Source: Ferruginibacter sp.
GTDB lineage: Bacteria > Bacteroidota > Bacteroidia > Chitinophagales > Chitinophagaceae
Direction: 5' to 3'
Length of the DNA: 32,941 nt
Assembly: GCA_025359625.1 (NCBI GenBank)
Contig: JANYFT010000177.1
Span: 1 to 32,941 of the forward strand
Shown: one piece after another, positions 1-32,941 of the stretch
Layout of the letters: each line of letters opens with the position of its first letter
How positions within the stretch are numbered: position 1 is the stretch's first letter
The notes under the pieces: model-generated
Database searches by the model: none
The model's input: the letters and a program-made list of their open reading frames with translations, nothing else
Told to the model about the DNA's origin: nothing
Program-made: the position numbers and the translations under genes

Positions 1-1071
1 TCCTTCTGCACCATGATAAATGGCATACATCGCAGCCATATTACTCAACAGTGCCTGTGCGGTACAAATGTTGCTTGTAGCTTTTTCCCGGCGAATATGT
101 TGTTCTCTTGTTTGAAGTGCCATCCGTAAACAACGATTGCCTTGCGCATCAACACTTACGCCAATTATTCTTCCAGGTATTGTTCTTTTAAATTCATCTT
201 TGGTTGCAAAAAAGGCAGCATGTGGACCACCAAAGCCCATCGGTACGCCCAAGCGCTGAGAGGAACCAATAGCTACATCAGCACCCAATTCTCCAGGAGG
301 AGTTAATAAAGTAAGTGCTAAAAGATCTGTAGCCATCACCACCATTACATTTGCAGCATGTGCTTTAGTAATAAATTCACGGTAATCTTTAACTGCACCA
401 TCGCTATCGGGGTATTGCACAATGGCCCCAAAAAAGTCTTCATTGAATGAGGCTTGTTTAAAATCGCCCCATACTAGGTCAATGCCAATTGGTTCAGATC
501 TTGTAATCAATATATCTTTTGTTTGTGAAAATATTTTTTCATCTACAAAAAACTTTGGGGCAGTAATATGATCGTGATCTTTATTTTTATGGTTAAACAA
601 CATGGCCATTGCTTCTGCGGCTGCTGTACCTTCATCTAATAAGCTTGCGTTGGCGATAGGTAAAGCAGTAAGGTCGCTTACTATTGTTTGGTAATTTAAT
701 AAACTTTCCAATCTGCCTTGCGAAATCTCTGCCTGGTAAGGAGTATATTGGGTATACCAACCTGGGTTTTCAAAAACATTTCTTAAAATTACAGAAGGAG
801 TAATAGTATCATAATATCCTTGCCCGATATAACTTTTAAAAACCTTGTTTTTTGCAGCTACTTTTTTTAATTCGCTTAAATACTCAAACTCACTCATTGC
901 AGCTGGTAAATCAAGATCCGTTTTTATCCTGATAGCATCAGGTATTGTTTTTCTAATCAGTTCTTCCAGACTATTTACACCGATTACTGATAACATAGCT
1001 TCTTTTTCCTGATTGTTTGTACCTATGTGCCTGCCTGAAAATTCATTCTGTTGTTGCTCGAAAATATTCAT
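1..1071 (-). CDS. gcvP: Glycine dehydrogenase (decarboxylating), P protein, N-terminal part
   Basis: This is the first 357 codons of a gene that runs off the left edge. The frame is open from ATG at 1071 with no stop. The translation starts [19 protein letters not shown] and contains '[10 protein letters not shown]', '[19 protein letters not shown]' and '[19 protein letters not shown]', which are hallmarks of the P protein of the glycine cleavage system. The family enzyme is about 950 residues, so roughly the N-terminal third is present. It is a PLP enzyme that decarboxylates glycine and transfers the aminomethyl group to the lipoyl arm of the H protein. The PLP lysine lies in the missing C-terminal half. 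No other gcv gene is visible here. Confidence 0.96.
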
Positions 1072-1380
1072 ATTGATATTTAATATTTGAAATTTATCTT
1101 TTACTATTTTTCCGGGCAAGTTGCAAAAATGATCATTGTTGCATCGCCCTCTTGTGCTATTTCAGCATTTGGTAACATTTACCCTTAAATGCTTGTTTAA
1201 GTATATTTTATTCTTTATGAATTTAAATGTTGAAAATAAAGCCCTTAACTGATTTTTTTACGATGCAAAATTACATGAAGACAACAATATTTAGTGTCAT
1301 TATGTTCGTTACTTTGCAGTTGTGCAAAAATCAGGAATAAAGTTGTATAAAATCTTTCACAATACACCCTAACATCCATT
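1072..1380. other. Divergent intergenic region between gcvP and the YkgJ-type gene
   Basis: About 310 bases of AT-rich sequence between two divergent genes, so it should hold both promoters. The only motif I can point to is TAATTTTG on the minus strand (1273-1266), which fits the Bacteroidota -7 consensus TAnnTTTG. It has no clear -33 TTTG at the right distance and lies nearly 200 bases from the gcvP start. I see no coding potential, hairpin or glycine riboswitch core. Confidence 0.4.
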
Positions 1381-1869
1381 ATGAGTGAAGAACTTTTAAG
1401 AGCCTGGGAAAAGAAATCGGGCGACAGGCAAAAATTATATAAGAATTATTTACACAGGGCGGATAAAAACACGGTGCTAAAAGCTTTGCCAGAATTAAAT
1501 GAAGAAGCATTTAGTAAAATTGATTGTTTAAAATGTGGCAATTGCTGCAAAGGATATTCTCCCCGTTTAAAAACGCCAGATATTAAGCGAATTGCCAAAC
1601 ATTTAAAAATGAAGGAAGGTGATTTGATCAATACTTATTTAATAGTTGACAAAGAAGGCGATTATGTAATGCGAACAGCACCTTGTCCATTTTTGGGAGA
1701 AGATAATTATTGTAGCATTTATGAAGTGCGGCCATCTGATTGTGCCCGCTTTCCCTACACGGATGAAGATGTATTATTAAAAAGGCAACCACTCACATTA
1801 AAAAATTCTACCTTTTGCCCTATTGTTTATTATGTGTTGGAGAAACTAATGGCAGCTGCAAAGCAATAA
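1381..1869 (+). CDS. YkgJ family cysteine-cluster protein
   Basis: A 162-residue cytosolic protein with no signal peptide. The cysteines form the YkgJ-type (zinc/iron-chelating, PF03692) pattern: C49, C52, C55 and C56 in 'CLKCGNCC', then C102, C111 and C121 in 'PCPFL', 'YCSIYEVRPSDCARFP', and C146 in 'TFCPI'. The 'IYEVRPSDCARFP' block is the most recognisable part. The cysteines presumably bind a metal or an Fe-S cluster; the biochemical role of the family is not settled. The gene faces gcvP and converges with the hydrolase gene 29 bases downstream. Family assignment is confident, function is not. Confidence 0.88.
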   Translation: MSEELLRAWEKKSGDRQKLYKNYLHRADKNTVLKALPELNEEAFSKIDCLKCGNCCKGYSPRLKTPDIKRIAKHLKMKEGDLINTYLIVDKEGDYVMRTAPCPFLGEDNYCSIYEVRPSDCARFPYTDEDVLLKRQPLTLKNSTFCPIVYYVLEKLMAAAKQ

Positions 1870-1898
1870 TCACCAGTAAATTATTCCAATTAAAAATG

Positions 1899-2798
1899 CT
1901 ATCCATTAGTAAGTTCTTCATATGCGGCAGATAAAGGCCTGTCAATTCCATCGCCTTTCCATTCGGGAGCACCGGGTATTTCGGTAGCTTTTATTATTTC
2001 TTCCTTTGTTTTACCTGCCTTAATCTTTGCAGCAGTAAACTCCAACACTTTACTTAAGTAATTCTTAAAAGCACCGATGTCTTTTTTGTTGACTACTATA
2101 TCATATCCATCGGCAGCGTGGCCGCACACAAATATCGTTTTGTCGTTAAAAGTTTTATCAGCCTTATCCAGTACCTGTATCCAGCTTTTAATATTAGCAC
2201 CTGCAGACCTGTCAACAAAAGGATGCCGCCTGTTAAATACGAGGTCGCCTGTGTGAACGATATTGGCATTTTTGAAATGTACAAAGCTGTCGCCGTTGGT
2301 ATGCGCTGCACCAAAATAATGCATGGCTATTTCTTCTGTACCAACAGCCTGGCTCCATGTAGTAGCGTAAGTTTGGTTAGGATATAATTGCTGCTCTTCC
2401 GTCTTTTTTTCTTTGGCTACCCTTTCCTGGTTGGCTTTGCTGTTTTCATGCGCCAGTACATTTTTAACCAACCCTTTAAAAGAAATATTACCTGCCGTAT
2501 GGTCGCCATGATGATGTGTATTGATCAGCAACTCAAAAGGAAGCAGGCTTCTTTTTTTCAACTCATCAATTAAATGTTGTGATTGTTCCGGAAATTGAGA
2601 GTCCACCACAGTCAAACCTTCTTTGCCAATCATAAACAATATTGTGCCGCCCTTTTCTGTAAATACTCCTATGGTATCAGTCAGCATTTTTATTTTCCAG
2701 GTAGGATCAGCTAATAACTGCGCCAATGTTTTATTACTTAAAAATGCCAGACCTATTAAAGCAAGGCTACTATTGCGAATGAAGTTTCTGCGTTGCAT
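1899..2798 (-). CDS. Exported MBL-fold metallo-hydrolase
   Basis: A 299-residue metallo-beta-lactamase-fold protein. The N-terminus (MQRRNFIRNSSLALIGLAF) has a twin arginine followed by a hydrophobic stretch ending near 'LAQ', which suggests Tat or Sec export to the periplasm. Metal-binding motifs are intact: HHHGDH at residues 95-100, His166 in 'AAHTNGD', Asp185 in 'TGDLVF' and His227 in 'CGHAADG'. The arrangement resembles the broad MBL superfamily that includes quinoprotein-relay and subclass B-like hydrolases, so I do not assign a substrate or antibiotic resistance. It stands alone, convergent with the YkgJ gene. Confidence 0.9.
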   Translation of the reverse strand: MQRRNFIRNSSLALIGLAFLSNKTLAQLLADPTWKIKMLTDTIGVFTEKGGTILFMIGKEGLTVVDSQFPEQSQHLIDELKKRSLLPFELLINTHHHGDHTAGNISFKGLVKNVLAHENSKANQERVAKEKKTEEQQLYPNQTYATTWSQAVGTEEIAMHYFGAAHTNGDSFVHFKNANIVHTGDLVFNRRHPFVDRSAGANIKSWIQVLDKADKTFNDKTIFVCGHAADGYDIVVNKKDIGAFKNYLSKVLEFTAAKIKAGKTKEEIIKATEIPGAPEWKGDGIDRPLSAAYEELTNG

Positions 2799-3375
2799 GA
2801 GTGAATATTTTTGAGTTTAAAGTTACAATACATCCTCAAATAAAATAAAAAGTTTAAACTAAAGGATTACAAGATTTTTTGTATCAGGATCTTTTTTAAA
2901 AAATCTTCTACTGGCTCATCAAAATAAACATGATCTTTAAACATGTTTTTTGCATTGCCAAACTTTGCTTTAGGAAGCATTGTATTTTTCTTATCCTTTT
3001 AGCTTTACTTAACCACTGACCTATAAAGTCAGCAACTCCAAGTTCAGGTCTGGCAGGGCTACCGGCTTGTTATATAAAATTAGATTATTCATAAAGTAAA
3101 TCCTGTAAGACAAGTTTAGTTAAAAAAATTGATTGGTGACTTTTAGGAATTCAAAGATTTATCGGTTTGTTCTATTTACAGCTGTATTCTATTCATAGAA
3201 ATGTAATTGGTAAAATGCTACCGGCCAATGCATTGTTTAGATGTATAAAATTAGAAGTATTGCCAGAGTGATACCTTTAGTTGCATAGCATGCTTGATGT
3301 TCTGGTTTCAAAGTGTATGGTGTGAAACCCCCGGACATAAACAAGTAAAGCCGCAAATTATTTAAAATATTGTTC
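2799..3375. other. Intergenic stretch with an antitoxin remnant
   Basis: 577 bases between the MBL-fold gene and the secreted repeat protein. The left half holds a frameshifted antitoxin relic (annotated separately, 2867-3092). The rest, about 3093-3375, shows no open frame worth reporting, no clear terminator for the repeat-protein gene upstream on the minus strand, and no repeat that recurs in the window. Confidence 0.5.
2867..3092 (-). pseudogene. Frameshifted remnant of a DUF2281/VapB-like antitoxin
   Basis: No single frame is long, but three overlapping minus-strand frames read in succession as one small antitoxin. ATG at 3092 opens with MNNLILYNKPVALPDLNLE. The next frame continues with GVADFIGQWLSKAKR. 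The third frame gives KDKKNTMLPKAKFGNAKNMF, then 'FDEPVEDF' and a stop at 2867. Small DUF2281-type antitoxins have the same layout: an N-terminal 'lP..l..EVaDFI.wLk.K' part and a C-terminal 'FG.AKG.f...dDFDEPLeDF' tail. Two frameshifts and an in-frame stop mean it cannot make the full protein. No PIN-domain toxin gene follows. The family name is from memory of the motif layout, so treat it as a good inference. Confidence 0.6.
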
Positions 3376-5427
3376 TTATTTTTTTATTATCTGGTGGGTT
3401 ATATTAATTTCTCCGCCAGATAATCTTAACAGGTAAACTCCTGCTGCAAGTGCTTTTGAGGGCTCGATGGTTTTAGTTGCTGAACCACCTGAATGTTCTA
3501 TCACTTTATGCATTAGCTGCTGACCCATTTTATTGGTTAAAGTAACCGTATAATTTCCTTTCTGCAAATTATTCATCTGTAAAACAATTGTTTTACCATT
3601 TACCGGGTTTGGATAAATGGTAAGTAAAGTAGCTCTATTGCTGATAGTCACTTTCATTACCAGGCTATAAATTATTTTTCCTGCTTCAATTATTTTTATT
3701 CTGTAAAAGTTTGCTCCATCTAAAGGAGCAGGATCAAACAGATTGTAGTTTATAACAGAACTGCTGTTGCTTTTTGCCTGTATGCTTCCCAGCTTTATAA
3801 ACTGCTGTCCATTCTGTGATCTCTCCACTTCATACCTTTCTATATTCATTTCCTGCTGGGCTGTCCATTCAATTTGTACTCCTGCATTTTTTTGGTATGC
3901 CTTTACATTAGTAAGGTTAACAGGCAATGCAGTAAGATCTATTTGAAAAACCGAAACGAAGCTTGCACCACCATTAGCTGCTGCAACTTCAGGAATTCCA
4001 TCTCCATCCAAATCAACGATTGCAACAGAAATAGGACTTGACACTGTAGCAAAATTTACGGCTGTCGCAAAGGAAGATGAATTGATAGCGCCAGAAGTTG
4101 CAGTATTCCGCAGCACTGATATATTATTAGAGCTTGTATTAGCAACCACCAGATCTGGCATGCCATCTCCATCGGCATCTCCCATTGTAACATAACGGGG
4201 AGCAGTACCCGCAATAAAATCTACTTTCGCGGCAAAAGAAGATGCATTGATAATGCCTGAAGTGGAAGTATTGCGTAGTACTGACACAGTAGTAGAAGCA
4301 GGAGAAGTATTGTTATTAGCAACCACAAGGTCAGGCTTTCCATCTCCATCCACATCACCGATAGCAACATTGCGTGGAATACTACCGGCAGCAAAAGGTA
4401 CTTTTGTGGCAAAAGAGATACTGCCTGTTGTGGAAGTATTACGTAGTACTGAAACAGTATTCGTAGAAGATTCTGCATTTGTAACTGCAAGGTCGGGTTT
4501 GCCATCTCCATCCAAATCGCCAATAGCCACAGAAACAGAAGTAAGTCCGGAAGGAAAGTCAACTTTAGCGGCAAAAGAAATGCTGCCTGGTGTAGAAGTA
4601 TTGAGTCGTACTGATACGGAACTTGCGCCTGAATTAGCATTCACGATATCAGGCTTGCCATCTCCATCCACATCGCCAATTGCACCAAATACAGGACCGG
4701 TAAAACCCGAAGCAAAATCTACTTTAGCAGCAAAAGAAGATGCATTGATAATGCCTGAAGTGGAAGTATTGCGCAATACTGATATATTGCCATTAGTAAT
4801 AACAACCAGATCTTGCTTGCCATCTCCATCTACATCGCCGATTGAAACATATTCAGTAAAGGTACCGGAAGCAAAATCTACTTTAGCGGCAAAAGAAGCT
4901 GCATTGATATTCCCTAAAGTAGAAGTATTACGGAGTACTGATAATGTATTAGAGTTCCCATTAGCAATCACCAAATCGGGTTTTCCATCTCCATCCACAT
5001 CGCCTGTTGCAACATTACGGGGGCTGGTCCCTGTAGCAAAATCAACCTTTGGCTTATAAAAGTTAGCAGGGATTCCTGTACCGGCAGGATTTGTAAAAGT
5101 AGTGATAAATGGTTTGGAGGAATAACCAGTTAACCCTGTAGCATTATCAAGTACAGAGATGGGCTCAAATGTGGCGCCGGCGGGTACAGTTACAGTTAAG
5201 CTGGAAGTTGTACCTGGTGTAACCGTTGCCTTTACCGCTCCAAAATATACAATGTTATTGGCAGGCACAGCATTAAAGTTTGTACCTGTTATCATTACCC
5301 CTGTGCCCAACATTGCGTTGGAAGGGGTAAAAGAAGAAATAGTTGGTTGTGCTGTTGCTTTTAATGTAGTCAAGAAAAGTAATAAAAATATTGTTTTACA
5401 AAAAGCAGGTATAAGTTTATGTATCAT
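3376..5427 (-). CDS. Secreted FG-GAP/VCBS repeat protein with IPT/TIG domain and T9SS sorting tail
   Basis: A 683-residue secreted protein. I place the start at 5427, because the ATG at 5460 would put 11 extra residues before a good signal peptide (MIHKLIPAFCKTIFLLLF, ending near 'ATAQ'). An IPT/TIG-like domain follows (roughly residues 28-95). Seven FG-GAP/VCBS-type units come next, each with a D-x-D-G-D-G-x-P calcium-loop motif, spaced 51-59 residues apart; this suggests a beta-propeller. A fibronectin-like segment leads into a C-terminal type A sorting domain ('YPNPVNGKTI' to a terminal 'IIKK') of the type IX secretion system. The protein is therefore probably secreted or attached to the surface. 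Ligand and role are unknown. Confidence 0.9.
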   Translation of the reverse strand: MIHKLIPAFCKTIFLLLFLTTLKATAQPTISSFTPSNAMLGTGVMITGTNFNAVPANNIVYFGAVKATVTPGTTSSLTVTVPAGATFEPISVLDNATGLTGYSSKPFITTFTNPAGTGIPANFYKPKVDFATGTSPRNVATGDVDGDGKPDLVIANGNSNTLSVLRNTSTLGNINAASFAAKVDFASGTFTEYVSIGDVDGDGKQDLVVITNGNISVLRNTSTSGIINASSFAAKVDFASGFTGPVFGAIGDVDGDGKPDIVNANSGASSVSVRLNTSTPGSISFAAKVDFPSGLTSVSVAIGDLDGDGKPDLAVTNAESSTNTVSVLRNTSTTGSISFATKVPFAAGSIPRNVAIGDVDGDGKPDLVVANNNTSPASTTVSVLRNTSTSGIINASSFAAKVDFIAGTAPRYVTMGDADGDGMPDLVVANTSSNNISVLRNTATSGAINSSSFATAVNFATVSSPISVAIVDLDGDGIPEVAAANGGASFVSVFQIDLTALPVNLTNVKAYQKNAGVQIEWTAQQEMNIERYEVERSQNGQQFIKLGSIQAKSNSSSVINYNLFDPAPLDGANFYRIKIIEAGKIIYSLVMKVTISNRATLLTIYPNPVNGKTIVLQMNNLQKGNYTVTLTNKMGQQLMHKVIEHSGGSATKTIEPSKALAAGVYLLRLSGGEINITHQIIKK
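3931..5058 (-). repeat. Seven coding repeats (FG-GAP units, about 165 bp each)
   Basis: Within the secreted protein gene the 'DVDGDGKPDLV' unit recurs seven times at about 55 codons. The copies are also alike at DNA level: a 44-base stretch is identical at 4232-4275 and 4730-4773, three units apart. That points to expansion or gene conversion inside the gene rather than ancient repeats only. Confidence 0.85.
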
Positions 5428-6188
5428 GAGTTTTATCTTTAAACAATGGTGAAAAAGCAAGTGACATTTAATTTATTATTGTATGGAACTGACCTTTGCA
5501 ATTAGCTAGATTGAGTGGATTAAATAGTACATTCTACATTGAAGTAATTTTCAGCGGGTGGATAAGTTAACAATATCAGATGCAGAGGTTAGAGAAATAG
5601 TTTCGTCTGTATTAGTTATACTTTTTTTGAGTAAGAAAGATAAATTTTTTTTTTGTAAAATTTCTAATTTTTTTTTAATAATAAATGCTTAAATTATTAT
5701 GATGGGTTTTGACCTTATTTTAGGATTAGCCAAACACTCACTACTTGATAATGCGAACCACTGCTAACCAGCCTCCTTTGTTTTGTCTATGTTTCTGCTT
5801 TCTTACTTCAATTATAATTATCCTGCTTCCTGCTTGAGTAATTGTAATTGCTATTTATAAAAGCAACAACCAATGAAATGCTCAACGATGTATTAAATCT
5901 AAAATTGTAAATACGTTTAATGGTTGCCTATTTGAAATAATACATTTTGTTGAATAGGGTTCGGTTGTAGACAGCCTCAGCACTCACTACAGCGGCCTGC
6001 GTGGATAGTAAGGTCTATTTTGTAAAAGCCAGTAACCCCAACAAATTAATGCCCCACGAATTTAAAAACAGCTCCAAAAAGCTGTGAAAGCACAAGTGAG
6101 TGACACAAGAATGATCACATGGAAAACAAATGTCCGTACAACATTTGTAAAAAATAAATGGCGGGTAATAATGAAATAATACAGCGGT
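5428..6188. other. Long intergenic region, no supported gene
   Basis: About 760 bases between the MFS gene stop and the repeat-protein start. It has long T runs near 5645-5690 and no open frame that I can support on either strand. The promoter of the repeat-protein gene should lie here, but I found no convincing -33/-7 pair. A weak minus-strand terminator is annotated at 6064-6085. Confidence 0.45.
6064..6085 (-). terminator. Possible weak intrinsic terminator after the MFS gene
   Basis: On the minus strand ACAGCT, a 6-base loop and AGCTGT form a short hairpin followed by a T run. It lies about 100 bases past the MFS stop. The 6-bp stem is short, so this is tentative. Confidence 0.35.
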
Positions 6189-7418
6189 TCAATACTCCAG
6201 TTTCTTTAGTGAAGGCGCCTTTATCCACGTGGCCACCACAACAAAAATAGTCATACATCCGCCGAATACTACTGATGGAATAACGCCCATTAATTTTGCC
6301 GCGGCGCCACTTTCAAACTGGCCGATCTCGTTGCTGGAATTGATGAACATGGAGTTTACACTCATCACCCGGCCACGAAGTTCATCGGGTGTTTTTAATT
6401 GCATGATATTGCCCCTTACCACCACACTTACGCCATCAAATATGCCACCTGCTACCAATGCAATAAAAGATAACCAATACCATTTTGAAATGCCAAAAAC
6501 AATGATGCAAAGGCCGAAACCTGCTACGGCACATAATAATTTGATGCCTTGTTTTTTCTTCATTGGGCTAAGGGTAAGGCTTATTACCATGGCGATGGAA
6601 CCTATATCGGAGGCGGCATTTAGCCAGCCAAAGCCAATGGGGCCTACGTGTAAAATGTCTTTTGCATAAACGGGTACCATGGCTACGGCACCGCCAAATA
6701 ATACTGCAAAAAGATCAAGGGTGATGGCCCCGAGCACTTCTTTGGTTTTAAAAACATATTTTAAACCTTCGGCTACCGCTTCAAGTGTTTTCTTTTCAGC
6801 GCTTATGCCGGGCGGCTTTGCTGTTAATTTGGAAAGGAATAAAAAGCCAATAATAATTAAAGAAGTAATAACGATGAAGGTGCCGGTTACATGCAGCCAG
6901 GCAATTAAAAAGCCTGCCATGGCATGGCCGGTAATACTGGCGATAAGCCAGGTGGTTGAACTTATTTGTGATGCGGTGAGCAATAAATTTTTTGGTACCA
7001 GGGAAGCAATGATGGCGCTAAAATTTGGTCCGGAAAATGCCCTTATGCCACCGGTTATAAAAATAATACTGTAAATAAAAAGAATGATGAGCTTTGTACC
7101 AAACTGCTCACTAAACCAATGCGTGGATGCGCCAAGTAAAATAGAAGTACAAATGGCATACAAAAAAATGGTGATGAGCAGGAGCCTTCTTTTTTCGCTT
7201 TTATCAATTACATATCCTGCATACAGGGCTAAACCTATAGCTGGTAAGGCTTCTGCAAGCCCGATGAGCCCGATGTAAAAAGCATCCCCGGTTAATTCGT
7301 ACATCCACCACGATACCAGGGTACTCATCATACGCAGCCCCATAATAAAAACAAAACGGCCCATAATAAAATTTCTGAATTCGATTATTTTTAAAACAGC
7401 GAGGGGATGAGTAGTCAA
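6189..7418 (-). CDS. MFS transporter (MFS_3/EntS-like exporter family)
   Basis: A 409-residue polytopic membrane protein with about 11-12 predicted hydrophobic segments. The N-terminus ('FRNFIMGRFVFIMGLRMMST') and the loop 'AGYVIDKSEKRRLLL' after the second helix fit the MFS_3-type exporters that include the enterobactin exporter EntS. 'TPDELRGRVMSVNSMFINSS' in the C-terminal half is a typical match for this group. The substrate cannot be read from sequence. It is last in the run antitoxin, toxin, folK, dNK, MFS, with a 67-base gap after the kinase, so it may be co-transcribed. Confidence 0.88.
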   Translation of the reverse strand: MTTHPLAVLKIIEFRNFIMGRFVFIMGLRMMSTLVSWWMYELTGDAFYIGLIGLAEALPAIGLALYAGYVIDKSEKRRLLLITIFLYAICTSILLGASTHWFSEQFGTKLIILFIYSIIFITGGIRAFSGPNFSAIIASLVPKNLLLTASQISSTTWLIASITGHAMAGFLIAWLHVTGTFIVITSLIIIGFLFLSKLTAKPPGISAEKKTLEAVAEGLKYVFKTKEVLGAITLDLFAVLFGGAVAMVPVYAKDILHVGPIGFGWLNAASDIGSIAMVISLTLSPMKKKQGIKLLCAVAGFGLCIIVFGISKWYWLSFIALVAGGIFDGVSVVVRGNIMQLKTPDELRGRVMSVNSMFINSSNEIGQFESGAAAKLMGVIPSVVFGGCMTIFVVVATWIKAPSLKKLEY

Positions 7419-7486
7419 TACCTGAAAATTAGTGATGGTACAAAAGTAAAAAATTAATGGGTAACAATAATTTATTAATTCGTTTT

Positions 7487-8119
7487 CTATGGTAGTGTAA
7501 GGTAGTGTTGCCCATCTTCATATTCTTTATCCAGTGCATTAATGATGACTTTCAGGTGCTCATCATTACCCAAAAAATCTGCGTTGCTGGCATCAACAAA
7601 CAAGGTTTTTATATTGTGCTGTTTAATGTATTGGGTATAGGTTTCCTGCAAAGAAAAAAGGTATTCGCTGGCAATGCCCTGCTCGTATAACCGGTTGCGC
7701 TTTTTAATATTTTGCTGTAATTTATTTACCGGGCTATGTAAATAAATCAGCAGGTCTGGTTGTGCAATTTGTGGATTAACGATGTCGAATAATTTTTGGT
7801 ACAGCCTGAATTCTTCGGTGGGCAAATTTACTTTGGCAAACAGCAGGCATTTGGTAAAAAGATAGTCCGAGATGGTAATGTTTTGAAACATATCTTTTGT
7901 TTGCAACAGGTCTTTTAGTTGTTTGTAGCGCTCGGCCATAAAAAACAGTTCCAGCGGAAAAGCATACTGTTGCTGGTTTTCATAAAATTTTGGCAGAAAG
8001 GGATTGTCAGCAAATTCTTCCAATATCAGCCTTGCATTAAAATGCTTGCTTAACAAATGTGCCAGGGTAGTTTTGCCGGCACCAATATTTCCTTCTATGG
8101 TAACAAAATTGTATTGCAT
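7487..8119 (-). CDS. Deoxynucleoside kinase (deoxyadenosine kinase-like)
   Basis: A 210-residue kinase of the dNK/TK2 family, which phosphorylates deoxynucleosides in the salvage pathway. The P-loop GNIGAGKT is at residues 10-17, followed by the substrate-site EEF at 34-36, 'TISDYLFTKCLLFAKVNL' (82-99) and a LID segment 'NIKKRNRLYEQG' (137-148). I chose ATG 8119: the longer frame back to 8197 adds 26 residues unlike the family and would run into folK, whereas 8119 leaves a 40-base gap and puts the P-loop at the normal distance from the N-terminus. It is downstream of folK, so nucleotide and folate supply share an operon. Confidence 0.9.
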   Translation of the reverse strand: MQYNFVTIEGNIGAGKTTLAHLLSKHFNARLILEEFADNPFLPKFYENQQQYAFPLELFFMAERYKQLKDLLQTKDMFQNITISDYLFTKCLLFAKVNLPTEEFRLYQKLFDIVNPQIAQPDLLIYLHSPVNKLQQNIKKRNRLYEQGIASEYLFSLQETYTQYIKQHNIKTLFVDASNADFLGNDEHLKVIINALDKEYEDGQHYLTLP

Positions 8120-8159
8120 TTTCCAGAACCGAAAATAAGTTGAATAAATAATGGAACAA

Positions 8160-8639
8160 TTAAAACTTTTTAACATTGAGTGTATCGGCACAATCATTTA
8201 ATAGCCGGTGAATAGTTTTATGGGATACCGGATGTATAAAGTTGGGCGACAATTCATTCAATGGAACCAATACAAAGCGGCGGTTTTCAATTTGCGGATG
8301 CGGAACAGTAAGGTGTTTTGTTGCAATAATTTCTTTGTTGAAAAATAAAATATCAATGTCGATGATACGGGGTGCGTTTTTTGTTGTTCTAACCCTGCCC
8401 ATTTTTTTTTCAATGTTCAAAATACTCTCGATGGTTTGTAAAGCGGTCAGTTTTGTTTCAACAATAATTACCTGGTTTAAAAAATCAGGTTGATCCGGAT
8501 TGCCCCATGCAGCAGTAGCGTACAAATTACTTTGCCTTATAACATTTCCAATTTGTTGGGCAATACTTTTTACAGCGATGGTTAATTGTTGCTGGCTGTT
8601 ACCCATATTGCTGCCAAGAAGGAGGTAGGTTTTATACAT
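8160..8639 (-). CDS. folK: 2-amino-4-hydroxy-6-hydroxymethyldihydropteridine diphosphokinase (HPPK)
   Basis: A 159-residue HPPK, the folate-pathway enzyme that transfers pyrophosphate from ATP to the hydroxymethyl-dihydropterin. Visible motifs are 'LLLGSNMGN' (6-14), 'RIIDIDILFF' (91-100) with the magnesium-binding aspartates D94 and D96, and 'VPHPQIENRRFVLVPLNEL' (112-130). Length is standard. Its start overlaps the stop of the upstream RES-domain gene by 8 bases, so translation is probably coupled to the toxin-antitoxin messenger. Expression would then follow the toxin-antitoxin promoter unless there is an internal one. Confidence 0.95.
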   Translation of the reverse strand: MYKTYLLLGSNMGNSQQQLTIAVKSIAQQIGNVIRQSNLYATAAWGNPDQPDFLNQVIIVETKLTALQTIESILNIEKKMGRVRTTKNAPRIIDIDILFFNKEIIATKHLTVPHPQIENRRFVLVPLNELSPNFIHPVSHKTIHRLLNDCADTLNVKKF

Positions 8640-9093
8640 CTTTTAGAAACAATCTTTTATCAAATTGAAACTTTTTAACGGCTGCAATTTTTACTTTTTT
8701 AAAATCGTTGTGTTCAGGATTTACAATGTAATTATTTTCTTCGTCTACGATAGCAGAGGGAACTTTTAGAAGTAACGATTTATTCGATTTAATAAACTCA
8801 TCTCCCATCCATTGAGTATATCCCAGGTCATCTTTCCATGAGGTTTTTAATTTGCCTGTGGTAATAAATTGCGGTTGAATCAATTCGGGGATGTCTATTT
8901 TAATGAGGTGATAACTTAAAGGGATGGCGTGCATATCCGTCCTTACCAATATTTCCAAAATAGCCAATGAAATATTTTCAGTAGTGTACAAAACCGGTAA
9001 CCCTACAGAGTTCCATCTGCCGCCATACAATTTGGCCCCGCTACCTGACAGGTCAGTTTTATACATTTCAGTGGTAAGCCTGTAAACAATCAT
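8632..9093 (-). CDS. RES-domain toxin
   Basis: A 153-residue RES-family protein. The signature residues are present: R26 in 'GGRWNS' (24-29), E47 in 'SLAILEILV', and S113 in 'VPSAIV' followed by 'NPEHNDF' (125-131). Known RES toxins such as MbcT and the RES partners of Xre antitoxins degrade NAD+, arresting growth. The start overlaps the antitoxin stop in an ATGA (9090-9093), the usual arrangement for stoichiometric control. The antitoxin comes first. No truncation or missing key residue is visible, so it is likely functional. Confidence 0.92.
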   Translation of the reverse strand: MIVYRLTTEMYKTDLSGSGAKLYGGRWNSVGLPVLYTTENISLAILEILVRTDMHAIPLSYHLIKIDIPELIQPQFITTGKLKTSWKDDLGYTQWMGDEFIKSNKSLLLKVPSAIVDEENNYIVNPEHNDFKKVKIAAVKKFQFDKRLFLKDV

Positions 9094-9548
9094 GCAAGTA
9101 TTCCATGTTGAATTCTTCCTAATTGGGTTAAAACCAGTTGAATGCCGTAAGTGGTTGTCAAAGACTCAAAAGAAAGAGGCCCTTCCAGCATTAAAGGATT
9201 TCTTTTTAACCAATTATAAAAAAGCTCTGTTTTACCAAAAGTTTTTTTTCCTTCATCAATTACATGAGCTATCTGTAACGCACGCTCTGCATTAATTGGG
9301 GCAAAGCTGCCGTTATTTTTTGCATAGCGTTGCAGGGTACGTTCGCTAACATGCAATATAGAAGCCCATTCAGTTTGTGTGAAAGGGATTTTACTGGCAA
9401 TTTTTTTAAATTCGTTATAAGTATAATTTTTTACAGAAGGAATTACTTTTACACTCCTGTTGTAAACAGCCTCAGGTTCTTCCGCTTTGATAATTTTGCT
9501 AACCTGTTTGTACAGTATAGCTTTTTTTGATTTTATATTCTTTTCCAT
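9090..9548 (-). CDS. Xre/MbcA/ParS-type antitoxin
   Basis: A 152-residue antitoxin for the adjacent RES toxin. The middle carries a helix-turn-helix, 'FTQTEWASILHVSERTLQRY' (residues about 56-75). The C-terminal half, 'INAERALQIAHVIDEGKKTF' to 'GRIQHGILA', matches the ParS/MbcA toxin-binding domain (DUF2384). I chose ATG 9548; the longer frame starting at 9620 would begin upstream of the predicted -33 box and so could not be on the transcript. The HTH and the direct repeats over its own promoter argue for autorepression by the antitoxin or toxin-antitoxin complex. Confidence 0.92.
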   Translation of the reverse strand: MEKNIKSKKAILYKQVSKIIKAEEPEAVYNRSVKVIPSVKNYTYNEFKKIASKIPFTQTEWASILHVSERTLQRYAKNNGSFAPINAERALQIAHVIDEGKKTFGKTELFYNWLKRNPLMLEGPLSFESLTTTYGIQLVLTQLGRIQHGILA

Positions 9549-9551
9549 ACA

Positions 9552-9585
9552 TGCGTCATTTGTCGCCAAATGTACGTCACTTGTC
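9552..9585. promoter_or_regulatory. Direct-repeat operator over the toxin-antitoxin promoter
   Basis: Two 13-bp copies, TGCGTCATTTGTC (9552-9564) and TACGTCACTTGTC (9573-9585), differ at two positions and are offset by 21 bp, two helical turns. One copy covers the predicted transcript start, the other abuts and slightly overlaps the -7 box and lies in the spacer. A dimeric HTH protein would therefore sit on one DNA face and block RNA polymerase. The antitoxin is the obvious candidate. Confidence 0.7.
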
Positions 9586-9597
9586 CATAATTTCAAA
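9567..9597 (-). promoter_or_regulatory. Promoter of the antitoxin-RES-folK operon
   Basis: On the minus strand TTTG (9597-9594), a 19-base spacer and TACATTTG (9574-9567) match the Bacteroidota housekeeping promoter TTTG-N19-TAnnTTTG exactly. The expected transcript start is near 9560, giving a leader of roughly a dozen bases before ATG 9548. Confidence 0.8.
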
Positions 9598-9621
9598 TTT
9601 TTTTTACAGTTTTTTTGCAAA

Positions 9622-9629
9622 TAGCTTTG
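9622..9629 (+). promoter_or_regulatory. Possible -7 box of the ABC permease gene
   Basis: TAGCTTTG fits TAnnTTTG and lies 20 bases before the permease ATG at 9650. No clear TTTG is found at the -33 position, so this is weaker than the divergent promoter. Confidence 0.4.
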
Positions 9630-9649
9630 CGCCTAAAATTACAATTTTA

Positions 9650-10762
9650 ATGCAGCAGTATAGTCAGTTAAAGGCCATGTTGGCCATCACCAAAGCCAGT
9701 CTTAAGTCAATTTTCAGAAGCCCATCGGCAGTAGTTTTTAGTTTTGTTTTTCCCTTTGTATTTATATTGGTATTTGGTTTTATTGGTAACAATGGTGGCC
9801 TGCCTGTTTATAAAATTGCAGTAGATAAAAATTGCGATACCGCCAATGCTTTGTATGATTCGATAAAAACAAGCAACCGGATAAAAATTGTACGCTTTGA
9901 AAATGACAAAGAATTAAACAGCAATCTTGAGAAAGGAAAAATAACCGGTGTTTTTAATATTAAAAAGAATGCGACAGCGATACCGGCATATACTTACACC
10001 ATCTCAACAACGAGTGCCAGCAACGATAAATGGCCGCAGTTTATACCGGTGATAAATAATATTGTAAACAATATAAGCAACGAAAAATATGCTGGCAGGC
10101 CAACTTATGCCATACCCGATTTTGATTACAAAAGAGATGTAAAAGAAATAAGAGAATACAAAACCATTGATTTTATTTTACCCGGACAGCTGGGTTTTTC
10201 TTTATTAAGCTCAGGGGTTTTTGGCGTAGCATTTATGTTTTTTAATTTAAGGAATACCCTGGTATTAAAACGATTTTTTGCCACACCTATCAGCCGCACC
10301 TATATTATTTTAGGGGAAGGTTTGGCAAGGGTAATATTTCAAATGCTAACGGCAATCGTTATCATTGTTGCAGGCAGGTTTCTTTTTGGGTTTACACTCA
10401 TTAACGGAGTAGTAACTTTATTGGAAATGTTGCTACTGAGTTTTATTGGCTTAATAGTCTTTATGGGACTGGGTTTTATTGTTAGCGGCCTTGCAACAAG
10501 CGATAGCAGCATTCCTCCGTTTGCTAATTTACTTACCTTGCCTCAATTTTTATTGGGAGGAACATTTTTTTCAGTAGAGGCTTTTCCAAAATGGTTGCAG
10601 CCCATATCAAAAGCATTGCCGCTTACACATTTAAACACCGCTATAAGGGCTGTGGCTTTTGAAGGACAAAACCTATGGGACGTAAAAAATGAGATCGGGA
10701 TTTTATTATTGTGGGGAGTGATAGTGTATGCGGTTGCTGTAAAAGTTTTTAAATGGGAATAA
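9650..10762 (+). CDS. ABC-2 type transporter permease
   Basis: A 370-residue membrane subunit of an ABC-2 exporter. One hydrophobic helix lies near the N-terminus ('SAVVFSFVFPFVFILVFGFI'), followed by a soluble domain of about 150 residues and five or so C-terminal helices including 'LLTLPQFLLGGTFFSVEAFP', typical of the COG0842 group. I use ATG 9650 (MQQYSQLKAMLAITKASLK); the longer frame from 9527 would overlap the toxin-antitoxin promoter and antitoxin start. No ATP-binding subunit gene is adjacent on either side, so the partner is encoded elsewhere. The following gene starts one base after its stop, so the two are co-translated. Confidence 0.88.
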   Translation: MQQYSQLKAMLAITKASLKSIFRSPSAVVFSFVFPFVFILVFGFIGNNGGLPVYKIAVDKNCDTANALYDSIKTSNRIKIVRFENDKELNSNLEKGKITGVFNIKKNATAIPAYTYTISTTSASNDKWPQFIPVINNIVNNISNEKYAGRPTYAIPDFDYKRDVKEIREYKTIDFILPGQLGFSLLSSGVFGVAFMFFNLRNTLVLKRFFATPISRTYIILGEGLARVIFQMLTAIVIIVAGRFLFGFTLINGVVTLLEMLLLSFIGLIVFMGLGFIVSGLATSDSSIPPFANLLTLPQFLLGGTFFSVEAFPKWLQPISKALPLTHLNTAIRAVAFEGQNLWDVKNEIGILLLWGVIVYAVAVKVFKWE

Positions 10763-10763
10763 T

Positions 10764-11297
10764 ATGATGCGTTTTATAAAGGCTTTTCTTTTTGGCATTA
10801 CGGGTTTGTTCATTGTAATGACATTGCTATCCCTTTTAATAACTTCTAACGTTAGGGTATCAAGGGCAACTGTAATTAATAGCACCACCATTGACAAACC
10901 CTATCAACAAATTCTTGATTTAAAAAACTGGAAAAACTGGCATCCCATTTTTAAAACTGGGGTAGCAGCAATTAATTTTGGAAATGTAACAGTTGGCAAA
11001 AATGCCGTTTGTGATATTGTGTACAATAACAAAACCACTCATCTTGTTATAACGGATACCGACTCATCTTCAATAAAATTTATTTTACAATCTCCCGGTG
11101 AAAACGATATTGAAAATGCTATTAATTTTACCCAACTTACACCTGCCAAGGAAACAAGGGTAGAGTGGAGGGCCCTCACCAAATTACATTGGTATCCATG
11201 GCAAAAAGTCTATGCCATCTTCCTTGATAAAATCACCGGCCCCGGATATGATGCTGCATTAAATGGCTTAAAAGATATTATAGAAAAGAATCCATAG
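10764..11297 (+). CDS. SRPBCC-fold membrane-anchored protein
   Basis: A 177-residue protein with one N-terminal transmembrane helix (about residues 5-27, 'AFLFGITGLFIVMTLLSLLI') and a C-terminal START/polyketide-cyclase-like (SRPBCC) domain. The 'VINSTTIDKPYQQILDLKNW' start, 'KNWHPIF' and the ending 'GPGYDAALNGLKDIIEK' are typical of the Bacteroidota proteins of this fold. It would bind a hydrophobic ligand, but none is known. Start 10764 (or 10767, the second of two ATGs) is one base after the permease stop, which suggests a linked role such as handling the exported substrate. Confidence 0.72.
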   Translation: MMRFIKAFLFGITGLFIVMTLLSLLITSNVRVSRATVINSTTIDKPYQQILDLKNWKNWHPIFKTGVAAINFGNVTVGKNAVCDIVYNNKTTHLVITDTDSSSIKFILQSPGENDIENAINFTQLTPAKETRVEWRALTKLHWYPWQKVYAIFLDKITGPGYDAALNGLKDIIEKNP

Positions 11298-11322
11298 TTT
11301 TTAAGGGCGATGATTCAAAAAT

Positions 11323-11422
11323 TATGGTCCGGGCTATGAAAATAGAGTTATAGTTTTTAGTTTATTGTTTTGTGTTTTGTTAGCGGTTTATTGGTTTTAA
11401 AAAATATAGTCCGGGCTAAGAA
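11323..11422. repeat. Direct-repeat pair upstream of the ECF sigma operon
   Basis: TATGGTCCGGGCTATGAA (11323-11340) recurs as TATAGTCCGGGCTAAGAA (11405-11422), 16 of 18 bases alike, 82 bases apart, in the gap between the SRPBCC gene and the sigma factor gene. The GC-rich core TCCGGGCTA stands out against AT-rich surroundings. It could be a regulator binding pair or a degraded dispersed repeat. Confidence 0.55.
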
Positions 11423-11482
11423 GCATTGGGGATCATCGTTGCATCGATTTCTTGTACTTTTTCAGCTTTTTGGTACACTTCT

Positions 11483-11490
11483 TAAATTTG
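11483..11490 (+). promoter_or_regulatory. Possible -7 box for the sigma operon
   Basis: TAAATTTG fits TAnnTTTG about 100 bases before the sigma factor start. The -33 position shows only a T-rich stretch, so support is limited. Confidence 0.3.
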
Positions 11491-11587
11491 CTACTCTATC
11501 TCAAGCTCCGCAAAGGCCGACACTTTGTAATATTTTTTTTCAAATGCAACTGTCAGCAATAATCTGTTGTCAGGATCATTAACAGAT

Positions 11588-12151
11588 ATGATGGATTATA
11601 CTTTATTGGTAAAAGACTGCATTAAACAAAAGCCAGTTGCCCAACAGCAATTGTATGATCATTTTGCGCCATCTATGCTGGGGGTTTGTTACCGCTATAC
11701 CAAGTCGGTCAGTGATGCGGAAGATGTTTTGCAGGAAGGGTTTATAAAAGTATTCCTTCATTTGGGCAAGTATAAATTTGCCGGCGAACTGGGTGGATGG
11801 ATCAGGCGGATTATGGTAACCACCGCTTTAAATTATTTAAAGAAGAACAAACGTTACCGGGAGGAAATGGTTTTTGCAGAAATGCCCCTGCACCCGGTAT
11901 CAGCCGAAAACCCGGAGGTGAAATTAGATGCCCGTCAATTAAGTGATTTGATAAGGCAATTACCCACCGGTTTTCAAACCATTTTTAATTTATACGCCAT
12001 TGAAGGTTATACGCATGTTGAAATAGGAGAGATGCTCGGTATCAGTGACGGTACATCCAAATCGCAATACGCAAGAGCCAGGTATTTATTGATAGAGTGG
12101 ATAGAAAAATATTCATCACTTTCAAAAAATGAACAGTATGCCCGAAAATGA
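11588..12151 (+). CDS. ECF-type RNA polymerase sigma factor
   Basis: A 187-residue sigma-70 family ECF factor. Region 2 is 'LYDHFAPSMLGVCYRYTKSV' then 'DAEDVLQEGFIKVFLHL', and region 4 is 'LPTGFQTIFNLYAIEGYTHV' followed by 'EIGEMLGISDGTSKSQYARA'. I chose ATG 11588 (11591 is equally possible). A TTG seven codons upstream extends the frame but adds nothing conserved. Its stop lies inside the next gene, which starts about 23 bases earlier. It should direct transcription of an envelope regulon that probably includes its own operon. No classic short anti-sigma gene is present; the next gene may take that role. Confidence 0.93.
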   Translation: MMDYTLLVKDCIKQKPVAQQQLYDHFAPSMLGVCYRYTKSVSDAEDVLQEGFIKVFLHLGKYKFAGELGGWIRRIMVTTALNYLKKNKRYREEMVFAEMPLHPVSAENPEVKLDARQLSDLIRQLPTGFQTIFNLYAIEGYTHVEIGEMLGISDGTSKSQYARARYLLIEWIEKYSSLSKNEQYARK

Positions 12152-13670
12152 ATTTGAAAAACAGGTGCAGCAAAAAATGGACGGGTTAAAATTAAAACCT
12201 TCTGCTGAAGTGTGGCAAAATGTAGCTGATGCAATAACGAAAAGAAAAACTGACAGAAGGATTATTGCCTTTATTTTTCTGGCTTTGTTCTTATCCGTTG
12301 CTGGTATTTTTATATATACAAGTTATACTGAAAATAACCGTCACCTGGCTAATAAAATGGTATCTTCAAAAACAAACTCTTTCACTACGGATACTGTTAA
12401 AAATCTGAACGCTAAAAGAGTGGATGATATAGAAAAAAATAAGCTCTACAGAAAAGATCCGGTAACTGGCAAAGCAAAGATGCTGCATAATAACACGGGC
12501 AAAAAAGGGATAATCAATCACCAAAAAACTATTACCGAACTGCTATCTGTAAAATCTGCCAACCTTATAAAAGAACAAAAAATAATTAATAAAAATAGTA
12601 TTGCTGTTAAGGATGCCATTTACAACAGCAACAAAAAACTTCAATTTAAAAAGAAACAGCAATTAAAATTAAAGGTAAGTAATGGAGTTGTAGCGGATGA
12701 TTTAAATGAAACACCTTTGGTAAATAGTAGTACTGAACAAACTATAGCATCTACTACTGATTCTTCAGAAGATATTACTGGTGTAAAAAAGATAATCTTA
12801 AAGCCTGTTATCAAAAATACAATTGACAGCAGCGAAAGCGCAAGCCGCATTACAACACAGGTGATAGAAGAGAATAATAAAAAAAATACAATAGAAAAAA
12901 AATCAAAGCAAATAAAGCAAAAGAATAATTGGCAGTTTGGCTTTAATTTTTCTTTGGGTGTTACAACAACGCAGAATGGCTATTTAGGAGTTATTGGTGC
13001 AGGAAATAGTGATGCATCAAAGGTTTATAATTTCGCAGACCCAGGCACATCTGGCTCAAACAACGGCCAGGCAAGTTCTGCCGTTTATCATCCTGCAAAA
13101 ATTAATCCTGGTGCCGGTGTTACTGCTGGCGTATTTATGCAAAAAAATATTTCTTCCAAAACCAATATTGTTTTGGGTTTAAATTATAAAATATACAGCT
13201 CTGTGATGATGGTGGGTTATAGGGTGGATAGTGTTCTTTATGGGAGTAATAATTATTCCCTCAATTCAGCAGATAGAATTTTTTATAGAAGCGGAGTTGA
13301 TAGAAAATATAAAAATCATTTTCATTTTATAGAGCTGCCATTGGCTGTTCATATCAAACTTTCTAATAAAAGTAAACCTGCTGTTTACTTAAATGCGGGT
13401 ATTGCAATTGCGCAGTTTATCGGTTCAAATGCGCTTCAGTTTGATACTGCATCTGGCAAATACTATCGCAATAATAACATGCTTAATAAAACCCAGGCAA
13501 ATATTTCTGCGGGGTTATTATTTGCATTAACCCGACGGGCTAAAAATCCATTCCTTATTGGCCCGGATATAAATATTGGCTTAAATAAAATAGCTGAATC
13601 AGGCCTTTACAGCAACCGCCGTTACAGCTTCTTCGGGCTTAGATTACAAAAAAATATAGGAAAAAAATAG
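12129..13670 (+). CDS. Inner-membrane-anchored protein with C-terminal outer-membrane-type barrel
   Basis: 513 residues with an unusual layout. Residues 1-44 are a charged cytosolic segment ('FEKQVQQKMDGLKLKPSAEV'). Residues about 45-66 form one transmembrane helix. About 70-265 are a Lys/Ser/Thr/Asn-rich linker, and 266-513 are an outer-membrane barrel-like domain ending 'YSFFGLRLQKNIGKK'. Similar N-terminal segments occur in Bacteroidota genes that follow ECF sigma factors, so it may act like an anti-sigma factor that senses through the barrel. The start overlaps the sigma gene; ATG 12138 is an alternative. Whether the barrel really enters the outer membrane while the N-terminal helix spans the inner membrane is an inference. 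Confidence 0.75.
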   Translation: MNSMPENEFEKQVQQKMDGLKLKPSAEVWQNVADAITKRKTDRRIIAFIFLALFLSVAGIFIYTSYTENNRHLANKMVSSKTNSFTTDTVKNLNAKRVDDIEKNKLYRKDPVTGKAKMLHNNTGKKGIINHQKTITELLSVKSANLIKEQKIINKNSIAVKDAIYNSNKKLQFKKKQQLKLKVSNGVVADDLNETPLVNSSTEQTIASTTDSSEDITGVKKIILKPVIKNTIDSSESASRITTQVIEENNKKNTIEKKSKQIKQKNNWQFGFNFSLGVTTTQNGYLGVIGAGNSDASKVYNFADPGTSGSNNGQASSAVYHPAKINPGAGVTAGVFMQKNISSKTNIVLGLNYKIYSSVMMVGYRVDSVLYGSNNYSLNSADRIFYRSGVDRKYKNHFHFIELPLAVHIKLSNKSKPAVYLNAGIAIAQFIGSNALQFDTASGKYYRNNNMLNKTQANISAGLLFALTRRAKNPFLIGPDINIGLNKIAESGLYSNRRYSFFGLRLQKNIGKK

Positions 13671-13753
13671 GCTCAAAAAATATTCTACAGAATGCAACCC
13701 TGCAGTAAGTTGTATTGTCAGCTATAAAAATTAATCAACATAAAAACTATTGT

Positions 13754-15031
13754 ATGAAAAAAATAGGCCTTCCTATAGCGATTGTAATTTCAGTAAGTTT
13801 TATTTTACAGGGATGTATAAAAGATACCTGCGAAAACACCCGCCAGTACAGCTATTACACACCATTGTATAAAACAAAAGCGGCGATAAGGGCCAATATA
13901 AAAAGTAACCCGTCAAGGCAAATTTCAAATACAGGTAAAATATTTACCATTGGTAATTATATCTTTTTAAACGAAGTTGACAAAGGAATCCATGTGATTG
14001 ACAACAGCAATCCTTCCTCGCCAAAAAATATTGCCTTTATTGATATACCCGGTAATATGGACATTGCAGTTAAAGGGAATATCTTATACGCAGATGTTTT
14101 TACAGACATAGTCGCACTGGACATATCCAATCCATTAAATGTAACCGTTACTAAATTTATTGAAGGCGTTTTTCCATTCAGGTATTGGGGTGGTGGGCTT
14201 GCAGCCGATACCAATATGGTAATTGCAGATTGGGTAAAGCGTGACACTACTGTTTATGTAAATTGTAATAATAATGGGGCAATATATTTAGGCTCTGGTG
14301 TTTACTTTGATAGGTCGCAGGCACTTAGTAATAGCTCTGGCAGCAGTCCGACTAAAAGTCCATCACCGGTTGGCACTGGTGGCTCAATGGCCCGGTTTGC
14401 TTTATTAAATAGCAGGCTCTACACTGTATCAAATCAGGATCTGAATATTTTTAACATAGCTAATGCTGAAAGTCCTGTGTATATAAAAAAAGTGACAGTA
14501 GGTAACTGGAACGTGGAAACGCTTTTCCCTTTTGAAAATAAATTATTTATTGGCTCTTCAAACGGCATGTTTATCTACACGGTTAATAATGCAGACAATC
14601 CTGAATTGGAAGGGCAATTCGGGCATGTAAAAAGTTGTGATCCGGTAATTGCAGATGATCATTTTGCGTACGTTACATTAAGTTCCGGTAGTAGTTGTGG
14701 AGGCTTTACCAACCAGATGGATGTACTAAACATCAATGACATCAGCAATCCTATTTTGGTAAAATCTTATCCCTTGACAAATCCACATGGGTTATTAAAA
14801 GATAAAAATGTATTGTTTGTTTGCGATGGTGCCGATGGATTAAAAATATTTGATGCAAGTGATGCTGCCAATATCATTCAGTTAAAACAAATTACCGGAC
14901 TTGAAACTTATGATGTAATTGCAAATAATAACAAGGCGATTGTTATTGCTAAAGATGGGCTTTATCAATATAATTATGCAGACCTAAACAATATCAAATT
15001 GCTTAGCAAATTAACAATTGTAAAAGAGTAA
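13754..15031 (+). CDS. LVIVD-repeat lipoprotein
   Basis: A 425-residue lipoprotein. The signal peptide MKKIGLPIAIVISVSFILQG leads to a lipobox cysteine at residue 21. I use ATG 13754 because a TTG start at 13715 would add 13 residues before the signal. The rest consists of LVIVD-type repeats that would form a beta-propeller, for example 'GIHVIDNSNPSSPKNIAFID' and 'VVALDIS'-like units such as 'DIVALDISNPLNVTV' and 'MDVLNINDISNPILV'. These proteins are surface or periplasmic with unknown ligand. The gene lies 83 bases after the barrel gene and probably belongs to the sigma operon. Confidence 0.85.
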   Translation: MKKIGLPIAIVISVSFILQGCIKDTCENTRQYSYYTPLYKTKAAIRANIKSNPSRQISNTGKIFTIGNYIFLNEVDKGIHVIDNSNPSSPKNIAFIDIPGNMDIAVKGNILYADVFTDIVALDISNPLNVTVTKFIEGVFPFRYWGGGLAADTNMVIADWVKRDTTVYVNCNNNGAIYLGSGVYFDRSQALSNSSGSSPTKSPSPVGTGGSMARFALLNSRLYTVSNQDLNIFNIANAESPVYIKKVTVGNWNVETLFPFENKLFIGSSNGMFIYTVNNADNPELEGQFGHVKSCDPVIADDHFAYVTLSSGSSCGGFTNQMDVLNINDISNPILVKSYPLTNPHGLLKDKNVLFVCDGADGLKIFDASDAANIIQLKQITGLETYDVIANNNKAIVIAKDGLYQYNYADLNNIKLLSKLTIVKE

Positions 15032-15111
15032 TGATAAACATATCAGTGCTATCCGGCAGTGAGTCAATATTTAATCTGTACCATATTTTTGAAATCAATT
15101 CTTAATTTATT

Positions 15112-15720
15112 ATGAACAATTATTTTATAGCGGCCAAAAAATATTTTTATATTATATTGACTTATTTTTTATTTTCCCTGTCTGCCAATAGCCAGGATGC
15201 GGCGGTTAAGCACTCATCAGTTAAATTTGAAACCAACCTGCAGGCAAGCGTATTAATTGGCCAGAAAGGCAGCAAACCAGCACTGAATGTAAATGCAATC
15301 AATGGCCTTAAATTCGACACCTGGTTTACCGGAATTGGCGTTGGTATTGATTATTATGGGCTAAAGCGAAGTGTCCCCTTATTTGTCGATGTTAAAAAAG
15401 ATCTTTCAGAAAAAGTAAACACTTTCTTTTTATTTGGAGATCTCGGCTATGATTTCCCTTGGTTAATGAACAACCAAAAACCACCGTATGCAAATAATTA
15501 CAATGCAATGGGCGGCCTTTATTATGAAACAGGATTGGGGTATAAATTCAGGATTTTTAATGCAAGCCATATCAGCTTTAGTGCAGGCTATTCGTTTAAG
15601 CAACTAAAAGAAAAATATGCCCAACCCTGCTTTTGGTGCGAAAATTATATACCTCCTGTAGAGCGTTATAATTATATGTACAGAAGGCTATCAATTAAAT
15701 TTAACTGGTGGTTGCTATAA
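15112..15720 (+). CDS. Small outer-membrane beta-barrel protein
   Basis: A 202-residue protein with a signal peptide (about residues 1-27, ending 'LSANSQ') and alternating hydrophobic strands such as '[15 protein letters not shown]' and '[12 protein letters not shown]', ending in aromatic '[10 protein letters not shown]'. This is the pattern of a small outer-membrane barrel. Cys-rich 'PCFWCENY' near residue 177 could form a disulfide. No named family is recognisable. It is last in the sigma operon and its 3' end overlaps the convergent queG gene by 20 bases. Confidence 0.7.
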
Positions 15721-16636
15721 ATTTCATATTCCTTTTAATACCTGCAAACTTGCTGCGTTTCAATGGTGAGTTTTTAAAGATCAGTTTAAAATTTTCTTCT
15801 GTCAACTCTTCCCAATCGTTGTTGGTAAAGTTTAAAATGGCAGGTATCGGAGCAAACTTTATTTCACCTGTAGGCTTACTAAAACGGTTCCACGGGCAAA
15901 CATCCTGGCATACATCACAGCCAAACATCCACTTATCAAATTTACCCTTCATGGCATCCGGTATCAGGGCATCTTTTAATTCAATCGTAAAGTAACTGAT
16001 ACATTTACTGCCTTCAATAACTTTATCAGGCAGTATGGCATCAGTAGGGCAATTATCAATACACCTGGTGCAGGTGCCGCAATAATCTTTTGCGTAGGCA
16101 GCATCATACTCAAGTTCTAAGTCAACAATCAGCGTAGCAATAAAAAAGAAACTGCCGCTTTGTTTGTTGATAAGATTTCCATTTTTCCCTATCCAGCCCA
16201 AACCTGTTTTTTGTGCCCAGCTTCTTTCCAACACCGGCGCACTATCCACAAATCCTCTTCCATTTACTCCACCCACAGATAGTTTTATCTCCGCTAAAAA
16301 GAGTTTCAACTTTTCTCTTATCACTTCATGGTAATCATTGCCAAAAGCATATTTGGCAATTCTTGGTGTGGTTTCATTTTGTTGTTCAACAGGAAAATAA
16401 TTGAGTAATAAAGTGATAACAGATTTTGCGCCCGGCACTAATTTGGAAGGGTCGATCCTCATGTCAAAATAATTTTCCATATACTGCATGGTGCCATGCA
16501 TACCCTTTCTCAGCCAGCTTTCCAGACGTTTGGCATCTTCTCCTAACAACTCAGCTTTTGCAATACCGCAATGATCAAAACCCAGCTTAGCAGCAAACGA
16601 TTTAATTAACTGTGTATTTTTATCAATCACACTCAT
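15701..16636 (-). CDS. queG: Epoxyqueuosine reductase
   Basis: A 311-residue QueG, which reduces epoxyqueuosine to queuosine in tRNA with cobalamin and two 4Fe-4S clusters. Cysteines 186, 189, 192 and 196 ('[16 protein letters not shown]') and 240, 243 and 247 ('[10 protein letters not shown]') give the ferredoxin-like part, with C212 probably completing the set. Asp131 in '[20 protein letters not shown]' fits the catalytic aspartate, and the last motif is characteristic. The C-terminus is short: there is no HEAT-repeat extension as in longer homologues. The end overlaps the 3' end of the opposing gene. Confidence 0.95.
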
Positions 16637-16660
16637 GATAGGCAGGTTACTATAAATACA

Positions 16661-17710
16661 TCAGTTACAGGCAGAAGGAATTTGCCCGTCAATAATTTTT
16701 TTTAATTCCAGGTAAAGGTCTTTTTTCTGTATGCCCAATAAACTTTTTGTAAATAAAATACAGGCATATCCACGGCATTTATCAACGTAAGGCCAGGTGC
16801 CAAATAAGCCGGGGCAGCATATAACAGTACTATTTCCTTTGGCATCTGTTTCCTGAATCCATTCGCCCAATCCATAGTCAAATCCTTCTGCAACTTTTGG
16901 TGTATATTTTTTAGGGACTTTATTTGTTTGTATAGTTTGCATTTGTGCAATGGCAGCTTCACTCAAAATACGTTTACCCATAAACATTCCCTTGTCTAAA
17001 ATCATGGTTAAAAAATTCATGTAATCTGTTGGAGAGCTGGTGGCCCCACCTGATGGGTTTGTGGCATCTTCTTCACCAGTAAAGGTGCTGTTCCTCATGT
17101 TCAACGGTGTAAAAATCCGCTGCTTCATTAACACTTCAAATTTCTTTTTAGTTATCACCTCCAGCACCCGGCCGGCAATGTTTAAACCTATGTTTCCATA
17201 AAAAAATTCGGTACCGGGGTTGGTAGCAATTTCTTTTTTTGCAAAAGAATTTGCTTCATCTTCCAGCGATTCAAATTTTCTTCGTTCTAATAATTTTGCG
17301 CCAATTCTTTGGTTGTCGCTAATGCCGGTAAGGTGCGATAAACAAGTACGGATGGTAATATAAGATTTGCTGTAATTTCCAAATATGGGTAAATAAGTAA
17401 CCACTTTATCATCTAAAGAAAGTTTGCCTTCATCAACAAAAGTCATAACTAAAGCAGCAGTTAACCATTTACTGCAACTGGCTATAGGGGCTTTGGTTTT
17501 TATTTTAAAATCACCCATCTCTTTTTGATAAATCATTTTGCCATCTTTATAAACCAATGCTACCAGGTTGTCGCCTAATTTTTTTTGGTTGGTGGTTAAC
17601 AATTTATCTGCTTCTGTAAAATCGTATTGTGCGTTGCTAATAAGACAAAGTAGCATAAAACACAATACCAGTCTGAATTTTAGACAGTTTAATTTCATTT
17701 TGTATGACAT
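16661..17710 (-). CDS. Class C beta-lactamase-like serine hydrolase
   Basis: A 349-residue exported serine hydrolase of the beta-lactamase class C/penicillin-binding family. The signal peptide is within residues 1-27, ending 'LISNAQ'. The S-x-x-K motif is S78-C79-S80-K81 in 'APIASCSKW', and Y171-G172-N173 is the Y-x-N motif. 'LSLDDKVVTYLPIF' and 'LSHLTGI' are family landmarks. The K-T/S-G motif is not obvious, so it may be an esterase or peptidase rather than a lactamase. ATG 17710 is used, but 17698 is also possible. The gene diverges from clpB. Confidence 0.85.
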   Translation of the reverse strand: MSYKMKLNCLKFRLVLCFMLLCLISNAQYDFTEADKLLTTNQKKLGDNLVALVYKDGKMIYQKEMGDFKIKTKAPIASCSKWLTAALVMTFVDEGKLSLDDKVVTYLPIFGNYSKSYITIRTCLSHLTGISDNQRIGAKLLERRKFESLEDEANSFAKKEIATNPGTEFFYGNIGLNIAGRVLEVITKKKFEVLMKQRIFTPLNMRNSTFTGEEDATNPSGGATSSPTDYMNFLTMILDKGMFMGKRILSEAAIAQMQTIQTNKVPKKYTPKVAEGFDYGLGEWIQETDAKGNSTVICCPGLFGTWPYVDKCRGYACILFTKSLLGIQKKDLYLELKKIIDGQIPSACN

Positions 17711-17912
17711 ATTTTCTTGTACTTTTTTTTGGATAAAAATTTGACTATTGTATAAAGTTATTTGAAATTAAGCAATCAAAAAATCAGTTGAGTAATTTAC
17801 GAATTTGTCTCTTTTGTTATTCTTATATTTTTTATTTCTCTATCAGATAATTTGTAGCACGAATATAGTGGTATCAAAAAAATGGAAACATCAACTAAAT
17901 AATTAAAACAAT

Positions 17913-20549
17913 ATGAACCTTAATAATTTCACCATAAAGGCGCAGGAAGCTATTACACAATCCCAACAACAGGCTTTTAATAATAAAAACCCCAATATAG
18001 AAACAGAGCATTTACTAAAAGCGTTATTAAGTGAAGAGGATTCGCCTATTGATTTTTTGTTGAAGAAAAATAATGTGAATGTGAATTTTGTAGAAACCAA
18101 AATTGACGAAAGCATTAATAAACTTCCAAAAGTGCAGAGCGGAGAGTCAGCACAATCGGTAAGCCGTGACATGAATAGTGTGGTTTTGAGGGCTACTGTC
18201 GCACTAAAAAATTTTGGAGATGAGTTTGTGAGTGTAGAATATTTATTGCTCGCTATTTTACAGGGTAATGATAATAGCGCCAAGTTGCTAAAGGATGCAG
18301 GTTTAACAGAAAAAGGTTTAATTGCCGCTATTAAAGATCTTCGTAAAGGCAGTACTATTTCTTCTCAAACAGACGAAACACAATTTAATGCGCTGAACAA
18401 ATATGCAAAGAATTTAAACGAAATGGCGAGAGCAGGAAAACTGGATCCTGTTATAGGACGGGATGAAGAGATTCGCCGGACATTGCACATTTTGTCAAGA
18501 AGAAGTAAGAACAATCCCATTTTAGTAGGAGAACCAGGTGTTGGTAAAACAGCTATAGCAGAAGGTTTGGCGATGCGGATAGTAAATGGTGATGTGCCCG
18601 AAAATTTAAAATCAAAAATAATTTTTGCCTTGGATATGGGCCAGCTAATTGCCGGTGCCAAGTACAAAGGAGAGTTTGAAGAAAGATTAAAATCGGTGGT
18701 AAAAGAAGTGGCCGGAAGTGATGGGGATATCATTTTATTTATAGATGAAATACATACACTGGTAGGTGCTGGCGGTGGTGATGGTGCAATGGATGCGGCC
18801 AATATTTTAAAACCAGCTTTGGCAAGAGGAGAGTTAAGGGCAGTGGGTGCAACCACTCTAAATGAATACCAGAAATTCTTTGAAAAAGATAAGGCATTGG
18901 AACGTCGTTTTCAAAAAGTAATTATTGATGAACCCAGTGAGGAAGATGCCATTTCTATACTCAGGGGTTTAAAAGACAGGTACGAAAGTTACCATCATGT
19001 GTTGATAAAAGACGAAGCCATTATTGCTGCGGTAGAATTGTCTCATCGTTATATTACAGATCGGTTTTTACCGGATAAGGCTATTGATTTAATTGATGAA
19101 AGTGCCGCCAAGCTTAAGTTAGAGATGAACTCTATGCCGGAAGAGCTGGATAAACTGGAAAGACAGATCCGGCAATTGGAAATTGAGCGGGAAGCAATTA
19201 AGCGGGAAAATGATACGGCTAAATTGAAAGACCTTAATACAGAAATTGGTAACCTGTCGGTACAGCGTGATACCTTTAAAGCAAAATGGCAGCAAGAAAA
19301 AGAAGTGGTGGAAAAAGTTCAGTCTGCAAAAAGTGAAATAGACAATTTAAAAACGGCTGCAGAAAAAGCAGAGAGAGAAGGGGATTATGGGCGTGTTGCA
19401 GAAATAAGATATGGCAAGGTGCAGGAACAGGAAAAAATAATTGAAGAACAAACAAAATTGCTGGATGATATCAGCGAAAAACGTTTGCTGAAAGAAGAAG
19501 TAGATGCGGAAGATATTGCTCAAAGTGTTGCTAAAGCCACTGGCATTCCGGTAATGAAAATGTTGCAAAGTGAAAGAGAAAAATTATTGCACCTGGAAGA
19601 AGAATTACATAAAAGAGTTGTAGGCCAGGATGAAGCCATTGAAGCCGTAAGTGATGCCATCCGCAGAAGCAGGGCCGGTTTGCAAGATCCTAAAAAGCCA
19701 ATTGGTTCGTTTATATTTTTGGGCACCACCGGTGTAGGCAAAACGGAACTGGCAAAAGCATTAGCCAATTATTTGTTTGATGATGATAGTATGATGACGA
19801 GAATTGATATGAGCGAATACCAGGAAAAACATTCTGTGAGCAGGTTGGTGGGTGCACCTCCTGGCTATGTTGGTTATGATGAAGGAGGCCAGCTTACAGA
19901 AGCCGTTAGGCGTAAACCTTATAGTGTTGTCTTATTAGATGAAATTGAAAAAGCGCATCCCGATGTGTACAATGTTTTACTACAGGTATTGGATGATGGC
20001 AGGTTAACAGATAATAAAGGAAGGGTAGTTAATTTTAAAAATACTATAATCATTATGACCAGCAACATGGGAAGCCATATTATACAGGAAAATTTTGAAA
20101 AGGTTAATGATAACAATAAAAATGAAGTTGTTGAAAGCACCAAGGCCGAGGTTATAAGTTTATTACGCCAAACCATTCGTCCTGAGTTCTTAAACAGGAT
20201 TGACGAAGTGATCATGTTTCAGCCATTAATGAAAAAAGAGATAAAAGGTATCATTGGCATACAATTGGCTAATCTAAAAGAACTTGTTGCTAAAAGCAGT
20301 ATTCAACTAGAATTTAGTGAATATGCTATAGATTACCTCGCCGAAAACGGATATGACCCTCAATTTGGGGCAAGGCCTTTAAAAAGGTTGATTCAAAAAG
20401 AAATAATTAACCCGCTCAGCAAACACATATTAGCCGGGGATATTGATAAATCAAAGCCAGTTTTGATAGATGTTTTTGATGGAGTTGTAGTATTTAGAAA
20501 TGAAGCTATTAAGGAAAGGAAAGAGGAGAAAGCTCCAAAGGTTAGTTAA
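17913..20549 (+). CDS. clpB: ATP-dependent chaperone ClpB
   Basis: An 878-residue Hsp100 disaggregase. The N-terminal Clp repeat domain spans about 1-145. The first AAA domain has Walker A GEPGVGKT at 206-213 and Walker B 'ILFIDE' at 274-279. The middle coiled coil at about 405-525 ('ELDKLERQIRQLEIEREAIK') is diagnostic of ClpB rather than ClpA/C. The second Walker A is GTTGVGKT at 604-611, followed by 'VVLLDEIEKAHPDVYNVLLQ'. It rescues aggregated protein together with DnaK. No CIRCE-like inverted repeat is visible in the 200-base upstream gap. Confidence 0.98.
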   Translation: MNLNNFTIKAQEAITQSQQQAFNNKNPNIETEHLLKALLSEEDSPIDFLLKKNNVNVNFVETKIDESINKLPKVQSGESAQSVSRDMNSVVLRATVALKNFGDEFVSVEYLLLAILQGNDNSAKLLKDAGLTEKGLIAAIKDLRKGSTISSQTDETQFNALNKYAKNLNEMARAGKLDPVIGRDEEIRRTLHILSRRSKNNPILVGEPGVGKTAIAEGLAMRIVNGDVPENLKSKIIFALDMGQLIAGAKYKGEFEERLKSVVKEVAGSDGDIILFIDEIHTLVGAGGGDGAMDAANILKPALARGELRAVGATTLNEYQKFFEKDKALERRFQKVIIDEPSEEDAISILRGLKDRYESYHHVLIKDEAIIAAVELSHRYITDRFLPDKAIDLIDESAAKLKLEMNSMPEELDKLERQIRQLEIEREAIKRENDTAKLKDLNTEIGNLSVQRDTFKAKWQQEKEVVEKVQSAKSEIDNLKTAAEKAEREGDYGRVAEIRYGKVQEQEKIIEEQTKLLDDISEKRLLKEEVDAEDIAQSVAKATGIPVMKMLQSEREKLLHLEEELHKRVVGQDEAIEAVSDAIRRSRAGLQDPKKPIGSFIFLGTTGVGKTELAKALANYLFDDDSMMTRIDMSEYQEKHSVSRLVGAPPGYVGYDEGGQLTEAVRRKPYSVVLLDEIEKAHPDVYNVLLQVLDDGRLTDNKGRVVNFKNTIIIMTSNMGSHIIQENFEKVNDNNKNEVVESTKAEVISLLRQTIRPEFLNRIDEVIMFQPLMKKEIKGIIGIQLANLKELVAKSSIQLEFSEYAIDYLAENGYDPQFGARPLKRLIQKEIINPLSKHILAGDIDKSKPVLIDVFDGVVVFRNEAIKERKEEKAPKVS

Positions 20550-20802
20550 TTTGAAGTTATTTAATTTTTTAAAAAAAAATTAAGTAATTGGTTTTCAGCG
20601 TTGTGGATAATCTGTTAGCGAAAAATTCTTAAATGGTAAGTGAAAAAAGCATAAAAATATTACCTTCAACGGATTCCCAATGTTTTTGATTGCATATAGT
20701 AAAAATAATTACAACAATTGCTATCAGAAATTGTTATTAACACAAGTCATAGGCTAACAAAGCAATTGGGGTTATGGCATACAAATAAATATATTATATA
20801 TT

Positions 20803-21372
20803 ATGGCATTTAAAAAAGAGGTTGTTGAAATTATTGAACCAAGAGATGTATTTGTCGGAGATATCAACGCTCCGGTAACATTAGAAGAATTTGGAGAATA
20901 TGAAAGCGAAGTGTGTGCAAAAGCTAACGAAGTAGTAAAACAATTGTTAGAAGAATATGATGGGAAGGTGCGTTTTAATTTTCGTCATTTTCCGATGACG
21001 AACATTCACCAGCGTAGTTTAAAAGCAGGCGAAGCTGCAGTGGCTACTGCACAGGATGGCAAATTCTGGGAAATGCACAATATACTTTTTGCCAATCGCA
21101 GAAATCTTGGTACAACCAGTTTAAAGTTGCATAGCAGGGAAGCAGGTGTTCAAAACAAGCGTTTTTTGGACGAACTTGTAAATGCAACTTACGGATGGCA
21201 GGTACAGGGAGATATGCGGGAAGGCATAAACCGAGGCGTAAAAGATGTTCCAACGTTTTTTATAAACGGAGAACGGTTTACCGGCAAAGTAACTTATGAT
21301 GAATTAAGTAAAGCTGTAGAAGATGCTTTAAAAAAGGTGAAGAAAAAAGTTCCGGCAAAAGTAAAAGCATAA
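20803..21372 (+). CDS. Cytosolic DsbA-like thioredoxin-fold protein with a single cysteine
   Basis: A 189-residue protein of the DsbA family without a signal peptide, so likely cytosolic. 'GDINAPVTLEEFGEYESEVC', 'GKVRFNFRHFPM', 'GKFWEMHNILF' and the cis-proline 'VKDVPTFFINGERFTG' (P150) all match the family. In place of the usual C-x-x-C it has S35-E-V-C38, and C38 is the only cysteine in the protein. It cannot form the normal active-site disulfide. It may be a monothiol oxidoreductase, a glutathione-linked enzyme, or a binding protein. A terminator follows directly. Confidence 0.87.
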   Translation: MAFKKEVVEIIEPRDVFVGDINAPVTLEEFGEYESEVCAKANEVVKQLLEEYDGKVRFNFRHFPMTNIHQRSLKAGEAAVATAQDGKFWEMHNILFANRRNLGTTSLKLHSREAGVQNKRFLDELVNATYGWQVQGDMREGINRGVKDVPTFFINGERFTGKVTYDELSKAVEDALKKVKKKVPAKVKA

Positions 21373-21374
21373 AT

Positions 21375-21407
21375 AAAAAGCCCCAATAAAATTTATTGGG
21401 GCTTTTT
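21375..21407. terminator. Bidirectional intrinsic terminator
   Basis: AAAAAGCCCCAATAAA (21375-21390) pairs perfectly with TTTATTGGGGCTTTTT (21392-21407). The GC core is flanked by A and T tracts on both sides, so it works in both directions. It lies between the convergent DsbA-like gene and the amidoligase cluster. Confidence 0.93.
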
Positions 21408-21422
21408 ATATAACAGTAAATC

Positions 21423-22415
21423 CTATTTTACAGATCCAGTACCAATTACTAAGTGTTCTAAATTCTGTTCATCAAAATATAATTTACAGGTAGCTGCGGC
21501 CTGGTTAAGCAATAGTTCCAGCGTTGGTTGTTTGGTACCCAATAACTGGTAAGCTTTTTTGCAGGTTGCTGCGTCTGCCAGGTTCGTGGTTTGTTGAAGT
21601 GCTTCTTTAACAGCAATTACATACAAGCCTTTGTCTTTTATCTTTCCCAGTTCTGCAATCATCCAGCTAAGGGCATAAAAATAATGCTGTTCAAGCAACA
21701 AAAAATAAGTAGCATCACCTGCATCTGGCATTTTGTTAAAGGCAGAAGTAGTTATTTCTTTTGTTAGATATTTTACCAAATATTTTGGAACGGTTTTATT
21801 TTTGCTTAGTTGAATGCTGCCCTGTATTGCCTGTGGGTAGATGCTTAACCAGCGAAGCTTGCGCCTAAGTTCATGCACATCTGCTTCTATGTTTTTAAAA
21901 TTGCATTTATCTGTATGCACAAATTCAGTGATATCTAAAATTGCTTCCCCATAAAATTCATTGATCGCTTTTATTTCATCCTCTTCTTTTAGCCAATCTG
22001 CTTCAGCTAATTTTTTTTGTATTTTTTTAATACGGCCGTTATCTGCTGAAAGCCATTCTTGCTCAACCAAAATCTCATTAAGACTCTGTATTTTTTCTCT
22101 TGTTTGTGCCTGTAAATAATTGGTAACTGTGGACGGTATTTTTTTATTGGCGCTGATACCTTTTGCAATGTTATCATAATAATCAATGGCGCCTAATGTA
22201 TCTTCCAATAATTTAAACTGTTCTTTCAATTTGGTAAATTTCTTTTTATTATGAATTTGGGTGTACATTTTTGCCAGGCTTTCCAGCATAAATAAAGGTG
22301 TACGGCCATCATTATTATAGAGCCATAATGCAGGGTTTTTTTGTTTAGATGCTTTGTTAAATAGTAGTTGTAATTTGTTTAAATAGTAATCAAATCTTGC
22401 TAGTCCTTTTATCAT
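21423..22415 (-). CDS. CHAD-like helical protein, last gene of the amidoligase cluster
   Basis: A 330-residue, largely helical, cytosolic protein without an assigned name. Two parts resemble CHAD-domain repeats: 'EQFKLLEDTLGAIDYYDN' (about 65-82) resembles the 'L.d.LG..rD' segment, and 'DVHELRRKLRWLSIYPQAI' (179-197) resembles the 'vH..RkalKrLRy' segment with its basic residues. CHAD proteins bind inorganic polyphosphate. The match is by eye and could be wrong. It starts 57 bases after the second ATP-grasp gene, so it belongs to the same transcript, and ends just before the shared terminator. Confidence 0.6.
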   Translation of the reverse strand: MIKGLARFDYYLNKLQLLFNKASKQKNPALWLYNNDGRTPLFMLESLAKMYTQIHNKKKFTKLKEQFKLLEDTLGAIDYYDNIAKGISANKKIPSTVTNYLQAQTREKIQSLNEILVEQEWLSADNGRIKKIQKKLAEADWLKEEDEIKAINEFYGEAILDITEFVHTDKCNFKNIEADVHELRRKLRWLSIYPQAIQGSIQLSKNKTVPKYLVKYLTKEITTSAFNKMPDAGDATYFLLLEQHYFYALSWMIAELGKIKDKGLYVIAVKEALQQTTNLADAATCKKAYQLLGTKQPTLELLLNQAAATCKLYFDEQNLEHLVIGTGSVK

Positions 22416-22472
22416 CTTTACAGTTTTTATCAGTTAATAATAAAGTTTTAAAGTTATAAGTGTGATTAATTT

Positions 22473-23663
22473 TTACCGCTCAAAGAAAGCCACGCTACTT
22501 CCAACCCAGTCTTTATCTTTGTTATAACGGGTACCAATCATCTTACCTTTACTTAGTCTAGCTAAATTATGTACAGCCATTGGTCTTGCCCATTCTTTTT
22601 TCCAAAAATAAAATAGCCTGATTTCCGCTTTTGCAGGCATGTTGGGGGTTTCAATCACATCTGCATATTTCACCTTTCGCTGCAATATCCAGTTTTCGGG
22701 ATCTGTTACTTTGTCAATATCTTCTTTGGTAACATCAATAATTACGCCCATGCCCGCAAAGGAAAACAAAGGCTTTAATACATAATTTTCAAGATCGGCA
22801 GGTATTTCCTTTAGCTCGTTTAAATAAAAGGTTGGAGGCACATAAGGATTATCTATCAGTGGTAAAGTATATTTACTGATGCGGTAAAACCAGTTGGGAT
22901 GTGGTCTCCATTCTACTTCCCAGGGATGTGTAATGTCGATGATATCCCCTAGGTTTTTTTGTTGATGCAGGTCATCAAAAATAAGCCGGTTATAAATTCT
23001 TTTTACCTGTATTTTTTTTCCATCTTTTTCATAAAATAATTGATTCCCTTCACCAATCAATTTGGTAAGACAAACAGTTTTTATGCCCAGCACATCTTCG
23101 GTACAATAAAAATCAACCCTTGTTTTTTGTTGCTCCGGATAAATTTCCAAAAGGATAACATTTTCCGTATCACAATCTCCTGCAATGATCTCTTTTAATA
23201 ATTGCAGGTAAGAAGCTTCTGTGTAACCATTTAAATAGGCATCATAAGTGGATGGTACGTTAGCATACACTTTTGTAATGGCTGTATGAAATGCCTGAAA
23301 TGCAAATAGGGTAGGGAATCCCTGCATTTCAATAAGTTGCGGTTCCAGCGTGCCGTTGCTATTTTCGCAGATACCAAAATCAAAAGCAATAAATTCTGCA
23401 TGATCATTTTCATTGGCTACAATAATGTCTTTTGGGATGGCTTTTTCGGTAAGTGCTTTAAAATTAGGGTCAACTATTATATCAATAATATCTTCGCAGG
23501 CATCCAGCATTTTTTGGGTAAAATCTTTGGGAATAAAGATTGGGGTTTCAGCATTTCTAAATTCCAGGGTTCCGGGATGGAGGTTTTCCAATTCCTGTAT
23601 GTAAAGAGCATATTTTTTTTCCGTAAAATTGTTGTTAAACGTACGTCTTAATTCTTTCTGCAT
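22473..23663 (-). CDS. Divergent ATP-grasp-like ligase
   Basis: A 396-residue cytosolic protein that looks like a divergent ATP-grasp enzyme of the glutathionylspermidine-synthase/circularly permuted type. Supporting segments are 'VKRIYNRLIFDDL' (220-232), 'NYVLKPLFSFAGMGVIIDV' (293-311, the ATP-binding lysine and glycine loop), 'WILQRKVKYADVIETP' (325-340) and 'AEIRLFYFW' (346-354). These enzymes join a carboxylate to an amine through an acyl phosphate. The substrate is unknown. It follows the amidotransferase gene after an 83-base gap holding a palindrome. The assignment is from motif order only. Confidence 0.7.
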   Translation of the reverse strand: MQKELRRTFNNNFTEKKYALYIQELENLHPGTLEFRNAETPIFIPKDFTQKMLDACEDIIDIIVDPNFKALTEKAIPKDIIVANENDHAEFIAFDFGICENSNGTLEPQLIEMQGFPTLFAFQAFHTAITKVYANVPSTYDAYLNGYTEASYLQLLKEIIAGDCDTENVILLEIYPEQQKTRVDFYCTEDVLGIKTVCLTKLIGEGNQLFYEKDGKKIQVKRIYNRLIFDDLHQQKNLGDIIDITHPWEVEWRPHPNWFYRISKYTLPLIDNPYVPPTFYLNELKEIPADLENYVLKPLFSFAGMGVIIDVTKEDIDKVTDPENWILQRKVKYADVIETPNMPAKAEIRLFYFWKKEWARPMAVHNLARLSKGKMIGTRYNKDKDWVGSSVAFFER

Positions 23664-23682
23664 ACTAATTGTGATTGATAAT

Positions 23683-23712
23683 ATTATTATGATTAAAAAT
23701 AATCATAATAAT
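23683..23712. promoter_or_regulatory. Perfect 13-bp palindrome in the leader of the second ATP-grasp gene
   Basis: ATTATTATGATTA (23683-23695), AAAA, TAATCATAATAAT (23700-23712) is a perfect inverted repeat ending about 20 bases before ATG 23663. It could be an operator, an mRNA hairpin masking the start, or a processing site. No T run follows, so it is not a standard terminator. Confidence 0.6.
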
Positions 23713-23746
23713 CGTACCATACTATCAACAAAAAGTAATTGTACTG

Positions 23747-24583
23747 CTAAGTTTGTAAACTTTGTACTGCTGTCTGCAAAAAATTTGGCAGAACATGCTC
23801 GTAAGTAAATATTATTTTATCAGGGTCATTTAACTGTTCAATCATACTGGTCCATTTTTCTTTGCCGTAATTTTCAATCACAGTTTTCTTTTTTTCTGTT
23901 GTTTGAAGGTACATACTCATACCAACTGCGTCAGCTTCGGGATGAAACTGTGTACCAATCATGTACTCATTAAAACGCACCGCCATAATTGCTCTTTCCA
24001 ACTGAATATGTGGCCGTTCTTTTTCTATAGCTAAAATGGTAGCACCCATTTCAAGTAAATTATTATGCCTGGGTTCAACAACCTGGTAGTCCCTGCTATC
24101 TACTGCATAAAATGGATCTTTCATTTCCTCAAATACAATTTCTTCTTTTCCATCTTTTAAAAGGTGAACAGGAAAAACGCCAAACGATGTGCTTTTGCGT
24201 TGACATACGCTTCCAATATTATAATGCCTGCAGGCTAATTGAAAAGAGTGGCAGATAAAGAATACATATTTTTTTTGAACATTGCCTTCGCTGTTATTCC
24301 ATTTTTCTATTTTATGCAACCACTTGAAATATACTTTTTCCCATTCGCTGCCTTCACTATCTAAAGGGCTGCCCGGGCCACCGCTTGAAATAAAAATATC
24401 ATACGAAAGATCGGGTACTTCTTTTTTTTGCCGTACATCAAATTCATCCCAGGTGATGTCTAAGTTGTTACCATCACCAAACTGGTTTAATATTTCCCTG
24501 ATGCACCGCATTCCCTGGTTTGCCACACCTTCGTACAAATCAAGGATGGCTATCCGGAATTTCTTTTTTTCTAATAAGGACAT
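23747..24583 (-). CDS. Class I glutamine amidotransferase-like protein
   Basis: A 278-residue protein with the class I (Triad) glutamine amidotransferase fold. The oxyanion strand is 'ISSGGPGSPLD' (65-75), the nucleophile is C111 in 'FICHSFQLA', and His214 with Glu216 in 'GTQFHPEAD' completes the triad. It normally hydrolyses glutamine and passes ammonia to a synthase. No synthase domain is fused. Between the GCS2-type ligase and an ATP-grasp gene, it may feed ammonia to one of them, or act as a gamma-glutamyl peptide hydrolase, which shares the fold. Confidence 0.88.
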   Translation of the reverse strand: MSLLEKKKFRIAILDLYEGVANQGMRCIREILNQFGDGNNLDITWDEFDVRQKKEVPDLSYDIFISSGGPGSPLDSEGSEWEKVYFKWLHKIEKWNNSEGNVQKKYVFFICHSFQLACRHYNIGSVCQRKSTSFGVFPVHLLKDGKEEIVFEEMKDPFYAVDSRDYQVVEPRHNNLLEMGATILAIEKERPHIQLERAIMAVRFNEYMIGTQFHPEADAVGMSMYLQTTEKKKTVIENYGKEKWTSMIEQLNDPDKIIFTYEHVLPNFLQTAVQSLQT

Positions 24584-24839
24584 GAAGCAAAAATAATAAT
24601 TTTAATTCAGATAGATTTTGTGAGGGTAAAATTGGATATGATATGGCTATAAATTTAAAAAAATATTTCGTTTTTTAAGTTGAATGCGCCTTCATATACG
24701 TTTCCATAAAAGTTGCCATGAAAATATATAGTACAAGAGTGCGATCCGCCGCGGCAGACAAGTTGCCAATGAAGCGTTATTGAAAAATTGAAGTTCGGGC
24801 AATAATAAAAATTTAGGATCAAATTATTATATCCTGAAT

Positions 24840-25952
24840 TTATATGCCCGCTAAAAAATTACCCTGTATATAATCTACCACATCAACAAGGCTATTGGTT
24901 TGTTCAAATACCTTCAATTGTCTGTCGGCACCGGTGCCCTGCTCCAGCATATTGTGTACATAATTAACGGCATGGCGGCTGCCCAGTTGCGGCACCACAT
25001 CGTCAATAAAATCTAGTAGCTCATAAATTAATACCCTGGTGTTAACCTCGGTTTCTTTACCAAAGTCAATCATGCTGCCATCAATGCCATAACGGCTGGC
25101 ACGCCATTTATTTTCGTTTATTAGTGCCCGTGAGTAGGTCATAAAATTCAGGTTTTGGCTACGTAATTTATATAGCTTTGCACACAATCCCTGAAAAAGT
25201 GCCGCAATAGCAATGGTTTCCTGCACGGTCATGGGTATATCGCAAATACGAAACTCTACTGTATTAAAAAAAGGATGTACCCGAAGGTCCCACCAGATTT
25301 TTTTTGCATTGTCTATGCAATTTGTTTTTACCAGCAGCTTTATATAATTCTCATACGCTTCTATACTTTCAAAATAATCGGGTATGCCGGTACGGGGAAA
25401 TTTATCAAATACTTTTGTGCGAAAAGATTTATACCCGGTTTTTCTACCTTCCCAAAAAGGGGAGTTGGTGCTGAGTGCATAAATATGTGGTAAAAAGTAT
25501 CGGGCTGAGTTGGCAATATGAATGGCCATCTCTCTGTTTTCCATGCCCACATGCACATGTAGCCCAAAAATAAGATTGCTCCTTGCAGCTTCCTGTAATT
25601 CGTTTACAATTTCGTTATAGCGTGCATGGTCGGTTATTAATTGGCTTTCCCAATGGCTAAAGGGATGGGTACCCGAAGCGCCTAATTTTAAACCCAAACT
25701 TTCGCCGATACCGCTGATCGTTTTACGTAGGGTAGAAACATCTATAAACGCTTCATCAATATCCTGGCAAATATCTGTGCCAACTTCTACAACTGCCTGG
25801 TGCATTTCTGCCTTAACTTTGTCTTTAATTAATTTCTGGCCTTCCTGAACAATTTTTTGTTCATGGCTTTTCAATTCCCTTGTTACAGGATCAATTACCA
25901 TGTATTCTTCTTCTACACCAATTGTAAAACCTTTGTATGATATGTTAGCCAT
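24840..25952 (-). CDS. Carboxylate-amine ligase, GCS2/YbdK family
   Basis: A 370-residue GCS2 (glutamate-cysteine ligase 2, YbdK) family enzyme. 'FTIGVEEEYMVIDPVTREL' (9-27) holds the family's acidic cluster, 'MHQAVVEVGTDIC' (50-62) and 'LIFGLHVHVGMENREMAI' follow, then 'SNSPFWEGRKTGYKSFR' and 'HPFFNTVEFRICDIPMTV'. YbdK has weak gamma-glutamyl-cysteine ligase activity and the natural substrates of many members are unknown. No glutathione synthetase is adjacent, but a RimK-like ATP-grasp gene is directly upstream. The start codon sits next to an AT-rich repeat tract. Confidence 0.92.
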   Translation of the reverse strand: MANISYKGFTIGVEEEYMVIDPVTRELKSHEQKIVQEGQKLIKDKVKAEMHQAVVEVGTDICQDIDEAFIDVSTLRKTISGIGESLGLKLGASGTHPFSHWESQLITDHARYNEIVNELQEAARSNLIFGLHVHVGMENREMAIHIANSARYFLPHIYALSTNSPFWEGRKTGYKSFRTKVFDKFPRTGIPDYFESIEAYENYIKLLVKTNCIDNAKKIWWDLRVHPFFNTVEFRICDIPMTVQETIAIAALFQGLCAKLYKLRSQNLNFMTYSRALINENKWRASRYGIDGSMIDFGKETEVNTRVLIYELLDFIDDVVPQLGSRHAVNYVHNMLEQGTGADRQLKVFEQTNSLVDVVDYIQGNFLAGI

Positions 25953-25954
25953 GT

Positions 25955-26035
25955 TAATTGATAATTTATGAAAAGTAATTGATAACTTATAAAAAGTAAT
26001 TGATAATTTTTTAATTGATAATTGATAATTTTTTT
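25955..26035. repeat. TAATTGATAA repeat tract before the GCS2 gene
   Basis: The decamer TAATTGATAA, or close variants, occurs at least four times: two 21-bp units (25955-25975, 25976-25996) followed by shorter units to 26035. It lies immediately upstream of ATG 25952, so it is in the leader of the GCS2 gene. Some frames through it look like coding ('NYQLLF' repeats), but that is only the repeat. Confidence 0.8.
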
Positions 26036-26185
26036 AAAATCGAAGCAGGCCCTTCTTTTGAAATACTTCATTTTTTGAAGATTATTTTCTAACGAAAAAT
26101 CCATTAGTTTGATAATACAGGGTGATAAAAATTGTTAAGCTTTTCAGGTTAGACTTTTATACATTATCCTTATAAAAATTATCCA

Positions 26186-27139
26186 TTAAAAAAGCTTTTG
26201 CTTTGCAGCAGAGCGTTTAATATACTCACCCCAGGTTAAATTATCTTGTCCGTCTTTTTGTTCCAGTGCTTTTTCTATTGCGAATGTAGCGGCGGTCTCT
26301 ACCACCCATTCAAAATTTTCTTCGCCCACACTTGCTCTTTCTGCATCTGGTGCAGGGTTGCAAAAATCAATAGCGTATGGAATTCCATCTTTTAACGCTA
26401 ACTCAACGGTATTAAAATCGTAGCCTAAATAATGGTTGATACGCAGCACTATATCCGTCATTAAGCTTGTCCTTTCTTCATCCGGTTTAAAATCGGCTAT
26501 ATAACGAAGCGCATGTGGATTGCGGGGTTCATAAGGCATGATCCTTACATATTTACCACCAATACAATAACAGCGATAGTATTCGTCAAAAATTATTTCT
26601 TCCTGCAACATCATAACCAGTTCCCCGGTTTGATTGTGTTTTTCAAAAAAATCTTGTTTATCTGTTAGCTTGTAAACACTCTTCCAACCCCCGCCGGCAA
26701 AAGGTTTCATGTATGCCGGAAAACCAACATAATTAAAAATACCTTCCCAGTCTAACGGGTAGGCAAGGTTGCTGAAAGAATCACCGGTTGTATCAACTGG
26801 TAAAGAATTAGAAGGTAAAATAACCGTTTTTGGTACTGGAATATTTATTTTAGTGGATAAACAATTATTGAAAAATTTTTCATCTGCACTCCACCAAAAG
26901 GGGTTGTTAATTACTGCGGTACCACACAAAGCGGCATTTTTTAAATAAGCCCTATAAAAGGGTACATCCTGCGATATACGGTCTATAATAACAGCATAGC
27001 CACTACCTTCACCCTGCATAATTTTATCTATTTTCACCGGCTCTGCAATAATGCCTTCTATGTTTTTACTGTTTACCCTTTCAACAAAAGCTTCCGGAAA
27101 ACTTCTTTCTTTGCCATTTAAAATTCCTATTTTTTTCAT
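26186..27139 (-). CDS. RimK-like ATP-grasp ligase, first gene of the amidoligase cluster
   Basis: A 317-residue ATP-grasp enzyme of the RimK/glutathione-synthetase-like group. ATG 27139 (MKKIGILNGKERSFPEAF) is preferred over 27193, which adds 18 residues with no conservation. The ATP lid 'PAYMKPFAGGGWKSVYKL' is at 141-158, 'MLQEEIIFDEYYRCYCIGG' at 177-195, and 'DFNTVELALKDGIPYAIDFC' then 'NP' carry the metal ligands (E246, D258, N261). It would activate a carboxylate as acyl phosphate and couple it to an amine. As the first minus-strand gene, its promoter must lie in the 200-base gap shared with the esterase. Confidence 0.88.
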   Translation of the reverse strand: MKKIGILNGKERSFPEAFVERVNSKNIEGIIAEPVKIDKIMQGEGSGYAVIIDRISQDVPFYRAYLKNAALCGTAVINNPFWWSADEKFFNNCLSTKINIPVPKTVILPSNSLPVDTTGDSFSNLAYPLDWEGIFNYVGFPAYMKPFAGGGWKSVYKLTDKQDFFEKHNQTGELVMMLQEEIIFDEYYRCYCIGGKYVRIMPYEPRNPHALRYIADFKPDEERTSLMTDIVLRINHYLGYDFNTVELALKDGIPYAIDFCNPAPDAERASVGEENFEWVVETAATFAIEKALEQKDGQDNLTWGEYIKRSAAKQKLF

Positions 27140-27327
27140 AATTATATTTTTAGTAACAGAATGATTAATTGAAAAACTTTTTTGAAAATGCATCCTAACC
27201 GGATAGGATTTTTTTGTCTGTAATTTACCAAATAATACTTCAATGTTGATAAAATCAGGATGTATATTTTATTGAAGGCAAATAAAAAATGGTGTATTTA
27301 ACTACATAAGTTTACACCGCTTTTACT

Positions 27328-27335
27328 TATTTTTG
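27328..27335 (+). promoter_or_regulatory. Possible -7 box of the esterase gene
   Basis: TATTTTTG fits TAnnTTTG but lies only 5 bases before ATG 27341. If it is real, transcription starts at about that ATG and the true start may be ATG 27365. No -33 TTTG is at the right distance. Confidence 0.3.
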
Positions 27336-27340
27336 ACCTT

Positions 27341-28162
27341 ATGCCACAAGCGAATACAGCGTGTATGATTATAAAGAATCACGTAATTAAATCGGTTTTT
27401 TTAAAGCGGGATGTTATTATAGATTGTTATTTACCCCACAGTGAAATGGATACTGCCAATGTAAATTTGTTATTAATTAACGATGGACAAGATTTGGTGG
27501 CCATGCAATTTGAAAAGATTTTGCTTAAACTTTATCAACAAAAAACCATTACACCTTTATTATGTGTAGGCCTCCATTGCGGTGCGGACAGAAGAAATGA
27601 ATACGCCACTGCAAAAATAACAGATTACAAAGGCCGTGGATCAAAAGCTGCCTTATATACAAGGTTTGTTTTTGAGGAGTTGTTGACCTTTATCCGAAAA
27701 ACATATCCTGTATTTTGTTTTAAAGAAAAATCTTATGCCGGGTTTTCTTTGGGTGGATTAAGTGCACTGGATATTGTTTGGAATAATGCAAATGAATTTA
27801 CTAAAGTGGGTGTGTTTAGCGGTTCATTTTGGTGGAGAGATAAAGACCAGGATGCCCTGGATTTTGATGAATCAAAAAACCGCATTATGCACCGGCAGGT
27901 AAGAGAGGGTGACTATGCACCATGGCTGCAATTTTTCTTTGAAGTAGGTACACAGGATGAAACTGCCGACCGCAATAATAATGGTATCATTGATGCCATT
28001 GATGATACCATTAGTTTGATTGATGAATTAAAACAGAAAGGCTACAGCGGCAACGATATTAAATACCTTGAGTTAAAAGATGGAAGGCACGATGTATCCA
28101 CATGGGGAAGGGCTTTTCCTGCATTTTTAGAATGGGGGTGGGGGAGGCAAGGTAGTAAGTAA
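27341..28162 (+). CDS. Esterase-family alpha/beta hydrolase (Fes/esterase D type)
   Basis: A 273-residue cytosolic hydrolase of the Fes/esterase D family (PF00756). The nucleophile is S136 in 'YAGFSLGGLSALD' and the catalytic histidine is H250 in 'LKDGRHDVSTWGRAFPAFL', with the acid probably near 206 in 'EVGTQDETAD'. A short 'DRNNNGIIDAIDDT' (210-223) follows and looks like a calcium loop. There is no signal peptide. It diverges from the amidoligase cluster and probably acts on the same product, for example cleaving or activating an ester. ATG 27365 is an alternative start. Confidence 0.85.
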   Translation: MPQANTACMIIKNHVIKSVFLKRDVIIDCYLPHSEMDTANVNLLLINDGQDLVAMQFEKILLKLYQQKTITPLLCVGLHCGADRRNEYATAKITDYKGRGSKAALYTRFVFEELLTFIRKTYPVFCFKEKSYAGFSLGGLSALDIVWNNANEFTKVGVFSGSFWWRDKDQDALDFDESKNRIMHRQVREGDYAPWLQFFFEVGTQDETADRNNNGIIDAIDDTISLIDELKQKGYSGNDIKYLELKDGRHDVSTWGRAFPAFLEWGWGRQGSK

Positions 28163-28298
28163 TAAATATTTAGTAGTGAGAAAAATCCGTAATATCCAGG
28201 TCTGTTAAGGCTTTCGTAAAGATAGTATGATTGCAAAACCTTGCTTTTTTATAATAACCTATAAATAAAAGTGGCTGTCGCAATAGTAATAATTTGTG

Positions 28299-29669
28299 CT
28301 ACAAACTCATCTCAGTAAAATATTTATGAAAATAAGGAATGGTTTCTATGCCTTTATAAAAATTCTCCAGGTTAAATTTTTCATTGGGGCTGTGCAGGTT
28401 ATCGCTGTCTAAACCAAAACCCATAAATACTATTTTAATGCCCAATTCTTTTTCAAATAAAGCACAAATAGGGATGCTGCCACCACCTCGTACCGGGATG
28501 GGTTTTTTACCAAAAGTTGTTTCCATAGCTTTTGCTGCAGCCCGGTAAGCTTTGCTGTCTATCGGTGTCATGTAGGGTTCGCCACCATGGTGTTCAAAGG
28601 CACTAACGGTAACGTTTGGGGGCGCAATTTTTTTAAAGTGTTCCAGCAGCATCGCCGTAATTTTTAAAGACGATTGATTGGGCACCAACCGTGTAGAAAT
28701 TTTTGCAGTTGCCTTGCCGGGTAATACTGTTTTAGCGCCTTCGCCCTGGTAACCACCCCAAATGCCATTCAACTCTAATGTGGGCCGTATGCCGGTTCTT
28801 TCATTAGTGCTGTACCCCTTTTCGCCCCATAATTCTTTTATGCCAAGGTCATTTTTATATTCTTGCTCATCAAAGGGAGATTCGGCCATTAGTTTTCTTT
28901 CTTCTGCAGTGGCAATCACTACATCATCATAAAATCCGGGGATGGTAATATGGTTATTTTCATCATGGCAACTGGCAATCATTTTAGCCAGCATCGTAAT
29001 TGGGTTGGCAACGGCGCCACCATAAACGCCACTGTGTAAATCACGGTTGGGGCCTGTTACAGTTACTTCAATATAACTAAGGCCGCGTACGCCAATATCA
29101 ATACTCGGTGTTTCTAAACTAATCATGGCAGTATCACTGATCAATACAACATCTGCTTTTAATAATTCCTTGTGGGTCTCTACAAATTTGCCCAGGTTAG
29201 GTGAGCCTACTTCCTCTTCGCCTTCAATACAAAATTTAATATTATTGGTAAGGGTGTCGGTTTGAATCAATGTTTCCAAAGCCTTAATGTGCATGTACAC
29301 CTGACCTTTATCATCGCAACTGCCACGAGCAAAAATTTTACCGTCAATAATTACGGGGTCAAAAGGGGCGCTGTGCCATAGTTCCAGAGGCTCAACAGGT
29401 TGCACATCATAATGTCCATATACCAGCACTGTTGGCTTATCAGGATCAATGATTTTTTCTGCATATACAATTGGATGGCCGTCTGTTGGATAAATGGTTG
29501 CTTTATCAACACCAGCCTCCACTAAACGTTGCTGTACTGCTGCTGCACATTTAACCATATCCTCCTTATTTTCGCTTTTGGCACTTATGCTTGGTATCCG
29601 CAACAACTCGAGTAGTTCATTTAAAAAACGGTCTTTATTTTTATCCTGGTATTCATTCCAAACTTGCAT
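28299..29669 (-). CDS. M20 family dipeptidase
   Basis: A 456-residue metallopeptidase of the M20 family (dipeptidase, carnosinase-like). H86 and D88 in 'VYGHYDVQP', D119 in 'RGSCDDKGQ', E151/E152 in 'EGEEEVGSPN' are the zinc ligands and catalytic acids, and 'LHSGVYGGAVANP' belongs to the dimerisation domain. No signal peptide, so cytosolic. It hydrolyses dipeptides or small peptides. It is next to a cluster of peptide-bond ligases, but on its own transcript and facing the esterase, so a shared pathway is only suggestive. Confidence 0.93.
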   Translation of the reverse strand: MQVWNEYQDKNKDRFLNELLELLRIPSISAKSENKEDMVKCAAAVQQRLVEAGVDKATIYPTDGHPIVYAEKIIDPDKPTVLVYGHYDVQPVEPLELWHSAPFDPVIIDGKIFARGSCDDKGQVYMHIKALETLIQTDTLTNNIKFCIEGEEEVGSPNLGKFVETHKELLKADVVLISDTAMISLETPSIDIGVRGLSYIEVTVTGPNRDLHSGVYGGAVANPITMLAKMIASCHDENNHITIPGFYDDVVIATAEERKLMAESPFDEQEYKNDLGIKELWGEKGYSTNERTGIRPTLELNGIWGGYQGEGAKTVLPGKATAKISTRLVPNQSSLKITAMLLEHFKKIAPPNVTVSAFEHHGGEPYMTPIDSKAYRAAAKAMETTFGKKPIPVRGGGSIPICALFEKELGIKIVFMGFGLDSDNLHSPNEKFNLENFYKGIETIPYFHKYFTEMSL

Positions 29670-30073
29670 ATTGATATATATGATTTACGTAAAAAAGGTA
29701 ATTGTTTGTAAAACGAAAGTAAGTTTTTATACAATTAAAAATAGATTTGTTTAAAAACAAAAAATTATAATAAAAGAAATAAAAGTATCGTTTAGTTTAC
29801 ATTATGCAACTACATTTGTTGCACGATTGAACTTCCAATTTATCAGCCTTTGCAATAGTGGTATCATTAAGTATACCTCTACAGCAAAGGCTGAGTCAAT
29901 TAAGATAATAGCTAAATGCCTGGTTATTTTTTGATTGGTATTAAATATCAATGATTTTTTTTACGGGCTGATATCCCTGATTGAACTTCATTGGCGACGC
30001 TCCATTGAAAATTATTTCTTTGTGGATCTTTTGGCTTTAGGATTGATTGGCTTACTTTTTAAGGTATCATTTT

Positions 30074-30108
30074 GCATCCTGCCAGCCAGGAACTGCCGGA
30101 CAGGATGC
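30074..30108. repeat. REP-like inverted repeat
   Basis: GCATCCTG (30074-30081) and CAGGATGC (30101-30108) enclose a GC-rich, partly self-complementary core (CCAGG, CTGCCGG). Such palindromes are typical of dispersed REP-type elements. I see one copy here, so dispersal elsewhere is an inference. Confidence 0.5.
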
Positions 30109-30116
30109 TTATAACA

Positions 30117-30139
30117 ATGCCCGCTATTAAAGCGGGCAT
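30117..30139 (-). terminator. Hairpin after the superoxide dismutase gene
   Basis: ATGCCCGCT, ATTAA, AGCGGGCAT is a perfect 9-bp stem with a 5-base loop, located 31 bases past the dismutase stop. There is no clear T run, so it may terminate poorly or protect the 3' end. Confidence 0.6.
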
Positions 30140-30170
30140 CGTCAACAAATTCAAATTCAATATTTAATTA

Positions 30171-30917
30171 TCAAATACTGTTAAACCTTTCTCCAACTGT
30201 ATTCCAATTTAATATCTTCCAAAAACTGGCAATATAATCTGCACGGCGGTTTTGGTATTTAAGATAGTAAGCATGTTCCCACACATCCAAACCAATTAAA
30301 GGAAAGCCTTTCGCTTCGGCAATATCCATTAAAGGATTATCCTGGTTGGGTGTTGAGATGACCGATAATTTTTTATCATTGGAAAGTATAAGCCACGCCC
30401 AGCCACTTCCAAACCTTGTTGTAGCGGCAGTTGTAAATTGTTTTTTAAATTCATCCAGCGAACCAAAACTTGCTGTAATGGCAGTTAGTAATTTAGCGGT
30501 TGGCTGTGTACTGGTGTCGGCAGATAATTGTTTCCAGAATAATTCGTGGTTATAATGGCCACCTGCGTTGTTACGCATTTTTCCAGAATATTTAGAAATT
30601 TTGCTCAATACATCTTCCAGTGGTTTAGTAGTATCCACACTTTCTGCAAGTGCTGCTTCTTTTACATTTTTACTGTAAGCTGCCGCATGTTTATTATAAT
30701 GAATATCCATGGTTAAAGTATCAATCGAAGGCTCCAGTGCATTATAGGCATAAGGCAATGGTTGTTGATCAAAACCTGTTTTAAAAGGGGAAGGGGTAGC
30801 GGTATGTAAAGTACTTCCCGTTTCTAATATTGCACCAAGGGTGGGTAATGCAATTAAAGTTCCAATGCCAGCTATTGCAGATTGCCCGATAAAATTTCTA
30901 CGTGTTGACTGTTTCAT
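30171..30917 (-). CDS. Fe/Mn superoxide dismutase with export leader
   Basis: A 248-residue Fe/Mn superoxide dismutase. The metal ligands H73 (in 'MDIHYNKHAAAY'), H124 ('NHELFW'), D211 and H215 ('DVWEHAYYL') are all present. The first 40 or so residues are extra, starting MKQSTRRNFIGQSAIAGIG: a twin-arginine motif plus hydrophobic stretch, so export by the Tat pathway is likely. Exported Fe/Mn dismutases are less usual than cytosolic ones. It lies 31 bases after the LptF/LptG-type permease gene and may be in the same operon. Confidence 0.93.
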   Translation of the reverse strand: MKQSTRRNFIGQSAIAGIGTLIALPTLGAILETGSTLHTATPSPFKTGFDQQPLPYAYNALEPSIDTLTMDIHYNKHAAAYSKNVKEAALAESVDTTKPLEDVLSKISKYSGKMRNNAGGHYNHELFWKQLSADTSTQPTAKLLTAITASFGSLDEFKKQFTTAATTRFGSGWAWLILSNDKKLSVISTPNQDNPLMDIAEAKGFPLIGLDVWEHAYYLKYQNRRADYIASFWKILNWNTVGERFNSI

Positions 30918-30948
30918 AAAAATAATTTATTGTATAAATTTAGTCAAA

Positions 30949-32400
30949 CTATTTCTTACGGTTCATTATATTAACAATTGGTTTAAAAAAAGGCCTGAGA
31001 CTTTTAAAAAACCGGTAATAAAATTCTTTATTAAATAACGCTGAATCATGCATGGCTTTATAGGTTAGAAAAATACCCAGGGGTGTTAATATCAGCACAG
31101 CCAGCCACATACCAACAAAAGGTGTAGCGATATTTTCTTTTATAAATTTTTCACCAAACATATTCAGCAGGTGAAAAATAAGAAAGAATAAAATAGCCAC
31201 CACCAAAGGCATGCCCAGCCCACCTTTTCGTATGATAGATCCAAGCGGGGCACCAATAAAAAATAATACCAGGCAGGCCAGCGACAAAGAAAATTTGCGG
31301 TGCCATTCAATTAAACCAGAACGTATGCCATCTTTTTTATTATCCATTTCCGAACCGGAAAGCTGGTAGCTGTTTTTAACGTTATACACTACTGCAATTG
31401 CGTTGTCGTAAACCGTATTTTTTACAGAGTCGGGAAGCGATGCTAAAAAGCTGACATTTTTTGTTGCAACTGCTGGTGTCTTTTCCCAGGTACTATCGGG
31501 TAAATTAAGATAGTGAAACTGGGTAGCTACATCTGTATGCAGTTTTTTAGTAAGGCTGTCTCTTTGTTTTTTTAAAGAATCGATTGTTCTGTCCAGTAAT
31601 CGAATGCTCAGCATTTTATAATCATTTTTAAAAACAGTATCCGATGTGTTCATCATTTGCAAAGATGAAATATCAAACAATTTTTTATACTCTGTAAATC
31701 CCATGCGAATAAATTCAGTGCTGGTATCCATCACATTGCCACGTTCCTGGTAGCGATGCCCATTTTGAAGTGTAAACTCAAGGTACTTTTTATCAGCAGA
31801 TAATTTCATGATGCCTTGCTCGGCAATAATGCTGTTGTCCTGTAACTGGCTCTGCTGCTCATATATTACCACCTCATGTATGGTTTTGCCATCCGCATCT
31901 TTTTTACCTATTTTAATGGCATAACCAGGAATATGTTTATAAAAAGTGCCGGGCTTTAAATCAAGTGCCGGTTTCTTGTAGGCAATATCATAATAAATAG
32001 TTTTGAATTTTAAATTGGCAAAAGGAATAACATAGTTGGCAAATAAAAAGGTGATACCACAAAGTAAAACAGTAACCCAAATTAAAGGCCGCATAAAACG
32101 TAACAAAGAGATGCCTGCAGATTTTATGGCCACCAGTTCAAAGCTTTCGCCGAGGTTGCCAAAGGTCATGATTGACGAAATTAGAATTGCTATGGGCATA
32201 GCTAATGTAAGCAGGGAGGCACTTGCATACCATAAACATTGTCCGATGGTAAAAAGGTCAAGGCCTTTGCCGACAAAGTCATCAATATACTTCCATAAGG
32301 TCTGCATCATCAGCACAAAAAAAGTAATGAAGAACGTTCCAACAAAAGGCCCGATAAATGATCTGATAATGAGTGTATCTAATTTTTTCATCATCCCCAA
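30949..32400 (-). CDS. LptF/LptG family permease (YjgP/YjgQ)
   Basis: A 483-residue membrane protein of the YjgP/YjgQ family, the LptF/LptG component that extracts lipopolysaccharide from the inner membrane together with LptB. N-terminal helices include 'FVGTFFITFFVLMMQTLW' and 'MPIAILISSIMTFGNLGES' (about residues 18-82), followed by 'FELVAIKSAGISLLRFMRPL', a landmark of the family. A periplasmic domain of about 200 residues, longer than in enterobacteria, precedes three C-terminal helices. ATG 32400 is used; two further ATGs follow at codons 3 and 4. Which of LptF or LptG it is cannot be decided here. Confidence 0.9.
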   Translation of the reverse strand: MGMMKKLDTLIIRSFIGPFVGTFFITFFVLMMQTLWKYIDDFVGKGLDLFTIGQCLWYASASLLTLAMPIAILISSIMTFGNLGESFELVAIKSAGISLLRFMRPLIWVTVLLCGITFLFANYVIPFANLKFKTIYYDIAYKKPALDLKPGTFYKHIPGYAIKIGKKDADGKTIHEVVIYEQQSQLQDNSIIAEQGIMKLSADKKYLEFTLQNGHRYQERGNVMDTSTEFIRMGFTEYKKLFDISSLQMMNTSDTVFKNDYKMLSIRLLDRTIDSLKKQRDSLTKKLHTDVATQFHYLNLPDSTWEKTPAVATKNVSFLASLPDSVKNTVYDNAIAVVYNVKNSYQLSGSEMDNKKDGIRSGLIEWHRKFSLSLACLVLFFIGAPLGSIIRKGGLGMPLVVAILFFLIFHLLNMFGEKFIKENIATPFVGMWLAVLILTPLGIFLTYKAMHDSALFNKEFYYRFFKSLRPFFKPIVNIMNRKK

Positions 32401-32451
32401 TCCGCCAACCGGCGATGCTTTTAATAAGTTATTTGTACCTTGGCAATCATA

Positions 32452-32941
32452 ATGATTGATAAAACAAAAATAACGCTTTCTGCCAAGGAACTGGAATTGG
32501 TTTGCAACACCGATTGGATTTTAACCAAACTTAACATTACGCAAAAAGTATTTGGTCTTTTTGGCAATGTGCTTGTATCAATGCAGCAGGTAGCAACGCA
32601 ACAAAAAAATAGTTTACCAATGGAAGTATTTATTAAAGACCCAAAAATTTACAAGGGAGAAAATTATAAAGGCCTTCCTTATGTAATGCTTGATTATCCC
32701 CGTTATTTTGATAAAGAAGATACGCTTGCTATCCGTACCTTTTTTTGGTGGGGTAATTTTTTCAGCATCAATCTGCAACTATCAGGAAAAATAAAAAATG
32801 ATGCTGTACCCAATTTGATTGCTCATTTTTTACAACTTCAGCAAAAAGATTATTGGATATGTATCAACAACAATCCATGGGAACATAATTTTGAAGAAGA
32901 GAATTACCTGCCTGTTAAAAAAATTTCCATAGCAGAATTTG
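32452..32941 (+). CDS. Unrecognised protein, N-terminal part
   Basis: An open frame from ATG 32452 to the right edge, 163 codons so far. It starts MIDKTKITLSAKELELVCNT and includes 'YKGLPYVMLDYPRYFDKED' and 'IRTFFWWGNFFSINLQLSG'. No signal peptide or membrane segment is visible, and I do not recognise the family. Codon use and the clean frame look like a real gene. It diverges from the LptF/LptG-type gene with a 51-base gap, so the two promoters overlap. Confidence 0.8.
   Translation, partial: MIDKTKITLSAKELELVCNTDWILTKLNITQKVFGLFGNVLVSMQQVATQQKNSLPMEVFIKDPKIYKGENYKGLPYVMLDYPRYFDKEDTLAIRTFFWWGNFFSINLQLSGKIKNDAVPNLIAHFLQLQQKDYWICINNNPWEHNFEEENYLPVKKISIAEF

What the first reader, a model, noticed from the sequence alone, without database searches (positions are those of the whole stretch)
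21423..28162. Amidoligase cluster of unknown product: two ATP-grasp-type ligases, GCS2 ligase, amidotransferase, CHAD-like protein, divergent esterase
Five minus-strand genes with gaps of 57-256 bases and one divergent gene encode enzymes that make or handle amide and ester bonds. The GCS2 and RimK-like ATP-grasp enzymes resemble a two-step gamma-glutamyl peptide synthesis, but no glutathione-pathway gene is present. The amidotransferase could supply ammonia, the esterase could release or load a product. From memory, comparative work by Aravind and colleagues described such amidoligase neighbourhoods as candidates for novel peptide-like metabolites or protein tagging; this exact gene set and product remain unassigned to my knowledge. 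A substrate cannot be read from sequence.
Basis: partly seen in the sequence, partly recalled or inferred. Interest (0 to 1): 0.72.

Follow-up and report, generated by a model that had tools for sequence, protein, structure and literature searches.

The report
Conserved peptide-ligase operon of Bacteroidota
A set of enzyme genes that travels together through many Bacteroidota bacteria looks like an assembly line that builds, and can also take apart, a small peptide-like molecule whose identity could not be read from the sequence.

Summary
In detail: five minus-strand genes (gaps 57, 83, 256, 233 bases) and one divergent gene, 21423-28162. The lower ATP-grasp (22473-23663) has no ATP-grasp match in Pfam, but its predicted fold is that of glutathionylspermidine/glutathione synthetases and YgiC; 26186-27193 is RimK/R2K-like; 24840-25952 is a YbdK/GCS2 carboxylate-amine ligase; 23747-24583 has the class-I amidotransferase fold; 21423-22415 the CHAD fold; 27341-28162 is a PF00756 esterase.

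Order GRASP1-GCS2-GAT-GRASP2 recurs in 26 of 60 named loci, at down to 42% GRASP2 identity. The three ligases occur together in 84 of 296 genomes of the phylum; of the 50 that also have GAT, 20 have the genes split apart. This is one functional system, not a chance neighbourhood.

Best reading: NRPS-independent assembly and turnover of a small peptide amide. GAT is probably a hydrolase, not an ammonia supplier: an M29 peptidase takes its place in five loci, its orthologue occurring in 0 of 46 GAT-bearing genomes examined. CHAD is a lineage-specific add-on. A replacement thiol is unlikely: BshC is in 291 of 296 genomes. Product unknown.

The parts
26186..27193 (-). GRASP1: RimK/R2K-like ATP-grasp ligase (real start probably near 27133)
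   Evidence: NCBIfam RimK family E=6.5e-6, under its cut-off; PF18299 R2K_2 in 10 of 15 family members at E<=0.1, best 7.9e-5; D-Ala-D-Ala ligase by profile, E=0.0025; E264, D276 and N279 invariant in 15 of 15.
24840..25952 (-). GCS2: YbdK-type carboxylate-amine ligase (gamma-glutamylcysteine ligase-like)
   Evidence: NF010039 carboxylate-amine ligase 520.8 bits against cut-off 371; PF04107 E=3.5e-59; E. coli YbdK structure 1r8g E=1.3e-48; only PF04107 match in the held genome, which is 93.6% complete.
23747..24583 (-). GAT: class-I glutamine amidotransferase fold with Cys111-His214-Glu216; probable amide hydrolase (or acyltransferase)
   Evidence: PF00117 in 18 of 18 family members, PF04204 (homoserine O-succinyltransferase) in 5 of 18; Cys/His/Glu invariant in 18 of 18; best PDB profile match homoserine O-succinyltransferase 2vdj E=4.4e-5.
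22473..23663 (-). GRASP2: glutathionylspermidine/glutathione synthetase-superfamily ATP-grasp ligase
   Evidence: AF2 model pLDDT 90; all 21 Foldseek PDB matches with E<=0.001 are GSP/GSS/YgiC/YjfC/Cp1B-type; PF03738 in 14 of 23 members at E<=0.1, best 9.7e-4; YgiC by profile E=0.0083.
21423..22415 (-). CHAD-fold protein, lineage-specific accessory
   Evidence: AF2 pLDDT 93; top six Foldseek matches are CHAD domains, TM 0.50-0.57; in 16 of 61 loci, the window included.
27341..28162 (+). EST: divergent PF00756 esterase
   Evidence: PF00756 E=1.8e-21; enterochelin-esterase model E=1.4e-10, under its cut-off; an esterase divergent from the operon in 22 of the 26 four-gene loci.
27194..27340 (.). 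Intergenic region between the operon and the divergent esterase; no Bacteroidota-type promoter pattern matched here
   Evidence: coordinates; pattern search (2 matches in the window against 3.9 expected, neither in this region).

Best explanation
An NRPS-independent assembly line for a small peptide-like amide, with its own turnover enzymes. Shown by sequence or fold: three carboxylate-amine ligases of different families, a class-I amidotransferase-fold enzyme with an invariant cysteine, and PF00756 esterase(s) form one evolutionary unit. Inferred: the YbdK-like enzyme makes a first (gamma-glutamyl-type) amide bond, the RimK/R2K-like enzyme adds a second unit, and the glutathionylspermidine-synthetase-like enzyme joins the peptide acid to an amine or amino acid. 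The amidotransferase-fold enzyme beside it cleaves an amide of the product or precursor, as glutathionylspermidine amidase or gamma-glutamyl hydrolases do. The esterase(s) remove an ester- or thioester-linked group. The CHAD protein is an accessory of the window's lineage, possibly for localisation on polyphosphate. The substrate is unknown.
For: Order conserved with short gaps or 4-base overlaps in distant families. Co-occurrence in 296 genomes: GRASP1 with GRASP2 89 together, 19 and 3 alone, 185 neither; GRASP2 with GCS2 87, 5, 16, 188; it holds when collapsed to 139 genera. All four genes kept though split in 20 of 50 genomes. Ligase folds. Peptidases join or substitute: an M29 peptidase at the GAT position in five loci, its orthologue (E<1e-120) in 6 of 34 genomes with the ligases but no GAT and 0 of 46 (of 50) with GAT; an M17 aminopeptidase plus a further ATP-grasp near the cluster in L071, L149, L155. 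A circularly permuted ATP-grasp stands between GRASP1 and GAT in L118-L121, whose genomes lack GRASP2, so ligases look like interchangeable parts. A YfiT-like DinB protein sits 20-92 bases from a cluster gene, same strand, in 4 of 140 loci; the one other, weak DinB match is far from the cluster.
Against: No substrate or product is known and no enzyme was assayed. 28 of the 34 GAT-less genomes have neither GAT nor the M29 orthologue, so a hydrolase of these two kinds is not essential. More distant M29 relatives (26-30% identity) occur in 13 GAT-bearing genomes, so only the close orthologue is exclusive. Eight genomes have GRASP1 and GAT without GCS2 and GRASP2, and nine have GCS2 alone. Fisher values ignore relatedness. 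In the YgiC alignment the S-R-E-G of YgiC reads S-F-A-G in GRASP2, so its chemistry may differ; Foldseek TM-scores are only 0.49-0.63.
Confidence: 0.6

Rival explanations
1. The amidotransferase-fold protein is an acyltransferase like homoserine O-succinyltransferase: it makes an O-acyl ester on the product and the esterases take it off again.
For: Best PDB profile match is homoserine O-succinyltransferase, E=4.4e-5, with the invariant Ser163-Arg164 aligned to its Ser192-Arg193; PF04204 in 5 of 18 members; E. coli MetA also lacks the second elbow glycine (C-W-A-V-Q); one or two esterases travel with the cluster.
Against: PF00117 matches 18 of 18 members. The direct profile alignment to E. coli MetA is very weak (probability 2%, E=0.02). 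Replacement by an M29 peptidase at the same position does not fit an ester-forming enzyme. Conservation of other MetA substrate residues was not tested.
Confidence: 0.2
2. The cluster makes a glutathione-like low-molecular-weight thiol that replaces glutathione.
For: GCS2 plus a glutathione-synthetase-superfamily ATP-grasp; a YfiT-like (bacillithiol transferase family) DinB protein beside the cluster in four loci; the esterase weakly matches S-formylglutathione hydrolase (E=0.038).
Against: BshC is present in 291 of 296 genomes, the window's own included, and a bacillithiol derivative is reported from a Bacteroidetes strain (PMC6282198, passages). The three ligases are in 84 of 296 genomes, so the product cannot be the general thiol. 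An accessory thiol stays possible.
Confidence: 0.12
3. One reading: the amidotransferase supplies ammonia to one of the ligases, giving a primary amide.
For: Class-I amidotransferase fold with an invariant Cys-His-Glu set in 18 of 18; in 54 of 61 loci it lies upstream of GRASP2 on the same strand, within 300 bases in 45.
Against: No recognisable synthase partner; atypical elbow; replaced by a peptidase in five loci; far from the ligases in 10 of 50 genomes that keep the three ligases together.
Confidence: 0.1
4. A peptide- or amino-acid-tagging system that modifies a protein or polymer rather than a free metabolite.
For: R2K ATP-grasps are predicted to modify proteins (PMC4431377, passages); RimK modifies a ribosomal protein (recalled); a CHAD domain was solved with polyphosphate (6qva).
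Against: No conserved target gene was seen in the neighbourhoods examined; YgiC, a fold relative of GRASP2, is annotated peptide-spermidine ligase, that is, small-molecule chemistry.
Confidence: 0.12

Closest known systems
Glutathionylspermidine synthetase/amidase (E. coli Gss) and YgiC/YjfC peptide-spermidine ligases
   Same: GRASP2 has their fold. It keeps lysines (Lys264, Lys297, invariant in 23 of 23) that align to Gss Lys498 and Lys533, though that alignment alone is not significant (E=0.16). An amide-cleaving candidate (GAT) is encoded beside it, as the amidase half is fused in Gss.
   Different: Sequence similarity is marginal (YgiC E=0.0083; hhalign E=1e-5). GAT is a class-I amidotransferase fold, whereas the Gss amidase half is of another fold (recalled). 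Two more ligases are present. Glutathione genes were not reported from this phylum in PMC6282198 (passages).
Glutathione biosynthesis (glutamate-cysteine ligase plus eukaryotic-type glutathione synthetase)
   Same: GCS2-superfamily first ligase and a glutathione-synthetase-superfamily ligase.
   Different: GCS2 is of the YbdK/PRK13515 family; cyanobacterial GshA TIGR02048 is under its cut-off (59.7 against 249.05 bits). A third ligase, GAT and an esterase are added, and a bacillithiol gene is present.
E-64 pathway (fungal Cp1B ATP-grasp plus amide bond synthetase)
   Same: Cp1B (9cjn) is among the fold matches of GRASP2, E=2.8e-10; stepwise NRPS-independent amide bonds between an acid, an amino acid and an amine (PMC12568646, passages).
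   Different: None of the six proteins matched an oxygenase or an ANL-type amide bond synthetase.
Amidoligase gene neighbourhoods of Iyer and colleagues (Mol BioSyst 2009; recalled, paper not held)
   Same: Several unrelated peptide ligases linked with peptidases; a variant with a circularly permuted ATP-grasp exists here too (L118-L121).
   Different: Whether that paper lists this gene set could not be checked.
E. coli Puu pathway (gamma-glutamylation, then PuuD hydrolase)
   Same: An amide ligase and a class-I amidotransferase-fold hydrolase in one gene set (the fold of PuuD is recalled).
   Different: PuuA is a glutamine-synthetase-type ligase (recalled); no oxidase or dehydrogenase pair is in the window cluster. 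The GAT profile aligned to PuuD only around the His-Pro-Glu motif (probability 14%).

Membership tests
YbdK/PRK13515 carboxylate-amine ligases (GCS2) | match over the curated NCBIfam cut-off | tested here: met
   NF010039 520.8 against 371 bits; TIGR02050 291.2 against 176.4
YbdK/PRK13515 carboxylate-amine ligases (GCS2) | ATP-dependent gamma-glutamyl ligase activity | not testable with these tools
   needs an enzyme assay
Glutathionylspermidine/glutathione synthetase superfamily (GRASP2) | overall fold | tested here: met
   21 of 21 Foldseek matches with E<=0.001, probability 1.00
Glutathionylspermidine/glutathione synthetase superfamily (GRASP2) | Pfam GSP_synth match | tested here: not met
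   window protein no match; 14 of 23 members match only weakly, best E 9.7e-4 at a 0.1 limit
Glutathionylspermidine/glutathione synthetase superfamily (GRASP2) | ATP-site lysines and KP loop residues | tested here: inconclusive
   Lys264 and Lys297 invariant; YgiC S-R-E-G reads S-F-A-G here; E. coli Gss itself reads G-R-C-G, in a non-significant alignment
Class-I glutamine amidotransferase | family match and Cys-His-Glu | tested here: met
   PF00117 in 18 of 18 members; residues invariant in 18 of 18
Class-I glutamine amidotransferase | G-x-C-x-G nucleophile elbow (motif recalled) and a synthase partner | tested here: not met
   elbow C-H-S-[F/Y]-Q in 18 of 18; no synthase in the window cluster
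Homoserine O-succinyltransferase (MetA) | PF04204 match | tested here: inconclusive
   5 of 18 members, best 2.5e-6; the window member does not match
RimK-type ligase | TIGR00768 cut-off | tested here: not met
   25.7 against 143.4 bits: RimK-like only
R2K ATP-grasp clade | PF18299 gathering score; two conserved RAGNYA lysines | tested here: inconclusive
   window protein 14.9 against 26.2 bits; 10 of 15 members at E<=0.1, best 7.9e-5; lysine pair not checked
CHAD domain | fold | tested here: met
   six best Foldseek matches are all CHAD, probability 1.00, though none with E<=0.001
CHAD domain | Pfam match | tested here: not met
   no CHAD match up to E=1
Known or candidate anti-phage defence system | match to PADLOC models | tested here: not met
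   0 of 6 proteins match at E<=0.01
Circularly permuted ATP-grasp / NTN peptidase tagging system (Iyer 2009, recalled) | circularly permuted ATP-grasp and NTN hydrolase | tested here: not met
   neither matched in the window cluster; a circularly permuted ATP-grasp only in L118-L121
Graspetide RiPP | short precursor peptide gene in the operon | tested here: inconclusive
   gaps of -4 to 59 bases in L056, L064, L073, L074, L076 leave no room between the four genes; the flanks were not screened for short ORFs

The most novel reading that the evidence does not exclude
A conjugation cycle like that of glutathionylspermidine in organisms that use bacillithiol instead of glutathione: a three-ligase line makes an unknown peptide-amine conjugate, and an unrelated hydrolase (GAT, or an M29 peptidase in its place) reverses it. 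It would be an undescribed peptide metabolite made by more than a quarter of the sampled Bacteroidota.
Probability: 0.2. Interest if true: 0.8.

Novelty: new variant of a known kind. Interest (0 to 1): 0.6.

Why it matters
84 of 296 sampled genomes of the phylum carry all three ligases, yet no paper describing this gene set showed in the listings (the most relevant paper, Iyer 2009, was not held). Among the 17 sampled genomes of one genus (g61), two carry all four genes, one carries three and 14 carry none (genus membership). This nearly all-or-none pattern makes gene-loss comparisons and knock-out metabolomics practical. A defined product would add a small-molecule class to a large bacterial phylum.

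Tried and rejected
Thiol replacement: tested with BshC over 296 genomes and rejected as the main reading. Defence: no PADLOC match. Plasmid spread: no record of the plasmid collection matches GRASP2 or GRASP1. RNA or riboswitch: no Rfam match at 20500-28500. Bacteroidota promoter pattern (recalled consensus): no excess, 2 matches against 3.9 expected. A class-III aminotransferase (argD/putrescine-type) lies downstream of GRASP2 in 12 of 140 loci, 9 and 60 bases away in L056 and L064 but 1.4 to 5 kb away in the other 10; taken as neighbourhood. In L035 and L036 the ORF upstream of GRASP2 is membrane-protein-like, CcmB-like by eye only; taken as neighbourhood. The histidine-ammonia-lyase gene touching GRASP1 in L102 was seen in one family only (f73) and was not used. 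Alignments of GAT to single E. coli proteins MetA and PuuD were too weak to decide. Gene-tree congruence was not computed. Presence outside the phylum was not tested, beyond one record titled Ignavibacteria (L066) that carries a variant.
Full report
WHAT IS THERE. Six ORFs at the stated coordinates: 21423-22415 (-), 22473-23663 (-), 23747-24583 (-), 24840-25952 (-), 26186-27193 (-) and 27341-28162 (+). I call them CHAD, GRASP2, GAT, GCS2, GRASP1 and EST. The closest named relatives are Ferruginibacter MAGs (GRASP2 90% identical in L018), so the window is most likely from Chitinophagaceae.

FAMILIES. GCS2: NF010039 carboxylate-amine ligase 520.8 against a cut-off of 371 bits; E. coli YbdK 1r8g E=1.3e-48; one PF04107 match in the held genome. 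GRASP1: RimK family E=6.5e-6, far under its cut-off; R2K_2 in 10 of 15 members at E<=0.1; D-Ala-D-Ala ligase E=0.0025. GRASP2: no ATP-grasp match in Pfam or NCBIfam; 14 of 23 members weakly match GSP_synth; profile match to E. coli YgiC E=0.0083. Its AlphaFold2 model (pLDDT 90) has 21 PDB matches with E<=0.001, all glutathionylspermidine synthetase, glutathione or homoglutathione synthetase, YgiC, YjfC, nematode GSS-like effectors or Cp1B. TM-scores over the query are 0.49-0.63, so the superfamily is clear but the specificity is not. GAT: PF00117 in 18 of 18, PF04204 in 5 of 18; Cys111, His214 and Glu216 invariant. CHAD: no CHAD match in Pfam, no PDB sequence match up to E=10, but the six best fold matches are CHAD domains. 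EST: PF00756.

GENE ORDER. One scan of the genome collection with GRASP2 gave 60 named loci. Counting the window (61 loci), GAT is in 54, GCS2 in 29, GRASP1 in 28, an EST-type esterase in 26 and CHAD in 16. Many loci are short, so these are lower bounds; L032 also shows a CHAD piece at its end. GAT and GRASP2 are on one strand in 54 of 54, within 300 bases in 45. 26 of the 60 have GRASP1-GCS2-GAT-GRASP2 in that order on one strand, with gaps of -4 to 64 bases in L056, L057, L064, L073, L074 and L076 and larger ones elsewhere, up to 3150 in L053. They include Ferruginibacter, Spirosoma, Rudanella, Arsenicibacter, Persicitalea, Telluribacter, Emticicia, Chryseobacterium, Muriicola and Zeaxanthinibacter (record titles). 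A divergent esterase is present in 22 of these 26. In 15 of the 16 that are not Ferruginibacter, an esterase of 234-253 aa on the operon strand precedes GRASP1; the sixteenth, L068, begins near GRASP1. CHAD is in the 10 Ferruginibacter ones only.

CO-OCCURRENCE. In the same 296 genomes of the phylum, at E<=1e-20: GRASP1 108, GRASP2 92, GCS2 103, GAT 70. All three ligases occur in 84: 50 with GAT and 34 without. Other patterns: GCS2 alone 9, GRASP1+GAT 8, GRASP1+GCS2+GAT 7, GRASP1+GRASP2+GAT 4, GRASP1 alone 4, GCS2+GRASP2 2, GCS2+GRASP2+GAT 1, GRASP1+GRASP2 1. Fisher values are 1e-21 to 1e-52 by genome and 5e-9 to 3e-26 over 139 genera; neither corrects for relatedness. An earlier sample of 119 genomes of the class gave GRASP2 in 16, GRASP1 in 18 and GCS2 over its cut-off in 16. 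Of the 50 genomes with all four, 30 have them within 6-kb steps of each other, 10 have the three ligases together and GAT elsewhere, and 10 are split in other ways. In the window's own genus, G196 has GRASP1-GCS2 and GAT-GRASP2-CHAD on different contigs. Retention despite separation is the strongest evidence for a shared function.

SWAPS. At the GAT position between GCS2 and GRASP2, L066, L116, L163, L164 and L165 carry an M29-type peptidase (Pfam for L066 and L116; the others by 64-75% identity). Its orthologue (E<1e-120) is in 6 of the 34 genomes with the ligases but no GAT and in 0 of 46 of the 50 genomes with all four. Five of the six have it beside the ligases and one (G312) has it apart; 28 of 34 have neither. 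More distant M29 relatives (E 9.4e-20 to 2.0e-28) occur in 13 GAT-bearing genomes, and as second copies in G198 and G357. In L118-L121 a circularly permuted ATP-grasp lies between GRASP1 and GAT; their four genomes lack GRASP2, and two of the four also lack GCS2. In L071, L149 and L155 an M17 aminopeptidase and another ATP-grasp lie near the cluster, on the opposite strand in L149; that ATP-grasp is also near it in L120 and L179. A DinB protein matching the YfiT bacillithiol-transferase model under its cut-off (L048) lies 20-92 bases from a cluster gene on the same strand in L048, L053, L157 and L184. In 140 loci of 2.28 Mb the only other DinB match at E<=1e-3 is a weak one in L183 (E=1.2e-5), well away from GAT there; divergent DinB proteins may be missed by this single query.

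MECHANISM. Shown: the parts, their linkage and their substitutions. Inferred: GCS2 makes a first gamma-glutamyl-type amide, GRASP1 a second bond, GRASP2 a bond to an amine or amino acid. E. coli YgiC is annotated peptide-spermidine ligase; YgiC and YjfC are called peptidylpolyamine synthetases in PMC12568646 (passages). GAT cleaves an amide. I prefer the hydrolase to ammonia supply because a peptidase can stand in its place, because no synthase partner was recognised and because its nucleophile elbow is atypical. The MetA-like reading stays open: Ser163-Arg164 and the non-glycine elbow resemble homoserine O-succinyltransferase, though the direct alignments of GAT to E. coli MetA and PuuD are very weak (probabilities 2% and 14%). 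Several ligases with interchangeable members, plus peptidases, point to a peptide-like product, possibly differing between lineages.

THIOL TEST. GCS2 plus a glutathione-synthetase fold suggested a glutathione substitute. BshC is in 291 of 296 genomes including the window's, and a bacillithiol derivative is reported from a Bacteroidetes strain (PMC6282198, passages). So a replacement thiol is unlikely; an accessory thiol or a bacillithiol-linked product is not excluded.

LITERATURE. The listings of searches showed no paper on this gene set. I saw passages of PMC12568646, PMC6282198, PMC2922099 and PMC4431377, and read no paper whole. The paper most likely to mention it, Iyer and colleagues 2009, is recalled and was not held, so I do not claim priority.

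VERDICT. A real, widespread multi-ligase operon whose function I found nowhere assigned; a new variant of the known kind of NRPS-independent amidoligase clusters.

Noticed in passing
window 28299-29669: M20 dipeptidase (PRK08201 equivalog, E=1.3e-174) just beyond the divergent esterase; the block of M20, SOD and the 30949-32400 ORF is kept beside the cluster only in close relatives L019-L024.
   Followed up: partly
L071:1179-5077, L155, L149: M17 aminopeptidase and a further ATP-grasp protein near the cluster; in L071 and L155 on the same strand upstream of it.
   Followed up: partly
L102:7703-10185 and L104: Histidine/aromatic ammonia-lyase gene touching GRASP1 in L102, and next to it in L104, in the dispersed version of the system.
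   Followed up: no
L025, L026, L063, L065, L151: Uma2-family putative endonuclease genes in or beside the operon, twice each in the GRASP1-GCS2 gap of L025 and L026.
   Followed up: no
L185 (G035:C2:501130-502065): A distant GRASP1 relative (E=5.6e-66) in a same-family genome that has no GCS2, GRASP2 or GAT match at E<=1e-20.
   Followed up: no
L007 (G001:C39): A same-class genome with GRASP1-GAT-GRASP2 in a row but no GCS2 match at E<=0.001.
   Followed up: no
window 30171-30917: Fe/Mn superoxide dismutase with a weak Tat-type signal match (E=0.01).
   Followed up: no
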